This document shows, piece after piece, positions 1 through 56,657 of a DNA stretch of 56,657 nucleotides. The DNA lies in the IMG/VR virus record IMGVR_UViG_3300047323_000160, positions 1 through 56,657 of that record, one strand, 5' to 3'. Below the pieces are notes generated by a model that saw nothing but the letters and a program-made list of their open reading frames with translations, was not told the DNA's origin and searched no databases. A program made the position numbers and the translations under genes. Each line of letters starts with the position of its first letter. The first letter of the stretch is position 1. Source of the DNA: a virus.

Positions 1-525
1 GTCGATCCCGACGTGGATGATCAGGTCGACATCTGCGGGATTGACCGTGCCCACCCAGGCGTCAAGGATCTCCTTGATCGTTGCCCGCAGCGCATCTTTC
101 GAGCCGTGCCAGGGCACCATCAGGACGCTGTGGTCGCAATACCAGTGACCGACGCGCTCAGTGATGATATCCACGTTCTCAATCTCGTTGAGGGTCTGGA
201 CCGCGTTGCCGAGCTCCGTCGTGTCGCGATCCTTCAGGTCATGGTTGCCTGGGATGCCGCGAAAGAACACGTCGTCTGCGAGCTGGGAGATGGTCTTGTA
301 GAGCGGATTGAACACCTCCGGGTCCATCGACCCGCGGGTGTGCAGGAAATCACCTGCGATGTAGACCGTGTCGCCGCCGAGGCTCTGAAGCTCGATGACC
401 GCGCGCTCGATCTCGTCCAGCGTGATCTTCAGTCGCGAGTTCATGCCGTCCGGCAGCTTGGTCGAGAAGTTGCTCCAGGCGTGGGCGTGAATATCGGACA
501 GGATGAGATAGGGCCACTTGGCCAT
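1..525 (-). CDS. Calcineurin-like metallophosphoesterase, 3' end missing (partial)
   Basis: The first 175 residues are present and the gene runs off the left edge. Two-metal phosphoesterase motifs appear in order: DIHAHAW near residue 10, GDFLHTRG near 59 and GNHD near 94. This is the layout of the SbcD/Mre11 nuclease subunit and related phage phosphoesterases. The later His motifs would lie outside the window. The ATG at 525 directly follows the small membrane gene upstream, so the two are co-transcribed. Given the recombination and replication genes nearby, a nuclease role is plausible, but a 2',3'-cyclic phosphodiesterase or protein phosphatase cannot be excluded without the missing C-terminus. 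The family call is confident; the substrate is unknown. Confidence 0.75.
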   Translation of the reverse strand, partial: MAKWPYLILSDIHAHAWSNFSTKLPDGMNSRLKITLDEIERAVIELQSLGGDTVYIAGDFLHTRGSMDPEVFNPLYKTISQLADDVFFRGIPGNHDLKDRDTTELGNAVQTLNEIENVDIITERVGHWYCDHSVLMVPWHGSKDALRATIKEILDAWVGTVNPADVDLIIHVGID

Positions 526-633
526 TTAGAACCCCACTAGACGTTTGATGACGAGGAACAGTCCGAGGCCCAGCGCCCAGAGCAGCAGGGTCTCGGTGAG
601 CGCGCGGCGGTAGCTGCCGCGGCCCTTCTTCAA
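526..633 (-). CDS. Small single-pass membrane protein, TTG start (35 aa)
   Basis: This short frame starts with a TTG that overlaps the TGA stop of the preceding gene (TTGA), and its TAA lies directly before the ATG of the phosphoesterase. The product has a basic N-terminus (MKKGRGSYRR) followed by one hydrophobic helix of about 18 residues (LLLWALGLGLFLVI) and a KRLVGF tail. The same TTGA coupling is used for the membrane protein at 7162-7422, which supports it being real. No family is recognised. Its role is unknown; small one-helix phage proteins can be lysis accessories or membrane anchors. Confidence 0.5.
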   Translation of the reverse strand: MKKGRGSYRRALTETLLLWALGLGLFLVIKRLVGF

Positions 634-971
634 GCCGCAGCGCCCGGCATCTTCAGATGCCGCACGTCAACCACGCGGTTGACACTGAGCATGTCGACCA
701 GCTTGTTGTATCTGCCCGTCAATTCGGCAAACTCCTTGAGGAGCGCAGCCGTCGGGTCACCGTTGCCGCGGATGTAGAGCTTGCCGAAGACTTCCGTCCG
801 GACCTTCGCGACAGAGCTCTTGGATAGATCCCCTGAGACCATCGCTGCGATGCGGGTATCATCGAAGCCGTCCTTGTATTCGCACAAACCTTCGCCAGCC
901 GGTGAAGTGTGCTCCTTCAGCAAGTCGATGACGGCGGCCGTCTCCTTGAGGGTGATATGTCTTGCGCCCAT
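630..971 (-). CDS. Hypothetical protein, 113 aa
   Basis: No family is recognised. The start is placed at the ATG at 971 because AGGAGAAG lies 5 bases upstream. Longer in-frame extensions would run through the MazG-like gene in another frame and are low-complexity. The product has an N-terminal segment rich in K and E (residues 1-40) and a C-terminal helical part. It lies in the same leftward unit as the MazG-like gene and is followed by the overlapping small membrane gene. Confidence 0.6.
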   Translation of the reverse strand: MGARHITLKETAAVIDLLKEHTSPAGEGLCEYKDGFDDTRIAAMVSGDLSKSSVAKVRTEVFGKLYIRGNGDPTAALLKEFAELTGRYNKLVDMLSVNRVVDVRHLKMPGAAA

Positions 972-1008
972 AGAACTTCTCCTGTGCTGGGGTGGTGAAT
1001 TGAAATCG

Positions 1009-1383
1009 TTAAGCTGCGGACACCTTGACGGCGGTGAAGAACTTCGCGTCGTGCTTGGCGCGGCACTCGTCCCGCTTCTCGAGGACGCGGGCGAGCTCCT
1101 TGAGCGTCTCCTCCTCGGCGTCGATCTTGTGGGCGCTGGCCAAGCTAAGAAGCGTGCATTGCACGCCCGCGATCTCTTGCGGGACGTCGCCGATCTTGCG
1201 ATCGCGGTATTCGTGGGCGAGCAGGGCACAGGCGTCGGCGTAGGGTAGGCGGGCTGCACGGACGAGCTCGCAGGCCTCTTCGAAGAAGCGAAGCGCGCGC
1301 TCGCGCTGGTCGTCGACGTTGCGCTCGCCAAAGACGATCTTGCCGGTCTCGACCGCGTGCTTTTGAAGCTCTCGCAGGTGCAT
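1009..1383 (-). CDS. MazG-like nucleotide pyrophosphohydrolase
   Basis: The 124-residue product resembles the all-alpha NTP pyrophosphatases often annotated in phages as dATP/dGTP diphosphohydrolases. The visible signature is RFFEEACELVRAA (about residues 31-43), where the paired glutamates bind Mg2+. It is followed by the IGDVPQEIAGVQCTLLSLA segment (about 63-81), whose E and later D residues complete the helical metal site. Such enzymes cleave (d)NTPs to (d)NMP and pyrophosphate, adjusting the nucleotide pool or removing modified nucleotides. It is first in its unit; a dyad operator and a CTATAT promoter lie directly upstream (1404-1444). Confidence 0.65.
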   Translation of the reverse strand: MHLRELQKHAVETGKIVFGERNVDDQRERALRFFEEACELVRAARLPYADACALLAHEYRDRKIGDVPQEIAGVQCTLLSLASAHKIDAEEETLKELARVLEKRDECRAKHDAKFFTAVKVSAA

Positions 1384-1403
1384 CGCTCTAATCTCTCTGT
1401 GTT

Positions 1404-1415
1404 GTCAGTGCTGAC
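1404..1415. promoter_or_regulatory. Dyad operator GTCAG-TG-CTGAC (exact)
   Basis: Exact copy of the phage-wide 12-bp dyad. It lies about 20 bp upstream of the MazG-like gene and overlaps the expected transcription start of the CTATAT promoter at 1420-1444, where a bound repressor would block initiation. The TTA-flanked side faces away from the gene, unlike at most sites. Confidence 0.6.
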
Positions 1416-1419
1416 TTAC

Positions 1420-1444
1420 ATATAGACGCGTCGAAACTGGATTG
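1420..1444 (-). promoter_or_regulatory. Candidate leftward promoter, CAATCC-N13-CTATAT
   Basis: Read on the minus strand, CAATCC (1444-1439) is followed after 13 bp by CTATAT (1425-1420), the alphaproteobacterial -10 form. It drives the MazG-like unit. The box matches six other candidates in the window. The upstream 18 bp (1437-1454) is repeated exactly at 8050-8067. Confidence 0.4.
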
Positions 1445-1454
1445 CGCGTGGAAT
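1437..1454. repeat. 18-bp repeat shared with 8050-8067
   Basis: CTGGATTGCGCGTGGAAT occurs here and, identically, at 8050-8067. Both copies sit just upstream of a CTATAT/CTATAG -10 box and a dyad operator, and both include the CAATCC box. This suggests a shared promoter-upstream element. Confidence 0.7.
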
Positions 1455-1458
1455 CTCG

Positions 1459-1863
1459 CTAGATTTTCGACTTACCGACCTGGCGCCGGAAGAACTGGAG
1501 CGGCAGATAGCGCTGCAAGGAGCCGCCGCGGCTGGCGTAGTTGTAGACCGCGGCCTCGGAGAAGAATTTGTCCAGCGTGGTCATATACTTGTCGCCTGTG
1601 CCCTTATCGAGCACGCCGACGAACTTGATGCCGTTGGCGCGGCAATTGATCAGGTCTTCCTCGTCGATCGCCCAGCAGGCCTTGCCCTTGCGGATTGCAG
1701 TTGAGATATCGGGCTCACCCTGAAGGAAGATGCCATGGTGCCGCTTCGCGCTGTTGCGCCAGGCCATGTAGAACTGCGCACCATCGGCGTTGGTGTAGTA
1801 GGCGCCGTAGGTGCGCCTACCTTTTTTGTTCAACAGGACGGAAAGGGAGGACTGTTGCGGCAT
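1459..1863 (-). CDS. Hypothetical protein, 134 aa
   Basis: No family is recognised. The product is soluble, basic at both ends, with a central acidic stretch (CWAIDEEDLINC near residues 62-73) and a C-terminal RRQVGKSKI. The start at 1863 overlaps the end of the ASCH gene by 47 nt in another frame. A later TTG (residue 11) is possible, but neither has a strong ribosome binding site. It appears to be translated from the same leftward mRNA as the ASCH gene. Confidence 0.5.
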   Translation of the reverse strand: MPQQSSLSVLLNKKGRRTYGAYYTNADGAQFYMAWRNSAKRHHGIFLQGEPDISTAIRKGKACWAIDEEDLINCRANGIKFVGVLDKGTGDKYMTTLDKFFSEAAVYNYASRGGSLQRYLPLQFFRRQVGKSKI

Positions 1864-2281
1864 TGAGGTTCCAAATGCCCTGCTGGCCTCTGACCGGCAC
1901 GGGCTCGTCTAGGACTTCGGGATCGCGGGTGCGCCAGCAATAGCGGCCCGGCTTGTAGTCGCCGTAGAGCAGCTCCTCTTCGGTCGTGTCCTCGATGTCC
2001 TCTTCGGTGATGATGTCCGACGAGTGGATCAGGACCGAGCCGAGCAGGCAGCCGTTCGGCATATCCTCGAGTTTGTCCGGCAGGCCGGTCTGGCGGTAGT
2101 ATTCCTGGAATTGCTCCTGGGCGAACACTAGCCGCTGCGCTGGCGTGATGACCTTGGTCGAGGCAATGTAGAGCCGCTGCCCGACGATCGCCGGCGGGCA
2201 GGGGAAGGGTCTGGTCTCGTTCATCTTGAAGCCGTTGACCAGGAGGATGGCATACGGATTCCAGATCGAAAGCACCTTCAT
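1817..2281 (-). CDS. ASCH/PUA-like domain protein
   Basis: The 154-residue product begins with LSIWNPYAILLVNGFKMNE and ends with GRYCWRTRD...PVPVRGQQGIWN, the two conserved strands and pocket of the ASCH (PUA-like) fold. The family binds RNA or modified nucleosides, and some members are amidohydrolases. ATG 2281 is chosen because AAGGGTGA precedes it and the domain starts there; the open frame to 2389 would cross the leader. The leader carries an element at 2298-2316 that is shared with the repressor-repC region. Confidence 0.75.
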   Translation of the reverse strand: MKVLSIWNPYAILLVNGFKMNETRPFPCPPAIVGQRLYIASTKVITPAQRLVFAQEQFQEYYRQTGLPDKLEDMPNGCLLGSVLIHSSDIITEEDIEDTTEEELLYGDYKPGRYCWRTRDPEVLDEPVPVRGQQGIWNLNAATVLPFRPVEQKR

Positions 2282-2297
2282 CAGTTCACCCTTATCC

Positions 2298-2316
2298 ACT
2301 TCGCGAAAACCTGTTC
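2298..2316. promoter_or_regulatory. Leader element shared with 19281-19298
   Basis: ACTTCGCGAAAACCTGTTC here matches ACTTCGCGAAACCTGTTC at 19281-19298 except for one extra A. Both contain the TTCGCGAA palindrome and lie in short leaders of minus-strand genes. This may be a binding site of a second regulator. Confidence 0.4.
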
Positions 2317-2348
2317 GCTTATGCGGTTCGGACTGATTTGGGAAGGGC

Positions 2349-2588
2349 TCAGCCGAAGCCGTCCCTGATGTCCTCTGTTCCATCTGCAAGGATCTCCACG
2401 TCCTCTAGCCGCGTGACGCCCGGCATGCGGTTCTTCATGTCGAGCGGGTCCCACTTGATCTGGGCGCCCTCGGCGATCGCCGATTTTGCGATCGCTTTAG
2501 CCTGGTCAAGGTCAGCGGCCTCGATCGAGAAGTCGCCATGTTGCACGACCCTCGTCCAGCGTTTGACCCTGACCAGAAATAGCGGCAT
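2349..2588 (-). CDS. Small hypothetical protein, 79 aa
   Basis: Its ATG overlaps the stop of the RecA gene (TGATG), so it is translationally coupled. The product is acidic and soluble, with an N-terminal strand (MPLFLVRVKRW) and a helix rich in Ala and Asp (AADLDQAKAIAKSAIAEG). This pattern is seen in small phage proteins next to recombinases. No family is recognised. Coupling to RecA suggests a recombination accessory, but that is only inference from position. Confidence 0.55.
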   Translation of the reverse strand: MPLFLVRVKRWTRVVQHGDFSIEAADLDQAKAIAKSAIAEGAQIKWDPLDMKNRMPGVTRLEDVEILADGTEDIRDGFG

Positions 2589-3700
2589 CAGGCGGCGATA
2601 TCCTCGGGCTTGGCGTCTTCGTCTTCACCCGGCATTTCGGCCGCAGACATCACTGGCGGCTCGTATGCAGCCGGCAGCAGTGCGGAGAGCTCGCCGAACG
2701 CCTTGCGACCCTCGATGTCGCGCGCCAGCTTATCCTTGTCGATCAGCGTGCCGTTCCAGTCGACCTTGCCGGCATTGCTGCCGCCGCCGACCTTGAGGAT
2801 CTTCTCGCGGACGAGGAAGTCGATGGTCGACCGTTCGACGTCGAAGCGGCCGGAGCCGTCAGCCTGGAACATGAAGCGCCACTCGGCCTTGCGGAACGGG
2901 CGGGCGACCTTGTTCTTGATCACGCCGGCGCTGATCTGCATGCCGAGCACTTCCTTGGTCGTCTTGTTGACGATCTTGGATGCGGCGCCAAGCATGATGC
3001 GGATCGAGGCATAGAACTTCGGGGCCTCGCCGCCGGGTGTCGTGCGGGGGTCGCCATACATCACGCCCAGCTTCATGCGGATCTGGTTGAGGAAGATCGC
3101 GCAGATGCCGAGCTCCTCGACGTAGAGGTTGAAGGCCGGCATCGAGCCCGACGTGGCGCGCGCGAGCGCGGTGTTGTCGTGCATGTTGCGACCGTCCAGA
3201 CCCTTCTCCTTGCCGGTCTTGGCATCGATCAGCACCGACTGTGGCACCATCGAGGCGAGGCTGTCGTAGACGAAGCAAAGCGGGGCGTCCTTCGGGATCA
3301 GGTTGTTCTCGCGGACGTGCTTGGCGACGGCGACGGTCATCGTCAACGCCTCTTCGTAGGTGCGCGGCTTCTTGTAGAAGAACTTGCCGCGAGTGATGTC
3401 GAGGCCGATTTTGGCGCCCTGTTTCTCATCGAACGAGTGCTCATGGTCGCAGAAAAAGGCGATGCCGCCCATCTTCTGGGCCGCAGCCATTGCGTAGGTC
3501 GCGATCGCGGTCTTGCCGGCGGAGGCGGGGCCGGCCAGCTCGACGATGCGGCCGACGGGCAGCCCGCCACCCCACTGGTTCGATAGGGCGTAGTTGAACT
3601 CCGGATAGCCGGTGTCGAGGAACTGGGTGACGGTCGCGGACTCGTCGTTGCCCCCGATCAGTGCTTCGAGGGACTTTGCGATTTCTTTAGCGGATGCCAT
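2588..3700 (-). CDS. recA: RecA/UvsX-family recombinase
   Basis: This 370-residue strand-exchange ATPase should form filaments on ssDNA during recombination-dependent replication and repair. Walker A is GPASAGKT (57-64), with the RecA-type DHEHS at 86-90 (DAEHALD in RecA) and Walker B LCFVYDS (142-148). FLNQIR and the loop-2 TTPGGEAPKFYASIRI, which contacts DNA in RecA, follow. The C-terminal ~60 residues are acidic, as in bacterial RecA. It is encoded downstream of SSB, the FEN-type exonuclease and a 202-aa protein, a typical phage replication-recombination cluster. Identification is secure at the family level; whether it is of host or phage lineage needs a tree. Confidence 0.9.
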   Translation of the reverse strand: MASAKEIAKSLEALIGGNDESATVTQFLDTGYPEFNYALSNQWGGGLPVGRIVELAGPASAGKTAIATYAMAAAQKMGGIAFFCDHEHSFDEKQGAKIGLDITRGKFFYKKPRTYEEALTMTVAVAKHVRENNLIPKDAPLCFVYDSLASMVPQSVLIDAKTGKEKGLDGRNMHDNTALARATSGSMPAFNLYVEELGICAIFLNQIRMKLGVMYGDPRTTPGGEAPKFYASIRIMLGAASKIVNKTTKEVLGMQISAGVIKNKVARPFRKAEWRFMFQADGSGRFDVERSTIDFLVREKILKVGGGSNAGKVDWNGTLIDKDKLARDIEGRKAFGELSALLPAAYEPPVMSAAEMPGEDEDAKPEDIAA

Positions 3701-3708
3701 GTTCTCTC

Positions 3709-4317
3709 CTATTCGGCTTCCAGAAAACCGGCGTCCTTGATGTAGCCGGTGTGGTCGGGTTTCTCGGTCGGTTCGTCGCCTGCGGCGCGCGGAGCTTCTG
3801 TCTCGACCCAGACGGGTTCTTTGGTGCCGACCAGGCGCCCGGTGGGCTTGCGCCAGTTCTTCGGCGGCCTGGTCGGATCGGGTTCTGTCGGCGCGACTTC
3901 GAACATTGCGGCGGTCTTGGGCGGCGGAGGCGCCTCGTCGAGCGCTGCGATCGCCGCGAGCTCCTCGTCTTCGTCCGTCTGGGGCTGTGGGACTGACGGC
4001 GTCGTGGAAACGACCGCGGTCACCGAACCGTTGATGATCTTGTCCGCCGGGATGACGAGGTTGGGCGCGAGAACGATGTCACCCGGCGCGACCGGCGGTG
4101 CAGACAGCGAGAACACCGAGCGCTTGGCCTTGCCGAGATCGGCGATCATGTCGTTGACGCGGGCGTGCAGGTAGGCGGCGAGCTTGGTCTGCGCCTCAGC
4201 GTCGAGGACGTCCGACATGCGCTTGCCGTCGCGCGCGAGCATCTGCATCGCCTTGTCGATCTTGCCGACGTGGCCCTCGAGGATGGCGGTTTGCTGGTCG
4301 GCGGGTAGCTTGGGCAT
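3709..4317 (-). CDS. Hypothetical protein with acidic, Pro-rich linker, 202 aa
   Basis: No family is recognised. Residues 1-75 form a predicted helical domain (LPADQQTAILEGHVGKIDKA... AAYLHARVNDMIADLG). Residues 110-200 are an acidic linker rich in Pro, Thr and Glu, with PPPPK and repeated short charged tracts. It starts where the exonuclease gene ends (4317) and precedes recA by 8 nt. The position between exonuclease and RecA suggests a recombination accessory or scaffold, but no motif shows this. Confidence 0.6.
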   Translation of the reverse strand: MPKLPADQQTAILEGHVGKIDKAMQMLARDGKRMSDVLDAEAQTKLAAYLHARVNDMIADLGKAKRSVFSLSAPPVAPGDIVLAPNLVIPADKIINGSVTAVVSTTPSVPQPQTDEDEELAAIAALDEAPPPPKTAAMFEVAPTEPDPTRPPKNWRKPTGRLVGTKEPVWVETEAPRAAGDEPTEKPDHTGYIKDAGFLEAE

Positions 4318-5330
4318 CAGGCAGCAGCTTTCAGGGCGGGTTGAGGCATGAAGGGCTGAAGCCAGCCCTCCAGATCACTAGTGATCGAGTTGAACAGCAT
4401 GTCCTTGCAGAAGGTCTCGAACGCGATCGGGTCGAGGGGCTCCTGTTCGGACTTGAGCGCGATCACGCCCGGCCGCTCGACCGTGCGCAGATCCATCAGG
4501 CGCATGTTGCGCCGGAAGATCTCCTGTTTCTCGTCGCTCTCCGCGAAGTCGCGCAGGTTCTTGGGCAGCTTCGCGGTGTCGATCGATTTGTCCGCGCACT
4601 GGTTGATGAAGGAGGCGAACGACCCATACGCATGAACGAAGTCGATCGCCCCTTTGGGCCCGATCTTGCCGACACCGGGGATATTATCCGAGGTGTCGCC
4701 CATCAGGCACTTCATCTCCAACCAGGCGCGCGGCGAGGGAACGCCAACCCATCCCTCGATTGCTTTGCCGTCCTTGACGACGGTGATGTCCTTTTTGTCC
4801 GGGTCCCAACCCAGCTTCTCCGACAGCGTCTTGAGCGTCAGCCGATAGTCGCGGACCGGGTCGATCCAGGCGACATTGGACGAGATCAACTGCACCCAGT
4901 CCTTGTCGCCGGAGATCAGCACGCCGCGCTTGCCGGTCGTTTGCAGGCGCTCGGTGATCATGCCGGCGAGATCGTCGGCCTCGTAGTTGAGGGCCTCCAT
5001 CTGCTTGATGCCAAGGAGCTTGATCGCCTCCTTGATGTAGGGAAGCTGCTTCTTGAATTCCTTGCGGAGCTGCTCCGCCTTGAGCTCGTGGGGCTTGGTC
5101 GCGACCTTGTTGCGGTTCGCCTTGTATTCCTCGAACGCCATGCGGCGCCAGGATGCGCCGTCCCAGAGCACGACCGGCGTCAACATCGTGTAGATGGACA
5201 TCATCGGTCGCAGCGTCCGGAGCACGCCGAAAATCGCTTGTGTGGGCAGATCGCCGACGCGCAGGGCGCCGCCGTTGTTCGCGGCGTGGGCGATATTGCT
5301 GCCGTCAATGAGAAGTAGGCCGCGGCTCAT
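4317..5330 (-). CDS. 5'-3' exonuclease / flap endonuclease (PolA-N/FEN family)
   Basis: The 337-residue product matches the structure-specific 5' nucleases (T5 D15, T4 RNase H and Pol I N-domain group). It begins LLLIDGSN (metal Asp near residue 7). EYKANR follows, then the acidic NYEADD, SGDKDW and GDTSDNIPGVGKIGPKGA, the last being the helix-three-turn DNA-binding motif. It would remove RNA primers and flaps during lagging-strand synthesis, working with the ligase at 22.8 kb. ATG 5330 is chosen because GGAGACTG precedes it. It follows SSB after two hairpins (5354-5426). Confidence 0.88.
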   Translation of the reverse strand: MSRGLLLIDGSNIAHAANNGGALRVGDLPTQAIFGVLRTLRPMMSIYTMLTPVVLWDGASWRRMAFEEYKANRNKVATKPHELKAEQLRKEFKKQLPYIKEAIKLLGIKQMEALNYEADDLAGMITERLQTTGKRGVLISGDKDWVQLISSNVAWIDPVRDYRLTLKTLSEKLGWDPDKKDITVVKDGKAIEGWVGVPSPRAWLEMKCLMGDTSDNIPGVGKIGPKGAIDFVHAYGSFASFINQCADKSIDTAKLPKNLRDFAESDEKQEIFRRNMRLMDLRTVERPGVIALKSEQEPLDPIAFETFCKDMLFNSITSDLEGWLQPFMPQPALKAAA

Positions 5331-5353
5331 ATCAGTCTCCAAAGAGGGAAAGG

Positions 5354-5426
5354 GCGCCCTGGTGACGCATCGGGGGCACAGCACATCACCAGGGCGCGGT
5401 CGTCGGGGCGTTGGGGGCCGCCCCGA
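5354..5426. other. Two hairpins between SSB and exonuclease genes
   Basis: A perfect 12-bp inverted repeat (5354-5365 with 5386-5397, GCGCCCTGGTGA) is adjacent to a perfect 8-bp one (5403-5410 with 5419-5426, TCGGGGCG). There is no T-run, so these are not classic terminators. They could stabilise the ssb mRNA 3' end or partly stop leftward transcription, so that SSB exceeds the exonuclease. Confidence 0.55.
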
Positions 5427-5431
5427 ACCTC

Positions 5432-6508
5432 TTAGGAGTCGAGATCAGCCAGGAGACTGTCGATCTCGTCTGCCGGCAGATCCGAGTTGAACTCGTCCGC
5501 CTTGGAGACGGTGCTCTCGGCAGCGGCCTTCTTTTCCGCAGCAAGCTTCTCGGCAGCGGCCTTCTTCACGGCAGCAGCGTTCAACGCAGCCGCGGCCTTA
5601 TCGGCTTCCGCCTTCTTGGCAGCCTGGGCCGCCTTGAACTCGCGGAATTCGCGCAGCTCACGCTCCTCGTCGGTCTCGGCCTTGGTCTCCTCGACCACTT
5701 CCTCGACGACGGTCTCGCTCTCGGCTTCGACGAGCGCTTCGGCGACTTCCGCCACCTCGGCGTCTTCGACGACGGTCGCCGGCTTGGTCAGCAGCGCGGA
5801 ACGTGCCGGACCCGCCAGCTTCGCGATGCCGTTGACACTGACGCCGGTCACCTGGGCGATCGTGGTGAGCGCCTTGGTCTCCTCGCCGCGGAAGAAGTTG
5901 CTCTCGATCCACTCTTTCAGATTGTGGAGCTGATCCAGGACTTCCTTCTTCACCGGCTCGGACTTCGGAGCCAGCATGACGGTATACTTCGTGTCGTTCT
6001 GGCCGCGACCGCGACGCTCGACGACGAAGTCCTGACCGTCCTTGAGGTCGAGCAGATCCTTGTCGGCTTCCATGTATTCGGCGATCATGCCGGAGATCTG
6101 ACCCCAGACCGACGACTTGAGTTCGACGATCTGCGGCTCGTCCGACTTGTTCGAGCCCGAACGGACGAGAGCGTTGACGATGACCGTCTTGCTCGCCTTC
6201 CATTCCTTGATGAGCGCGATTTCCTCGTCGGAGGTTGCAGCTTCGGTCGCCTTCGCGATCGCGGTGCAGATGGGGCAGGGCTGACCGTAGACCTCGTCGT
6301 GGCAACCCACGACAGCGACAGGCCTGCCCTTCAGTTCGGTCTTGATCCAGTGAACGCCGAGATCAGCCCAGAACTGGCTGCCGTCGGGATTGGCGAGAAC
6401 GCGGATGGTGGTCTTGCCTTCGCCGAGCGAGACCGAACGGCCTGCGCGGGTGTGCTTGTTCTTCGAGGATTTCACAAGCTTGAGGAGTTCGGGGGAGAGA
6501 GTGGGCAT
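5432..6508 (-). CDS. gp32-like single-stranded DNA-binding protein
   Basis: The 358-residue product has the layout of T4 gp32. A basic N-terminus (residues 9-25, KLVKSSKNKHTRAGR) would give cooperativity. The OB-fold core carries a zinc-type cluster C69, H70, C78, C81 (CHDEVYGQPCPIC). A long Glu/Ala/Lys linker (240-330) is followed by an acidic tail ending SLLADLDS. It would coat ssDNA and recruit RecA, helicase and polymerase. The linker is unusually long and Ala-rich. The leader contains a CTATAG promoter (6584-6607) and dense TAGCG palindromes. Its 3' flank has two hairpins. Confidence 0.8.
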   Translation of the reverse strand: MPTLSPELLKLVKSSKNKHTRAGRSVSLGEGKTTIRVLANPDGSQFWADLGVHWIKTELKGRPVAVVGCHDEVYGQPCPICTAIAKATEAATSDEEIALIKEWKASKTVIVNALVRSGSNKSDEPQIVELKSSVWGQISGMIAEYMEADKDLLDLKDGQDFVVERRGRGQNDTKYTVMLAPKSEPVKKEVLDQLHNLKEWIESNFFRGEETKALTTIAQVTGVSVNGIAKLAGPARSALLTKPATVVEDAEVAEVAEALVEAESETVVEEVVEETKAETDEERELREFREFKAAQAAKKAEADKAAAALNAAAVKKAAAEKLAAEKKAAAESTVSKADEFNSDLPADEIDSLLADLDS

Positions 6509-6558
6509 TGAGGGCTTTCTGGTTGGGGTCGGTTGGGGTTCGATCGTTTGAGCCGGTC

Positions 6559-6590
6559 GCTAATTAGCGATTTCGCTATTGAGCTATAGC
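6559..6590. promoter_or_regulatory. TAGCG palindrome cluster in the ssb leader
   Basis: Overlapping palindromes CGCTAATTAGCG and TAGCGATTTCGCTA lie next to GAGCTATAGCG, giving four TAGCG/CGCTA units in 32 bp. They cover the -10 and likely start region of the ssb promoter, so they could be an operator or an RNA hairpin for autoregulation. Confidence 0.4.
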
Positions 6591-6607
6591 GTTCACGTCT
6601 CGGATTG
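6584..6607 (-). promoter_or_regulatory. Candidate ssb promoter, CAATCC-N12-CTATAG
   Basis: On the minus strand CAATCC (6607-6602) is followed after 12 bp by CTATAG (6589-6584). This is the same arrangement as at 1420-1444 and 8034-8057. There is no GTCAG-N2-CTGAC dyad here, so SSB may escape that control. Confidence 0.4.
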
Positions 6608-6631
6608 ATCGAACTTTCTTCGTCCGAGACG
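6596..6631 (-). terminator. Hairpin after the exported hydrolase gene
   Basis: A 9-bp inverted repeat, CGTCTCGGA/TCCGAGACG, with an 18-nt loop lies 9 nt past the stop of the hydrolase gene. There is no T-run, so it is at best a weak terminator. It overlaps the CAATCC box of the ssb promoter. Confidence 0.3.
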
Positions 6632-6639
6632 CGATTTCT

Positions 6640-7134
6640 TCAGGAGGCGGAGACCCAGGCGCGGATGCGGGAGCGCGGGTAGACAGCTTCGCGGACGCGG
6701 CCGTTGTGATTGCCGGAGATCACGATCGGGTTGCCGTTGGCGTCGAATCCGGAGACCACGCCGACATGCCCGCCACCGCGGCGAGACATGGTCACGATGG
6801 CGCCGACCTGCGGCGCGACGCGCTGATGCCGCTCCCAGGACAGCGCACGGTCATCGACGTCCTGTGCGCCGGTAACCTTGCGCAGGAACGCCGAGCACCA
6901 CAGCGTCGAGCGGACGCCGACCTGGCCTGCGGTCTCGCCGAGATAATTGCGGGCGCGGGAGACCACGTCGCTCGAGGCGTGGAAGAATGAGCTCCAGCTC
7001 GGGGCTTCCTGCTGGACCACGCGGGTATGGGATGCGTGGTGGTGCCGATGATGGCGCGGGCGGGCCTCGGCCATGGTTGTAAGTGCTGACTGTAACGCCA
7101 GGGCGCAGACGAGCCCCGTCAAAAGACGCTTCAC
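6640..7134 (-). CDS. Exported CHAP/NlpC-like peptidoglycan hydrolase
   Basis: The 164-residue product has a cleavable-type signal peptide (basic KR, then GLVCALALQSALTT, A-x-A near 22-24). A His-rich linker (HHRHHHASH) precedes a compact cysteine-hydrolase domain with nucleophile candidate C80 (LWCSAFL), H123 (GGGHVGVVSG) and N142/H143. This matches small CHAP-like amidases or endopeptidases that cut the peptide part of murein. The start is GTG 7134 behind GGAG. It is likely the endolysin, reaching the wall by the Sec route rather than through a holin, but a role in DNA entry or superinfection is possible. It sits about 31 kb from the spanin genes. Confidence 0.65.
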   Translation of the reverse strand: MKRLLTGLVCALALQSALTTMAEARPRHHRHHHASHTRVVQQEAPSWSSFFHASSDVVSRARNYLGETAGQVGVRSTLWCSAFLRKVTGAQDVDDRALSWERHQRVAPQVGAIVTMSRRGGGHVGVVSGFDANGNPIVISGNHNGRVREAVYPRSRIRAWVSAS

Positions 7135-7161
7135 TGTTAACTCCGTGTTTTGGTTAGGGAT

Positions 7162-7422
7162 TTAGCGCTTGTAAATGCGCTGGTTGCGGTTGACCTGACG
7201 CAGCAAGCCAAGCCATTCGATCGTCGCGAACACCGAGCCGAGGACGATCCACATCAACAGCCCGACCAACAGGAACAGGGCTGAGATGAAGAAGGGCCAG
7301 CCGAATAGGACGCCCCAGGAGGCGACGCTGCCGACGTGAAAGACGGGCCCGAGCAGCGCCCAGTGAACCAGTGCGCCGATTGCGAGATAGCCGCCCATGA
7401 CGACGATGTCCCCGATCTTCAA
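7162..7422 (-). CDS. Two-helix membrane protein, TTG start (86 aa)
   Basis: The gene starts at a TTG that overlaps the TGA of the upstream gene (TTGA). The product has hydrophobic segments at about 7-30 (IVVMGGYLAIGALVHWALLG) and 40-65 (WPFFISALFLLVGLLMWIVL), followed by a basic tail (NRNQRIYKR). It lies between a coiled-coil protein and the exported hydrolase. A holin-like or hydrolase-release role is possible, but no holin signature is recognised. Confidence 0.55.
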   Translation of the reverse strand: MKIGDIVVMGGYLAIGALVHWALLGPVFHVGSVASWGVLFGWPFFISALFLLVGLLMWIVLGSVFATIEWLGLLRQVNRNQRIYKR

Positions 7423-7991
7423 GCGGTGCCTCCATTGGCCGCGAGGAGCTGCCGGCGCTTCTCAAGCATGTCCTGGGCGCCGGTCTTGATCGAGGCGTCA
7501 CGCGCGCTGGCGACGCCCATGCGAATATCGCCCTCCATTTCGACGCGATCCTTGGCGCCGGCGGACATGAGCATCTTCTGGCGATCGTCGAAGGCCTCGT
7601 AGACGGCCCTGGCGACCTCGAACACCTGCTTCGCCTCGTTGATGGCGAGCTTGATGGCCAGGATCGTGCGGTGAGCGTTCATCTCCTGCTCGAGGCGCTT
7701 GTCGGTGACCTTTTCGCCCTTGGTCGTGAGGTCGTCACGGATCTCGCGATAGACACGGCTTTCGGCCGCCTCAAGCTTGAGCTTGAGGTCGGCGACCTGG
7801 CGCTCGGCCTGGGCCTTGAGCTCGCCGTAGTGGATCCGCATGGACATCTGGTCCTGGAACGCGCTCGACAGGTCGGCGAGCGAGAAGGTCGCATCCTTGC
7901 GGGCCTGGACGCCGTCGATGAAGTTCTTGACCACGATCTTCGGGGTCGGCTTCGGGGCAGGGGCGGGGGTCGTCTCGGGTGCGTCGCTCAT
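7419..7991 (-). CDS. Coiled-coil protein of unknown function, 190 aa
   Basis: After a Pro/Ala-rich N-terminus (residues 1-18), nearly the whole chain is charged helix with long heptad stretches (about 60-110 and 120-185). No catalytic motif or family is recognised. AGGAGGG precedes the ATG. It is first in a unit preceded by an exact dyad operator (8010-8021) and a CTATAG promoter (8034-8057), so it is probably under the same repression as the replication genes. Confidence 0.6.
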   Translation of the reverse strand: MSDAPETTPAPAPKPTPKIVVKNFIDGVQARKDATFSLADLSSAFQDQMSMRIHYGELKAQAERQVADLKLKLEAAESRVYREIRDDLTTKGEKVTDKRLEQEMNAHRTILAIKLAINEAKQVFEVARAVYEAFDDRQKMLMSAGAKDRVEMEGDIRMGVASARDASIKTGAQDMLEKRRQLLAANGGTA

Positions 7992-8009
7992 AAAGCCCTC
8001 CTAAAGTAA

Positions 8010-8021
8010 GTCAGTGCTGAC
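8010..8021. promoter_or_regulatory. Dyad operator GTCAG-TG-CTGAC (exact)
   Basis: Exact dyad between the CTATAG box (8034-8039) and the coiled-coil gene, falling at roughly +5 to +20 of the expected transcript. The flanks match the site at 18304-18315 (TAGTCT-GATTT-ACAGTCA), so a larger conserved block is present. Confidence 0.6.
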
Positions 8022-8033
8022 TGTCAAATCAGA

Positions 8034-8057
8034 CTATAGCGAGATCAGTCTGGATTG
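8034..8057 (-). promoter_or_regulatory. Candidate promoter, CAATCC-N12-CTATAG
   Basis: On the minus strand CAATCC (8057-8052) and CTATAG (8039-8034) are separated by 12 bp. It lies inside the 3' end of the upstream 89-aa gene and the following gap, and drives the 7419-7991 unit. Confidence 0.4.
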
Positions 8058-8314
8058 CGCGTGGAATGTGAGAGGAGAAGCACAATTCCCTTGTCAGTGA
8101 GCCACCCGGTCCGCAGCGACACGCCGTAGTCGATCAGTCCGCGGCGCTCGGCGCGCTCCATGGCCCGATAGCAGACCTTGAAGGGAGCCCCGGTCTCCTC
8201 CATCAGGAAGTCGTAGGGGAACCGCGCGTGATTGACACGCTTTGCCGCCGTATAGGCGGCGCAGACCAGCGCGTCGGAGATGTGCTTGGTGGCGAGCTTG
8301 CTGATCCGGGTCAT
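8045..8314 (-). CDS. Small possible winged-helix protein, 89 aa
   Basis: No family is recognised. The order of helices and a C-terminal hairpin-like segment (MERAERRGLIDYGVSLRTGWLTDKG) resembles the recognition helix and wing of small wHTH proteins. It overlaps the upstream zinc-ribbon gene (ATGA). The end of the gene carries the 18-bp promoter repeat. Confidence 0.5.
   Translation of the reverse strand: MTRISKLATKHISDALVCAAYTAAKRVNHARFPYDFLMEETGAPFKVCYRAMERAERRGLIDYGVSLRTGWLTDKGIVLLLSHSTRNPD
8050..8067. repeat. 18-bp repeat shared with 1437-1454
   Basis: Identical to 1437-1454. Here it also encodes the last codons (STRNPD) and reaches the stop of the 89-aa gene, so regulatory and coding functions overlap. 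Confidence 0.7.
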
Positions 8315-8529
8315 AGGCAGTCCTTGCAGTAGAATCGAGAATGCCGCTCATGCTGATCGGCGATCGAAAACCAATGGTTGCAGGTCGAGCACTCAAACGC
8401 GATCGTATCCAGGACCGCGTATTGATCGCGCGTCAGAGCGTCCAGCTCGTCCCAGAATCGGTTTGGCTCGCATGTGGTCATCAGCTTGTCCGCGAGCGCA
8501 CGGGCAACCTGGAGGTCGGCCGGCGTCAT
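8311..8529 (-). CDS. Small zinc-ribbon protein, 72 aa
   Basis: The product ends in two Cys pairs (CSTC near 47-50 and CKDC near 68-71), a zinc-ribbon arrangement with HSRF between them. The ATG overlaps the dnaE stop (ATGA), so it is translated with the polymerase. The function is unknown; it could be a DNA- or polymerase-binding adaptor. Confidence 0.6.
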   Translation of the reverse strand: MTPADLQVARALADKLMTTCEPNRFWDELDALTRDQYAVLDTIAFECSTCNHWFSIADQHERHSRFYCKDCL

Positions 8530-11500
8530 TCGATGAAACTCGCGATCGTGGCGAACACCTCGTCCATGAGCACCTGCTTGTCAGGGTCGTGGTAGATTTC
8601 GCCGGGGTTGAAGCCGATGACGAAGTTGGCGTCATAGCGCTTGGAATAGATCACCTTGCCCGCCTGATCGGACGCCTTGCCCTTGAAGTCGGGGAAGAAG
8701 TGCCGGACGACCTGCGAGCCCAGCAGGACGATCGCCGGCGGCTTGAGCAGGTCGATCTCCTTGTCCAGGTAGCCGACGTATTTGTTGATCTCGGCCGGCG
8801 ACACCTGCTTGCCTTCCTTCGGGCGCTTAATCAGGCCCGTCCAGTAGGCGTCGGCGCGCTCCAGGCCAGCATCCGACAGCGAGCAGGCGACGGAATGGAA
8901 GTTGTCGCCCCAGGAGAACGCGCCGACCTGTTCTTCCGAGCGACTGGGCGCGTCGAAGATCACCATGAATTTGGAGTTCTTGCCCATGGTCGGCTTGACG
9001 CCCTGACCGTCGTTGCCCTCCGCCTGGCGGTATTCGGTCACGATCTGCCCGAGCTTGGCCTTGGTGAACTTGTCGTTGTGCATTTCGCGGTTGACCGGGA
9101 CCACCTCGATGATCAGGCCAGGGATCAATTCCTTCTGGGCTGCGATGCGGCTGGAGTCGTTTGCGGGTGTCTGACCGGGTTCGATGCGGGCGAACGCCCC
9201 AATCGCATCCAGCGCGTCCACAACCCGCTTGTTGCACGTTCTGCGCTCGACCCGCGCCACGAACTCCTTGATCGACTTGAAGGGGCCGTCCTCGCGCGCC
9301 TTGAGGATCGCGGTGCGGGCCTTCTCGGACACGCCTTTGACCCGGTCGAACGGGATGCAGAGGGTCGTGTCGTTGAGGATCTCGAATTGCCCCGAGGAGT
9401 AGTTGATGTCCGGCATGAACATCTTGATGCCGAAATTGGCCGCGTCCTTCAGGATCGCCGGCAGCTTCTCCTCCTTGAGCAGCGACAGCGCCGAGGCGTA
9501 GAACTCGACCGGATAGTTCACCTTGAGCCACATCGACTGGTAGGAGATCAGGGTGTATTCGACCGAATGGCTCTTGTTGAAGCCGTAGCCGGCGAAGCCT
9601 TCGATCTTGTCGAACAGGTCAGCGGCCCACTCCGCGGTGCAGGCGATCGTCTTGACGCAGCCGTCGGTGAACTTGCCGCGCTCCTTAGCCATCTCCTCCG
9701 GCAGCTTCTTGCCCATGATCTTGCGCAGCTTGTCGGCGTCGGGCGCCGAGTAGCCGGCGATCGCGCGCGAAATCTGCATGACCTGCTCCTGGTAGACGAT
9801 CACGCCGAAGGTCGGCTTCAGGATCGGCTCCATGAGCTCGTGGTCGTATTCAACCGTCTCGATGCCCTGCTTGCGCTTCCAGAAGCTGTCCATCATGCCC
9901 GACTCCATCGGACCCGGCCGGTAGAGCGCGGTCGCGGCCGTGATATCGTCGAAGGTGCAGCCGGTGTCTTTGCCGAGCTCCTTGAGCAGCCGGCGCATGC
10001 CGCCGCCCTCGAACTGGAAGATGCCGGTGGTCTTGGCTTGGGCGAAGGCGTCGAGCACCTTCTCGTCGTCCAGCGGGATTTGCAGCAGATTGACCTTCTG
10101 CGAGTGCCGCTTGCGGATATATTTCAGGGTCAGGTCGATCAGATCGAGCGTGTTGAGCCCAAGAATGTCGACCTTAACGAGGCCTTGGTCTTCAACGATA
10201 CGCTTATCCCAGTTGAGCGTGGCGCCGTCTTTTCGACGCTCGATAACTCCTCGCTCCACCAGGTCACATCCGCCGACGACGACGCCGGCCGCGTGCCGTC
10301 CAAGAATGTTCTGAGTGCCTTCCAGGCGAACCATGACTTCCCATAGGGGCGCCCACCGATCACGAAAAGCTCCGATCTCCGGCGTGATCTCAGCAGCTTT
10401 TGGTAGAGAGACATTGGCGCCATGCTCCTTCGGCGCGTATTTCGAGCAGACGTAATCGAATTCGGAGAGACCGAACGCCTTACCGATGTTGCGGATGGAT
10501 GACGCAGCCGCAAGCTTGCCGAAATTGCTGATGCCGGCGACGCGGTCCTTGCCGTATTTGGTGATGAGGTAGTCGATGACTTCTCCTCGGCGCTCGGACA
10601 TGAAATCGAGGTCGGCGTCGGGCAAGTCGATACGGTCGGGGTTGATGAACCGCTCGAAGAGGAGACCGAAACGAATGGGGTCGCAGTCGGTGATTCCGAC
10701 CAGATAAGCGACCAGAGAGCCGCCGACCGAGCCTCGGCCTGGGCCGACGAGGATGCCGTTCGATTTCGCATAATTGACGATGTCCATGACCAGGAGAAAG
10801 TAGCCGGAGAAGCCGAGTTTCTTGAGAACCTCGAGCTCGTAGGCTAGGCGTGGCTTGTAGACCTCGGCGAGCTCCTCCATCGAGGGTCGGTGTCCGAAGG
10901 CAGTGGTGGTGAAGCGCTTGCTCCAGCCGGCCTTGCAGGCATCGACCAGGGCCTTGAACTCGTCGGGCGCCATCTTGGGCAGCGAGACCGGCGCCTTCGA
11001 CCAGACGTAGCTGACGCGGTCGGCCAGTGCGTCGGTGTTGCGCAGACCCTGGGCCAGTGTGGGACCCGCGGTGATCCCGCGCTTCTCAAGCCGAGACTTG
11101 AGCGCCGCGAGCTGGAGCACGAAACCGCGATCGTTGAGCGGCACGAGGTCGCGGAAGTGCGGCTGCTGAATCCAGAGATCGGACATTTTGACGTTGCGCG
11201 AGACCGCGTTCATGACGTCGCGGGCGTCGGCCTCGCCGTCACCGTAGAGCACTGGGCGGGTGACGAGCGTTCGGAGACCCAATTTGTTGGCGATCTCGAT
11301 CGCCTTCATGTTCAGGGTGTCATAGTAGGGCGTGTCGATCGGCGTGATCTGGAGGAAGGCACCCTCCAATGTCAGATGGGTCGCGATCGTATCCATGATT
11401 TTTTCGGCGTCGGGATGCCGAACGACGCTATCAACGTCGCCCGAGGCGATCGCGATATCCGTCCAGCTCAGCCCCTGAAGCTCCTTGTAGAGATCCTGGA

Positions 11501-11867
11501 ACGACAGCTTGGCCACCGTGTAGAAGCGCCCCTCGGAGTTCGCCAGTGTCAGAAGCCGGAACATCGCCTTCAGGCCCGCCTCGGACAGCACATAGGCGGT
11601 GACGAAGTATTCGGCTGGCGCTTTCGGACCGTCCTTGGTCTTGCGCCATTCGACGTTGTCGGTCAGCCGCAGCCGGCAGCCGATGATCGGCTTGATCTCG
11701 GCCTTCTTCGCTCGGTTGGTGAAGTCGATGAGTCCAGTCACGCTCATCGTGTCCGTCAAACCAATAGCTTTCGCGCCGGCGAGCTTCGCCTTGGCGACCA
11801 GGTCTTCCACGGTCAGAATACCCTCTCCGATGGAGAAGTCTGATCGGGCTGCTAGGACGGTGTGCAT
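8526..11867 (-). CDS. dnaE: DNA polymerase III alpha (DnaE) with C-terminal UDG-like domain
   Basis: This 1113-residue replicative polymerase has an intact C-family palm: GPGRGSVGGSLVAYLVG, then PDADLDF with two catalytic Asp, and VKVDILGLNTL with the third Asp. The N-terminal PHP domain is degenerate: the usual HxH is AARSDFS and TDH is TDT, so PHP exonuclease activity is unlikely. Residues ~955-1113 are not standard DnaE. They resemble family-4-like uracil-DNA glycosylases (FDAPSRSEEQVGAFSWG, IKRPK, KPPAIVLLGSQV, NPGEIYHDP), with the usual GEAPG and HPS motifs altered. No separate proofreading exonuclease is visible. GGAGAGCC precedes the ATG. Confidence 0.92.
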   Translation of the reverse strand: MHTVLAARSDFSIGEGILTVEDLVAKAKLAGAKAIGLTDTMSVTGLIDFTNRAKKAEIKPIIGCRLRLTDNVEWRKTKDGPKAPAEYFVTAYVLSEAGLKAMFRLLTLANSEGRFYTVAKLSFQDLYKELQGLSWTDIAIASGDVDSVVRHPDAEKIMDTIATHLTLEGAFLQITPIDTPYYDTLNMKAIEIANKLGLRTLVTRPVLYGDGEADARDVMNAVSRNVKMSDLWIQQPHFRDLVPLNDRGFVLQLAALKSRLEKRGITAGPTLAQGLRNTDALADRVSYVWSKAPVSLPKMAPDEFKALVDACKAGWSKRFTTTAFGHRPSMEELAEVYKPRLAYELEVLKKLGFSGYFLLVMDIVNYAKSNGILVGPGRGSVGGSLVAYLVGITDCDPIRFGLLFERFINPDRIDLPDADLDFMSERRGEVIDYLITKYGKDRVAGISNFGKLAAASSIRNIGKAFGLSEFDYVCSKYAPKEHGANVSLPKAAEITPEIGAFRDRWAPLWEVMVRLEGTQNILGRHAAGVVVGGCDLVERGVIERRKDGATLNWDKRIVEDQGLVKVDILGLNTLDLIDLTLKYIRKRHSQKVNLLQIPLDDEKVLDAFAQAKTTGIFQFEGGGMRRLLKELGKDTGCTFDDITAATALYRPGPMESGMMDSFWKRKQGIETVEYDHELMEPILKPTFGVIVYQEQVMQISRAIAGYSAPDADKLRKIMGKKLPEEMAKERGKFTDGCVKTIACTAEWAADLFDKIEGFAGYGFNKSHSVEYTLISYQSMWLKVNYPVEFYASALSLLKEEKLPAILKDAANFGIKMFMPDINYSSGQFEILNDTTLCIPFDRVKGVSEKARTAILKAREDGPFKSIKEFVARVERRTCNKRVVDALDAIGAFARIEPGQTPANDSSRIAAQKELIPGLIIEVVPVNREMHNDKFTKAKLGQIVTEYRQAEGNDGQGVKPTMGKNSKFMVIFDAPSRSEEQVGAFSWGDNFHSVACSLSDAGLERADAYWTGLIKRPKEGKQVSPAEINKYVGYLDKEIDLLKPPAIVLLGSQVVRHFFPDFKGKASDQAGKVIYSKRYDANFVIGFNPGEIYHDPDKQVLMDEVFATIASFIE

Positions 11868-12340
11868 GCGGCTCTCCGGTTATTTGCTTGCGCTTCGCGA
11901 GTCGCCCAACAACAATTGGTCGGTTCGTAGTCGCCGTCATTATCTTCGCGCTCGATGGTCAGACCGAGCGGCTGCTCGCCCATGTCGGCAAAGAAATTCT
12001 CAAAGGATTTCCAGCGCTCGCAGACCTTGATCCCGCGTGCCCCGTAGTCGCTATAGCTCTCATTGTTCGGATTCGACGTTCGCTGGATCATGTTCGACCA
12101 GCAGGTGTAGGTTCGATCCCGATTGACCTTGTCGCTTCGCCCATGGGTCCGGTGATTACCTGCCTTGCGACAGCCGCAAGACTGCGTATGTCCCGACCTC
12201 AAATGCCCACTTGCAACTTCGGTTGCGTATCCGCAGTCACAGACGCAATACCAAACAGCGAACCGATCTCTGACCGCCGAGCGGCGCAGGACTGTCAACT
12301 GGCCGAATTTCTTCCCCGTCAGGTCAATAAGCGCACCCAT
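11852..12340 (-). CDS. HNH homing endonuclease (AP2/zinc-ribbon type)
   Basis: The 162-residue product has the N-terminal module GKKFGQLTVL...WYCVCDCGY...SCGC found in phage HNH/AP2 homing proteins. A C-terminal HNH-like part follows (GLTIEREDNDGDYEPTNCCWAT...QANNRR). It probably nicks DNA to spread its own gene. It is wedged directly before dnaE and overlaps its start by 16 nt. Its ATG overlaps the upstream stop (TGATG), so it has become embedded in the operon. The family call is good; the target site is unknown. Confidence 0.75.
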   Translation of the reverse strand: MGALIDLTGKKFGQLTVLRRSAVRDRFAVWYCVCDCGYATEVASGHLRSGHTQSCGCRKAGNHRTHGRSDKVNRDRTYTCWSNMIQRTSNPNNESYSDYGARGIKVCERWKSFENFFADMGEQPLGLTIEREDNDGDYEPTNCCWATREAQANNRRAACTPS

Positions 12341-12645
12341 CAGCGCTTCACCGTGTATTTGTCCAAAGTCTGGACGTAATGTTCCTGGAGCTCGACGACC
12401 TCGTGGCTTTTAGGCACCACCCACCAGGGATGGCCCTCCCACTTCTTCGCGAACGCCTCGCCCTCGGCGCGCGTCTCGAATTTCAGCACGTCCATCGGCA
12501 CCAGGCCGTCGTCAAGGTAGCGAAGGCTGCTCGGACCCCAATGGTCTTCGACGGCCCAGAACTTTTCGCCCTCTTTCGTCATGGGGCGGGTGTGACCGCT
12601 ACCCTCGGGCCAGACTTCCTTGCCGGTGACGATCACTGCGAACAT
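12340..12645 (-). CDS. Hypothetical protein, 101 aa
   Basis: No family is recognised. ATG 12645 is chosen since it overlaps the preceding stop (TGATG) and the product then begins with a beta strand, MFAVIVTGKEVW. The sequence is rich in aromatics (WAVEDHWG, WEGHPWWVVP), suggesting a compact alpha/beta domain. It sits among small accessory genes upstream of the HNH gene. Confidence 0.55.
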   Translation of the reverse strand: MFAVIVTGKEVWPEGSGHTRPMTKEGEKFWAVEDHWGPSSLRYLDDGLVPMDVLKFETRAEGEAFAKKWEGHPWWVVPKSHEVVELQEHYVQTLDKYTVKR

Positions 12646-12917
12646 CAGGCACACTCCATGCGGGTTGCGAAGAAGGTGCCGACGAACGCGCCTGCGCACG
12701 CCGGAATGAGGAGCCAGGGATCGCTGCTGTAGCCCATGACGCTGACCGCCCCGACGCCGTAGAGCGCGGTTGCGAGCATGCTGGCGCGCACGGGGCGCTT
12801 GGTGACGGTCGCGCGGTTGTAGAGCGCCCAGAGGAAGTCCAGGAACGCCACCAGCGCGAAGATGGCGAGCCAGGTGATCCAGTAGGGCGGATCGGGGAGG
12901 TAGGGTCCGTAGTTCAT
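12645..12917 (-). CDS. Three-helix membrane protein, 90 aa
   Basis: The product has hydrophobic segments near residues 12-32 (WITWLAIFALVAFLDFLWAL), 45-62 (MLATALYGVGAVSVMGYS) and 66-85 (WLLIPACAGAFVGTFFATRM). The ATG overlaps the stop of the upstream Cys-rich gene (ATGA). The role is unknown; it is far from the recognised lysis genes. Confidence 0.55.
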   Translation of the reverse strand: MNYGPYLPDPPYWITWLAIFALVAFLDFLWALYNRATVTKRPVRASMLATALYGVGAVSVMGYSSDPWLLIPACAGAFVGTFFATRMECA

Positions 12918-13453
12918 GCTGCCCTCAACTTGATCATGCCGTCGACCTCGTCGATCGCGCCGAGTGCTGTGAGGATCTGGCGAACCTGGGTGACGTGCGC
13001 CGCGGTCGTCTCCGCCGACCAGGACAGCTTCTCCTGCAGGCAGCGGCTCAGCAGGTCGCGGCTGACCCCCTGCGGCAGCTTGAGCAGCAGGTGGCAGGTG
13101 ATCGCCATGAACGGCGGCCGCTTGCCCCGGAACGGGTTCTCGCCCTTGGTGAGCGCTTCCGTGACCTTGATGCCCTCGCGCTCGATGTAGGCGATCCAGG
13201 CCGCAACCTTCTTCGGGAGACCGTTGGTCAGCTCCATCACGGCCGGCGACGCGAGCGCGGCAATCTTCAGGGGCTTCTCGGCGGACTTGTGCTCGGGCAT
13301 GACGACGCCGAGCTCCGCGCGCAGCATCGCCAATTGCTGCTCGGCCAGCGGCTTGCACGACGCTGCGAACGGGCAGGTGCCGCATTCGGCGGTGCCGTCG
13401 CGGTAGCACATGGACATGCCGTAGCAGCCAGGTGCGAGAGAAAGGTCGATCAT
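12914..13453 (-). CDS. Cys-cluster protein, 179 aa
   Basis: The N-terminal 35 residues contain six cysteines (GCYGMSMCYRD...ECGTCPFAASCKP), likely binding zinc or an Fe-S cluster. The rest is helical with a C-terminal helix-turn-helix-like stretch (SAETTAAHVTQVRQILTALGAIDEVDG). No family is recognised. Its start overlaps the stop of the sigma-like gene (ATGA), so it may be a partner of that protein, but this is only positional. Confidence 0.55.
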   Translation of the reverse strand: MIDLSLAPGCYGMSMCYRDGTAECGTCPFAASCKPLAEQQLAMLRAELGVVMPEHKSAEKPLKIAALASPAVMELTNGLPKKVAAWIAYIEREGIKVTEALTKGENPFRGKRPPFMAITCHLLLKLPQGVSRDLLSRCLQEKLSWSAETTAAHVTQVRQILTALGAIDEVDGMIKLRAA

Positions 13454-14103
13454 CAGCGCTTGATCCTGTCCATCTTTGCGAAGGCGTCCTTGAGCTTGAA
13501 TTTCGCCTCGAGCTCCTCGTTGATCTGGGTCTGCTCGCGGGGCGAAGCGCCCATGAAGCGGAACACCAAGGTCATCAGGATACGCTTGGGCACCGGGGAG
13601 GGCTCGATACCCCGCTCGATCGCGAACTCCTGACGAGCCTTGAGCGCCCTCAGAATGTCGACGAGCGCCTTGGGCGGGCTCTCGATCAACTCCACGAACT
13701 GCCGGGCGCGCGGCGAGAGGCGAGCAAGCTGCTTCTTTCGGCGATCGTTCAGCTCCAGAATGTCGTCAGGGAGCTCCGCGCCGCGATCAGCAAAGTAGTC
13801 GTGAAAGCTACCGGTGCCGTCATCGCCACTCGGCGCGTCGAACTCCAGATGGGACCCGTTGTGTTCCCGAAGCTCCTTGTCGACCCAGCGGTTGATGTGA
13901 TTTCTCATGCCGATGCGCAGATATGCCAGGAACGGCACGCCGGCCGTCTCGCTCCAGCTATCGCGCGCCTGACACCAGGCGATCGAGCATTCCGAGATGA
14001 TGTCGTCCAGGCTGATGACGGAGCCCGCGGCAGTCACTCGGCGCAGCACGCGCCGAGAGAAAGAGCGGATTGCGGGCATCGAGTCCTCGATGTTGAGGGT
14101 CAT
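13453..14103 (-). CDS. Sigma-70-like factor (region 2 visible)
   Basis: The 216-residue product contains a stretch matching sigma region 2 (SLDDIISECSIAWCQA...GVPFLAYLRIGMRNHINRWV, about 30-75), which binds core RNA polymerase and melts the -10. A C-terminal part (LSPRARQFVELIESPP onward) may be a diverged region 4. ATG 14103 is preferred to 14109 because GGAG is 8 nt from it. It could direct host polymerase to the phage CAATCC-N12-CTATAG boxes. Region 4 is weak, so other roles, such as an anti-sigma or appropriator, are possible. Confidence 0.5.
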   Translation of the reverse strand: MTLNIEDSMPAIRSFSRRVLRRVTAAGSVISLDDIISECSIAWCQARDSWSETAGVPFLAYLRIGMRNHINRWVDKELREHNGSHLEFDAPSGDDGTGSFHDYFADRGAELPDDILELNDRRKKQLARLSPRARQFVELIESPPKALVDILRALKARQEFAIERGIEPSPVPKRILMTLVFRFMGASPREQTQINEELEAKFKLKDAFAKMDRIKR

Positions 14104-14123
14104 GTGCATCGCTCCGACCGCCC

Positions 14124-15305
14124 TTAGTTGCCGAACAGGCGCTGGGCATACTGATCGCAGACCTCTCGGTCGGTCGGCGACAGTCGGTTCGCGAAGGCGA
14201 GAGCGAGACCCTCGCGCCAGTTGCCGCCGGTCACGACCCCGAACAGCGCGGCGTTGATCAGTTCGCGCGGTGAGACCGTGTTGCTGATCTGACCGCCGGC
14301 GAAGGCGGTGCGGATCTTCTGCGCGTAGTCGACGATCTGGTTCGCTTCCTGCATGCGGATGCCGGACTTGCCGGCGACGACCGCGGCTTCGATCTTCGCG
14401 TCCATGTAGCCGACCTGCTTCGTGACGGCGAAGCGCGAGTAGTTCGCAGCGTTCTGGATCTGCGTGCCCTGGTAGAGGCCCGTCTCGTCGCCGCCGCCGT
14501 TGGTGTTACCGGTCGCGACGAAGCGGAAGTTCGGATGCGGCTCGATCACGCGCCACTCGGGCGGCGCATCCTTGATGATCAGCGGCTTGCCTTCCATGAC
14601 CGGCTGGTAGGCGGCGAGCACGCTCGGCATGCCGAAATCGTATTCGTCGGCGCAGTAGACCCAGCCGCGCTTCATGGCGAGGGCGAGAGGGCCAGGGTTG
14701 AACCGCGTGACGGCGTGGACGTGCTCCTTGCCGTCGGCCCCGATCGTGATCTCCGAAACGACGATGTATTGGCCCAGGATGTGCGCTTCTTCAGTGTTGA
14801 CCGTGTGCTGCACGCGCTGGAAGGGGCGACAGGTGCGGGCGCAAACCTGCTCCCACTGCGTCGTCTTGCCAGTGCCATGAAAGCCCCAGAACAGCGCCGG
14901 CTTGTTGAGCTCGAGCGCCATCAACGCGATCTTGGTCAGATCGACGTTGAAGATGTATTCGGGATCGACCTTGGGGATCCAGGCGAGATCGTCGGCGGAG
15001 AACTCGGCCCGATCATAGACGCGGGCGTCCATGACCTTGCCCTGCTTGTTGGTGACGGTCGCGGCGGGGAAGCCGAACAGATCGGTGAGCGGCTGGCGGG
15101 CGCCGGCGTTGGCCTTCTCGGCTTCTTTCTCCGCGCGCTTCTTGCGGACCGCGTCCTTGGCGGCTTCGGAGAGAAGCGGGGCTGTGGGGAAGCGGCGCTG
15201 ATACTCCTCGACGCTGACGGTCGGGTGGAACTTTTCCAGGTGATACTTGATCGAATGGACCAGTGCGCCGTCCAATTCGCACTTGATCTTGCCTTTGTCG
15301 CTCAT
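14124..15305 (-). CDS. CobS-like MoxR-type AAA+ ATPase
   Basis: The 393-residue product has Walker A GFHGTGKTT (141-149), Walker B WVYCADEYDF (about 218) and sensor-1-type VATGNTN (about 264). The N-terminal CELDGALVHSIKYHLEKFHP is the CobS/MucR-like module. CobS partners CobT in cobaltochelatase, but no CobN or cobalamin genes are seen. In phages, CobS/CobT-like pairs may act as a generic AAA+/VWA remodelling machine. The partner is the CobT-like gene upstream. Two dyad operators, 22 bp apart, lie in its leader. Confidence 0.8.
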   Translation of the reverse strand: MSDKGKIKCELDGALVHSIKYHLEKFHPTVSVEEYQRRFPTAPLLSEAAKDAVRKKRAEKEAEKANAGARQPLTDLFGFPAATVTNKQGKVMDARVYDRAEFSADDLAWIPKVDPEYIFNVDLTKIALMALELNKPALFWGFHGTGKTTQWEQVCARTCRPFQRVQHTVNTEEAHILGQYIVVSEITIGADGKEHVHAVTRFNPGPLALAMKRGWVYCADEYDFGMPSVLAAYQPVMEGKPLIIKDAPPEWRVIEPHPNFRFVATGNTNGGGDETGLYQGTQIQNAANYSRFAVTKQVGYMDAKIEAAVVAGKSGIRMQEANQIVDYAQKIRTAFAGGQISNTVSPRELINAALFGVVTGGNWREGLALAFANRLSPTDREVCDQYAQRLFGN

Positions 15306-15347
15306 TGTGACCCCGTGTGCTGTGCTGCTGTTGTGTCTTGTATGTAA

Positions 15348-15359
15348 GTCATTGCTGAC
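15348..15359. promoter_or_regulatory. Dyad operator GTCAT-TG-CTGAC
   Basis: One mismatch to the consensus. It is the gene-proximal site of a pair in the CobS-like leader. Centres of the two sites are 22 bp (two helical turns) apart, which suggests cooperative binding on one face. Confidence 0.55.
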
Positions 15360-15369
15360 TGGAAAGCAA

Positions 15370-15381
15370 GTCAGAACTGAC
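15370..15381. promoter_or_regulatory. Dyad operator GTCAG-AA-CTGAC (exact)
   Basis: Upstream member of the tandem pair in the CobS-like leader, flanked by AAGTCAG...CTGACTTA, symmetrical out to 7 bp on each side. Confidence 0.6.
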
Positions 15382-15416
15382 TTATGGAGGTAGGGACGTT
15401 TAAGGCGCGGCCGGCC

Positions 15417-15638
15417 TCAGTTGAACTCCCCATAGAGGTCGCCCCACATGAACTGTGGGACCCGTGGCTGTGGATCGGGCTCGGCATAGGCGCAATCTGC
15501 GCAGGTCCAAGCTCGCTTGTCGCCGATAAAGGCGTCGTCGCATTTATGGCAGCGGGAGACATAGCCGCCTGGTGCCCAGCCGTGACGTTGCGGCCGCTCG
15601 TCGTGCTTCCAGTCCAGAGGAAATGCTGGTCGGGTCAT
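15417..15638 (-). CDS. Small zinc-ribbon protein, 73 aa
   Basis: Two CxxC pairs (CHKC and CADC) separated by 13 residues form a classic zinc ribbon. It lies between the CobT- and CobS-like genes, with its ATG overlapping the CobT-like stop (ATGA). It may be an adaptor for that pair, inferred from position alone. Confidence 0.6.
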   Translation of the reverse strand: MTRPAFPLDWKHDERPQRHGWAPGGYVSRCHKCDDAFIGDKRAWTCADCAYAEPDPQPRVPQFMWGDLYGEFN

Positions 15639-18283
15639 TGCTGGAGAATCCCTTTCAGTTCCTTCATGACCTGCTTGGGCAGCTCGGCGAGATCCTTCAG
15701 GACGACGGCCTTCGGATAGAAGGTGCGAACCGAGTCATCCATGATGCCGACGCCGATCGTCTCGATCCGCTTCTTCTCGCATTCCTCGACCGCGCGATGC
15801 AGGTCGGAGTAGATCTCCTCGGGGAAGCGCGACATGCCCGCGGGGTGTCCGTCGGACAGCACGATCAGCACCTTGCGCGGCTCGGTGCGCAGCGCCAGGC
15901 GGTTGCCGGCGAAGCGAACGGCCTCGCCGTCGGTGTTGCCGCTCATGGGACAGGTGTAGGGCGCGATCGCGAAACGACGCTTCACCTCGGGCGTCAGGCG
16001 CTCGTTCACGTCCTTGTAGATCGGATGGTAGAGCGCGCCCATGCGCGAGAAGTGGCGACCGATGCGCTCCTCTTCGGCCTCTTGCTGCTCCTGCCAATCC
16101 TTCACGCCCCGCGGCTGCATCGTGGTGAAGCCGATGACCTCGTGCTTGATGTTGACCCGCTGCAAGGTCGAGGAGAGGGCGTAGCCTGCGCTCATCGCCA
16201 TCTTGATCTTCTCGCCGCTCATCGAGCCGGAATTGTCGATCAGGAGCGTGACGGCCGTCTCCGGCGACTTGTGCTCCTGGAGGCGGCGGAACACGCGATC
16301 ATCGCCAGTGCGCAGGCGATGCAGCGAACCGGAGTGCATGCGACCCGAACGATAGCCGGGCACCTTGAGCACTTGGCTGCGCGCGGCCATCATGCGCTCG
16401 ATGTCCTTTTGCATCGGCGCGACCATGTGAGCGGTGCGCTCGTCGAGCTCCGTGACCATGCCGTTGAGGGTGGTCTTGCGGGTGCCCCAGCGGCCGTTCT
16501 TGTTGTCGTAAACCTCCATCTCGGGATCGCCCGCGGGCACCGGGAACTTCTCGCACACGTCCCATTCGGTCGTGTAGACGCGGTAGTCCAAGCCCTTGAT
16601 GCTGCGCGTCGCCTCGTTGGTGATGATGAAGGCGATACCCTTCGCCATGTCGTCACCGAGGTTTTCGATCTCGACACCCTGGAACGGACTGCTCTCGGGC
16701 GCCTGCTCGAGGTCGTTGCGGCTGGTCTCAGTCTCGTCCTCTGCGTCGGCCTTCTTGCCGGTGGAGCGGAACTCACCGTCGTCCTGGTCACCCTCGTCGT
16801 CGCCCTTGGAGCCTACTTCGCCGTCAGCTTCTGACGGATCGCCTTCTTCGTCATCTCCGTCATCGTCCCCAGCTCCACTGCTGTCATCGGCATTCTCGGC
16901 ATTCTGATCATCAGACCTGTCCGAATCCGAAGCATCATCCGCATCTTCTTCGTCACCTGCGCCGCCGCCTTTGCCATCGGCTTCTTTGTCGGTCTCGCCA
17001 TCCTGATCGCCGGAGCCGCCTTCGGCTTCCATCTTGTCGTCGCCGGCAGCATCATCGTCATCAGCCTCGTCGCCTTCATCCGTATCGTCATCCTTGGAGC
17101 CAGACGACCCGCCAGCCTGATCGCCGCTGTCGCCATCCTTCGCTCCATCATCTTCCTCGTCGCCGGCGTCTTTTCCGCCCGCGTCATCACCCTCGGCCAG
17201 ATCGTCCTCGTCTTGATCGGCGTCAGATCCGCCAGCGCCTTCTTCGTCGTCCTCGGCGTCGCTCTCCTCGTCGCCGTCAGTTTTCCCTTCACCCTCGGAC
17301 CCTTCTTCGGCTTCCGCGCCTTCTTCGCCATCTGCTTCACCCTCTCCGGTGTCACCTTCGCCGTCGTCGCTGTCCTGGTCAGCCGGCTGCTGCTCGTCCG
17401 ACTGTTCGCCGTCCGCGCCCTTGTCGTCCTGGTCCTCGGGCTTGTCCTGGTTGTTGCCTTCGCCGTTCGGATCGTCCGACTTCTCGCTGTCGGACGGCTT
17501 GTCGGACTTCTGCTCCTGCTGATCCTTCATCTCCTCATTGATGGCGTCGGCCATGCTCTGCTGCGGCAGCGCGGGCGGAGGAGGGGGCTCGGGGTGCATG
17601 TAGTCGAACAGGATCTCGGCGATCTCCAGGGTCTCCCAGGAGTTCCGCGTTTTGCCGATGCGCGCCTTGACGCTATCCGGAACCAGCTTCGTGAACGCCA
17701 CGACCAGCGGATCCTTGTCGTAACCGTTGTCAGTGAGGAAATCGCGGAACTTGGTTTGGCCGGCCCAGGCGCGAACCAGCGGCACGAAGATGCAGCCGAA
17801 GCGGTCCTGCGGCGTCTTGGCCCTGTCGATCGCGGGCTTGGAGATCTTCTCGATGAAAATGTCGTGGAGCTTGTCGACGTTGTAGGCGGAGCCGCGGAAG
17901 CGCTCGGACATCTTGCGCTCGACATACGGATCTTCGACGACGTTGTGAACCTGGCTCATGAAGGCGCCGGCTTGCTTCGGCGTCATCTTGGCGTTCGCGG
18001 GGCGCTTGCCGGCGGCGCCGCGCTTCTCACTCTCGGCAACGGCCTTCCAGTCGGTGTCGAAGACGTGACCGAGCTCGTGGTCGATGAAGCCTTGGATCGC
18101 GTCGACCAGGCGCTCGTCGGCATCGTCGGGCAGGTGCGGGATGTTCACCCGCACCGGCCGCAACGTCACCTTATCAGTTGCAACAAAGGCCTGAGCCCCG
18201 ACTTGCGTCACGGTGATCCCGCGAGCGATGATCATCGGGATCAGCTTCTTAACGACCTCGCGGAGCTGCTGGACTTTGTTCAT
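15635..18283 (-). CDS. CobT-like protein: HExxH, acidic linker and VWA domain
   Basis: The 882-residue product has an N-terminal helical domain with HELGH at 69-73, a zinc-metallopeptidase-type HExxH. Residues ~248-514 are a very long Asp/Glu/Gly/Ser low-complexity linker. A C-terminal von Willebrand A domain carries the MIDAS motif DNSGSMSG (about 679-686), the TDGEA loop and LSDGHPAG. CobT and other VWA partners of MoxR ATPases share this layout. It is encoded upstream of the CobS-like ATPase. A cobalamin role is unlikely since no other cobaltochelatase gene is present. A protein-remodelling or proteolytic role is inferred. Confidence 0.8.
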   Translation of the reverse strand: MNKVQQLREVVKKLIPMIIARGITVTQVGAQAFVATDKVTLRPVRVNIPHLPDDADERLVDAIQGFIDHELGHVFDTDWKAVAESEKRGAAGKRPANAKMTPKQAGAFMSQVHNVVEDPYVERKMSERFRGSAYNVDKLHDIFIEKISKPAIDRAKTPQDRFGCIFVPLVRAWAGQTKFRDFLTDNGYDKDPLVVAFTKLVPDSVKARIGKTRNSWETLEIAEILFDYMHPEPPPPPALPQQSMADAINEEMKDQQEQKSDKPSDSEKSDDPNGEGNNQDKPEDQDDKGADGEQSDEQQPADQDSDDGEGDTGEGEADGEEGAEAEEGSEGEGKTDGDEESDAEDDEEGAGGSDADQDEDDLAEGDDAGGKDAGDEEDDGAKDGDSGDQAGGSSGSKDDDTDEGDEADDDDAAGDDKMEAEGGSGDQDGETDKEADGKGGGAGDEEDADDASDSDRSDDQNAENADDSSGAGDDDGDDEEGDPSEADGEVGSKGDDEGDQDDGEFRSTGKKADAEDETETSRNDLEQAPESSPFQGVEIENLGDDMAKGIAFIITNEATRSIKGLDYRVYTTEWDVCEKFPVPAGDPEMEVYDNKNGRWGTRKTTLNGMVTELDERTAHMVAPMQKDIERMMAARSQVLKVPGYRSGRMHSGSLHRLRTGDDRVFRRLQEHKSPETAVTLLIDNSGSMSGEKIKMAMSAGYALSSTLQRVNIKHEVIGFTTMQPRGVKDWQEQQEAEEERIGRHFSRMGALYHPIYKDVNERLTPEVKRRFAIAPYTCPMSGNTDGEAVRFAGNRLALRTEPRKVLIVLSDGHPAGMSRFPEEIYSDLHRAVEECEKKRIETIGVGIMDDSVRTFYPKAVVLKDLAELPKQVMKELKGILQQ

Positions 18284-18303
18284 CTGTGCTCTGTGCCCTG
18301 TAA

Positions 18304-18315
18304 GTCAGAATTGAC
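18304..18315. promoter_or_regulatory. Dyad operator GTCAG-AA-TTGAC
   Basis: One mismatch. It lies 20 bp before the CobT-like ATG and downstream of a CTGTAG box. The block TAGTCT-GATTT-ACAGTCA is shared with the 8.0-kb leader. Confidence 0.55.
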
Positions 18316-18327
18316 TGTAAATCGAGA

Positions 18328-18351
18328 CTACAGCGTCAAATTCTGGGTTAC
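18328..18351 (-). promoter_or_regulatory. Candidate promoter, GTAACC-N12-CTGTAG
   Basis: Weaker member of the CAATCC-N12-CTATAG group, overlapping the 3' end of the 75-aa gene and driving the CobT-like gene. Confidence 0.25.
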
Positions 18352-18555
18352 TACTGGAACAAGTCTGGAAAGATCAGCCGCGGCGAGCATCGAGGTGCCC
18401 CAGGGTGGAATGGTGATGTGGATCGCTCCAAGCTCGGGATGGTCACCGGAAAACACGGTGCAGGCTTTGCCTTCGTGGGTCGTCTTGTTTTGCAGCTCCT
18501 CGGCGAGCTCGTAGGCGCGTTCAATGGTAACTTCGGTGATGCGATTGGAGGCCAT
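18328..18555 (-). CDS. Small hypothetical protein, 75 aa
   Basis: No family is recognised. An N-terminal amphipathic helix (TIERAYELAEELQNKT) is followed by strands (ACTVFSG, GAIHITIPPWG). The gene has its own dyad operator in the leader (18592-18603). Its 3' end overlaps the candidate CobT promoter. Confidence 0.5.
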   Translation of the reverse strand: MASNRITEVTIERAYELAEELQNKTTHEGKACTVFSGDHPELGAIHITIPPWGTSMLAAADLSRLVPVVTQNLTL

Positions 18556-18591
18556 ACTGATACCGCTGTTCCTGTCTGGGTGATGGAATAA

Positions 18592-18603
18592 GTCAGTGCT
18601 GAC
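18592..18603. promoter_or_regulatory. Dyad operator GTCAG-TG-CTGAC (exact)
   Basis: Exact copy 36 bp upstream of the 75-aa gene, with ACAG upstream and TTATT downstream on the minus strand. Confidence 0.6.
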
Positions 18604-18621
18604 TGTCGTCAGGTGGCATAA

Positions 18622-18650
18622 TTTAAGCGGCCACGCAAGGGCCGCCTAAA
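18622..18650 (-). terminator. Hairpin downstream of the repressor gene
   Basis: TTTA-A-GCGGCC pairs with GGCCGC-C-TAAA around a 7-nt loop, 33 nt past the repressor stop, and is followed on the minus strand by AAATTATG. It is a plausible intrinsic terminator separating the repressor from the early operon. Confidence 0.5.
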
Positions 18651-18682
18651 TAATTGGCCGAGGGCGGGCGTTCGTATCCGCC

Positions 18683-19117
18683 TTATTCTTTGAACGCCGC
18701 CCGGAGCTTCGTCTCGACGTCGCGAGACAAAGAGGGGTCCGAGTTCTTCGACACGCCGCGAATGAACTCGATGATTTCCTTCTCGTTTTTGGTCAACGGA
18801 GTGCCGAAGATCTGAGCGATCGCCTCCGCGGCTTCCGGCCACTGCTCATTGAGCGCCAGGCGGAAGAGGAAGCCGGCGTCGACGTTCAGCGCCTTGGCGA
18901 GCGCCGGCACCTTGTCCAGAGGCACCTTCATCGTGCCCTTGGACATCATGTTGATCGGATTCGGCTTCTCGTAGCCGACGGCTTCCGCAATGTCGCGCTG
19001 GGTCTTGCCCATCGACTTCGCAATGTCGAGCTGGGCCGCAATAAACTCGTGGATCTTTATTCCCGAAGAACTCTTAGGGGTCTTGGACAATTTCGCGCCC
19101 TCCATAGTCGACAACAT
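18683..19117 (-). CDS. XRE-family helix-turn-helix repressor
   Basis: The 144-residue product has an N-terminal HTH (KTQRDIAEAVGYEKPNPINMMSKG, about 43-66) with helix 2/3 spacing like the Cro/CI group. A C-terminal helical part (residues ~85-144) probably dimerises; no LexA-type autoprotease domain is present. ATG 19117 is chosen because GAGGAGAAG lies 5 nt upstream. It is divergent from the RHH-repC plasmid module, and a dyad operator lies in the shared gap. It is the natural candidate for the immunity repressor binding the 21 dyads, but this is inference. Confidence 0.7.
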   Translation of the reverse strand: MLSTMEGAKLSKTPKSSSGIKIHEFIAAQLDIAKSMGKTQRDIAEAVGYEKPNPINMMSKGTMKVPLDKVPALAKALNVDAGFLFRLALNEQWPEAAEAIAQIFGTPLTKNEKEIIEFIRGVSKNSDPSLSRDVETKLRAAFKE

Positions 19118-19270
19118 AAATCTTCTCCTCAATGGCGGTTGCCTGCGCCCCGCAATTTTTCGCTCTCGTTATTGGCGCCCGGCATTTGCATTCCCGCAAA
19201 CGTCTAAGCGACAATGAGCGTATAGCAGCTTGATCGCGGCTCTTAGTGCGGGATGTGCAACTCCCATTCA

Positions 19271-19282
19271 GTCAATGCTGAC
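19271..19282. promoter_or_regulatory. Dyad operator GTCAA-TG-CTGAC
   Basis: One mismatch. It lies between the divergent repressor and RHH/repC genes, about 150 bp before the repressor start, directly next to the TTCGCGAA element. It could autoregulate the repressor. Confidence 0.55.
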
Positions 19283-19298
19283 TTCGCGAAACCTGTTC
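19281..19298. promoter_or_regulatory. Leader element shared with 2298-2316
   Basis: ACTTCGCGAAACCTGTTC, overlapping the dyad by two bases. The only near-identical copy seen is in the ASCH leader. Confidence 0.4.
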
Positions 19299-19545
19299 CT
19301 AAATTCGCTTCAAGTCAATAGCCTGAATGTGAATAATTCGAAATGCCTATGGATTTCAACGCCTTACGGCGGAAACATTCCATAATGTAAGTTATGCGAA
19401 GTGCAGCAGGCTTATAGGTTTGCGGCGTGGCACCCACTCTAGCTTGATGGGATCACTGATACAACCCCCGCTGGAAAGCCGATTCGGCCGGCTGCCGCGC
19501 TTAAACCGGATCTGGCAAGGCCTTGGCTATAGTTCCGAATCATGA
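19299..19545. other. Non-coding divergent control region
   Basis: There is no convincing gene. This AT-richer segment separates the leftward repressor from the rightward plasmid module and must hold their promoters. CTATAG at 19527-19532 is the best rightward -10 for the RHH gene, but no good -35 or CAATCC-like box is spaced correctly. Confidence 0.4.
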
Positions 19546-19573
19546 CAATCCTCGTAACGTAACGAGAGGATTG
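19546..19573. promoter_or_regulatory. Inverted repeat at the RHH start (probable autoregulatory operator)
   Basis: CAATCCTC and GAGGATTG are perfect 8-bp arms around 12 bp, and the right arm contains the ribosome binding site of the RHH gene. As a DNA operator it suits a dimeric RHH protein; as RNA it would hide the binding site. Confidence 0.5.
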
Positions 19574-19575
19574 CC

Positions 19576-19800
19576 ATGGCGGACTTTGGTGGACCCAACC
19601 GTGTGAGGAAGCTGCGCGAGCGGCGCGCGGCCGAGGGCTACGTCGAGACCAACATCTCGATTCCAAAGGAAATCCGCGAGGTCATCGACAGTAGAGTTGC
19701 GTCTGGAGCGTATCAATCGCGGCGGTGGGCAATCATCGACGCTCTACAGAAGGTATTTCTGCAACAAGATCAGCAATCTACGCAAGCAAAAGGCCCCTGA
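19576..19800 (+). CDS. Ribbon-helix-helix DNA-binding protein, 74 aa
   Basis: The core VETNISIPKEIREVIDSRVASGAYQSRRWAIID is arranged as strand-helix-helix (about 21-55), typical of Arc/MetJ/CopG or ParD antitoxin-type proteins. It is one of only two confident plus-strand genes and directly precedes repC. A CopG-like control of repC transcription is the simplest reading. An antitoxin role is less likely, as no toxin gene is visible. An inverted repeat overlapping its own ribosome binding site suggests autoregulation. Its last codons overlap the ctRNA terminator. Confidence 0.65.
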   Translation: MADFGGPNRVRKLRERRAAEGYVETNISIPKEIREVIDSRVASGAYQSRRWAIIDALQKVFLQQDQQSTQAKGP

Positions 19801-19822
19801 AGCTGGACACTTCAGAGGCCTT
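19783..19822 (-). terminator. Intrinsic terminator of the ctRNA
   Basis: On the minus strand AAGGCCTCTGAAG pairs with CTTCAGGGGCCTT over 13 bp around TGTCCAG, then TTTTGCTT. It overlaps the 3' end of the RHH gene on the other strand. Confidence 0.75.
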
Positions 19823-19865
19823 GGTAGCATAAGCCCCAGTTGGCACAGGGCAAAGCAACAGCACG
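19783..19865 (-). ncRNA. Countertranscribed RNA (ctRNA) controlling repC
   Basis: An antisense RNA of about 80 nt is predicted on the strand opposite the repC leader. It has a near-perfect sigma-70 promoter at 19871-19899. Its 3' end is a strong intrinsic terminator, a 13-bp stem (one GU pair) with a 7-nt loop followed by TTTTGCTT (19783-19822). In repABC plasmids, a small antisense RNA between repB and repC sets copy number and incompatibility by favouring premature termination of repC mRNA. Position, orientation and structure all fit that here. Exact ends are inferred. Confidence 0.7.
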
Positions 19866-19882
19866 CTCCCCTTATGCCAACT
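19827..19882 (+). promoter_or_regulatory. repC leader with mutually exclusive hairpins (attenuator)
   Basis: In the plus-strand leader, GCATAAG (19827-19833) can pair with CTTATGC (19871-19877), while AGTTGGCA (19838-19845) can pair with TGCCAACT (19875-19882). The two stems share 19875-19877, so they compete. The ctRNA covers most of this segment, so its binding could switch the fold. This is the known logic of repC control in repABC plasmids. Confidence 0.55.
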
Positions 19883-19899
19883 GTTTGATTCGGTGTCAA
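19871..19899 (-). promoter_or_regulatory. ctRNA promoter TTGACA-N17-CATAAG
   Basis: On the minus strand a consensus -35 TTGACA (19899-19894) is spaced exactly 17 bp from CATAAG (19876-19871). It is the only clear housekeeping-type promoter in the window, in keeping with constitutive ctRNA synthesis. Confidence 0.7.
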
Positions 19900-19951
19900 G
19901 AACACCCCGATTCGGGTGACCGCTCCCGCTTGCCCAAATTTGGGGAAAGCC

Positions 19952-21106
19952 ATGCGAACGTCATCATCAGGATGGCGACGGACGACCGTCGCTGCCCTGG
20001 AGACGGCCAGGAACACCGTCGAGCCGGATCGGGCCGTCAGCCGGCGGGAACTGAACACGGCAGCCCGCAACGCCATGAAGGGGCTGCGGCTGCGCGGCAA
20101 CCTGCGGCTGATCCTCGGTGAGCTGGTGGGCGTCTACGGCGAGGTCATGGTCAAAGACAAGATCCTGATCTACCCCTCGAACGAATACCTCGAGCGGCGC
20201 ACGGGGCTGCCCGAGCGGACGATCCGCTATGGGATCCGCCGTCTGGTGGATCTGTGCCTGGTCGGGGTCAAGGACTCAGCCAACGGCAAGCGCTTCGGCA
20301 TTCGCAACAAAGCCGGCGACCTGGTCGACGCCTACGGCTTCGATCTGACACCGCTCTACAACCGGCGCGCGGAGTTTGTGGAGCTAATCGCCGAACAGGA
20401 TGCGGAGATTGAGCGCCGGGAGCGCATGTTCGACGAGATCACCATCTGCCGGCGGGCCGCGCAGGAGATCCTGTCCGAAATGGGTATGCAAAGTTCGGAC
20501 ACCTTCGAGGAGCTCGCCGGCCGCACGCCGCGGCGCTCTAGGACGATCGCGGCGGAGGCCGTGGAGCCGGTGCTGGTCGAGTGGCGCGCTCTGCGCACCC
20601 AGCTCGAGGAGAAGTTCTATATGGCCGCCTCTGGCGGCAAGAACGGCCGTCTCATTGAATCAAAACCCACCCATTCAATAAAGGAAACCTTGGAACAAGA
20701 GGCTCCGCGAGGAGCTGAGCCGGTGGAAGAACCTTCTCCGCCAACCGGCCCCGTCACCGCGGCGCTGGTGATCGAAGCATGTCCTTCTCTTTTGGAATAC
20801 GTGGAGCAACCTAAGAGCGAGGTCGATCTGGTCGCAGCCGGGCGATTCCTGCGCTCTACGCTGGGCGCCCATGCGACCGTTTGGAGCGAAGCGGTTGAGA
20901 CGCTCGGGCCGGTGTCGGCCGCTGCTGCGGTCTGCCTGGTGCTCCAGCTTTACGAAGAGGATGCCGCGCGCGGCCAGGGCCAGCGGATTCGAAACCCCGG
21001 CGGCTATCTGCGCGCCGTGGTGCGAATGATCAGGGATGGGCGCATGAACCTGCGCGCCGAGCTCCTGGCTATGATCCGGCGAAGAACCAGTCCGCCGCCA
21101 TCCTGA
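19952..21106 (+). CDS. repC: RepC plasmid replication initiator
   Basis: The 384-residue product matches RepC of alphaproteobacterial repABC plasmids. The N-terminal winged-helix DNA-binding part has the hallmarks IYPSNEYLERRTGLPERTIR, then VKDSANGKRFGIRN and YGFDLTPLYNR. The C-terminal part has TAALVIEACPSLLEY and NPGGYLRAVVRM. RepC binds an origin inside its own gene. ATG 19952 is preferred over GTG 19916 because GGGGAAA lies 3 nt upstream. RepA and RepB are absent; an RHH gene takes their place. This strongly implies episomal replication of the phage genome as a plasmid. Confidence 0.9.
   Translation: MRTSSSGWRRTTVAALETARNTVEPDRAVSRRELNTAARNAMKGLRLRGNLRLILGELVGVYGEVMVKDKILIYPSNEYLERRTGLPERTIRYGIRRLVDLCLVGVKDSANGKRFGIRNKAGDLVDAYGFDLTPLYNRRAEFVELIAEQDAEIERRERMFDEITICRRAAQEILSEMGMQSSDTFEELAGRTPRRSRTIAAEAVEPVLVEWRALRTQLEEKFYMAASGGKNGRLIESKPTHSIKETLEQEAPRGAEPVEEPSPPTGPVTAALVIEACPSLLEYVEQPKSEVDLVAAGRFLRSTLGAHATVWSEAVETLGPVSAAAAVCLVLQLYEEDAARGQGQRIRNPGGYLRAVVRMIRDGRMNLRAELLAMIRRRTSPPPS
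20640..20700. other. AT-rich segment in repC, candidate oriV
   Basis: Within GC-rich repC there is an AT-rich patch with an inverted repeat ATTGAAT (20654-20660)/ATTCAAT (20673-20679). It encodes the linker between the two RepC parts. In repABC plasmids oriV lies in the mid-repC AT-rich region, so this is the likely origin. Confidence 0.45.
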
Positions 21107-21173
21107 GCAGGCCGGTGTTGTTGAGGATGACGAGCGTGGTGATGAAGGCGATACCGGCGATGGCGTATTTCAT
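21069..21173 (-). CDS. Very small membrane protein, 34 aa
   Basis: This short frame encodes a basic start (MKY) and one hydrophobic helix (AIAGIAFITTLVIL), then NNTGLLRMAADWFFAGS. It overlaps the 3' end of convergent repC by 38 nt. No good ribosome binding site is visible. It lies downstream of the tRNA genes on the same strand. Its reality is uncertain. Confidence 0.35.
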   Translation of the reverse strand: MKYAIAGIAFITTLVILNNTGLLRMAADWFFAGS

Positions 21174-21197
21174 GGTTCGTTCGTGGTCCGTTTCTGC

Positions 21198-21232
21198 GGA
21201 AAAGAACTTCCGAAAAAGGGCAAGTTCTTTCC
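21198..21232. terminator. Hairpin downstream of the tRNA region
   Basis: GGAAA-A-GAACTT pairs with AAGTTC-TTTCC (11 bp, one bulge) around a 12-nt loop. It could end leftward transcription after the tRNA-like element or define 3' processing. There is no clean T-run. Confidence 0.35.
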
Positions 21233-21236
21233 AAAA

Positions 21237-21332
21237 TGGAGCGGCGACCCCGGATCGAACGGGATACTTGGCGAACAGACCAGATGGAGGCCATCCCGGA
21301 CCGGTCTGCCGTTGCTGCCTTCAGCGCGCCGC
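21237..21332 (-). ncRNA. tRNA-like RNA: acceptor stem, T-arm and CCA, no standard anticodon arm (96 nt)
   Basis: Read leftward, the 5' end GCGGCG pairs with CGCCGC directly after a perfect T-arm (5-bp stem, loop TTCGATC). The T-arm lies exactly 7 nt from the end, then U73 and encoded CCA follow. Between them is a small hairpin (GCTG-AAGG-CAGC) and a long extended arm (CAGACC...GGTCTG with inner GATGG-CCT-CCATC). A 4-bp fold with a 7-nt loop would place CCU as anticodon, but U33 is missing. So it is a degenerate class-II tRNA, or a tRNA-mimic substrate for RNase P/CCA enzymes. It is 83 nt downstream of the tRNA. Confidence 0.5.
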
Positions 21333-21415
21333 GAAGAGACAAACGAGGCCGAGGCATGCTGACCATCCCGGCTTTGCAGCACCCTCGCCTCGCGGCGAGG
21401 ACCCGTATTCGAATT

Positions 21416-21492
21416 TGGTTGCGGGAGCGGGATTTGAACCCGCGACCTCCTGGTTATGAGCCAGGCGCGCTACCGGACTGCGCTATCCCGCG
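21416..21492 (-). tRNA. tRNA-Met(CAU), initiator-like
   Basis: A full cloverleaf with encoded CCA. The acceptor stem is CGCGGGA/TCCCGCA, so the first pair is a C1-A72 mismatch, the hallmark of bacterial initiator tRNA that allows formylation. The D-loop AGTCCGGTA is also initiator-like. The anticodon stem is CCTGG/CCAGG, with G30-C40 and G31-C39 but U29-A41, so only two of the three initiator G-C pairs are present. The D-stem has C11-G24, the elongator type. It is therefore a hybrid; the identity is methionine or initiator. An Ile (k2C) tRNA is unlikely given C1-A72. Confidence 0.85.
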
Positions 21493-21527
21493 TTGGGGCC
21501 TGGAGCCGAAGCTCCAGGCGAAGTCGT

Positions 21528-22211
21528 TTAGGTGAGCGTCGCGGTGCCGCTGAGCATCTGCCAGCCGGCGCCGAGCCACTTCAGGCGCGCATAGTGCTGC
21601 GCGGCGCTGAAGGTCAGCGTGGTGCCGCCGATGAACGTGCCGGAAACGACGGCGTTCGCGCCGGCGCCCTTGGTGTTCAGGTAGAGCGTGACTTCCTGGG
21701 CCTCTTCGCCATTCGGCAGATCGAAGCTCATGGAGCCGGCGCCGACGATCGTCACCAGCGCGTAAGTCTCGGCGTCGAGCTTGATGGTCTCGACACCGGC
21801 ACCCAGCGTCAGGGTCGCGCCAGAGACGGTCGCGTTCGCGCTGACTTCGGCCAGCGTGAAGGCGTTGCCGGCGTAGTCTTTGGTGTCGTAGGTCACCGAG
21901 AGCGCGACGCCGCCCGAGTTGCCGTAGGTCGCAACGCTGACCTTGGGGTCAACGGAAGCGTTCAGGACGGCCGCAAGGGCATCGATCGAGGCCGTGAGGC
22001 TCGCGCCGATGTTGAACTGGTTGCCGGCCGCGCCGGCCGCCTTGGCCGTGAACACGACGCCGTTGATGGTGAACGTGTCGTTCGCCGCCGGCTGACCAGC
22101 GAAGTTGATTGAGCCGATCGCCTGGCGGGCGCCGGTGAGCTTGTGGCTGATCCGCTTGCCGGCCGCGATGGCCGCTTCACGGGAACCCGGATGAGTCTGA
22201 GAACGAAGCAT
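21528..22211 (-). CDS. Putative virion structural protein, 227 aa
   Basis: Small side chains and beta-rich repeats (AGQPAANDTFTINGVVFTAK; ASIDALAAVLNAS; GTFIGGTTLTFSAAQ) are typical of phage decoration, head-fibre or tail-surface proteins. ATG 22211 is chosen: GGAGGG precedes it and the dyad-linked TATACA -10 is about 20 bp upstream. A longer frame to 22328 would cross the terminator. The tRNA lies downstream in the same direction with no terminator between, so it is probably processed from this mRNA. Confidence 0.6.
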   Translation of the reverse strand: MLRSQTHPGSREAAIAAGKRISHKLTGARQAIGSINFAGQPAANDTFTINGVVFTAKAAGAAGNQFNIGASLTASIDALAAVLNASVDPKVSVATYGNSGGVALSVTYDTKDYAGNAFTLAEVSANATVSGATLTLGAGVETIKLDAETYALVTIVGAGSMSFDLPNGEEAQEVTLYLNTKGAGANAVVSGTFIGGTTLTFSAAQHYARLKWLGAGWQMLSGTATLT

Positions 22212-22238
22212 TTTGGCCCTCCAAGCCGGTTTGTATAA

Positions 22239-22250
22239 GTCAGGAATGAC
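22239..22250. promoter_or_regulatory. Dyad operator/promoter GTCAG-GA-ATGAC plus TATACA
   Basis: One mismatch. On the minus strand the dyad directly abuts a -10-like TATACA (22237-22232), with a 21-nt leader carrying GGAGGG. It is the structural-gene type of arrangement. Confidence 0.55.
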
Positions 22251-22268
22251 TGTAACACATCGGCGCGG

Positions 22269-22306
22269 AAAGAAAAAGGGGCGGGCCGAAAACAGCGACC
22301 CGCCCC
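22269..22306 (-). terminator. Strong rho-independent terminator
   Basis: On the minus strand GGGGCGGGTCG pairs with CGGCCCGCCCC (11 bp, one GU) around CTGTTTT, then TTTTTCTTT. It ends the leftward primase-ligase unit before the structural gene's own promoter. Confidence 0.85.
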
Positions 22307-22374
22307 GAGCACAACAGAGGAGAAACACGACTTAACCCAGTCGCCGGGGTAACTTACTTACCGAAAATCGATAA

Positions 22375-22386
22375 GTCAATACGGAC
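22375..22386. promoter_or_regulatory. Degenerate dyad GTCAA-TA-CGGAC
   Basis: Two mismatches, overlapping the stop of the 96-aa gene. On the minus strand TTAT follows as in the other promoters, but the terminator downstream would stop its transcript. It may be decayed or serve only binding. Confidence 0.35.
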
Positions 22387-22666
22387 TTGCACGCGTGTAG
22401 AGATCGAAGACAACTTGAAGTTCCTTCACCTCGCCTTCAGCCTTCCGTGCGCGGAGCAGGAGCTCCGTGTTGTGGGCCTGGAGCGCCGTGTTCTGGTCGC
22501 GGACCTCCTTGATGGTCACTTCGAGCTGGTCGATGGCGATCGACTTGGCCGCGGCGATCAGCTTGACGACCGTCATGGCTTTCTCGATCTCCCCGATAGA
22601 GAAGCCGCCGGGCCTCGATTCGTAGACGATCTCGGCAATGTCGAGGGCTGAAATCGGCACGTTCAT
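22376..22666 (-). CDS. Coiled-coil protein, 96 aa
   Basis: Residues ~35-88 form a heptad-type helix (KSIAIDQLEVTIKEVRDQNTALQ...). No family is recognised. The ATG overlaps the stop of the 59-aa gene (ATGA), placing it last in the WGR-ligase unit, before the strong terminator. Confidence 0.55.
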   Translation of the reverse strand: MNVPISALDIAEIVYESRPGGFSIGEIEKAMTVVKLIAAAKSIAIDQLEVTIKEVRDQNTALQAHNTELLLRARKAEGEVKELQVVFDLYTRASPY

Positions 22667-22842
22667 GCGTCACCTTCTTCCTTGTTTTCCTGGGCGCGCC
22701 CGACATGCCGATCGACCTCGGCCGCGAGCTCGTAGGTATCCTTGAAGTTGGGGAGACCCCGCAGCTTGCGCCGCGGGATCTGGTTAAGCGCGCTCTGGAT
22801 CGCGTCCAGTAGCTCGAGAGTGGTGGTTTTTCGGTCGTCCAT
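22663..22842 (-). CDS. Small hypothetical protein, 59 aa
   Basis: This frame is ATGA/TGATG-coupled on both sides: the ATG overlaps the ligase stop and the TGA overlaps the next ATG. The product is charged and helical (TTLELLDAIQSALNQIPRRKLRGLPNFK). No family is recognised. The tight packing strongly supports it being real. Confidence 0.6.
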   Translation of the reverse strand: MDDRKTTTLELLDAIQSALNQIPRRKLRGLPNFKDTYELAAEVDRHVGRAQENKEEGDA

Positions 22843-23951
22843 CAGTCGACGCGGCCCTCGGCGCCCTGGAAGTCGATCGCGACCGGGAAGCGGAGAGAGC
22901 CGTCAGGCGTGCGGCCGAAATGGCGGATCGTGGCGAACTTGTAGTTCGCCGCCTGCTCGAGGAGCTTCTTGGCGAAGTCCTGGGTGCCGCGCATGCCGGC
23001 GCCAACCTCGTTACCCTCGACGTCGAGGACGACGCGCTTGGCGTAGCCGGCCCAGTTCCCGTTGCCCTCCTCGATCCGCTTGATCGGGAATTCCTCGGTG
23101 ATGAACTCCTTGCGCTTGAGCAGGCTCTTGGAGCGGGTGTCGAAGTCGTAGGGCGCATCCAGGCGCACCATCTGGCCCTCGTAGCCGTCCTGGGTGTATT
23201 TGCCATTCAGGTCGTCGAGCATGTCCTGGCTCGTCACCGAATGCGTGAGGACGATGCGCAGCGCGGGATGGCTATGCAATTCGAACTCCAAACCGATCTC
23301 GTCCAAAAGGAAGGTGCGCTGGCTGAACGGCTTCTCGCTCGGCAGATCGTAGACGTGATACTGGATCAGCTTCGCGGCCTCGGCCTTCTGATCGGCCGTC
23401 GGCTTCTGCTTGCGGACCACCGAGACGATCTTGTTGAAGTCGTCCTTCAGGTCGTGATTGTAGAACTCGCCGTCGAAGCTGATGTCCGGATACTTCGCGA
23501 ACACCGGAGCCAGCGCCTCCAGGACGTGGTCGCAATTGTAGTGCGGCTGGAGCTCGCGCGAGAACGCGCCGTGCCGGCTGATGATCGCCCGGATGCCATC
23601 GAGCTTCGGCTGCGAGAACACCGGGAACGTCAGCGGCTTCTTCAGCTTGGCGTAGTCGGCGGCGAGCATCGGGCCAACCGGGACGCTGTCGAGCTCGGCG
23701 ATCGTGGGGCGATATTCGCGCTTGAGCTTCTTGCCCTCCTCCGCGATCGCTTCGGCCAGAGCCTGCTGCTCGGCAGTCGTCGCATTGGCGCGGCCGACGT
23801 TCTTCGGCTCACACGTCGTCCAGCCGGTCGCCACTTTGGACCCACCGACGATCCCCGCGACGGAACGATACTTGTCGCCGTCGACCTCATATTGCCAGAA
23901 GCGCGTCTTACCGGCGGTGTCGCGCTTGTAGATGGCCTGGGACGTAATCAC
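22842..23951 (-). CDS. ATP-dependent DNA ligase with N-terminal WGR-like region
   Basis: This 369-residue nucleotidyltransferase carries motif I KLDGIRA (adenylated Lys), motif III FDGEFY, motif IV EGQMVR and motif V LLKRK. Residues ~1-65 resemble a WGR domain (KTRFWQYEVDGDKYRSVAG...), an addition seen in some phage ligases that may bind nicked DNA. It seals Okazaki fragments after the FEN-type exonuclease. It is encoded downstream of a second WGR-like protein. The family call is secure. Confidence 0.85.
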   Translation of the reverse strand: MITSQAIYKRDTAGKTRFWQYEVDGDKYRSVAGIVGGSKVATGWTTCEPKNVGRANATTAEQQALAEAIAEEGKKLKREYRPTIAELDSVPVGPMLAADYAKLKKPLTFPVFSQPKLDGIRAIISRHGAFSRELQPHYNCDHVLEALAPVFAKYPDISFDGEFYNHDLKDDFNKIVSVVRKQKPTADQKAEAAKLIQYHVYDLPSEKPFSQRTFLLDEIGLEFELHSHPALRIVLTHSVTSQDMLDDLNGKYTQDGYEGQMVRLDAPYDFDTRSKSLLKRKEFITEEFPIKRIEEGNGNWAGYAKRVVLDVEGNEVGAGMRGTQDFAKKLLEQAANYKFATIRHFGRTPDGSLRFPVAIDFQGAEGRVD

Positions 23952-24496
23952 TTGCTCTCCTCCATTGCTGCGTTGACTGCTGCGCTCATGTCGCCCGACT
24001 GGGCGGCCTTCACGAGTTCGGTTGCGTCGGTCGGTGCCGGCGCGGCGATCTTCGGAGCCTCGACGGCCTCGAGCTCCATCGTCTGTTTGAGGCTGCGCAG
24101 CTTCGAGGTCTTCTGGTCGACGAAGTTCCGGGCGTTCTCATTGTGCTGGAGCAGGTATTTCTGCTCCGCGGACGTGAGCGCGAAGCGCTGCATCGTCTTG
24201 TCCGTGATCAGGGTGCGGCTGGTCGCGTCGACCAGGTCCGCATCAAAGCTGCGCTCCTTCGGCTCGGCCGAGTGGTATTCGTCGCTGCCATTACGGACCA
24301 TGCGCTTGACCAGGCGGTCGATCGGACATTTGCCGCAGATCATCGCGGCCTGGCACCCTTGCCGCTTGTCGGCCGGCCCATCGCCGCGCCAGACCAGGTC
24401 GCGGAGAATGAAGCACGCGGCGATCCGGCTCTTGGTCGGGAACACCGGACAGTTGATGACGAGCTGGTTGTCGTGCTGTAGCGTCTTGTTGATCAT
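23948..24496 (-). CDS. Cys-rich hypothetical protein, 182 aa
   Basis: ATG 24496 overlaps the upstream stop (ATGA). The N-terminal third has five cysteines (NCPVF, AACFIL, GCQAAMICGKCPI), suggesting a zinc or Fe-S site. The rest is charged helix. The C-P-x and CxxC spacing recalls WhiB-like or Cas4-like clusters only loosely; no family is assigned. It lies between a WGR protein and the ligase. Confidence 0.55.
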   Translation of the reverse strand: MINKTLQHDNQLVINCPVFPTKSRIAACFILRDLVWRGDGPADKRQGCQAAMICGKCPIDRLVKRMVRNGSDEYHSAEPKERSFDADLVDATSRTLITDKTMQRFALTSAEQKYLLQHNENARNFVDQKTSKLRSLKQTMELEAVEAPKIAAPAPTDATELVKAAQSGDMSAAVNAAMEESK

Positions 24497-25017
24497 CCCC
24501 AGATCCCCCAGTTTGGATTCGTTGCGACACGGTTTTCGATCGGCTCCGGCGGTTCGGGCACCTCGGCGACGAGCCTGCGCTGGCGCTCCCTCGGGCGATG
24601 CGAGCCGTCGGCCTGCTGCTCCCAGACGACTTCCTCCTGCCCGTCCTTCATGCCGTTGATGTCGGCGCCTGGGATCAATTGGGCCCATTTCGGGCCGCCG
24701 ATCGCGTTGATGAGCTGGTGACCCAGCACCTTGCGAAGCTGAGCCTCGTCGAACACGTCCTTCGTGTTGTCGATAAAGTGGTTGGTGTATTCGCCGCCCA
24801 GCTTCTCGCGGTATTTCTTGTTGAAGGCGTCACGAGCATTATCGGCGTTGGGATAGTGATCGCACTTCCAGCCGTTGCCCCACTGAGCCTTCTTGCCCCA
24901 TCGGTTGATGTAGAGCGCGCGGCCGTCAGCCGTCGTGATCAGGATCAGATGAAAGTCTTTGCCGCCCGACCTGGAGTCGGCGCGACCTGACTTCTTGATG
25001 ACGGTCATCGGAAACAT
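24493..25017 (-). CDS. WGR-domain-like protein, 174 aa
   Basis: Residues ~20-75 (LILITTADGRALYINRWGKKAQWG... AFNKKYREKLGG) resemble a WGR domain, with its W-G-R-like core and AxxxF(xx)K(Y)xxK end. These modules bind DNA ends or poly-ADP-ribose-related proteins in other systems. It heads the ligase unit. GAGGAA precedes ATG 25017. It may act with the WGR-like N-terminus of the ligase at nicks. Confidence 0.5.
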   Translation of the reverse strand: MFPMTVIKKSGRADSRSGGKDFHLILITTADGRALYINRWGKKAQWGNGWKCDHYPNADNARDAFNKKYREKLGGEYTNHFIDNTKDVFDEAQLRKVLGHQLINAIGGPKWAQLIPGADINGMKDGQEEVVWEQQADGSHRPRERQRRLVAEVPEPPEPIENRVATNPNWGIWG

Positions 25018-25063
25018 GATGACGAGTTCCTCTTATCTCTCTGTTGCGCTCTTGCGCTGCTCA

Positions 25064-25084
25064 CGAACACATATAGCGTGTTCG
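25064..25084. promoter_or_regulatory. Inverted repeat embracing a CTATAT box
   Basis: CGAACAC and GTGTTCG (7 bp, perfect) flank ATATAGC, so the palindrome centres on the -10 box of the WGR-ligase promoter. It is a likely operator for a dimeric regulator other than the dyad binder. Confidence 0.4.
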
Positions 25085-25094
25085 CTCAGGTTTA
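25071..25094 (-). promoter_or_regulatory. Candidate promoter, TAAACC-N12-CTATAT
   Basis: Member of the CAATCC-N12-CTATAG group, about 55 bp before the WGR gene. Confidence 0.35.
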
Positions 25095-25097
25095 TAA

Positions 25098-25109
25098 GTC
25101 AAAACTGAC
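25098..25109. promoter_or_regulatory. Dyad operator GTCAA-AA-CTGAC
   Basis: One mismatch, between primase and the WGR gene, followed on the minus strand by TTATAAACC. The TATAAA abuts it and overlaps the TAAACC box, so two promoter types overlap here. Confidence 0.55.
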
Positions 25110-25117
25110 TGGATTAA

Positions 25118-26212
25118 TTAGGCAGCTTTGAACGGGCTCTGCATCATCCATTTGATGTGTTGGAGCGTGCTGTAGGGAACCCGCTCCCAGAACGCGCGCC
25201 GGCAGACGTCGCCCGTGACCTCGTTCGGATCGCGATCGGCCGGCAGCAGGGCGATGTAGGCCTTGAGCCCGACCCGCAGCAGCATCTTGGCCGCTTCGCA
25301 GGCCGCAAGGAGCGCCTTGTGCTCGCCGTCCCACATGATCGTCACCTCCTCGAGCCCTTGGCTCTTGAGGGTTCGGAAGCGCGCGAGCTGGTCCTCGCCG
25401 AGGTGTTTGCCGAATGAGCCGACCGGCGCCACGTCACGGAGCGCCACCTCCTCGTCGAAGGCCTTCTTGATGGCGAAGACGTCGAAACCGCCCTCGCCCA
25501 TCACCGCGCGCTTGGCCCGCTGCACGGATTGCCCGTTCAGGAGATATCGGCCCGTTCCTGGCAGGCCTTTCGGGAAAAGGTATTTCTTGTCGCCCGCGAG
25601 CCCGGTGATGTCGCGGCCCTGGAACGTGACGAACTCGCCGTCCAGGTCATAAACCGGGATGATGACGCGCCCGTCGAACTTCTGGTAGCCAGGCGTGCCG
25701 TCTTCCTGAGTGTATTTCCACCAGCCCTTTTCGCAGAACCGCAGGTGGAAGAACTTGGCGAGCTCGCCGGTGATGCCGCGGTCCTCGAGGTATTTGAGAT
25801 TGCAGCCCTCGGGGGTCGGCAATTCGAACGAATTGGGGAACACGGCCTTTTCATAGGCCACGGCGACCTGGGTCATCTGCTTCGGTCGCCAGCCCTGCTC
25901 CTTGATGCATTCGGTGGCGTGCTCGAAGGTCGCGCGCCAGGACTTGCGGTCGTCAGGATCGTGGCCGAGGTAGAGGTGCATGAACTTGAGCTTGTTGAAG
26001 CCCTCGTTGCACACGAAGCAATTGCCGATGCCCGACTCGGCGTTGAGATAGACGCGCCAGCGCGAATCGCCACAACGCGGGCAATCCTTGACGTTGATCT
26101 GCATGCCGCTCGAGCCGCGACCCAGCTTGTGGGCGATGCTCTCGCGGTCCATCCAGTATTCCAGGTCGAGGGTCTCGACCAGCTCGTCCTTGTCAACGCG
26201 GGTGTGGATCAC
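25118..26212 (-). CDS. DnaG-type primase
   Basis: The 364-residue product has an N-terminal zinc ribbon (C44, C47, C65, C68: CPRCGDS and CFVCNE) and a TOPRIM core with GEGGFDVFAIK (about 230-245) and MWDGEHKAL (about 290). It makes RNA primers for DnaE. At 364 aa it is shorter than bacterial DnaG and lacks the usual helicase-binding C-terminal domain. It overlaps the helicase stop (26209), so the two are produced together. Confidence 0.85.
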   Translation of the reverse strand: MIHTRVDKDELVETLDLEYWMDRESIAHKLGRGSSGMQINVKDCPRCGDSRWRVYLNAESGIGNCFVCNEGFNKLKFMHLYLGHDPDDRKSWRATFEHATECIKEQGWRPKQMTQVAVAYEKAVFPNSFELPTPEGCNLKYLEDRGITGELAKFFHLRFCEKGWWKYTQEDGTPGYQKFDGRVIIPVYDLDGEFVTFQGRDITGLAGDKKYLFPKGLPGTGRYLLNGQSVQRAKRAVMGEGGFDVFAIKKAFDEEVALRDVAPVGSFGKHLGEDQLARFRTLKSQGLEEVTIMWDGEHKALLAACEAAKMLLRVGLKAYIALLPADRDPNEVTGDVCRRAFWERVPYSTLQHIKWMMQSPFKAA

Positions 26213-27570
26213 ATGACCCCCAAAACCTTGGTGAGGAACTTCATCTGCTCGCGCTTCTGTGCGATCCGCAGCGTGACCTCCTTCTGGTTACGGCTGGCCG
26301 CGAAGTGCAGCCGGCACTCGCCGGCCGAGATTTCGGGATCGGTCGCATTGCCTGAGATCAGCAGATCGGCGATGCGGGTCTTGTTGTAGTCCTCGGCGAC
26401 GTCCGTGCCCTTCGCGATGGTGGCCTTGGCGCCCTCGCGGTTGGTCTGGGTGGCCGTCAGCATGGCCGCGTTCTGCTCATAGGCGACGTCGCGCAGGTCG
26501 ACCCAGATCGAGCGGCTATCCTCACGGATCTCACCGGTCAGCCGTTCCGGACACATGATGTCGGCGTAGTCGACGATGATCAGGTCGAAGATGATGCCCT
26601 TGTCGCGATACCACTCCAGGCGCCGGCGGAGCTGGCTCGGCTTGAGCCGCCCGGTCGAGTATTCCTCCATCTTGAGGATGCCGCCCTTGGCGATCGCGCG
26701 GGCTTCGGCGTCCTGAATCTTCTTCTCGACAGCAAAGGCCGAGCCGGTGAGCGCGCCCATTGCGGTGTCGGAGAAGTTGGCGTCCATTCGGTCGGCATAG
26801 ATGCGGCAGGAGACCTCGCAGGTCGCGATGAAGACCTTGTAGCCGGCCATCACGGCGCCCTTGCCGAAGTCGCCCAGCGCCATCGACTTGCCGAACTTCG
26901 CCCGACCCATGATCGCCGAGAGCTCTTTGCGACCCCAGCCGCCGTGGTAGAGATGCTTGTCCATCTCCGGCATGCCGGTTGTGATGCCGTCGGGCTTGAT
27001 CAGGCCGGTTGCGAGCGCGTTGCGGTGCTTGGTGCGGGCCACGATCTCGGCGAAATAGTCGTATTCGCCGCTGCCCTGGACGGCGCCGACATTGACGGCC
27101 GCGCGGACAAGTTGCTCGATCTTGGAGTAGTCGCCCTTCGCCAGGAGCGCGACCGAGGACATGATCGCGCCCTCCATCGCCTTGTGCTTGGCGAAGTCGG
27201 CGACCTGGTCGATCGCATAGTCGCGGTTGGACAGCGATGTGCCCAGCAGCACCCCGAGGCGAGGCTTGATGTCGGGCCACAGATCCTTCGGGATCTTCTT
27301 GTCGTCCTTGGCCTGCTTGATGACCCGAACCAGAGTTGCGGGATCCGGTGCCTGCTTGTATTGCCGGAAGTGGTCCTGAGTGACCTTGACCAGGACGGCG
27401 TCGATCTCGTTCTCGAAATAGGTCGGCTCGATCAGCCCATCCGTGCGCTGCACGAAGACCGGATCGCGGAGCGCGAGCGCCGCGATCTTGGTCTGGAACT
27501 TCTCGTCGAACTCGAAGGTCGAGGCCTCCTCGGCCGCGGTCTCCGGTTCTTTCTCCTCGACGTCGGACAT
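26209..27570 (-). CDS. DnaB-type replicative helicase
   Basis: This 453-residue RecA-fold hexameric helicase has Walker A GRAKFGKSM (about 221-229), Walker B LIIVDYADIM (about 330), the TQTNREG motif and the finger-type AASRNQ near 425. The N-terminal ~150 residues are helical, as in DnaB. It pairs with the primase gene that overlaps it. The start overlaps the Hfq-like gene stop (TTAATG type). Confidence 0.88.
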   Translation of the reverse strand: MSDVEEKEPETAAEEASTFEFDEKFQTKIAALALRDPVFVQRTDGLIEPTYFENEIDAVLVKVTQDHFRQYKQAPDPATLVRVIKQAKDDKKIPKDLWPDIKPRLGVLLGTSLSNRDYAIDQVADFAKHKAMEGAIMSSVALLAKGDYSKIEQLVRAAVNVGAVQGSGEYDYFAEIVARTKHRNALATGLIKPDGITTGMPEMDKHLYHGGWGRKELSAIMGRAKFGKSMALGDFGKGAVMAGYKVFIATCEVSCRIYADRMDANFSDTAMGALTGSAFAVEKKIQDAEARAIAKGGILKMEEYSTGRLKPSQLRRRLEWYRDKGIIFDLIIVDYADIMCPERLTGEIREDSRSIWVDLRDVAYEQNAAMLTATQTNREGAKATIAKGTDVAEDYNKTRIADLLISGNATDPEISAGECRLHFAASRNQKEVTLRIAQKREQMKFLTKVLGVM

Positions 27571-27857
27571 TAAGCCACCCGGAAGAAACGAATGCTGTGC
27601 TTGAAAACAGTCAGAACTGACTTATATGTGCCGTCAGAATTAACCACCTCGAGCTTGAGCGCGAACTGATCCGCTTCGAGGAGAATGCCAGCGAGGGCAT
27701 CATCCGGGTTAAAGAAGATCTCCACCCGCTTGCCCTTGGCCGCGGTCAGATCGCCCTGGTGGCTCCAGGGCTTCGGTTTGAACTGCCGACGATCGCCGGC
27801 GCTCTCGCGCTTGAAATTTGAACGGGGCGCGCGCAGGGGTGAGGTCGTCGAAACCAT
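27570..27857 (-). CDS. Hfq/Sm-like RNA-binding protein, 95 aa
   Basis: After a basic 35-residue N-terminus (SNFKRESAGDRRQFKPKPW), residues 36-95 match the order of the Sm fold in Hfq. GKRVEIFF (strand 1) leads to ALAGILLEADQFALKLEV (Sm1: gly-x-leu, Asp-Gln-Phe). VLTVFKHSIRFFRV follows (Sm2, compare VYKHAISTV). Hfq forms hexamers that bind A/U-rich RNA and pair small RNAs. Nothing similar is expected in a helicase operon, so it may act on phage mRNAs. The similarity is by eye only; a non-Sm beta barrel is possible. Confidence 0.5.
   Translation of the reverse strand: MVSTTSPLRAPRSNFKRESAGDRRQFKPKPWSHQGDLTAAKGKRVEIFFNPDDALAGILLEADQFALKLEVVNSDGTYKSVLTVFKHSIRFFRVA
27610..27621. promoter_or_regulatory. 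Dyad operator GTCAG-AA-CTGAC (exact)
   Basis: Exact copy inside the 3' coding end of the Hfq-like gene, 40 bp before the helicase start. The TTATAT side faces away from helicase. Confidence 0.55.
27633..27644. promoter_or_regulatory. Degenerate dyad GTCAG-AA-TTAAC
   Basis: Two mismatches, 23 bp from the exact site; a possible weak partner of a tandem pair, like that at 15.35 kb. Confidence 0.3.
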
Positions 27858-27881
27858 GATCGTCTCTCTTTCGTTGTTGTG

Positions 27882-28700
27882 TCAGCTATAGCGCTGCATG
27901 ATCGGTTCGCTGCCGGCGAACGACAGGAAATGCTCGAAACCGTGATCGTCGAGATGGGCCTTGACCTTCTCGAGCGGCAGCACCTCGTCGTGGAAGACCA
28001 TCTGGGCCAGCAGCTCGTGACCGTTCACCCGGTCCTGGCACTGGGTCAGGATCCATTCGTGGTGCTGGTTCTGGGCGTGCAGGATCGTGCCTTCGAGGCG
28101 ATCGTTGTTGGCGATCATCGCCGAGGCCTCATGATAGAGGCCGTTCTTGTATTGCGGCAGCGCCGAGTAATAAAACTCCGCCTGCTGCCGTTCTTCCCAT
28201 GCGATAGTTGCGCGCTCGACGACCAAATCGGAATAAAGTTGCTGCGGGCGCGGCAGGTGGCGCTGCTGCCAGTAGCGCAGCGTCCAGTGGAAGGCGAGCT
28301 CGAGGTAGACCTCGTAAGGCATGCCCATGGCATCGGCGACCATGCGGCCGCGCCAGATCCCTGTAGTCCGCATCTTGTGCGAAGCGACCCGTTTCCGGAA
28401 CGCCTTTTCCGTCTCGTCCTGCTTCTGTTCGGGCTCGACGAACATCCGCTCGACATCGAGCGGCTTCACGAACTGCGCGGTCGCAGTGTCAATATTGACG
28501 GAGAAGGCCTGCTTGTAGGCCTTAACGAATTCATGGGCGTAGAGGTAGGTTGCCTGGACGGGATTCATGAAGCGGTAGTCGAACCATTTGCCGCGGTAGA
28601 GCGCGGTCTCGACCGTGACCCAGTCGTTCTTGATCCAGCGGTTCATGATCCGGGCGGCTTCATCCCTCCCGGTCTCCAGTCCAAACTTTGCTTCGGTCAT
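27882..28700 (-). CDS. Hypothetical protein, 272 aa
   Basis: No family is recognised. The product is helical and rich in aromatics and His (HEFVKAYKQ, AFHWTLRYWQQRHLPRPQQ, HAQNQHHEWILTQ). It is encoded directly after phoH (TAATG overlap) and before the Hfq-like and helicase genes. Conserved-looking Asp/His/Tyr are scattered, with no clear active site. It is probably part of the DNA or RNA metabolism operon. Confidence 0.55.
   Translation of the reverse strand: MTEAKFGLETGRDEAARIMNRWIKNDWVTVETALYRGKWFDYRFMNPVQATYLYAHEFVKAYKQAFSVNIDTATAQFVKPLDVERMFVEPEQKQDETEKAFRKRVASHKMRTTGIWRGRMVADAMGMPYEVYLELAFHWTLRYWQQRHLPRPQQLYSDLVVERATIAWEERQQAEFYYSALPQYKNGLYHEASAMIANNDRLEGTILHAQNQHHEWILTQCQDRVNGHELLAQMVFHDEVLPLEKVKAHLDDHGFEHFLSFAGSEPIMQRYS
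27886..27909 (-). promoter_or_regulatory. Candidate promoter, CGAACC-N12-CTATAG
   Basis: About 30 bp before the Hfq-like gene. It matches the CTATAG group; the first box lies in the 3' coding end of the upstream gene. Confidence 0.35.
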
Positions 28701-29515
28701 TACGCTCTCAGAGTTCGTGCGAGACCGCCTTGATCGATCTCGTCGTTGCTCTGTCTATAGCGCTCGCTTTCAGGGTTGCTCGACGTTTCGTATGCCTCGA
28801 CGATCGCCTGGCAGACGGGATCGCGGACGATGTCGCTGGTGCGAAACTCGATCAGGCCGACGAACGGCAGGTGGCCGAGCCGGCGCACCGCGTCGACCAG
28901 GCCGGACGGGCCCTCGATGTCCTTCTGCGAGGGGTCGCCGTTGATGATGAAGCGGCTGTTCTCGCCGATCCGGGTCAGGAACATCTTCATGCCGGCCGGC
29001 GTCGCATTTTGCATCTCGTCGGCGAGCACCCATGCGTTCTTTAACGTGGCGCCACGCAGGAAGGCCAGCGGGCGCACCTCAATGGTCTTGGCCTTGATCA
29101 GGTATTCGAGCTGGCCGGAGCCCAGCCGTTCCTCCAGGGCGTCCCGGACGGGCCGGAAATAGGGTTCGATCTTCTCGTCGAGCTCGCCGGGCAGGAAGCC
29201 CAGCTTCTCCTCGGCAGCCTCGACGGCCGGCCGGGTGATGATGATCCGCTCGATCTCGCCCGCGAGCAGTGCCTCGGCGGCGAGCGCGGCAGCATACCAG
29301 GTCTTGCCGGTGCCGGCCGGGCCGATCCCGAAGGTCAGGCGCGAGGCGCGGATGGCGGCGCCGTAGAGCCTCTGGCGCTCAGTCAGCGGCTCGATCGGCC
29401 GCTTGCTGGCGCGCACGGGCGCCCTGACGGTTTCATCCTTGACGAGTTGCAGTAGCGGGCCGTGGTCCTTTGATTTCTTGGAACGTCTATCGAGGCGGGC
29501 GGCGGCGCGCGACAT
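28700..29515 (-). CDS. phoH: PhoH-like ATPase
   Basis: The 271-residue product has Walker A GPAGTGKT (65-72), TRPAVEAAEEKLGFLPGELDEK, Walker B VLADEMQNAT and NGDPSQKDI, the full PhoH signature. PhoH is common in phages and has been linked to RNA metabolism and stress. It may be a RNA helicase/nuclease partner, and its closeness to an Hfq-like protein fits an RNA role. It is encoded between the HslV-like gene and a 272-aa protein. Confidence 0.88.
   Translation of the reverse strand: MSRAAARLDRRSKKSKDHGPLLQLVKDETVRAPVRASKRPIEPLTERQRLYGAAIRASRLTFGIGPAGTGKTWYAAALAAEALLAGEIERIIITRPAVEAAEEKLGFLPGELDEKIEPYFRPVRDALEERLGSGQLEYLIKAKTIEVRPLAFLRGATLKNAWVLADEMQNATPAGMKMFLTRIGENSRFIINGDPSQKDIEGPSGLVDAVRRLGHLPFVGLIEFRTSDIVRDPVCQAIVEAYETSSNPESERYRQSNDEIDQGGLARTLRA
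28755..28778 (-). promoter_or_regulatory. Possible promoter, CAACCC-N12-CTATAG, inside phoH
   Basis: Fits the CTATAG group but lies entirely in the coding end of phoH (NPESERYR), so chance is not excluded. Confidence 0.2.
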
Positions 29516-29524
29516 GGTCTCAAC

Positions 29525-30025
29525 TCACTTTGGTCTTGGGGGCTTCGGCTTCTTTGGTTCAAACGAGAGCGTGTGAACCGGTAGTTTGGAGTAGCTGTCG
29601 ACCTTGCAGGCGATCGCGACGGCTTCGCGCGCGGACTTGCCGGCCAACATGGCGCCGATTGCGATCTTGCTGCCGGAGCCGACGGCCGAGAAACCGAGGT
29701 TCGCCGGGCAGACGGACGCGGAGAAGCGGCCACCCTCGCCCTCGTCGCATTCGACGAACCAGGCGTTGCCAGGGCTGAAGGCGATGATGAGAGCGCAATC
29801 GGTCTGACACGCCGCGATCTCCTGCTTCGAGGGGAGCTGCTTGTCGGTCTTGACCTTGTCGAGGAGAGCTAGAATGGCACGAGTGTCGGCGTCGCCCGAG
29901 AAACCCACGAGCGCGCCGGCCGAGGTGCGGCTGATCTTGCAGATCGAGGCTTCCTGCATACCGTAGCCGGTGACACAGGAATCGGAGGCCATGATGCCAT
30001 CCTTGAACGCAATCGTAGTCACCAT
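29525..30025 (-). CDS. HslV-like Ntn peptidase
   Basis: The 166-residue product starts MVTTIAFKDGIMASDS, placing Thr3/Thr4 where HslV and proteasome beta subunits have the N-terminal nucleophile. FSGDADTRA and VGSGSKIAIGAMLAGKSAREAV match the HslV core. Such peptidases form rings fed by an AAA+ unfoldase (HslU). None is seen next to it; the CobS-like AAA+ or host HslU could serve. AGGAGGCC precedes the ATG. Function in virion maturation or host takeover is open. Confidence 0.65.
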   Translation of the reverse strand: MVTTIAFKDGIMASDSCVTGYGMQEASICKISRTSAGALVGFSGDADTRAILALLDKVKTDKQLPSKQEIAACQTDCALIIAFSPGNAWFVECDEGEGGRFSASVCPANLGFSAVGSGSKIAIGAMLAGKSAREAVAIACKVDSYSKLPVHTLSFEPKKPKPPRPK

Positions 30026-30040
30026 GGCCTCCTGTAAATC

Positions 30041-30052
30041 GTCAGCGCTGAT
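30041..30052. promoter_or_regulatory. Dyad operator GTCAG-CG-CTGAT
   Basis: One mismatch, 16 bp from the HslV-like ATG. Together with the next site it brackets a CATAATAT -10 candidate. Confidence 0.5.
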
Positions 30053-30057
30053 ATTAT

Positions 30058-30069
30058 GTCAGCGCTGAC
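30058..30069. promoter_or_regulatory. Dyad operator GTCAG-CG-CTGAC (exact)
   Basis: Exact site 17 bp upstream of the previous one, between the tailspike and HslV-like genes. Confidence 0.6.
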
Positions 30070-30087
30070 TTACAAAACAAGACGGAA

Positions 30088-33000
30088 CTAGGCGAGCTGG
30101 CCCGAAATCACAACGACCGGCGCGTTGCCGGCATTGCTCATGACTTCGAGCTCGATCTTGGCATACTGGCCCGCCGTCTTGGTCAGGCCGGTGTAGCTGG
30201 TGATCGAGCCGCCGTTGACGAGAGCCGGAGTAACCTGGCCGGCGCCGCCCTGGATGATGGTCGTCTTGAACCCGGCCGGGGCATCCGGACGAACGTAAAT
30301 CTTGGCCGCAGCGGACACGTTCATATAGACCGTGTTGTTGTCGTCGGCCAATTGCAGCGTATAGGCAGCCGTCTGGGTGTTCACCAGGCGGCGGCGCGGA
30401 GCCGACGGCCGGATGAACCACTCATTGCCGAGCGTCACGGTGCAGGTGAAGCCCGTGCCCGTGCCCGTGGTTGCGGTCTGCGCCACCGTGCCGGTCGGCC
30501 CGGTCCAGTAGTTGCCCATGGTGTTGGGCACGATACCGGTGATGACGCCGCCGCTGACACTCGTAACCTTGCCAGTTGCCGCAACACCGTTCGTGGCAAT
30601 CGTGCCGCCGCCGATCGTCACGATGTCGTTCACCGCATGACCGGTGCCACCATTGACGATTGTGACGCCGGCAACGCCGAAGTTGACGACGGTCGCCAGG
30701 ACCGAAGTATTGGGTCCGTCGGTCGAGGTGACGCCGGCCGCGGTCGTGACCGTCACGCCGGCTGCGCCAACCCAGCTCACTGAGCCGAGATAGCCCTGCC
30801 AAAGCTCGACTTCGTAGCCGGCAATGAAGGTCGACGGAAGCGTGACGACGATCGGAGCGGCTTCCGACACCAGGAAGATGGTCGCACCCGTGCCAGCTCC
30901 CGAGGTCGTCGTCGCGCAAGGGTTGGCCGGCAGCGTGGTGTAGCTGCCAGGGTTGACCACTGCCAGTTCGGTCACGACGCCAGCAGACACCGTCTTGACC
31001 ATGAACGTTGCCGCGGTGCCGCCGGCTGCCAGCGTGCCACCCACAGCGGTCAGAATGTCGTTGACCGCATGACCGGTGCCGCCCGAGCCAAGGCCGCCGC
31101 CGGCGGCCTGGAGCGAAGCGCTGTTCAGCCGCTTGAGCTTGCCGCGATCGTTGGCAACAAGCGTGTAGGTGGTCGCAGCCAAAATCTCGGTGGTGCGCGG
31201 ACGCTGATGCGGCGCCGACGTGCCGCGATAGCCCTTGCCGACCGACAACTGCGCGTTGGTCCGATAAGCGACAACTCGGCCGTCGCCCATGTTCTGGGCG
31301 TTGGTGAGACTGCCGCCGACCTCGGTGAGCTTGTGAAGCGTCTGAAGGTTCGACGGGCCGGTCGGGAAATACGGAAGATCCTCACCCTCCTCGGCCACGA
31401 TGGTCGTCACGTTGATCGCGCTGGTCGGGCTGGTCGCGGTGATGCGGCACATTCCCAGGAAGGGCGAGACGTCGCTCTCGCGGGCGGGTTTCGCGCCGTT
31501 GAACACCTCGGTCAGAGCGTGACCGGCCACGACCGAGTTGCCATTGTAGACGCTGTAGAAGCGCCCCTTCCAGCAGCCTACGGCACCGTCGCCGTGCGTG
31601 TGCTCGACGGCCATTCGCTTCACGTTCGAATCCGACGAGGCCCGGAAGACCTGCTGCGGCGCCATCGTCAGGTTGAACGTCGCGCCGGTGCCCGCACCCG
31701 AGCTCACGCCCTGTGCGGCGGTAGCCGAAGGTGAGACCGAGTAGAGGCCATTGCTCTGCACAGCGATACCGGTGATGGCGCCCGCGGTGACGGTCGTCAC
31801 TTTGACGGTCGCGATCGTCTTGGACGAATACGGCGTGCCGCCGGAGATCGGGATAACGTCGCCCACAGCATGACCCGAGCCGCCGTTTGCGACGGTCGCG
31901 TAAAGCACGGCGTTGCCGGCGGCGGCGGCGCTCGCGATCAGGGCTTCGATATCGCCCGTGATTTTGCTCTCGCCATACATCGTGCCGACCACGTCGAAAA
32001 GCGGCCGGGTGCAGCCCGTCGCTTCCCATTTCGTGACGTTCTCGAAGACCGTGCCGTTGAGATTGCAGACCAGCATGAAGCAGCGGTCGTAGCCAGGCAG
32101 GCGCAGAGAATCGGACCAGCCAGGCAACGTCAGGTGCTTGAAGCTGCACTTGTCGATGGTCGAGGTGTTGGTCGATCCGTATGCGCGGATATTGTCGTCC
32201 CAGAACACGGCATTGCCGACGTTCTCGGTGAACAGGCTGTCGAACTGGATGCCGGACAGGAAGCCCGGTGCCGGCGTCGGCATGCCGGTCGCCCAGTTGG
32301 CCGGCGTCGCCTCCTTGAAGAAGACGAAGGGCGAGGTGCCGAAGAACGGACGGCCGCGGACATGCCAGGTTCCCATCGCGCCGCCGTAGGCGAAGCCGAC
32401 GCACGCGAAACGGTTGTTTCCGGTCACGAACTTGTCGTCGATGGTCAAATCGCCATAGAGATACGGCGAGTTGTGGTTCATGTAGATGCCGTAGTAGTTG
32501 CGATTAAGCTGAACGTGCTTCAGCGTCGTGTGATCGCCCACGATATCGAGGCCGGCATAGAACCAGGAGATCTTGACGTTGACCAGCTCGCGATGCGAGG
32601 CCCAGCAGATGGCGCTCATGTTGCAGCCGGTAACGCCGATCTGATGCACGCCGCCGAGCAGCGTGTAGGCGGGGCCTACCAGCGAGAGATCGCGAAACCA
32701 GCCGGAGCTGACATTGGCGTTGGTGGTGCCGTAACGGCTGTCCGCCTGCAAGCCGATGGGGTCGCCTGCCTGCTGACCGCACATGACAGCGTATTCGGAG
32801 TTGGGCGTCGCGCCCATATCAGCGGTCCACTGAAGGACGGTCACAAGATCACCGTCGCCCATCCAGTTCACCTGGGCATTGTTCGGCCCGTAAGGCGTCA
32901 GAGGCTCGTCGCGGGACAGCGGAAACTTGAGCGGACCCTGACACGGCGACATCATGTATTTGCCGGCCGGCGTATAGACGACGCCACCATTGGCGGTCGC

Positions 33001-33315
33001 AGCGTCAATGGCGAACTGGTGCGCGTGCCAGTCGAGCGATTCGGTCAGCGCGAGCGCGCGCGGAAAGGTGGCTTGTGCAGCGGCGAGCGTCGCGAAGACG
33101 GAGCTCAGATCGCGCGGGGTGCCGTCACCGACGCCGGCGAAGGCCTTGACGTTGTAGACCTGCTGCGGCTGCGCCTTGCGACCGCCAAGCAGTTGCGGCA
33201 GCAGGGGATCGGTATTCGGACCGGGAGAGCGCGGTCCGCTCGTCGGGATGCCGGCATCGGCCTGCCCAATAACATTGCCCGGCGGGCTCGAAATACCGTC
33301 ATCGACGAAAGGCAT
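30088..33315 (-). CDS. Tailspike with pectate-lyase-like beta-helix, 1075 aa
   Basis: After a ~50-residue attachment segment, YNVKAFAGVGDGTPRDL and FAIDAATANGGVVYTPAGKYMM give the classic start of a pectate-lyase-type right-handed beta-helix, as in tailspike depolymerases. Three ~75-residue modules with the pattern NGGTGHAVNDIVTIGGGT...GAGTGATF occur in the C-terminal half (DNA about 31680-31905, 30870-31090, 30430-30665). The C-terminus is a small beta domain. It should bind or cut host surface polysaccharide. CAGGAG precedes the ATG, and a dyad promoter lies upstream. The enzyme specificity is unknown. Confidence 0.75.
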   Translation of the reverse strand: MPFVDDGISSPPGNVIGQADAGIPTSGPRSPGPNTDPLLPQLLGGRKAQPQQVYNVKAFAGVGDGTPRDLSSVFATLAAAQATFPRALALTESLDWHAHQFAIDAATANGGVVYTPAGKYMMSPCQGPLKFPLSRDEPLTPYGPNNAQVNWMGDGDLVTVLQWTADMGATPNSEYAVMCGQQAGDPIGLQADSRYGTTNANVSSGWFRDLSLVGPAYTLLGGVHQIGVTGCNMSAICWASHRELVNVKISWFYAGLDIVGDHTTLKHVQLNRNYYGIYMNHNSPYLYGDLTIDDKFVTGNNRFACVGFAYGGAMGTWHVRGRPFFGTSPFVFFKEATPANWATGMPTPAPGFLSGIQFDSLFTENVGNAVFWDDNIRAYGSTNTSTIDKCSFKHLTLPGWSDSLRLPGYDRCFMLVCNLNGTVFENVTKWEATGCTRPLFDVVGTMYGESKITGDIEALIASAAAAGNAVLYATVANGGSGHAVGDVIPISGGTPYSSKTIATVKVTTVTAGAITGIAVQSNGLYSVSPSATAAQGVSSGAGTGATFNLTMAPQQVFRASSDSNVKRMAVEHTHGDGAVGCWKGRFYSVYNGNSVVAGHALTEVFNGAKPARESDVSPFLGMCRITATSPTSAINVTTIVAEEGEDLPYFPTGPSNLQTLHKLTEVGGSLTNAQNMGDGRVVAYRTNAQLSVGKGYRGTSAPHQRPRTTEILAATTYTLVANDRGKLKRLNSASLQAAGGGLGSGGTGHAVNDILTAVGGTLAAGGTAATFMVKTVSAGVVTELAVVNPGSYTTLPANPCATTTSGAGTGATIFLVSEAAPIVVTLPSTFIAGYEVELWQGYLGSVSWVGAAGVTVTTAAGVTSTDGPNTSVLATVVNFGVAGVTIVNGGTGHAVNDIVTIGGGTIATNGVAATGKVTSVSGGVITGIVPNTMGNYWTGPTGTVAQTATTGTGTGFTCTVTLGNEWFIRPSAPRRRLVNTQTAAYTLQLADDNNTVYMNVSAAAKIYVRPDAPAGFKTTIIQGGAGQVTPALVNGGSITSYTGLTKTAGQYAKIELEVMSNAGNAPVVVISGQLA

Positions 33316-33346
33316 GGGAAACTCCTGAGATCTTCAACGAGTATAA

Positions 33347-33358
33347 GTCAGGGCTGAC
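33347..33358. promoter_or_regulatory. Dyad operator/promoter GTCAG-GG-CTGAC (exact) plus TATACT
   Basis: On the minus strand the dyad abuts TATACT (33345-33340), 25 nt before the tailspike ATG. GGCTGGCAT lies where a -35 would be. Confidence 0.65.
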
Positions 33359-33403
33359 TAAAATGCCAGCCTGAACTTGTAATCGCACGTCGGGACGGGA
33401 GGA

Positions 33404-33426
33404 TCCGGGATATGATTAATCCCGGA
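33404..33426. terminator. Hairpin at the end of the 187-aa structural gene
   Basis: TCCGGGAT/ATCCCGGA, 8-bp perfect arms with a 7-nt loop, spanning the stop codon of the gene. No T-run follows; it may give partial termination or mRNA protection. Confidence 0.3.
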
Positions 33427-33979
33427 ACACTTCCAGAGCCAAGGTGAAGGTCTCGCCACTCACCGGCACATAGGCGCTGCGAACTTCGATCAGCGCGTAG
33501 ATGTTCGTGGTGCCAGTCTTCGGATCGAAGATGATCTCGGAGCCGACGTTCGGCACGCCGATGCACTTGACGCCGTCCGAGAACGCGCGGGCGTTTGCGC
33601 TGGTCATGTCGAAGTCCATCGAGCCGATGTAGGTCAGCGCACCGCCCGTCTGGAACGCGCCATTGTCACCGGCCGCCGGCACGGGAACGTCCTTGTAGAG
33701 ATGGACGCGGAAGATGGCGTTGGCCGTCCCTGTGCTGCTCTTGGTGAGCCGACCGCGACGAATGACGCCGGTGCGATCGGCGACACGGGCCGCAGACAGC
33801 ACCAGAGGGGCGACGGAGCCGGCCGTCACGTTGTTGGCGACCAGATCGCCGCTGGCATAGGCGTTGGTATCGGCAGGGCGCGCGAAGCTCGCAACGACGA
33901 CGGCGCTATTGCCGCCAACCTCGCCGAGGTGCGTCTCGACGGCACTCTTCATGGGATAGTTGGCAACAAGACCAGACAT
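33416..33979 (-). CDS. Putative structural protein, 187 aa
   Basis: The sequence is beta-rich and Ala/Gly/Val-rich (GGNSAVVVASFARPADTNAYASGDLVANN..., IGSMDFDM, FTLALEVFRD), typical of small virion proteins. ATG 33979 is chosen because GGAGGG lies just upstream and the dyad promoter fits. It has its own promoter and sits among tail genes, so a decoration or tail-surface role is likely. Confidence 0.6.
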   Translation of the reverse strand: MSGLVANYPMKSAVETHLGEVGGNSAVVVASFARPADTNAYASGDLVANNVTAGSVAPLVLSAARVADRTGVIRRGRLTKSSTGTANAIFRVHLYKDVPVPAAGDNGAFQTGGALTYIGSMDFDMTSANARAFSDGVKCIGVPNVGSEIIFDPKTGTTNIYALIEVRSAYVPVSGETFTLALEVFRD

Positions 33980-34011
33980 AGAACCCTCCAGGATGATGGC
34001 CACCAATATAA

Positions 34012-34023
34012 GTCAGGACGGAC
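34012..34023. promoter_or_regulatory. Dyad operator/promoter GTCAG-GA-CGGAC plus TATATT
   Basis: One mismatch. It abuts TATATT (34010-34005), 26 nt before ATG 33979; GGGCTGGTTT lies near -35. Confidence 0.55.
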
Positions 34024-34074
34024 TGATAAACCAGCCCCAACTAATGGCAGCGCTAGATAAATCGATCGGCTCGT

Positions 34075-35613
34075 TTAACTGAGAATGCCCGAGTTCTTGG
34101 CAGCGATGATCGCCGCACTAGCATCTTCGTTGCCCGGAGATCCGTCATGGATACCGTCCGAGGTCAGCGCCATAGCAACAGCGGTTCCCGCGACGACGGT
34201 CGGCGCATACGCCGTTTGTCCAGTCGCAGACGTGACATCCCAGACGCTTCCGGGCGTCACATCGGCAACCGCGCCGATGGTCTTTCGCACCCAACCAGAT
34301 GCACCCACGCCGACAATCATGAAGTCGCCCTGTCGCGGCCTGATCGAGCCCGTGATCCTCAGAACGACGCCGGACGAAACGTCACTGACGACCGTGTAGA
34401 TTCGGCCTGGCGCTTTCCACCTGTCGGGGAAGGTCGTGTCAGCCCAATAGGGCGTCACGTCGACGTGGTCGTCGTTGCCCTTGTTCGCCAGGATCATGTC
34501 GCGGACAACCCATCGCTCACCGTCAGGCAATGCGTTCGGCGCGGTCACACTCTGCGTGGCCGGGTCGGTCCACTGCTTGGTTGCGTCGGTTTCCTGCGCC
34601 AGCGGGTTCGGCGTGATCTGAATGATGCGCGGCGGCCGTTTGCCGACGTGGCGCATCTGGCGCATGTAGCTGTAGGACTTCATGCGCCTTTGGTTCAGAA
34701 TGTCAGGCCCCTGCCCGGTGACGCTGTTGTTTACGTGGTTCGTGACGTGGTCATCGAACGGATATCCGACCTCGCGCAACATCCGCTCGCGCAGGGCGTA
34801 GTTTGCCGGCGAGATGGCGTCCATATTGGTCGAACCGACCGCGAACATTCCGAACGGAATGCTGCCGATACCCGTGCTGTCGTCCATTCCGATCGGAAAA
34901 TAGCCAATGTTGGCTCGAGCGCCGTTCTGATTGGATGCGTCGGTGGTGCCGCCGGCCATCAGACTGTCGCCATTCGCCAAGAAAATATTGGTGTCCAGTC
35001 CAACCAGCTTGCCGATGATGGCGTAGGGACCACGGCAGAGCAGCCCGAACGTCGGCGTCGGCACCGTTCCTGTGGTTAGAAAGCCCGCTTGGGTCGTCGT
35101 GCCCTGTCCGCCCCGGTCCCCGAATTTGGCGGAGATAGGATTGTAGCCGCAAGGACGCCTAATCCCGACCGCCAAGTCATCCGTGTTGATGATCGAGAAC
35201 TGCGTATAGGGCGGAATTTCGGGCGCGGCACCTGGATCGGTCCAAATCCACGGCTTACTGTCCCAGGTGTAATTGTCGCCGCCATTCATCGGCAGCGCGT
35301 AGCGCGTTCCCGCGACCTTGAGGCGGATGCCCTGCATGATGCCGCCGGGGTCGCCGACAACCTCGAATGGTGCGGTGCCGGTTTGCGGCGTCACGAAGTT
35401 TGTAAAGCAGACCCGCAAATCCTGAACGGCGTATTTGCCGGTGTAGAAGACCTGTTCGGCGACCGTGAACCGGGAGCCGGCAGATGCTGCGACAAAGACG
35501 TAAGAGGGGCGTTGGCGATTGCTACAGAACCGATAGCCCTGATCTTCGACAGGCTGAAGGCCGCCCGAAGAGGCACCGTAGATAGCTCGCCTTGAGGGAA
35601 TATTCTGAAACAT
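34075..35613 (-). CDS. SGNH-hydrolase-like tail protein, 512 aa
   Basis: Two SGNH-family blocks are visible: the nucleophile block NGDSLMAGG (about 215-223) and the Asp-His block SDGIHDG (about 482-488). They are separated by ~260 residues and flanked by beta-rich sequence. Such phage proteins deacetylate or de-esterify surface polysaccharides. The block with the catalytic Gly/Asn is not clear. With the tailspike gene downstream, a pair for host-surface modification is plausible. Confidence 0.55.
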   Translation of the reverse strand: MFQNIPSRRAIYGASSGGLQPVEDQGYRFCSNRQRPSYVFVAASAGSRFTVAEQVFYTGKYAVQDLRVCFTNFVTPQTGTAPFEVVGDPGGIMQGIRLKVAGTRYALPMNGGDNYTWDSKPWIWTDPGAAPEIPPYTQFSIINTDDLAVGIRRPCGYNPISAKFGDRGGQGTTTQAGFLTTGTVPTPTFGLLCRGPYAIIGKLVGLDTNIFLANGDSLMAGGTTDASNQNGARANIGYFPIGMDDSTGIGSIPFGMFAVGSTNMDAISPANYALRERMLREVGYPFDDHVTNHVNNSVTGQGPDILNQRRMKSYSYMRQMRHVGKRPPRIIQITPNPLAQETDATKQWTDPATQSVTAPNALPDGERWVVRDMILANKGNDDHVDVTPYWADTTFPDRWKAPGRIYTVVSDVSSGVVLRITGSIRPRQGDFMIVGVGASGWVRKTIGAVADVTPGSVWDVTSATGQTAYAPTVVAGTAVAMALTSDGIHDGSPGNEDASAAIIAAKNSGILS

Positions 35614-35656
35614 GCCTGACGCCTGAAATACGATATGTCGATCGGCGCAAGTATAA

Positions 35657-35668
35657 GTCAGAACGGAC
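35657..35668. promoter_or_regulatory. Dyad operator/promoter GTCAG-AA-CGGAC plus TATACT
   Basis: One mismatch; abuts TATACT (35655-35650) before the SGNH-like gene. GGCTAGAAT near -35 includes the stop of the upstream gene. Confidence 0.55.
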
Positions 35669-35675
35669 TGACATT

Positions 35676-37568
35676 CTAGCCTCTAAATTTGCCATTCTGA
35701 AGCGTAATAATTGCGCGCTTGCCGTCCGGATACTGAACCACGCAGGCCACGGCCCAGGAGCTCGGCCCCTTGTTGTAGCCATGGTTGAGCTCGAGGGCGC
35801 CGGCGACATAGACGCCATCCTCGATCGCCGGCGAATGCTTGTCGCCGATCGTCATCTTGACGCCCATGCGAGCAAAGCTGGCGACGGTTCCCTTGACGCC
35901 ATTCGGGCCGCGGAAGCCATGATGCCCGTGCTCGATGCCGTCGATCTTGTAGGATTTGCCGTCGTAGGCCCAGAAGACGCCGTCCAGCGCCCTGCCCTTC
36001 ATTCGGCGCCCGAGGGTCTCGAGCAGGCTCCAATTCGGCGTCTTGGCGAAGGTGTCGCGGCAACGGGCAATGACCTCGTGTCGGTCGAGCAGATCGCTTT
36101 CGAGCTGGTTGCCCAGGCGCGCATTGATGCCGTCCATCCGGAAGCGGCCTTCCACAACGTAGCGGTTCAGCGCGATGTCATGATTGGCTTCAATAACGAC
36201 GGACTTGGTTCCCTTGCGCTTGGTCTGGATCAGGAAGTCGAAGGCCTCGTCAGCCTCGTTGACCACGATACCCTTGCCCCGGAATGCCTGTTCGTAATTG
36301 TGCATCGGGTCTTTGGCGTGGTGGTGGTTCCGATCCTCATTGTCGAAGAAGTCGTGATAGGTCATCTCCTCGGGATCGAGGACGTCGACCAGGCTCTTGC
36401 GGTCTTTCCATTCCGGGAGCACCTGACGGCAGGGCTTGCCGGTGAGCGGATCCCAGCCCCAGATCGAGCGCGCATTGATCGGCCCCATCTTGGCGCGGTG
36501 GCTGTCCGGCGTCGTCAGGGCGCGGGCGCGGTGCTTGCCCCGGATGACCCTGCCGTCAATCACATAGGCGTCGAGGTCGTAGAAGGCACCCTCTTTGCTC
36601 GCCGAGATGTGCCGGCAGAACACGTCGCCGTCCTGGTCGAACTCGACGACGACGGCGCCGAGGACATGATGAAACAGGCTCTTGATGCCGGCCTTGCGGG
36701 GAATGACCTTCGGCCTGGTCACCAGGCCGGTCGACATCACCTGCACGGCCTGCACGTCCGGATCCGTCGACGGGACTGACCGAAGTTGGCGCTTCGAGTG
36801 GGGAAAGACGGCCCATTTGCCGCGCGAGTTGGCGATCAGGTCGTCGATCGGCTTGGACGCGGTCGGGATGATGTTCATCTGACCGCAGAACATAAAGCTG
36901 GGCCCGATCTCGAGCTGACCGAAGCAGAGATGGTCTTTCAGGACCGGATCGTAGGCGCGTGCGGTGGGGTTGTTCTCGCTCCACCATTGGGTCTCGTAGG
37001 TGCCAGGCCCGACCGCGATCTCGGCGCCGATCGACTTGGCGTAGGCCTTGAGGTTGATCCAGAAGTCCTTGTGAACCTCGGTGTCGTTCTGGGCGCCGGT
37101 GAGGATGAAGCGGCGGCCGCGCGGGTCGGCGATCGGGGCGACCAGGGGCGTCGCATTGAGCCAGGTTCGGGGCGTGCTCTCCTTCGGCACATAGGCGAAG
37201 GCGTCCCGGTCCCATTTCCGGGTCATGAAGCTCTCGACCTGGATGCAGGCCGGATTGATCAGCGGGAATTTGGAGCTCGTCGTCAGGGCCGTGATCTGAT
37301 CGGCAAGATCCAGCGCGCGAGCATGGGCGTGCTGCTCGGGCGTCTGTTCTGGCCCCTTCTTGATGACCTTCACAAACTGATTGTTGCCACGGTTGATCAG
37401 CTTGGGGAGGGTATCGTCGAGCCGGGTTCGCGCGCGATAGGTCGCTGCCTTGTTTCGAATCGTCTGGTAGGAAATGCCCAGGCTAGCTGCGAGGTCCGAG
37501 AGCGCCGGATACTTCTTCGTGTCGTTGTAGGCTTTGACGAAACGCTTGAGCTCGGCCGGAAGAGTCAC
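35676..37568 (-). CDS. T5 A1-like metallophosphoesterase with N-terminal HTH, 630 aa
   Basis: Residues 1-50 contain an HTH (YPALSDLAASLGISYQTIRNKA). The large remainder has metallophosphoesterase-like motifs: EANHD (about 492), HGHHGFRG (about 568) and GDKHSPAIEDG (about 591), with IADPRG near 149. The order and the late HGH/GxxH pair resemble phage T5 A1, which is needed for host DNA degradation and DNA transfer. The first GD motif is not clear. The start is GTG after AGAGG. Here it stands alone with its own dyad-linked promoter, between lysis and tail genes. Confidence 0.45.
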   Translation of the reverse strand: MTLPAELKRFVKAYNDTKKYPALSDLAASLGISYQTIRNKAATYRARTRLDDTLPKLINRGNNQFVKVIKKGPEQTPEQHAHARALDLADQITALTTSSKFPLINPACIQVESFMTRKWDRDAFAYVPKESTPRTWLNATPLVAPIADPRGRRFILTGAQNDTEVHKDFWINLKAYAKSIGAEIAVGPGTYETQWWSENNPTARAYDPVLKDHLCFGQLEIGPSFMFCGQMNIIPTASKPIDDLIANSRGKWAVFPHSKRQLRSVPSTDPDVQAVQVMSTGLVTRPKVIPRKAGIKSLFHHVLGAVVVEFDQDGDVFCRHISASKEGAFYDLDAYVIDGRVIRGKHRARALTTPDSHRAKMGPINARSIWGWDPLTGKPCRQVLPEWKDRKSLVDVLDPEEMTYHDFFDNEDRNHHHAKDPMHNYEQAFRGKGIVVNEADEAFDFLIQTKRKGTKSVVIEANHDIALNRYVVEGRFRMDGINARLGNQLESDLLDRHEVIARCRDTFAKTPNWSLLETLGRRMKGRALDGVFWAYDGKSYKIDGIEHGHHGFRGPNGVKGTVASFARMGVKMTIGDKHSPAIEDGVYVAGALELNHGYNKGPSSWAVACVVQYPDGKRAIITLQNGKFRG

Positions 37569-37586
37569 AATCTAACCTCTGTATCA

Positions 37587-37598
37587 GTCAGTAGTGAC
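37587..37598. promoter_or_regulatory. Dyad operator GTCAG-TA-GTGAC
   Basis: One mismatch. Upstream on the minus strand is CTATTATAT, so the dyad lies at or just after the start of transcription of the A1-like gene. Confidence 0.55.
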
Positions 37599-37619
37599 TT
37601 ATATAATAGACAGGAAGAA

Positions 37620-37644
37620 CCGGAAATTCCAAGCTTATTTCCGG
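37620..37644 (-). terminator. Terminator after the spanin genes
   Basis: CCGGAAAT and ATTTCCGG (8 bp, perfect, loop 9 nt) followed on the minus strand by TTCTTCC. It separates the lysis unit from the A1-like promoter. Confidence 0.55.
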
Positions 37645-37691
37645 GTCCTCACCCTCTCTATTAGATAGTATACTACTTAGAAGATTATTCT

Positions 37692-38024
37692 TTACTGCGA
37701 GAGTGAGGCTCCGGAGACGCAGCGTTCCGCCCCGTCCCGAACCTCGTAGTAGCAGACGAGCGCGTTCATGCCGCGCATCCAGTTGTAGACCTCGACCTTG
37801 TTGTTGACCTCGCGCTGCGCCTCACCGGGCGTCAGACACGCCATCTTTCCGCAGCGCTTGAAGCGCACGTTGGAGAGGGCCAGGGGTGCCGGCCGGGCCG
37901 GCTTTGCCTCCGGCAGCTTTTCCGACACGATCTTCGTCTGCCCCTGATGCGCCTCGAAGCAGCCCGTTAAGGCGAGCATGAGCGGCATTAAGACGACCAA
38001 TCGCAGCATCAGCTTTTTGTTCAT
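37692..38024 (-). CDS. Outer-membrane spanin lipoprotein (Rz1-like)
   Basis: The 110-residue product has a lipoprotein signal peptide ending LALTGC, with lipidated Cys22, and a Pro-rich mature start (PEAKPARPAPLAL). Four more Cys follow. It overlaps the i-spanin gene by about 200 nt in another frame, a classic Rz/Rz1 layout. ATG 38024 is preferred because GGAG is 7 nt upstream. It should link with the i-spanin to fuse membranes at lysis. Confidence 0.7.
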   Translation of the reverse strand: MNKKLMLRLVVLMPLMLALTGCFEAHQGQTKIVSEKLPEAKPARPAPLALSNVRFKRCGKMACLTPGEAQREVNNKVEVYNWMRGMNALVCYYEVRDGAERCVSGASLSQ

Positions 38025-38388
38025 CGTCACTCTCCATATCCTGCTCGAGATCCAGGTTGGCGAGATCCGTCCGGAGCTTCGTCACCTCGATCGCAATGTC
38101 GGTTCGCTGTTTTTCTAGGGCTTGAATACGCTCGACCTGGTCGGCGTGTTCCTTCTTGATCGCCGCGGTCGTGGCCTCGGCGACCTCGCGCGCGGCTTGT
38201 TCCTTGGCTACCTGCTCGGTCTTGGCCAGGAGATCGCTCTTGAGGTTCTCGACGTGCATGTAGCCGAACAGACCCACCAGGCCGACGGCGAGCACGAGCA
38301 ACGCCACCAGAATCCACTTCCAGGGGATTTCCTTGAACGTGCCGAGAGCCGCGCTCATGCCGAGCTTTGCGATGATGGTCTCGATCAT
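37822..38388 (-). CDS. Inner-membrane spanin (Rz-like), 188 aa
   Basis: One N-terminal membrane helix (WKWILVALLVLAVGLVGLFGYM, about 23-45) is followed by a long coiled coil (residues 50-140), the hallmark of i-spanins. The partner o-spanin is embedded in its 3' half. The ATG overlaps the stop of the upstream membrane gene (ATGA). Confidence 0.7.
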   Translation of the reverse strand: MIETIIAKLGMSAALGTFKEIPWKWILVALLVLAVGLVGLFGYMHVENLKSDLLAKTEQVAKEQAAREVAEATTAAIKKEHADQVERIQALEKQRTDIAIEVTKLRTDLANLDLEQDMESDDEQKADAAIGRLNAAHARLNGLLRGASGADEDRVGKAAGGKAGPAGTPGPLQRALQALRKDGVSDAR

Positions 38389-38741
38389 TTGCCCACTCCC
38401 GTATCCGGCGGGTCGCGGTCGTCATCGCCGGAGGTATCGCTCGTCGACTCGTTGCAGTCCTCGCCCGACAGCGCGAGAAAGCCGTGCCGGCGCTTGGAGT
38501 TGTCGTCCCAGGTGGCGCCGAAGATGTAGAAGGCCATGAGGCTGATGAGCGCGCCGATCAGCGTCATGGCGAGCTGCACGCCCAGGGCGTTACCGCCGGC
38601 GTAGATCGTCCAGCAGATGATCGCCTCGATGTTGGCGGCCAGGAAGAAGAACAGCCACTTCATCCAGCGACGCCGGATCTTCCAATTGTCGCCCACGATC
38701 GCCGAGAAGGTCTTCGGATCCGTGGTCTTGGTGATGGGCAT
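38385..38741 (-). CDS. Holin-like membrane protein, 118 aa
   Basis: Hydrophobic helices near residues 28-48 (WLFFFLAANIEAIICWTIYAG) and 52-72 (GVQLAMTLIGALISLMAFYIFG) are followed by a charged tail (SGDDDRDPPD). It lies directly before the spanin genes, the typical holin position. ATG 38741 is chosen as the first with TM-compatible content. A holin or antiholin is the simplest reading, though sequence alone does not prove it. Confidence 0.55.
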   Translation of the reverse strand: MPITKTTDPKTFSAIVGDNWKIRRRWMKWLFFFLAANIEAIICWTIYAGGNALGVQLAMTLIGALISLMAFYIFGATWDDNSKRRHGFLALSGEDCNESTSDTSGDDDRDPPDTGVGK

Positions 38742-38743
38742 TT

Positions 38744-39094
38744 TTACCGGCTTTCGTCTCGCTTGGTGAGCTTGGCGATCTCGTCGTCGATCTGGCCGAT
38801 ACGAATCTGAAAAGCCATCCTGTCGGCCGAGGAGGCATTGGCGAGCTGCTTCTCCAGGGTGAAGCGTTCGGTGCGGAGCTGATTGCGCTGCACGGCGCTG
38901 AGATCGACCAGGATCTGCTTCTGGGTCGTCTGCACGGTCGCGAGGATCGCCGAGATCGGCAGAATGCGGGTTTCCACGGAGGCCTGGGTGGCCGGCACCG
39001 GCAAGCCAACGGCGACATAGGCGACACAAACAGCGGTGATCGCGCTGAGAACAACGCCGATTTGCTTGGAAAAGGCCACAACTCGGGGAAACAC
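38744..39094 (-). CDS. Membrane-anchored coiled-coil protein, 116 aa
   Basis: One helix near residues 12-30 (VVLSAITAVCVAYVAVGL) and a heptad-type C-terminal half (TLEKQLANASSADRMAFQIRIGQIDDEIAKL). It is the first gene of the lysis unit and 2 nt before the holin-like gene. It may be an antiholin, an i-spanin-like accessory, or a membrane regulator. Confidence 0.5.
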   Translation of the reverse strand: MFPRVVAFSKQIGVVLSAITAVCVAYVAVGLPVPATQASVETRILPISAILATVQTTQKQILVDLSAVQRNQLRTERFTLEKQLANASSADRMAFQIRIGQIDDEIAKLTKRDESR

Positions 39095-39117
39095 GGCTGA
39101 ACCTCTACATCAAGTAA

Positions 39118-39129
39118 GTCAGGAATGAC
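39118..39129. promoter_or_regulatory. Dyad operator GTCAG-GA-ATGAC
   Basis: One mismatch; symmetric flanks TAAGTCA...TGACTTA. On the minus strand CTATACTG lies upstream, so the dyad is near the start of the lysis transcript. Confidence 0.55.
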
Positions 39130-39192
39130 TTACAGTATAGTCCTAGCGACCGCCAGTTGGAAGACGGAACTTCCGAATGAACGAAGTTTCTG

Positions 39193-39633
39193 TTACAGGG
39201 CCGCGGCCGTCCGGAAAAAGCCGTCGACCTGCTCGCTGGTCCAGCCGTAGGCCTCGCCGATCGCTATCGTCATCGGATGATTGCGCTCGAACACGGTCGC
39301 GCCCGAGAGGATCATCTGGGCGTTGAACTGCTGGTCGGCGGGCATGGCGTTCACAATCACCTGAATTGCGACCGGGATCTCGCCGGTCTTGACCGCCGCA
39401 AGGGCCTCGGCTGTCGTAATGATGCCAGACAGCGCGAGCTGCTGAAAGAACTGGCGATCGGAGATTTGCTCAGGCAGCGGGGGCACCGGCGCGACATAGG
39501 GATCCGGCACGTTGCCGGCGGCGAGCCAGGCCGCATACGCCTGGAAATCGACGTTCGCCGGATCGTTTGGAATGAAGGCGTTGTCGGCCAGGCGGATGAT
39601 GGTATCAGAGGCGGTGAGTTGATATTCAGACAT
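39193..39633 (-). CDS. Tail-fibre-assembly-like protein, 146 aa
   Basis: The product opens with YQLTASDTIIRLADNAFIPNDPANVDFQAYAAWLAAGNVPDPY, a form common next to phage tail fibres. The later part has QFFQQLALSGIIT...AL and AYGWTSEQVD, as in small fibre chaperones. It is encoded directly after a receptor-binding-type gene. A chaperone or fibre-tip role is inferred. Confidence 0.55.
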   Translation of the reverse strand: MSEYQLTASDTIIRLADNAFIPNDPANVDFQAYAAWLAAGNVPDPYVAPVPPLPEQISDRQFFQQLALSGIITTAEALAAVKTGEIPVAIQVIVNAMPADQQFNAQMILSGATVFERNHPMTIAIGEAYGWTSEQVDGFFRTAAAL

Positions 39634-39643
39634 TTATTGTTTC

Positions 39644-40603
39644 TTACATCCTCGCGTTCGCTACCAGATTGCTTACGACAGCATTGGTGGTTTGGGTGTT
39701 GTAACCTGTCTGTCCGTCGGTGAAGCCAGTCGTGGCAAAACCCGCCCCACCACCACTCCAAGTAGGAGCAGCGCGCATTTTAACCGGCAATACCCAGGCC
39801 GCATAAGTGTTGCCCGAACTAGAAACAATCGCCGTTGCATATTTGAAATAATAGCGCTGGCACTTTCGAGTTTCGTCGTCGACGTTCGGCACTTGAAAGG
39901 CGGGAGCCACCGATCCCTCGTAGAGCCCGACGTCGAACAGCTCGAACACGTTGCCGTTCGTGCCCAAGAAGTTTGACTGGTTAGACGAGGCATAGATGCC
40001 GCTCGCATCGGTCCCCCAGGCACCAGCGGTCTTCTGGAACGACGACCCGACCATCAGGGCCCATATGACAGTGAGACCCGAGCCGGTGGCGTCCTTGATC
40101 CACGCGCCAGACTGGTCGAGCGGGATCGTGATCGGCACAATAACGTCCGTGTTCGCTTGCCCCGCGCTGATGGTGTATTCGGCGACATAGCTGCGCGTGG
40201 CTGCGTCGTTCTGGAATGTGACGCAATAGGTCCCGGCTGGTAGGTTGACGCCAGAGTTAAGGGTTACAGTCTTCGCCGACGTGCTGCCGAGCAGCAAATC
40301 GGCAACCCTTGTGCCCTCGATCTTTGTAAGCAGCGCGACAAGGTCGGTTGAAGCAACAGCGGCATCCGCGGTCGTGACCGTCACGCGAATACGGTTCGGC
40401 GAGCCGCTCGGCGTAACCTTGGCGACCTGCGCAACGCTGACCGCGCCAGAGGTGCCGGAGATGATCGTCCGGAACTGATCAACAGGATAGTATAGGTTCG
40501 TTGCGGCCGCAGTCGTTCCATTCTCCTGCGACACCATCATGCCGCCGTTGATGATGTAGTTCTTGCGAAATTGAGATAGTCCGCGCTCAAGCGCTCTGGT
40601 CAT
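39644..40603 (-). CDS. Receptor-binding/tail structural protein, 319 aa
   Basis: The start MTRALERGLSQFRKNYIINGGM with NLYYPVDQF is a known type of phage host-interaction protein. The middle contains a jelly-roll-like carbohydrate-binding region (LPAGTYCVTFQNDAATRSYVAEYTI...). The C-terminus has repeated small beta strands. It sits between the collagen-type fibre and the assembly protein. Confidence 0.55.
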   Translation of the reverse strand: MTRALERGLSQFRKNYIINGGMMVSQENGTTAAATNLYYPVDQFRTIISGTSGAVSVAQVAKVTPSGSPNRIRVTVTTADAAVASTDLVALLTKIEGTRVADLLLGSTSAKTVTLNSGVNLPAGTYCVTFQNDAATRSYVAEYTISAGQANTDVIVPITIPLDQSGAWIKDATGSGLTVIWALMVGSSFQKTAGAWGTDASGIYASSNQSNFLGTNGNVFELFDVGLYEGSVAPAFQVPNVDDETRKCQRYYFKYATAIVSSSGNTYAAWVLPVKMRAAPTWSGGGAGFATTGFTDGQTGYNTQTTNAVVSNLVANARM

Positions 40604-40616
40604 CGTCTAATCCTCA

Positions 40617-43600
40617 TCAACGGAAGGCGACGCCGACCCCGTAGATCGACATCGCTTTATTGGTTAGCGTCTTGATGCGGGCCTGAACCTGGGTGCCGCC
40701 CGTGCAGGTGACATCGCCGGTATCGATGACGGCTCGACCGCCCTGGCTTAAATTGGTGACGGTCGTATAGGCGCTGGGGCTGAACCAGTGGGCTCCGCTG
40801 TCACAGGAGAGCTCGATGGTGTAGTCCGTCCCGGCAACCGCGATGATTGAGTTGTCGAACTCGATCAGCGCTCGGGCAATCGTTGGCCAGGTAGCTAGGT
40901 CGAGAATTTGAGCGGTTGTCACCAGCGTCATATTTGCTGGGAGTGCGGGGGTCGAGAATGAGACTTCGCCCATCCAGGCGTTGCCTCCGGTGGTTCCGGA
41001 CGCATAAGCGAGGCGCCAATACCGATGTGAGCCCGGGTCGACCGCGATATCCACTTGCGCCGCCTGAGAGACACCTGCGGCGGTCGTGATCTGTCCACAA
41101 GTGGTCCACCCGGCGGTGAGGCTGGTGTCGCTGTATTGGATGTTCCAGGTAAACGCGTTCGTAAAGCCGTTCGACGAGCCCGTGATCGCACGCACGCGGC
41201 GAATGGATTTGGCAGAACCCAAATCGTAGGCAATCACCATGCTGGCATTGCCGCCACCAGGGTCCGCCGCGTTGGTGCTATCCGAGCCGTCGTAGAGGTT
41301 GGCTGGTGCGGCGCCGGTCGCGTATGTGAACGTCGTATTCACCGCCGAGGGGGATTGAACGGTGTAAGTTCCGGTCGTCGGCGCCACGAGACCAGAGGAG
41401 GTGTTCACAGCGTAATTGGAGGACGATCCTGCCGCGAGGCCGTCGGTAGCCTTGTAGCCGTCAGCCCACATGCCTGCGATTCGCCGTGACACGGCGAGCG
41501 CCTTGGACTGATAGATCAGGTTAAGAAGATCGTTCGGTCGAACTGGGTTGTTGAGACCGAGGTTGGCGATGAATGCTTGCTTGTTGGCGATGTCGGCGCC
41601 GTTCTGCGAGATCGAGAGCGCATCGGCCGGGGTGTAGGCGAGTGAGCAGTCGATATAGACGCTATCGCCAACGTTCGCGGCGCGCGCCAGAACGACGCTC
41701 GCGCCATCGGTCGCCGTGAAGTCGAAGGGCGTCAGCGTCGAGCCGTTGACGACGACCGTGATGTAGCCGGGAGTATAAGCCAGCGTGCGGCCAAACAGGT
41801 CCGGTCCGGACAGCACGGTTTGATTGGCAACCGTGCCATAGGTGAACTTTCGAATGGTGACGAAGTCGGCCGAGCCCGGATCACCTGCTAGGTTGATATT
41901 CCAGCTCGCAAGCGTGCCGGTGCCGACAGCCTTGTCAGCCGTGAACGTCAGCGCGCCCGTGGCGACGTTGTAGACCGAAATGATACCTTCGAGGTAAGTC
42001 GAGGGCGTTGCCGTCGAGCTCGCGCGCACGCGGGCGCCCGGCAGATACGCCAGACCCGCCTGCGTCGTCATGGTCACGGCGCCGGCGGCGACCGGGACAG
42101 AGGTGGTCGAGGTGCCCTTGTAGGTCGCGCCGGTATCGCCCTTCAGGCCCTGAATGCCCTGGATGCCTTGCGGTCCCTGGGGAATGCCGAAGTTGAACAC
42201 GGCATCGTTCGCCGTGCCTGCATTGACGACGGTGGCGTCGGCGCCAGGGGCGAGCGTCGAGACGGTGCCGACGTTTGCCGTCGCCGTAAGACCCTTGTCG
42301 CCCGCGCGAGCGAACTGCACCGAGAGCAGCCTGGTGTCCGCAAAGACGCCGCCGACGATCGGCGTGACCGTCAGTTTGCGGTAGCCGGTCGCAGCGGTCA
42401 TGCCCGTGATGTTGAAGACCGCGATTTGAGGCGCCGCGGGGTCGATTAGCGTCAGCGTTCCCTTGACCGAGTTGCTACTGTCGTCCCAGGTGTCGAGATA
42501 GGCGCTGACATCGACGCCGAAATGTTCGGTGACATCGATGAAGATCGTGGTGACACTGCCGAAGGTGACATTGTTGAAGCGGATCTTGCCGGCGCCGGGG
42601 TCCGCGTCCGCCGTCGTGGTCGAAAAGACCCACTGCAAGGCGCTCGGCGGTCCCACGATCAGGTCGATCGTGTAGAGATCCTGCCAATTGATGGTGCCAA
42701 CATAGCTCCATTGCAGCACCGCGCCACTCATGCGGAACTGCACCTGGTCACCCTTGGGACCAAGGACGCTGGTCGCTTCGGCTGCGGTCGCGACCTGGCC
42801 CGTGGCGCCGATATAGGCGCCCGTGGCGGGCTTGGTGCCCTCGCCGCCGGTCCAGTCGATGATCTGCGCGACCTTGCCGCCCGCCCCGTCAGAAACGTAA
42901 GCCAGGATCGGAGACCAGCCCTTTTGGCCGCTCGTGCCGCCCGAGCTGGAGCCTCCCAGAACACGCCAGCGGCTTGCGACACCGTCGTAGATCAGCAGCA
43001 CCGCGCCGCCGGCAGGGATCGCCAGGTTGCCGGCGAGCGCAAAGCGATTGGCCGCAGCAGAGGAGCCGCCCTCGTCTTCGAGATCGAGCTCGTTGGTGCC
43101 GACGTTCATCAGCGCCAGAACGCGGCCCGGAGCGCCCGTGGTGAGGCCGGTCAGGACGCGGGCTGCATTGGTCGAGACGCGCAGAATATTGGCCTGGGCG
43201 AGGTTCGCAGGCGCGTAGTCGTTGGTCGTCGCGGTCAGCATTGTCGGCGACAGCACGCCGCCGAGCAGGATCTGGGAATAGAATGAGGTGGCGCCGGTCG
43301 TCGGGTTGACGCCGAGGGCCTTGGTCCAGGTTGAGGCCAGGAGGTAGCGGATCGAGAAATCGTCATCCTGGAAGGTGCCGACCTGGAACATATCGACCAG
43401 GGCTTTTTGAAGCACCATACCCGCGCGATCAGCCGAGAGCGCCTTGGAGAGCTTGGTGGTCTGGTCGGACTGGGTCAGGCTCATGACCTGGCGCCAGACC
43501 GAGCTGATGTCCGTGAGTTGCTTGGTGGCTGTGCGGACCGAGTCACGGTTGATGCTCGAGCGCAGGATCACCCAGTTTCCGCCGGGCGAGTTCGTCGCCG

Positions 43601-43799
43601 TGGCTCCCGAGTAAACGCGGTCGAGGGTCGCGGACAGGTTGTCGCTAGGAGCCGAGGCGAGCTCATACCACGCTCCGTCGGGGGCGAGGACTGGATCGCC
43701 CTGCTGAAGCCCAATAAAGCTCGTTCCGACGCCCGTGATTGCCGCGGATGCGTTGGTGAAGGTGATCGTGCCAGTGGTGTAGAGCGTGAGCGTGGACAT
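40617..43799 (-). CDS. Collagen-like tail fibre with discoidin-type domain, 1060 aa
   Basis: The long fibre has an N-terminal attachment region and a collagen-like Gly-x-y stretch GPQGIQGIQGLKGDTGA (DNA about 42120-42180). A discoidin (F5/8C)-like domain follows (NLYDGSDSTNAADPGGG...KSIRRVRAITGSSNGFTNAFTWNIQYSD, DNA about 40980-41310). Such fibres trimerise through the collagen part and bind surface glycans. It has its own dyad promoter. The receptor is not known. Confidence 0.7.
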   Translation of the reverse strand: MSTLTLYTTGTITFTNASAAITGVGTSFIGLQQGDPVLAPDGAWYELASAPSDNLSATLDRVYSGATATNSPGGNWVILRSSINRDSVRTATKQLTDISSVWRQVMSLTQSDQTTKLSKALSADRAGMVLQKALVDMFQVGTFQDDDFSIRYLLASTWTKALGVNPTTGATSFYSQILLGGVLSPTMLTATTNDYAPANLAQANILRVSTNAARVLTGLTTGAPGRVLALMNVGTNELDLEDEGGSSAAANRFALAGNLAIPAGGAVLLIYDGVASRWRVLGGSSSGGTSGQKGWSPILAYVSDGAGGKVAQIIDWTGGEGTKPATGAYIGATGQVATAAEATSVLGPKGDQVQFRMSGAVLQWSYVGTINWQDLYTIDLIVGPPSALQWVFSTTTADADPGAGKIRFNNVTFGSVTTIFIDVTEHFGVDVSAYLDTWDDSSNSVKGTLTLIDPAAPQIAVFNITGMTAATGYRKLTVTPIVGGVFADTRLLSVQFARAGDKGLTATANVGTVSTLAPGADATVVNAGTANDAVFNFGIPQGPQGIQGIQGLKGDTGATYKGTSTTSVPVAAGAVTMTTQAGLAYLPGARVRASSTATPSTYLEGIISVYNVATGALTFTADKAVGTGTLASWNINLAGDPGSADFVTIRKFTYGTVANQTVLSGPDLFGRTLAYTPGYITVVVNGSTLTPFDFTATDGASVVLARAANVGDSVYIDCSLAYTPADALSISQNGADIANKQAFIANLGLNNPVRPNDLLNLIYQSKALAVSRRIAGMWADGYKATDGLAAGSSSNYAVNTSSGLVAPTTGTYTVQSPSAVNTTFTYATGAAPANLYDGSDSTNAADPGGGNASMVIAYDLGSAKSIRRVRAITGSSNGFTNAFTWNIQYSDTSLTAGWTTCGQITTAAGVSQAAQVDIAVDPGSHRYWRLAYASGTTGGNAWMGEVSFSTPALPANMTLVTTAQILDLATWPTIARALIEFDNSIIAVAGTDYTIELSCDSGAHWFSPSAYTTVTNLSQGGRAVIDTGDVTCTGGTQVQARIKTLTNKAMSIYGVGVAFR

Positions 43800-43830
43800 G
43801 GGATCCTATCTGACGTAGTTCCTAGTATAA

Positions 43831-43842
43831 GTCAATACTGAC
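43831..43842. promoter_or_regulatory. Dyad operator/promoter GTCAA-TA-CTGAC plus TATACT
   Basis: One mismatch; abuts TATACT (43829-43824), 25 nt before the fibre ATG. GCCTAGAAG lies near -35 (includes the upstream stop). Confidence 0.55.
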
Positions 43843-43849
43843 TGATCTT

Positions 43850-44218
43850 CTAGGCCAGCAATTGGGCGTGCCCATCCGCCGGGTGCTTGCCCACGTTGGC
43901 TTCGGTGAGGATCTGCTCGAGCTCGGCAGGGGTCGTCGCCGCCCTCACCCGGACGATCAGCTCTCGGCGCGCATTTTCCGCCTCCATCATCACGTCAGGC
44001 TTGGAAACGATGACGCCCGCAAGGGTTTCGACATCGATACCCTCGATCTCGGCCGCGCGCACAAACTCGTCCGTCGGCGCCTCGCCAGCGAGGACGGTCT
44101 GGGCGAGCTGGCGCTTGCGGTCGTGGGCGAAGTCTTGGAGCTGGGCGACCTTGTAGAAATTGATGCGGCGCTCGGCGCGCAGGATGAGCTGCGGCATGGG
44201 GTTGATCTGGATCTTCAT
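43850..44218 (-). CDS. Hypothetical tail-region protein, 122 aa
   Basis: Predicted helical, with an N-terminal strand (MKIQINPMPQLIL) and charged helices (AERRINFYKVAQLQDFAHDRKRQ). No family is recognised. It overlaps the next upstream gene by 4 nt and ends the tail unit, before the fibre promoter. Confidence 0.5.
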   Translation of the reverse strand: MKIQINPMPQLILRAERRINFYKVAQLQDFAHDRKRQLAQTVLAGEAPTDEFVRAAEIEGIDVETLAGVIVSKPDVMMEAENARRELIVRVRAATTPAELEQILTEANVGKHPADGHAQLLA

Positions 44219-44646
44219 TCGACGGCCTCAATGGTGACGACGGCGGCAGCGTAGGGAAACGCGGCTTCTATCCGGAGTTCGTAGGTTCCAGGCTGGTCGA
44301 CGGCGAACTCGATTTTGCCGTCGGTAAGATCTTCCTGGTGAACGACCTGTCCATGAAAGGTGACCATGACGTTGGCGTTCATCGGCTCGAGCTGAAATTC
44401 GAGCGTATCGATGCCATCAGCCTTTACGGGGCGGTTCTCGCCGGCGATTGCGATCGGCGGCTTCTGCAAAGCGCGATGAGGCGTGGTTGTCACATCGACA
44501 TAGAGGTTGAAGATGTCGCCCTCGCCCTCGTAGAGCAAGTTGGGCACGCCCATCTCGTCGTAGCGCTGCGAAAGCATCTCCAGTTCGCAGTCCGCCTGAA
44601 GAATGGCCTGATTGACGAAACCGGTATTGTCATAGATCACGAGCAC
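44215..44646 (-). CDS. Hypothetical tail-region protein, 143 aa
   Basis: The product has two beta-rich halves. The second looks like an Ig-like fold (VMVTFHGQVVHQEDLTDGKIEFAVDQPGTYELRIEAAFPY). It is encoded between the three-paralogue block and a 122-aa gene. No family is named; a tail surface role is likely. Confidence 0.5.
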   Translation of the reverse strand: MLVIYDNTGFVNQAILQADCELEMLSQRYDEMGVPNLLYEGEGDIFNLYVDVTTTPHRALQKPPIAIAGENRPVKADGIDTLEFQLEPMNANVMVTFHGQVVHQEDLTDGKIEFAVDQPGTYELRIEAAFPYAAAVVTIEAVE

Positions 44647-44649
44647 GAA

Positions 44650-45057
44650 TTAGCCTCCAACGCGCTTGAAGAGGGTGAAAGTGAGCAACGAAGCCTGGTT
44701 GCCAAAGAGAGAATTGAACTGGACATAGGAGGTCGACACAACGACATACCACCAGTTGTTGACGTCGTTGCCGCGGAAGATCGTTGGCGTGTTTCGAAAG
44801 GTCGAGGTGGGCGAACCATTCGCAAGGGTCACGAAATGACAGACGCACATTGGCGGCTGATCGAGCGTCTCGCCAAACGAGAATGTCGATGTGGATTGCG
44901 AGACGCTGGTGAGCTGCCCAGTGCGGTAAGGAATAAGGCCTGACCAGCGAGAATCGAACACCGTCTGATCGACGTCAGCGGTCGTCACGTCGATACCGGG
45001 CATGCTGACCCGCATCGCGCTCGCCTGCCCGCCCTGAATGAGAACGCGCTGCGTCAC
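44650..45057 (-). CDS. Small tail paralogue 3, 135 aa
   Basis: One of three adjacent genes with similar starts (MTQRVLIQGG...MPGIDVTTAD). The body is beta-rich, and the end is QASLLTFTLFKRVGG. It overlaps paralogue 2 by 4 nt. The common N-terminal pattern in all three suggests tandem duplication and divergence, perhaps of a baseplate or fibre-attachment piece. Confidence 0.55.
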   Translation of the reverse strand: MTQRVLIQGGQASAMRVSMPGIDVTTADVDQTVFDSRWSGLIPYRTGQLTSVSQSTSTFSFGETLDQPPMCVCHFVTLANGSPTSTFRNTPTIFRGNDVNNWWYVVVSTSYVQFNSLFGNQASLLTFTLFKRVGG

Positions 45058-45473
45058 GCGCCGACACTCCTGTTGAACACCATGTAGGTTCCGTAGAGCG
45101 TGTATTGCCCGTTCGGATTGAAGAATTGGAGCTTGTCACGCCAAATAGAGGCGGTGAAGTTCACCTCGGCGGGGTTAGACCCGGTGCCGCCGGCGGCGTC
45201 GAGAGAGTGTGGCAGCTCGATCGCGCCGCTGATGTTTCCTCGGACCCAGACGTAGGGGTGCTTCACGAGATCCGCCGGCAGGGCGACGGTGACAGTTTGA
45301 CCAGTCCCGATCGCGACCTGTCCCGATAGCACGATCTGCTCATACTTGACGTCCGGTCGAAGAATGAAGTTGGCCGCGGGGCCGACCTGGGCGACATCGA
45401 TGCCGGCTTTGGACAGCCAGACGCCGTAGGTGCCAAAGCCAGGGTGAAGGCCTGCGAGAAAGCGCTGCGTCAT
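45054..45473 (-). CDS. Small tail paralogue 2, 139 aa
   Basis: ATG 45473 (TAATG overlap with paralogue 1) is preferred over the upstream ATG. It begins MTQRFLAGLHPGF...SKAGIDVAQVG, the same T-R...G-x-D pattern. Beta-rich, with SGNISGAIELPHS-like strands. No catalytic motif is seen. Confidence 0.55.
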   Translation of the reverse strand: MTQRFLAGLHPGFGTYGVWLSKAGIDVAQVGPAANFILRPDVKYEQIVLSGQVAIGTGQTVTVALPADLVKHPYVWVRGNISGAIELPHSLDAAGGTGSNPAEVNFTASIWRDKLQFFNPNGQYTLYGTYMVFNRSVGA

Positions 45474-45904
45474 TACCAGTTCTGCCAAGCAATATAGAAG
45501 CCGGGATAGCCGCTGGTGAGAAGCGCCGAACGAACATAGGTGCCGTCATCCACCACCGCGAACTGGCTCGTAGAGATGCCCAGATAATAGGTGGTGCGGT
45601 TGTAGGCGACGGAGCTGTTCGCGTCGCGCATTACGATGCCGTTGATATAATTATAGGCATTGATCGACGAAGTGCTGGAGAAGATCACGAGGTCGACTGC
45701 CGGCACGCCGGCGTAGGTCGTCGTGAAGTTGACGGTTAGACCGTAAAAGACATTCGGAACAACGCCGATCTCCAGCGGACGTCCGCTCGCCAGGCGCGAG
45801 TCTAGCGCCAGGTAGCGATAGTCCACCGCAGGCGGATTCTCGGCGTCGAAGCCAGGCTTCGACACCGTCACGCGGTTGGGGCTGATGAAGATTCGCTTGG
45901 TCAT
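45473..45904 (-). CDS. Small tail paralogue 1, 143 aa
   Basis: Starts MTKRIFISPNRVTVSKPGFDAENPPAVDYRYLALDSRL, which aligns by pattern with the next two genes. It follows the J-like tail-tip gene directly (overlap at 45904). A small tip or attachment protein is likely. Confidence 0.55.
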   Translation of the reverse strand: MTKRIFISPNRVTVSKPGFDAENPPAVDYRYLALDSRLASGRPLEIGVVPNVFYGLTVNFTTTYAGVPAVDLVIFSSTSSINAYNYINGIVMRDANSSVAYNRTTYYLGISTSQFAVVDDGTYVRSALLTSGYPGFYIAWQNW

Positions 45905-48900
45905 TAGTCCGAAATAATGAAGGTTTTGGCGGTCAGATCGAGCACCACCTTGTTGTCGGTGCTCTTGAGAATGCCGGCCGTCAGTGTGCCGAAGGTGCCC
46001 GTGTAGGCACTCAGGAAGTTGACGGAGAGCTTGTCGGTCGAGATCGAGTTCTGGACGATCAGGTCGCCCGACATCTTCATGGTGAAGCTGACGGAGCCAT
46101 CGAGCTGCTTGATACCCGTCATCAGGAAGCCGCCAGTGGCGTCGTCGATAGTTCCGATCACGCCGTATTCCAGCTTCACGCCATCGACGCTGCTCTGGAT
46201 CGTCGAGAGCGAAGCGGTGTGCCCCGAGACAGTCGTCGAGACGGTGCTGATCGACTGCGCGAGCGCGCTGTCAGCGTCTGCGCGCGCTGTTTGTTCGGTT
46301 TGCAGCGCTGCTGCGATGTCGTCATTGACTTGCGCGGTGAGCGCTGTGACCTGCGTCGCAAGCGCTTCGTCGGCGGTGGCGCGTGCCAGCGATTCGTTCG
46401 CGATCTGGGCGATCACGTTGTCGTTGATGTTGGCCTCGAGCACCTGGCGTGCGGTCGCCTCGGCGAAATTCGCCTCGATCCGAGCCGTCTGCTCCTCGAT
46501 GATCATGGAGCTCAAGCCGTCGGACTTGACCGACAGAGACTGTTCGTGCCGCGCGTGGAGCTGATCGTTCCAGTCGCGATCCTGGATGATCTGGTTCACG
46601 ATGCCGGCGAGCTGGTCGCCGATGTCCTCGACATCCTTGACGGTCACCTGCCCTGCGGCCGAGAGAAGATCCGGAAGCACGCCCGCGAGGGTCGAATTCA
46701 GGTCATTGATGGCGACGGTCTGAGGGCCGCCGACGTTGAGGCCGATCTTGCCAAAGGCGTCATAATTGGCGACCCAGACGTAATAGTTGCCGGCGCCGAT
46801 GACGAGGTTGGCCTTGGTGTCCGGGCCGTCATAAAGGAAATTGTCGAGTGTCGGCACGAAGCCGGCCGACGTCGAAGCCCAGACCAGCGCGCCGGCATAA
46901 TCGGGATCGTTCGCCGACCAGGCAACCTCGAGCGAGCCCACGCCCGACTTCACCTGGATCGTTGGCGCTGCCGGCGGCGGATTCGCGATGACGATGGAGG
47001 CGGGCGCGGACTCCGTGCCCGTGACCGAAAGCGCGGTGACGTCGATGCGCAAGTGGCGCCGCGGCCCGCCGTCATTGACGTTGGCCTCGTAGGAATAGGT
47101 GTAGGTGGTCGACTGCACGGTCTCGGTGCGCAGCAGAAGATCGGATGCGCCGTCGTAGACCCTGACGACGTTTTTGACCTGGTAGACCACGGCGCCCGGC
47201 GGGAAGGTGTTGGTCCAGGTCACCGTCGGGGCGCGGCCATTGAACACGCCGGCGCCGTCGGTCGACACCAGGGCGGATGGCAGCGGCCCATCCACGGCCT
47301 CCCAGCCTTCCACGGTGAATTGCAGGCTGACGGGCGTCGAGGTGGCGCCGGTGAGCGAGCGTGTCACGACATGGAAGGTCCAGTCGCCGGACGTGGCGTC
47401 GGTGATGTCGAGCGAGGGCTGAGTGACCGAGTTGAAGTTGACGAAGCCGTGCGGGCTGTCCGCCGTGATCAGGTAGTCGGCGACCTGGAAGTCGTTCGGT
47501 CCGGTCCAGGACAGGGTCACGCGTGAATGCGAGACGCCATTCTGGAAGTAGTGCGCCTCGGTGGCTTGCAGGTTTGTGACCGCCGTAATGACGTTGCGCG
47601 GGCGCACATACGGGATCTTGTCCAGCGCCAGGTTCTGCTCGACGCGAGCGTATTTGTTCGGATCGTGGATCAGAGCGGTGATCTTGAAGATGTTCGCGGC
47701 ATCTTCCTGCACCGCCATGACGCGATACTGGCGCGCAACCATGTTCGCGGACTGGATGATCCAGTCGGCGTTGAGCACCGGCGGCGCAGAGAATGCGCTT
47801 GCGAGCGTGATCGTGGCGTTGTCATCGCCGAAGCTCGCGATGGTCTTGGTCTCGAACGAGCCATCCGGCAGCATCGAGCTCAAGGTGTAGGTCTGACCGG
47901 CCTGGGGCTCGAACGGGAAGTCGAGCGTCACATGACTGGCGTCGCCGACCGCGAGCAGCCGCCCGCCGGCGCGGTAGTTGCCGTTCTTGCGCGGGTCCGA
48001 CACCAGCACGATGTCGCCCGGCTTAACCTGCTGGTTCTCCTTGAGGACATAGCCGTCCCAGGAGATCGCGAACTGGACTGTTTCGGTCTGGTTGCGCTCG
48101 GTGTCGAGGATCCACTTGCCGAAGCGGTGCGCCTGGCCGCGCGAGGTGCAGCCCATGAGCGACACGTCGGTCTGGCGCCAGCCAAACCGCTCGATCATGT
48201 CGTCGTCCTGGATGACCTCGGGCGTGTCGCGGAAGTAGTTGTTCGGGTCCTGCCAGGAGACGACGGCAACCGAGTGCCGCGCCTTCATGGCAGTGCCGGA
48301 ATACTTAAAGTGCCCGTCGATGACGTTGGCCGGCGTGAAGGCGGCGACCGGGTCGGACGGAATATCGGCGGCGCAGAACACCTGCCCCAGCGACCAGTAG
48401 GCCATGCCGCGGAAGGCCGCGGTGATGTTCTGGAGAACGGTGTAGGCTTCCTCGCGGTTCTTGATGACGCCGTTGAAGGCGAACCGCGGCTCCATGATGT
48501 CGTTGCCGTTGGCGTCCTTGAAGCCGGACGGCACGAGCTGGTCGCAATATTGGCCGATCTGGTAGAGCGACCACTTGTCGATCAGGGCAGCGTTGACGAA
48601 TTCGCCGAGCCCGTAGCGATTGTTGGTGATGAGGTCATAGAAGATCCAGGCCGGGTTCGAGGTCCAGGCGGCTTTGAACGTGCCATCCCAGACGCCGCTG
48701 TAGGTCTTGGTGAGCGGATTGTAGTTCGACGGGACGTCGATGATCAGACCGCGGACGTGATAGCCGCGAGTGCCGACATTGGAGCCGAACAGGAAGGCGT
48801 CGACAGCCAGCGCGACGAGCGCGGTGTCGTTGTAGGAGAACTTGCTCGAGATGATGGTCGAATAGCTCTGCCACCAGGTCTGGTTCTGGAGCAGCGTGGC

Positions 48901-49551
48901 CTCGACCGGATCGGGGTCGTCGGTCAGGCGCGAGACGCGGATATCCCAGGGCGATTCCCGATTCGCGGGCGCAGGGATGACGTGGGCCTTATTGTAGGGC
49001 GAGGAGACCTTGCCATTGACCACGACGTCGGCCATCGTCTCCCAATTGCCGCCGGCGGCGCGGCGGTCGATCCGGTAGTTGACGGACGTGCCGGTGACGT
49101 CGCCGGTGTTCTGGTCGGCCTTGACGAGCGCAGGCAGCCGAATGATCACCTGCACAGTGGCGGCGTTCGGGTCGTCGATCGTGCGGATAGCCGGGACTGA
49201 CTTCTTGACCTGGGTCTCGACCGCGAACGGGGTCGGGGTCTGCGCAGGACCGCTGTCGGTGATCGGCGTCTGATCAGGCAGGCCGGGGCGCTGGTCCCAG
49301 GTGACGCCGACGAAGTTCTTGGCGCCGTCGGCGTTCTCAAGCGGCGTGTCGTCGAAATAGATCGAGTTCGCGCCATTGACGAGACCCACGATCGGACCCT
49401 CGCCAAGCGCCTCGACGATATAGACCTTGGTGGACGAACGCAGGGTATCGTCCTCGGTCGTAGCGGATCCACCACTCTTGCCGCCGCCTCCGCCGCCTGC
49501 ACCGCGAACGACATGCCGCAACAGATCGTTGGGGTTTACGATCGCGTTCAT
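45904..49551 (-). CDS. Tail-tip host-specificity protein (lambda gpJ-like), 1215 aa
   Basis: ATG 49551 overlaps the upstream stop (ATGA). The first ~650 residues match the gpJ core (STKVYIVEALGEGPIVGLVNGANSIYFDDTPL..., GYHVRGLIIDVPSNYNP, WIFYDLITNNRYGLGEF...). Fibronectin-type modules and a long helical part follow (SLSVKSDGLSSMIIEEQTARI...TARADADSALAQSISTV), with beta strands at the end. It should sit at the tail tip and contact the host. It is last in the MLKIJ-type order. Confidence 0.8.
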   Translation of the reverse strand: MNAIVNPNDLLRHVVRGAGGGGGGKSGGSATTEDDTLRSSTKVYIVEALGEGPIVGLVNGANSIYFDDTPLENADGAKNFVGVTWDQRPGLPDQTPITDSGPAQTPTPFAVETQVKKSVPAIRTIDDPNAATVQVIIRLPALVKADQNTGDVTGTSVNYRIDRRAAGGNWETMADVVVNGKVSSPYNKAHVIPAPANRESPWDIRVSRLTDDPDPVEATLLQNQTWWQSYSTIISSKFSYNDTALVALAVDAFLFGSNVGTRGYHVRGLIIDVPSNYNPLTKTYSGVWDGTFKAAWTSNPAWIFYDLITNNRYGLGEFVNAALIDKWSLYQIGQYCDQLVPSGFKDANGNDIMEPRFAFNGVIKNREEAYTVLQNITAAFRGMAYWSLGQVFCAADIPSDPVAAFTPANVIDGHFKYSGTAMKARHSVAVVSWQDPNNYFRDTPEVIQDDDMIERFGWRQTDVSLMGCTSRGQAHRFGKWILDTERNQTETVQFAISWDGYVLKENQQVKPGDIVLVSDPRKNGNYRAGGRLLAVGDASHVTLDFPFEPQAGQTYTLSSMLPDGSFETKTIASFGDDNATITLASAFSAPPVLNADWIIQSANMVARQYRVMAVQEDAANIFKITALIHDPNKYARVEQNLALDKIPYVRPRNVITAVTNLQATEAHYFQNGVSHSRVTLSWTGPNDFQVADYLITADSPHGFVNFNSVTQPSLDITDATSGDWTFHVVTRSLTGATSTPVSLQFTVEGWEAVDGPLPSALVSTDGAGVFNGRAPTVTWTNTFPPGAVVYQVKNVVRVYDGASDLLLRTETVQSTTYTYSYEANVNDGGPRRHLRIDVTALSVTGTESAPASIVIANPPPAAPTIQVKSGVGSLEVAWSANDPDYAGALVWASTSAGFVPTLDNFLYDGPDTKANLVIGAGNYYVWVANYDAFGKIGLNVGGPQTVAINDLNSTLAGVLPDLLSAAGQVTVKDVEDIGDQLAGIVNQIIQDRDWNDQLHARHEQSLSVKSDGLSSMIIEEQTARIEANFAEATARQVLEANINDNVIAQIANESLARATADEALATQVTALTAQVNDDIAAALQTEQTARADADSALAQSISTVSTTVSGHTASLSTIQSSVDGVKLEYGVIGTIDDATGGFLMTGIKQLDGSVSFTMKMSGDLIVQNSISTDKLSVNFLSAYTGTFGTLTAGILKSTDNKVVLDLTAKTFIISD

Positions 49552-50249
49552 GAACTGCCGTTCCAGTATGCGGGGTTGTGGCCGAAGGCGGTCTCGATCG
49601 AGCCGGCGCTGTCGGCGTAGACGTCGATATCCTCGACGTCCGACCAGGCTTCGATCGGCGTTGAGCCGACCATGCATTCGCCGTAGATCAGCGTGACGGC
49701 GTTGCCCTGCTGACCGGAATTGCCGATGTTGCCGCCGTTGACGCTGACGGAATTGGAGGCGGTGTTGACGGCGGGCTTCGACATCAGCGTCGAGGCGCCG
49801 GCGAGCATGAGGCCGACGCCGAGCAGCGCGACGTTTCCGTAGGTGAGACCGCCAAACAGCCCAGCGGCGACGCCGGTGCCGCTCAGAAGCGGGGTTGCAA
49901 GCATGCCGCCCGAAAAGAAGATAGCGCCGCCGATCAGCGCCGCACCGAGCACGATCTTGGTCGTGCCCTTGGCGGACTGGCTCATCGCGGCACCCTTGGC
50001 GACCGGAATGATGTGCAGGTCGGCGCCGCCCAGGTTGAACTGGTTGATCAGGTCGAGATCGAGATGCATGCCCGAGCGTTTGTCGCCCCGCACGATCTTG
50101 TAGTAGCCCCGCCCAATCGTTTCTACGAAGCGCTTGGGGAATGCGCAGTTGAGCGCGCGCATCGCTTCAGCGGCCGTCGCAACCTCGAAGCGATGGGACT
50201 GGCCAAACTCTTTGCCGAGCTTGCCGTGCAGGTGAATGGTCCGCATCAT
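49548..50249 (-). CDS. Tail assembly protein I-like, 233 aa
   Basis: ATG 50249 overlaps the upstream stop. The N-terminal ubiquitin-like part (RTIHLHGKLGKEFGQSHRFEVATAAEAMRALNCAFP) and the later Gly-rich hydrophobic region (LGAALIGGAIFFSGGMLATPLL) are typical of lambda gpI-type proteins. The end is SVSVNGGNIGN...LIYGECMVGSTPIEAWSD. It helps assemble the tail tip between the K- and J-like proteins. Confidence 0.75.
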   Translation of the reverse strand: MMRTIHLHGKLGKEFGQSHRFEVATAAEAMRALNCAFPKRFVETIGRGYYKIVRGDKRSGMHLDLDLINQFNLGGADLHIIPVAKGAAMSQSAKGTTKIVLGAALIGGAIFFSGGMLATPLLSGTGVAAGLFGGLTYGNVALLGVGLMLAGASTLMSKPAVNTASNSVSVNGGNIGNSGQQGNAVTLIYGECMVGSTPIEAWSDVEDIDVYADSAGSIETAFGHNPAYWNGSS

Positions 50250-51046
50250 TTGGAGGGGCCCTCGTAGCGAACCCACATCTCTGCGGCGCGCGCCCACATG
50301 CCGGCCGGCTTGCGCGCGGAGAGGTGGTCGGTGAAGTGGTGGAGCACCTGGTCGCGCTCGACGATCAGGGCCGCGTGGTTGAGCCGCTTGTTCGGGTTGG
50401 TGCGTCGATCGCCGAGCGCACAGAGGAAGCCGTCGCCCTCGCACGCCTCGGATCGGCTGATCTGCTTGAAGCCGACGGGCGCCAGGTGGGCGACATAAAG
50501 GTCGTCCTCGCCCTTCCACCAATTGTCCGCGCGCGCGACTTCGGGCAGCTCGACCGGATCATGCGGCCAGGAGATGCCCTGCGCGGCCATGCCATCCTTG
50601 CCGAGCCGGAAGACGTCGCGGACGAGGCTGTAGCAGTCAAAGATCCCGTGAATGAACGGGCGGCCGATGACAGGCGCGATCGGCAGATTGCCGCCCCAGG
50701 CGACCATCTTGTAGATGCCGGCCTCGTTGAGCATGATGATGCCCCACGGCACGCCGGTCTCGATCTGCTGGGCCATATCCAACTCAGAGGGAACGAGCGG
50801 GCCGTAGGGGTGGGAATGAATGACCGCCTGCACCGCGCCGGCAGCGAATGCCTGGTCGTAGCGCTCGTCCTGGATCTCGAATTCCTTGGTCGGCTCGTCG
50901 TTTTTGTTCTCGCAAGCGAAATAGACGCCGCCTGCAATGAAGCCGCAGCTCTCCTTCGGGAACTCTTCGAGCGCGTGCGCTTTCGCATCCGCGATTGCCT
51001 GCGCGCCCAGGAACGCCAGGACGGTCTGCTCGTAGGCTTCGATCAT
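50246..51046 (-). CDS. Tail tip K-like protein: JAB/MPN and NlpC/P60 domains
   Basis: The 266-residue product has a JAMM metalloprotease site (E32, H77-x-H79, D90; VIHSHPYGPLVPSELD) and an NlpC/P60 hydrolase with Cys138 (FDCYSLVRDVF) and a later His (KRLNHAALIVE). Lambda gpK has the same pair; it opens murein during DNA entry and may process tail proteins. ATG 51046 is used; a longer frame would run into the L-like gene. Confidence 0.82.
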   Translation of the reverse strand: MIEAYEQTVLAFLGAQAIADAKAHALEEFPKESCGFIAGGVYFACENKNDEPTKEFEIQDERYDQAFAAGAVQAVIHSHPYGPLVPSELDMAQQIETGVPWGIIMLNEAGIYKMVAWGGNLPIAPVIGRPFIHGIFDCYSLVRDVFRLGKDGMAAQGISWPHDPVELPEVARADNWWKGEDDLYVAHLAPVGFKQISRSEACEGDGFLCALGDRRTNPNKRLNHAALIVERDQVLHHFTDHLSARKPAGMWARAAEMWVRYEGPSK

Positions 51047-51777
51047 GACGTCGGCACCCGTCCGATGCCTGGAAAGGCACCCATCGGCAGCGCGCTGTTG
51101 TCGCCGAACCGCTTCTTGCAGTCGGAGAGCTTGCGGCCGCATTTGTCGTTTGCCGGCGTCGTGGGATCGCCGATCGACGTGAAACTAGGGGTAGCCGTGT
51201 AGGGGCACGGGAAGATCGTCGGATAGACGAAGCCGTCGGTCGCCGCGGCCGGGTTGGTGGGGTCGTAACGGCGATAGCGGCGCGTGCAGACGTCGCGGAT
51301 GAACTGCCGGCCGGGCAGCAGCTTACCCTCCTGGTCGATCGCGGCCGAGAGCTCCCATTCGATGTAGACCGGGTTCTCGTCGCTCTTGCGCTCGATCCGG
51401 AAGACGTCCGGACCCATGTAGGCCGTCGGATCGGCCTCGGGCTGGTCATCGAGAAAGCGGCGGAAGGTGCGGACGCGGCGCAGCTCGCAGCCGGCCAGGT
51501 CGCCGTAGGTGTTGACCAGGGACTGGATGAGCAGGTCCGAATTTGCGATCTGCATCTTCGGGGTCGGCAGCACGCCGCCGGCGTTCACCTCGAAGCCGTC
51601 GAGCGCGATGTCGATCGCGCGGTAGAGCTGGCCACCGAAATGGACCCCTGCCCCGCCGTCCTCGCTATTCTGAACGAAGTAATAGATCGCAGCGCCAGCC
51701 GCCGTCGCATCGAGCCGATAGAGCGCGATGGGAGCGGACAGGGAGAGCTTTTGGCTTTCTTGCGTGAGTGCGGTCAT
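51043..51777 (-). CDS. Minor tail protein L-like with Cys cluster, 244 aa
   Basis: The C-terminal half carries four cysteines with the spacing of lambda gpL (RDVC, FPCPYT, CGRKLSDC), known to bind an Fe-S cluster. The N-terminal half is beta-rich (SAPIALYRLDATAAGAAIYYF...). It sits between the M- and K-like genes. The dyad-linked TATATG ends only 7 bp before its ATG, so transcripts from it would be nearly leaderless. Confidence 0.75.
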   Translation of the reverse strand: MTALTQESQKLSLSAPIALYRLDATAAGAAIYYFVQNSEDGGAGVHFGGQLYRAIDIALDGFEVNAGGVLPTPKMQIANSDLLIQSLVNTYGDLAGCELRRVRTFRRFLDDQPEADPTAYMGPDVFRIERKSDENPVYIEWELSAAIDQEGKLLPGRQFIRDVCTRRYRRYDPTNPAAATDGFVYPTIFPCPYTATPSFTSIGDPTTPANDKCGRKLSDCKKRFGDNSALPMGAFPGIGRVPTS

Positions 51778-51791
51778 CGCCGATCATATAA

Positions 51792-51803
51792 GTCAGAACT
51801 GAC
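51792..51803. promoter_or_regulatory. Dyad operator/promoter GTCAG-AA-CTGAC (exact) plus TATATG
   Basis: On the minus strand the dyad abuts TATATG (51790-51785), with TGATTT where -35 would be. Start of the L-K-I-J unit. Confidence 0.65.
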
Positions 51804-51810
51804 TTACAAA

Positions 51811-52161
51811 TCAAGTGGTGTCAGCGATGAAGGACTCGCGAAATGTCGCCGTTACGGTATTCGGGGTATCCCAGAGCCTGTCGAACTGCTTGCAGGTCCA
51901 TTTGCGCGTCACGCCATCACGCAGCGCGTAGTAAAACGGGATCGTGCCCTTGTGAGCCTTGAAGAAGGCGTAGATCTGGTCGGCCTGGTCCTCGAGCAGC
52001 ACGGCCCAATTCAACGTCGCGACCTCGCGCACGTTGTTGACGCCGTCCGGAGACCCCTGCGTGTAGCCGTCGCCGAACGGCGCCTCGAGGGTCTTGATCT
52101 CGGGGTTCATCTTGGTGCCCGGCGACTGCTGAACCGGAGGGGTGAAGGTGTCGAACGGCAT
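51811..52161 (-). CDS. Minor tail protein M-like, 116 aa
   Basis: The small beta-rich protein has GDGYTQGSPDGVNNVREVATLNW and KGTIPFYYALRDG, as in lambda gpM-type tail proteins. It lies between the tape measure and the L-like gene, the standard order. GGGAAG precedes the ATG. Confidence 0.75.
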   Translation of the reverse strand: MPFDTFTPPVQQSPGTKMNPEIKTLEAPFGDGYTQGSPDGVNNVREVATLNWAVLLEDQADQIYAFFKAHKGTIPFYYALRDGVTRKWTCKQFDRLWDTPNTVTATFRESFIADTT

Positions 52162-52164
52162 GGC

Positions 52165-55100
52165 TTACTTCCCTGACATGGAGCGAATGGTGCCGCCGGG
52201 CCGCATCTGGGTCCGGAGCTCCTGCCCGACCATCTGCGAGGCCGCGGCGCGGACCTGGCCGGCGATCTGCTCGGCGAGATCGCGGTTCTGCGTCGGCGTG
52301 CCGTTGCTGGCGCCCTGGACGTTGATGTCGCCCATGGAGAAGCCACCGCCTTTGCCGCCATACTGCCGGGCAAGGTTCTGCGGCCAGTCGACCTGCTCGC
52401 CGCGCTTGGCAATGATCGGGATCTCGTCGCCGGCCAGCGTCATGCCGCCGGTGCCGGTGTGCCAGCGCTGCGCGCCCGCGAACATGTTCATGTTGACGCG
52501 GCGGCTCGGCATCGAGGAGCCCGCGACGCCGCCGGTGTGGTGGAAGGCCACAAAGGACTGACCGCCGACGTCCATGGTGCCGGCCACGCCTCCGCCGGAG
52601 AAGCCGCCGAGACCCAGGACGCTGGAGAACAGCTTGCTCTCGGCCGCCTTGAGCGACAGCGTGATGATGTCCTTTTCGATGCTCTGGGCGAGCGAGCGAA
52701 AGCTGACACGGCCCTTCATCGCCATGTCGGCCAGCTTGTCGTTGAAGCCGTTCATCCAGCCGGTCGCGGCCGTCTCGAGATTGTGGCCGTAGTCCTGCCA
52801 CTGCTTGAGCATGCCGCCGATCGGCGTCAGGTCGAACTGCTGCCGCGCCAGGAGACCCTTGCGCCTCTGGACCTCCTCTTCCTTGGCGGCGCGCTCCTCG
52901 CCGGTCGAGGTGTCCTTGGCGAGCAGGTCGTCGAGACGCTTCAGCTCGGTCCGGTAGGCGTCCTCGCGCGCCTGGTCGGTCGTCATCAGGCTACGCTTGA
53001 TGCCCTCGTATTTCTGGCTCTCGGTGTCGAGCGTGGTCGTGACCTCGAGGTTCTTCTTCTTCTCCAACTGCTGCTGGAGCTGAGCGATATCCCGGTCGTT
53101 TGCCGCCTTGTTCTGCGGGTTCGCGTCGCTGTCGGCCATGAAGGCGCCAATGTCCTTCGCGGTCTTCTTCTCGGCGGTGTAATAGCCGTCGGACAGCTTG
53201 AACTTGTTGCCGCTCTGAAGGCGCTTCAGCGCCTCGGCGCTCTTTTCGTCCAGCGCGTCGCTGTCGGCCGGCATACCCTCGCGGATCTGCTTCAGCCGCT
53301 CGTTGCGCTTTTTGTTCTCCGCAGCCTCGCGCAGTTGTGCGTCGGTCTGATCCGCGAGCTTGAACATATCGCCGTATTCGGGCGAGCTCGGATCGAGCTT
53401 GTCCGGGAACGCCTTGCCGCCCCGAATCATCTTAGTCAGCGCGTTGCGATACTTGCTCGAGCCGTCCTCATTCTCCTTGGCCGCGGAAACCGCCTCCTTC
53501 ATGTCCTGAGCAACCTTCGCCAGGTCATTCGCGCCCTTCATCGACTTGGCGAGATCCTCGATCACCTTCGTCTCGTCGATTTTGGCCCGCTCCTGGTCAT
53601 TTGTCGCCATCCCGCGCACGCGCGAAAAGCTTGAGCCGTCGCCAAACTCGCTGGTGCCGCCGCCCTGCTGCACCTTGGCCCAGGACTGCAAGCCACCCGC
53701 GGTCACGGCACGACTGAACACCTCGGGGTTGCTCGCGCGCGCAGCGTCGAGCCCCTTGATCTGATCGAGCGGGGTGGAGGGGGAGACTCGCAGAACCGAC
53801 ATGGCTCCGCCGGCGCCGAGGAAGTGCGCCAGGTAGGTGTTGGCGTCGGTCGCCTCGAAGCCGTTCTTCTTGAGCGTCGCGGCGTTCTTGCCGCCATACC
53901 AGTCGACGGCCTCATTCGCGAGACCAGTCTGACCGCGCAGCCCAAGCAAAGCGGTTTTGCCGAGATCCTTCAGCTCGGGATGGCGCTCCTTCATGAAGTC
54001 CATCCAAGTGCCTTCGGTAAAGCCACCGAGGCCGGCCGCGGTCGACCTGTCGTTCTTCGCGTTCGGATTGCCGTTGCTCTCGGTCTTGATCACCCGCGAG
54101 GCATAGTCCGATCCGGTGCCCGACATATCGCCGCCGTATGCTCCCGGAGCGGAGCCCTTCGGAACCACGCCGGCCGCGTTGTCGCGCACGCCCTTCCAGG
54201 CCTCGGCATTGAGACCAAGCGCCTGAGTGACGGTGTTGATCTTGTCCGTGATCATCGAGCCAAAGGAATCGCCCATGGTCTTGCCGGTCTCTTCGGCAGC
54301 AACCTTAACGTCGCCGAGCATGCGCGCAATTGCGCTCTTGCCCGAATACATGCCGGCCGCACCCTTGCCGGCGATTGCGTCGAAAACGCTTCCCTTGCCG
54401 TTGTTGAGCTGCTTGGCATACTCCTCGCGCACGCCTGCGTTGGCCGAAGCCAGGTCGCCGTCAAAGGCCTTCAGACCATTGAGGGCTTCTGTGACCTTGT
54501 CGGCTTCCGCCTGGGTATCCTTCAACTGATTGATGATGTTCTGAAGGCCCGGATTGTTGAGCCGGAACATGCCGTTAGCCTTGGCGTCGGCCTCCTCGAT
54601 CATGTAGGCCAGGCGCGCGTATTCGCCGGACAGGCCCTGGATCTCAGCCCTCTGAGAAGCAATGTCCGCCTTGGCGCTGTCGAGCTTCGACATCGCCTTG
54701 TCCATCAGCTTCTTGATGTCGGCGTCCTTCTGGATCTCCTGCGGACCCTTCGGCATGTCCTGGAGCTCGGTGATCTTCTTCTGGCGATCAGCCATCAACG
54801 AGGTGATCTGCTGGCTCGCTTTTTCGAGGCCCGCCATCGCATCCTTGTCGCCGAGCGAGGCGTTGACCTGGATCGCGCGCAGGTGATCCTCGGCGTCCTG
54901 GAGCTCGAGCTTGTATTGAGCGAGCTGCCGATCGCGGGTCTCGTCCATGTAGCGCTGCTTTTCGGCCGACGTGTCCTTGTTGGCCGTCTTCAGCGCCGCC
55001 ATTTCCTGATCGTGCGCCTGAGCGGCCGCAATTGCCTCCCTGTCGTAGCCCGCCTTGCGACGCGAGAGCTGTTCCTGAAGCACACGGTCCTGCTCCTGAG

Positions 55101-56657
55101 CGAAGCGATCGCCGCGGGACTTCTCGAACTTGGCCTCTTCATCGGCCAGCTTCTGGCGCGCGGAGTTGGCGGCGGTCTGCGTATCGCCTGCGTCCTTTTC
55201 AGTGACGCGGCCGATACCCTCCGAGCCGGCCCCGAACTGCCCCTCTGCTTGTGCCTTGGCGAGCGCCTTCATGGCTTCAGCCTGGGCCTGAAGCCTCGAG
55301 ACGTGCTTGTCGGCGAGCTGGAGCTGCTCCTGCGTCTGCGCGCCGAACTTGACCAGGCTGTCATAGGCCTCTTCGGCCGCGCGCGACTCCTTGGTGAAGG
55401 CCTCGTAGACGAAATAGAGCGCCGCACCCATGGCGGTCAGCGGCAGGGCGAATTCAGCGATAAAGGCAAAGGCAGCGCCGAGGACCGGCAGCAAGCCGCG
55501 GATCGCGACGCCGGTGCCGGTGATCGACTGGGTCAGCGTCGCCCAGATGCCCGCCATGTTCGTCAGCGTGCCCGCCTGTGCGCCGAACGCAAATGCGGTG
55601 CCGAGACCCGCGAAGGCCTTGGACGTGGCCGCGGCCATCAGCGACCACTGCTGGGCGACGAGCGAGATGCCGGAACGCATCTGCATAGTCATCGCGCCGA
55701 AGCCCTGGATGATCTGGGCGATCTTCGAGGCGCCGAAGGCCGTGCCGAGCGCGAGACCCACATTCAGGATCTCGTCCTTGAACTGGATCATCGTGGAGAT
55801 GCCGGTCGCAGCCATATTGACCAGGGAGGCGCCGAAACGTCCCATCGAACTCGCGAACTGCTCGAACTTCTGACTAGAGAGCGCCTCGTTGAACTGGCGG
55901 AGCTTCTCCTTGATCGTCTCGAAGAAGCCGGCCTCGCCGGCCTGGAGGGCCAGGTTCTGAAACAACGTCGTGGTGCGGGCGACCAGGCCGTTGAAGGTGT
56001 TCATCTGGTTGGCCGCCGCGCCGCCGAAGGTGCGGTCGAGCTCCATCGTAAAGGCAGCCAGCGACGACTTGGCCTCGAGCGTGCCCTTGGACACGGTCTG
56101 GATCAGCTCGGCCGTGGAGATGCCCATGGAACGCGCCATGAGTTCGACCGCGCGCGGCATCGCTTCGCCGAGCTGCTGCCGCAACTCTTCCATCTGGATG
56201 ACGCCCTTACCGGCCATCTGCTGGATCGCGATCGAGGCGCGGTGCAGCACCTCGTCATTGCCGCCGAAGGCCGCGATGCCGTCGACCAGGCCCTTGAGCG
56301 CGCCGCTCATCGGGTCGATGCCGGTCGACTTCAGCTTGACGAAGCTGTCGGCGAGGGCTTTGAGCGAGAACGGAGCATCCTTGGCGAAGTCGCGCAGATA
56401 CATGACCTGCTGAGCCGCTTCCTTCATCGGATCGGCGGCCTTGGACATGCCGGCGAGCAGGAACTTCAGGCGCTCCATTTCGGCGTTGATCTTGACGATG
56501 GATCCGATCCAGCCCTCCGAGACGCTGTGGAGGGAGCCGATCGCCATGCTGGCCAGGCCGGCAGTGATCGCGACGTCGCGCAGCGTGCCGCTGAAGGTGG
56601 TGGCCTTGTCGTTGAGCCGCTCGATCGAGACGACGCCCTGCCCGACGTTCTTCCGGA
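52165..56657 (-). CDS. Tape-measure protein with lytic transglycosylase domain (5' end missing)
   Basis: More than 1490 residues remain; the frame stays open to the right edge, so the true start is outside. It has a tape-measure start (FSGTLRDVAITAGLASMAIGSL... GALKGLVDGIAAFGG...GKGVIQMEELRQQLGEAMPRAVELM) and hydrophobic helices (residues ~330-380). Long coiled coils follow, then a lytic transglycosylase-like domain (IKTESNGNPNAKNDRSTAAGLGGF). The Glu in TESNG is the likely catalyst. It sets tail length and cuts murein at DNA entry. Confidence 0.85.
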   Translation of the reverse strand, partial: RKNVGQGVVSIERLNDKATTFSGTLRDVAITAGLASMAIGSLHSVSEGWIGSIVKINAEMERLKFLLAGMSKAADPMKEAAQQVMYLRDFAKDAPFSLKALADSFVKLKSTGIDPMSGALKGLVDGIAAFGGNDEVLHRASIAIQQMAGKGVIQMEELRQQLGEAMPRAVELMARSMGISTAELIQTVSKGTLEAKSSLAAFTMELDRTFGGAAANQMNTFNGLVARTTTLFQNLALQAGEAGFFETIKEKLRQFNEALSSQKFEQFASSMGRFGASLVNMAATGISTMIQFKDEILNVGLALGTAFGASKIAQIIQGFGAMTMQMRSGISLVAQQWSLMAAATSKAFAGLGTAFAFGAQAGTLTNMAGIWATLTQSITGTGVAIRGLLPVLGAAFAFIAEFALPLTAMGAALYFVYEAFTKESRAAEEAYDSLVKFGAQTQEQLQLADKHVSRLQAQAEAMKALAKAQAEGQFGAGSEGIGRVTEKDAGDTQTAANSARQKLADEEAKFEKSRGDRFAQEQDRVLQEQLSRRKAGYDREAIAAAQAHDQEMAALKTANKDTSAEKQRYMDETRDRQLAQYKLELQDAEDHLRAIQVNASLGDKDAMAGLEKASQQITSLMADRQKKITELQDMPKGPQEIQKDADIKKLMDKAMSKLDSAKADIASQRAEIQGLSGEYARLAYMIEEADAKANGMFRLNNPGLQNIINQLKDTQAEADKVTEALNGLKAFDGDLASANAGVREEYAKQLNNGKGSVFDAIAGKGAAGMYSGKSAIARMLGDVKVAAEETGKTMGDSFGSMITDKINTVTQALGLNAEAWKGVRDNAAGVVPKGSAPGAYGGDMSGTGSDYASRVIKTESNGNPNAKNDRSTAAGLGGFTEGTWMDFMKERHPELKDLGKTALLGLRGQTGLANEAVDWYGGKNAATLKKNGFEATDANTYLAHFLGAGGAMSVLRVSPSTPLDQIKGLDAARASNPEVFSRAVTAGGLQSWAKVQQGGGTSEFGDGSSFSRVRGMATNDQERAKIDETKVIEDLAKSMKGANDLAKVAQDMKEAVSAAKENEDGSSKYRNALTKMIRGGKAFPDKLDPSSPEYGDMFKLADQTDAQLREAAENKKRNERLKQIREGMPADSDALDEKSAEALKRLQSGNKFKLSDGYYTAEKKTAKDIGAFMADSDANPQNKAANDRDIAQLQQQLEKKKNLEVTTTLDTESQKYEGIKRSLMTTDQAREDAYRTELKRLDDLLAKDTSTGEERAAKEEEVQRRKGLLARQQFDLTPIGGMLKQWQDYGHNLETAATGWMNGFNDKLADMAMKGRVSFRSLAQSIEKDIITLSLKAAESKLFSSVLGLGGFSGGGVAGTMDVGGQSFVAFHHTGGVAGSSMPSRRVNMNMFAGAQRWHTGTGGMTLAGDEIPIIAKRGEQVDWPQNLARQYGGKGGGFSMGDINVQGASNGTPTQNRDLAEQIAGQVRAAASQMVGQELRTQMRPGGTIRSMSGK

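Follow-up and report, generated by a model that had tools for sequence, protein, structure and literature searches.

A RepC replicon with an upstream ribbon-helix-helix gene in a viral contig that very likely represents half of an alphaproteobacterial phage-plasmid

Phage-plasmids carrying RepC were published in 2015, 2017 and 2025 (PMC4447125, PMC5537653, PMC12509600), the latest examples being B1VFA and V1VFA-S, described with parA, parB and repC (PMC12509600). The plasmid pLM21S1 was not inducible with mitomycin C (PMC4447125), and hence the full cycle from lysogeny to lysis lacks demonstration even in the best-studied plasmid relative. In the repABC plasmid p42d, RepC alone is enough for replication and oriV lies inside repC, where a silent mutation of the A+T-rich stretch at 658-822 abolished replication (PMC3155836). 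The repC-family replicons, such as pRmeGR4a and repC2 of pSmeLPU88b, have a counter-transcribed RNA (ctRNA), and rhizobial repC modules are described as always accompanying repABC (PMC10194956).

The stretch of DNA analyzed here, hereafter the window, is the entire record IMGVR_UViG_3300047323_000160, a linear, unclosed metagenomic virus contig of 56,657 bases, which comes without circular reads. The 15-25 kb part matched no phage record by Megablast, and the comparison was therefore made at the protein level. The gene order of the window matches approximately 10-51 kb of the 115-kb phage RHEph10; as gauged from such sequence comparison, the window is about half of a genome of approximately 115-120 kb. 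Matches to PHROG and Pfam families of replication and tail genes bear out the initial annotation, which had placed RepC amid phage genes. These comprise PolIII-alpha, UvsX/RecA, an exonuclease, SSB, primase, DnaB, PhoH, CobS/CobT and tail protein J, with ligase, primase and DnaB on one side of repC and PolIII-alpha on the other. Tail genes are present, and no capsid or terminase gene is found among the annotated genes of this 56.7-kb fragment.

A conserved flank on the minus strand (14124..18555), recognized through Pfam and PHROG matches and synteny, is composed of a 75-aa gene, a CobT-like gene and a CobS-like gene. The CobT-like VWA protein (15635-18283) has a very long acidic low-complexity middle, adjoins the CobS-like AAA protein and is conserved family-wide. 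The HTH_3 regulator (18683..19132, minus strand; PF01381 and PHROG transcription-regulator matches) is a candidate lysogeny repressor. Its gene is divergent from RHH-repC and is kept in the syntenic RepC loci with sequence extending that far. Directly downstream of repC lies a tRNA-Met gene (21416..21492, minus strand), with tRNAs at the matching place in loci L002, L003 and L008; L008 has two of them.

The repC gene (19952..21106, plus strand) encodes a replication initiator of 384 aa. Within the open reading frame 19916-21106 on the plus strand, the likeliest start is the ATG at 19952, which has a GGGGAAA Shine-Dalgarno sequence immediately 5' and is where the alignments of the relatives begin. 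The initial annotation recognized RepC by four signature peptides and proposed a profile search of the product. All four peptides are present in the translation, and the profiles match above their curated cut-offs (RP-C PF03428, E 4.7e-39; RP-C_C PF11800, E 1.1e-17; NCBIfam NF040974 RepABC_RepC, 199 bits for a cut-off of 150). The protein also matches PHROG 22671, 'replication protein' (E 8e-48), and a search of solved structures returned no sequence relative. RepC is 75% identical to proteins of uncultivated contigs, 57% to that of a Methylocystis metagenome-assembled genome (MAG), 45% to those of Microvirga plasmids and 36-38% to the RepCs of Rhizobium/Sinorhizobium phage-plasmids (RHEph10, pLM21S1, B1VFA). 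The higher identity to Microvirga plasmids than to RHEph10 (38%) raised the idea that the window RepC had been swapped in from such plasmids, which was dropped because identity is higher to phage RepCs (75% and 57%) and the primase tree has the same closest relatives. An A+T-rich patch within the gene (20601..20780) is a candidate oriV by its local A+T peak and by analogy with p42d; a peak approximately 660-780 nt into repC recurs in most relatives and in the repC of Microvirga pR24_2.

Upstream of repC lies a ribbon-helix-helix (RHH) gene (19576..19800, plus strand; 74 aa), assigned through its family profile and homologues, whose product is a likely autorepressor of the operon. The family profile matches NikR/ParD structures (E 0.0018), the homologues in pLM21S1 and pRlX6 carry an RHH annotation, and a homologue is located upstream of repC in 42 loci. 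Three RepC phage loci (L034, L037 and L057) have no detectable RHH gene upstream. The imperfect palindrome CTCGTAAC-GTAACGAG (19551..19566) is a candidate RHH operator. Similar palindromes, judged by comparison rather than by a statistical test, occur at the same site 5' of RHH in L003, L032, L010, L063 and L052, while other relatives differ. The initial annotation took the RHH gene for a phage replacement of RepA/RepB. We abandoned this idea once RHH was seen upstream of repC in ordinary plasmids, namely Microvirga pMVF16-1, Methylobacterium pMRAD01 and pNMS14P1, M. nodulans pMNOD01, Bosea pANAM02, R. leguminosarum pRlX2 and, in G225, a contig of 210 kb that has RepB and no phage genes nearby. 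In pNMS14P1 and pMRAD01 (L177, L178) the order is RHH-repC-repA-repB, with a sigma-70-family gene in front.

The gap between RHH and repC retains, as predicted from its sequence, the promoter and the covarying terminator of a repABC ctRNA, in an arrangement that matches those described for repABC and repC replicons (PMC3155836, PMC10194956). The repB-repC gap of Microvirga has the same layout. A putative sigma-70 promoter for the ctRNA, TTGACA-17-CATAAG, lies on the minus strand (19871..19899). This pattern, which was defined after the sequences were inspected, occurs in antisense orientation in 31 of 32 distinct loci and in sense orientation in none, a large margin over shuffled sequences (mean 0.21, maximum 3). 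The predicted ctRNA would be approximately 78 nt long (19786..19864, minus strand), its 5' end being set by the promoter and its 3' part by a terminator hairpin followed by T residues (19790-19822, minus strand). Both fold and covariation point to this hairpin: in an alignment that includes one Microvirga plasmid row, covariation is 0.588 compared to 0.317 +/- 0.021 upon shuffling, far above slid controls, and 93.3% of cells are paired. A further hairpin over the repC Shine-Dalgarno (19925..19955, plus strand; inverted repeat I18) is a candidate S-element, with a weak fold z of only -1.2. An Rfam search of the gap matched no ctRNA family, and a sub-threshold guanidine-II match (E 0.64) was taken as chance; a generic promoter and terminator scan did not pick up the antisense elements. 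Like repABC plasmids, the window has a predicted antisense RNA gene immediately 5' of repC, and like repC-family replicons it has a repC with its own predicted antisense RNA outside a repA/repB operon. Overall, the window repC is probably a real plasmid replicon under copy-number control. Since the antisense-RNA layout of the phage-plasmids is like that of host repABC plasmids, incompatibility between phage and megaplasmid becomes a testable barrier to lysogeny.

A primase-based search returned 80 viral and 10 genome loci. RepC is found in approximately 40 of these, and RHH lies directly upstream in nearly all those with a contig extending there. Synteny with the window is seen in two Rhizobium phages, RHEph10 and B1VFA, as well as in six circular plasmids from sequenced isolates (Methylobacterium pAMS5a, a Shinella plasmid, an M. 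oryzae plasmid, pRlX6, pLM21S1 and Pararhizobium p5), all six of which have RepC in the same neighbourhood. The window shows the gene order of the RHEph10/pLM21S1 type, that is ligase...RepC-RHH / HTH-small-CobT-CobS-PolIII, and its PolIII-alpha is 58-62% identical to those of the six plasmids and of Rhizobium phages (RHEph10, B1VFA, X66 and others). In the circular plasmid pRlX6 of R. beringeri (L012), each of the genes for RepC, CobT, CobS and primase is broken into two frames, through either decay or sequencing errors. RepC phage-plasmids range past Rhizobium into Methylobacterium, Shinella, Pararhizobium, Faunimonas, Phyllobacterium, Ancylobacter and a Methylocystis MAG.

The synteny with six circular plasmids and two isolated phages, none of the eight with a tyrosine integrase, supports the earlier proposal of a phage-plasmid. 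Very likely, the window covers roughly one half of the genome of an alphaproteobacterial phage-plasmid of the kind of RHEph10 and pLM21S1, whose lysogeny as a circular plasmid would depend on RepC, on control by RHH and ctRNA, and on a distant ParA.

The slot between ligase and HTH/CobT has other occupants elsewhere: RPA (L058, L059), Rep3 (L111, Paracoccus), RepA_C with a recombinase (L112, Roseospira) and an integrase (L085, L115, L075). Phages with RPA or Rep3 fall within the RepC phages in the primase tree, with modest support. One slot in one chassis, filled by RepC, RPA, Rep3, RepA_C or an integrase, offers a natural experiment on plasmid versus integrated lysogeny. Relatives of the same chassis with an integrase in the slot are what would speak for a prophage that integrates in the chromosome and carries RepC as a passenger or remnant. 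We consider this extremely improbable: no tyrosine integrase (PF00589) is found in the window or, by whole-record search, in the eight complete RepC relatives; in isolates, the RepC relatives are either closed circular plasmids or contigs of their own, 109-118 kb long; and repC is intact, with the layout of its control RNA conserved. It is likewise unlikely, if less so, that RepC chiefly initiates the lytic replication of phage DNA, plasmid maintenance being secondary or absent. RepC does lie between phage replication genes, and no other phage initiator was recognized in the window; however, RHH-repC opposes the lytic genes and faces the HTH regulator, the layout of a copy-number antisense RNA is kept, and relatives occur as circular plasmids with ParA.

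Neither ParA nor RepB is found in the 56.7-kb window. Because the record is an unclosed half-genome fragment, this provides no evidence that partition genes were lost. In RHEph10, ParA is located near 103 kb, outside the stretch that matches the window. Among the RepC relatives, each of the 23 complete or nearly complete records that were checked has one small ParA. In the eight complete ones it is 213-226 aa long and overlaps a downstream gene of 84-142 aa by few bases, and the pair sits tens of kb from repC. The other fifteen are contigs of 105-121 kb with exactly one small ParA match each; some of these matches are under the Pfam cut-off, in frames of similar length. The integrase-bearing L085, a contig of 106 kb with the tyrosine integrase in the slot, has no ParA match. 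No RepB over cut-off is detected in the eight complete relatives by whole-record search, with the repABC plasmid of a Microvirga as the positive control for both RepB and ParA. The initial annotation had described the replicon as lacking RepA/RepB and suggested looking for these genes or an integrase in the rest of the genome. The statement holds for RepB in the complete relatives, but a small unrelated ParA is present in the relatives throughout.

RHH proteins can serve as centromere-binding proteins in small ParA systems. Given this and the lack of ParA in the half-genome window, partition might be truly absent from the phage, with RHH as a centromere-binding protein that works alongside a ParA of the host. 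This is very unlikely, as the relatives encode ParA elsewhere (23 out of 23) with an overlapping small partner gene in all eight examined, and RHH-repC occurs also in plasmids with their own RepA/RepB.

In the RepC tree, RHH-linked RepCs fall on one side and most RepB-linked RepCs on the other (100/100). The phage label requires seven changes along this tree, at least five of which are forced by well-supported branches. It follows that RepC has passed between phages and plasmids several times, in agreement with a general finding on phages and plasmids (PMC10879196). The window falls in a phage-only group with L003, the Methylocystis MAG contig L108, L032 and L033. Since the primase tree too places L003 and L108 nearest, the window shows no sign of a recent RepC swap. 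Microvirga terrae pR24_2 (L014, 2608-6149) has a repA-repB-repC operon with a RepC from the RHH-linked branch, which suggests that the initiator of a repABC operon was swapped.

During lysogeny, the genome of the phage-plasmid would persist as a low-copy circular plasmid, replicating from an oriV in repC and limited by its initiator, RepC. The RHH protein may repress the RHH-repC promoter through the palindrome. A short antisense RNA from the RHH-repC gap, like its counterparts in repABC and repC-family plasmids, would lower the expression of repC by pairing with the leader. For segregation, the phage-plasmid would rely on the small ParA with its partner, both of which the half outside the window would encode, and the HTH gene that faces the operon may encode the lysogeny repressor. 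Beyond this, we are inclined to think, with some reservation, that RHH-[antisense RNA]-repC is a self-contained cassette unlike repABC, traded between phage-plasmids and large Rhizobiales plasmids. In phages it would stand alone in the initiator/integrase slot with a far small ParA, and RHH would act as a CopG-like brake in place of the autorepression by RepA/RepB. Our literature search, outside which most subscription papers fell, found no description of phages with the RHH-ctRNA-repC unit as such, of its sharing between phages and plasmids, of a repC-family replicon that is used alone, its small ParA lying far away, or of an initiator/integrase swap at one slot.

When compared to SSU5 and AB-type phage-plasmids (PMC12977533), the window has related PolIII-alpha and primase and a similar genome size, whereas these phage-plasmids have different maintenance genes in the related region and their PolIII-alpha is approximately 35-43% identical to that of the window. 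With the repABC plasmid p42d (PMC3155836) the window shares RepC, the antisense RNA layout and the A+T-rich patch in repC, but instead of a repA-repB-repC operon it has RHH upstream of repC and no RepA/RepB, and its RepC groups in the tree with the RHH-linked ones, away from most of those that are linked to RepB. The phage-plasmids differ from repC-family replicons in having no RepB over cut-off and a small ParA instead. The Rhizobiaceae elements RHEph10, pLM21S1 and B1VFA have in common with the window the RHH-repC unit, the tail genes and both sides of repC, with HTH, CobT, CobS, sigma and PolIII-alpha on one and ligase, primase, DnaB and PhoH on the other. Their PolIII-alpha is approximately 58-61% identical to that of the window. 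They are complete and their RepCs are the 36-38% identical ones, while the window is incomplete and its nearest RepCs are elsewhere. RepC phage-plasmids are a known kind, of which the window is a new example with some undescribed detail.
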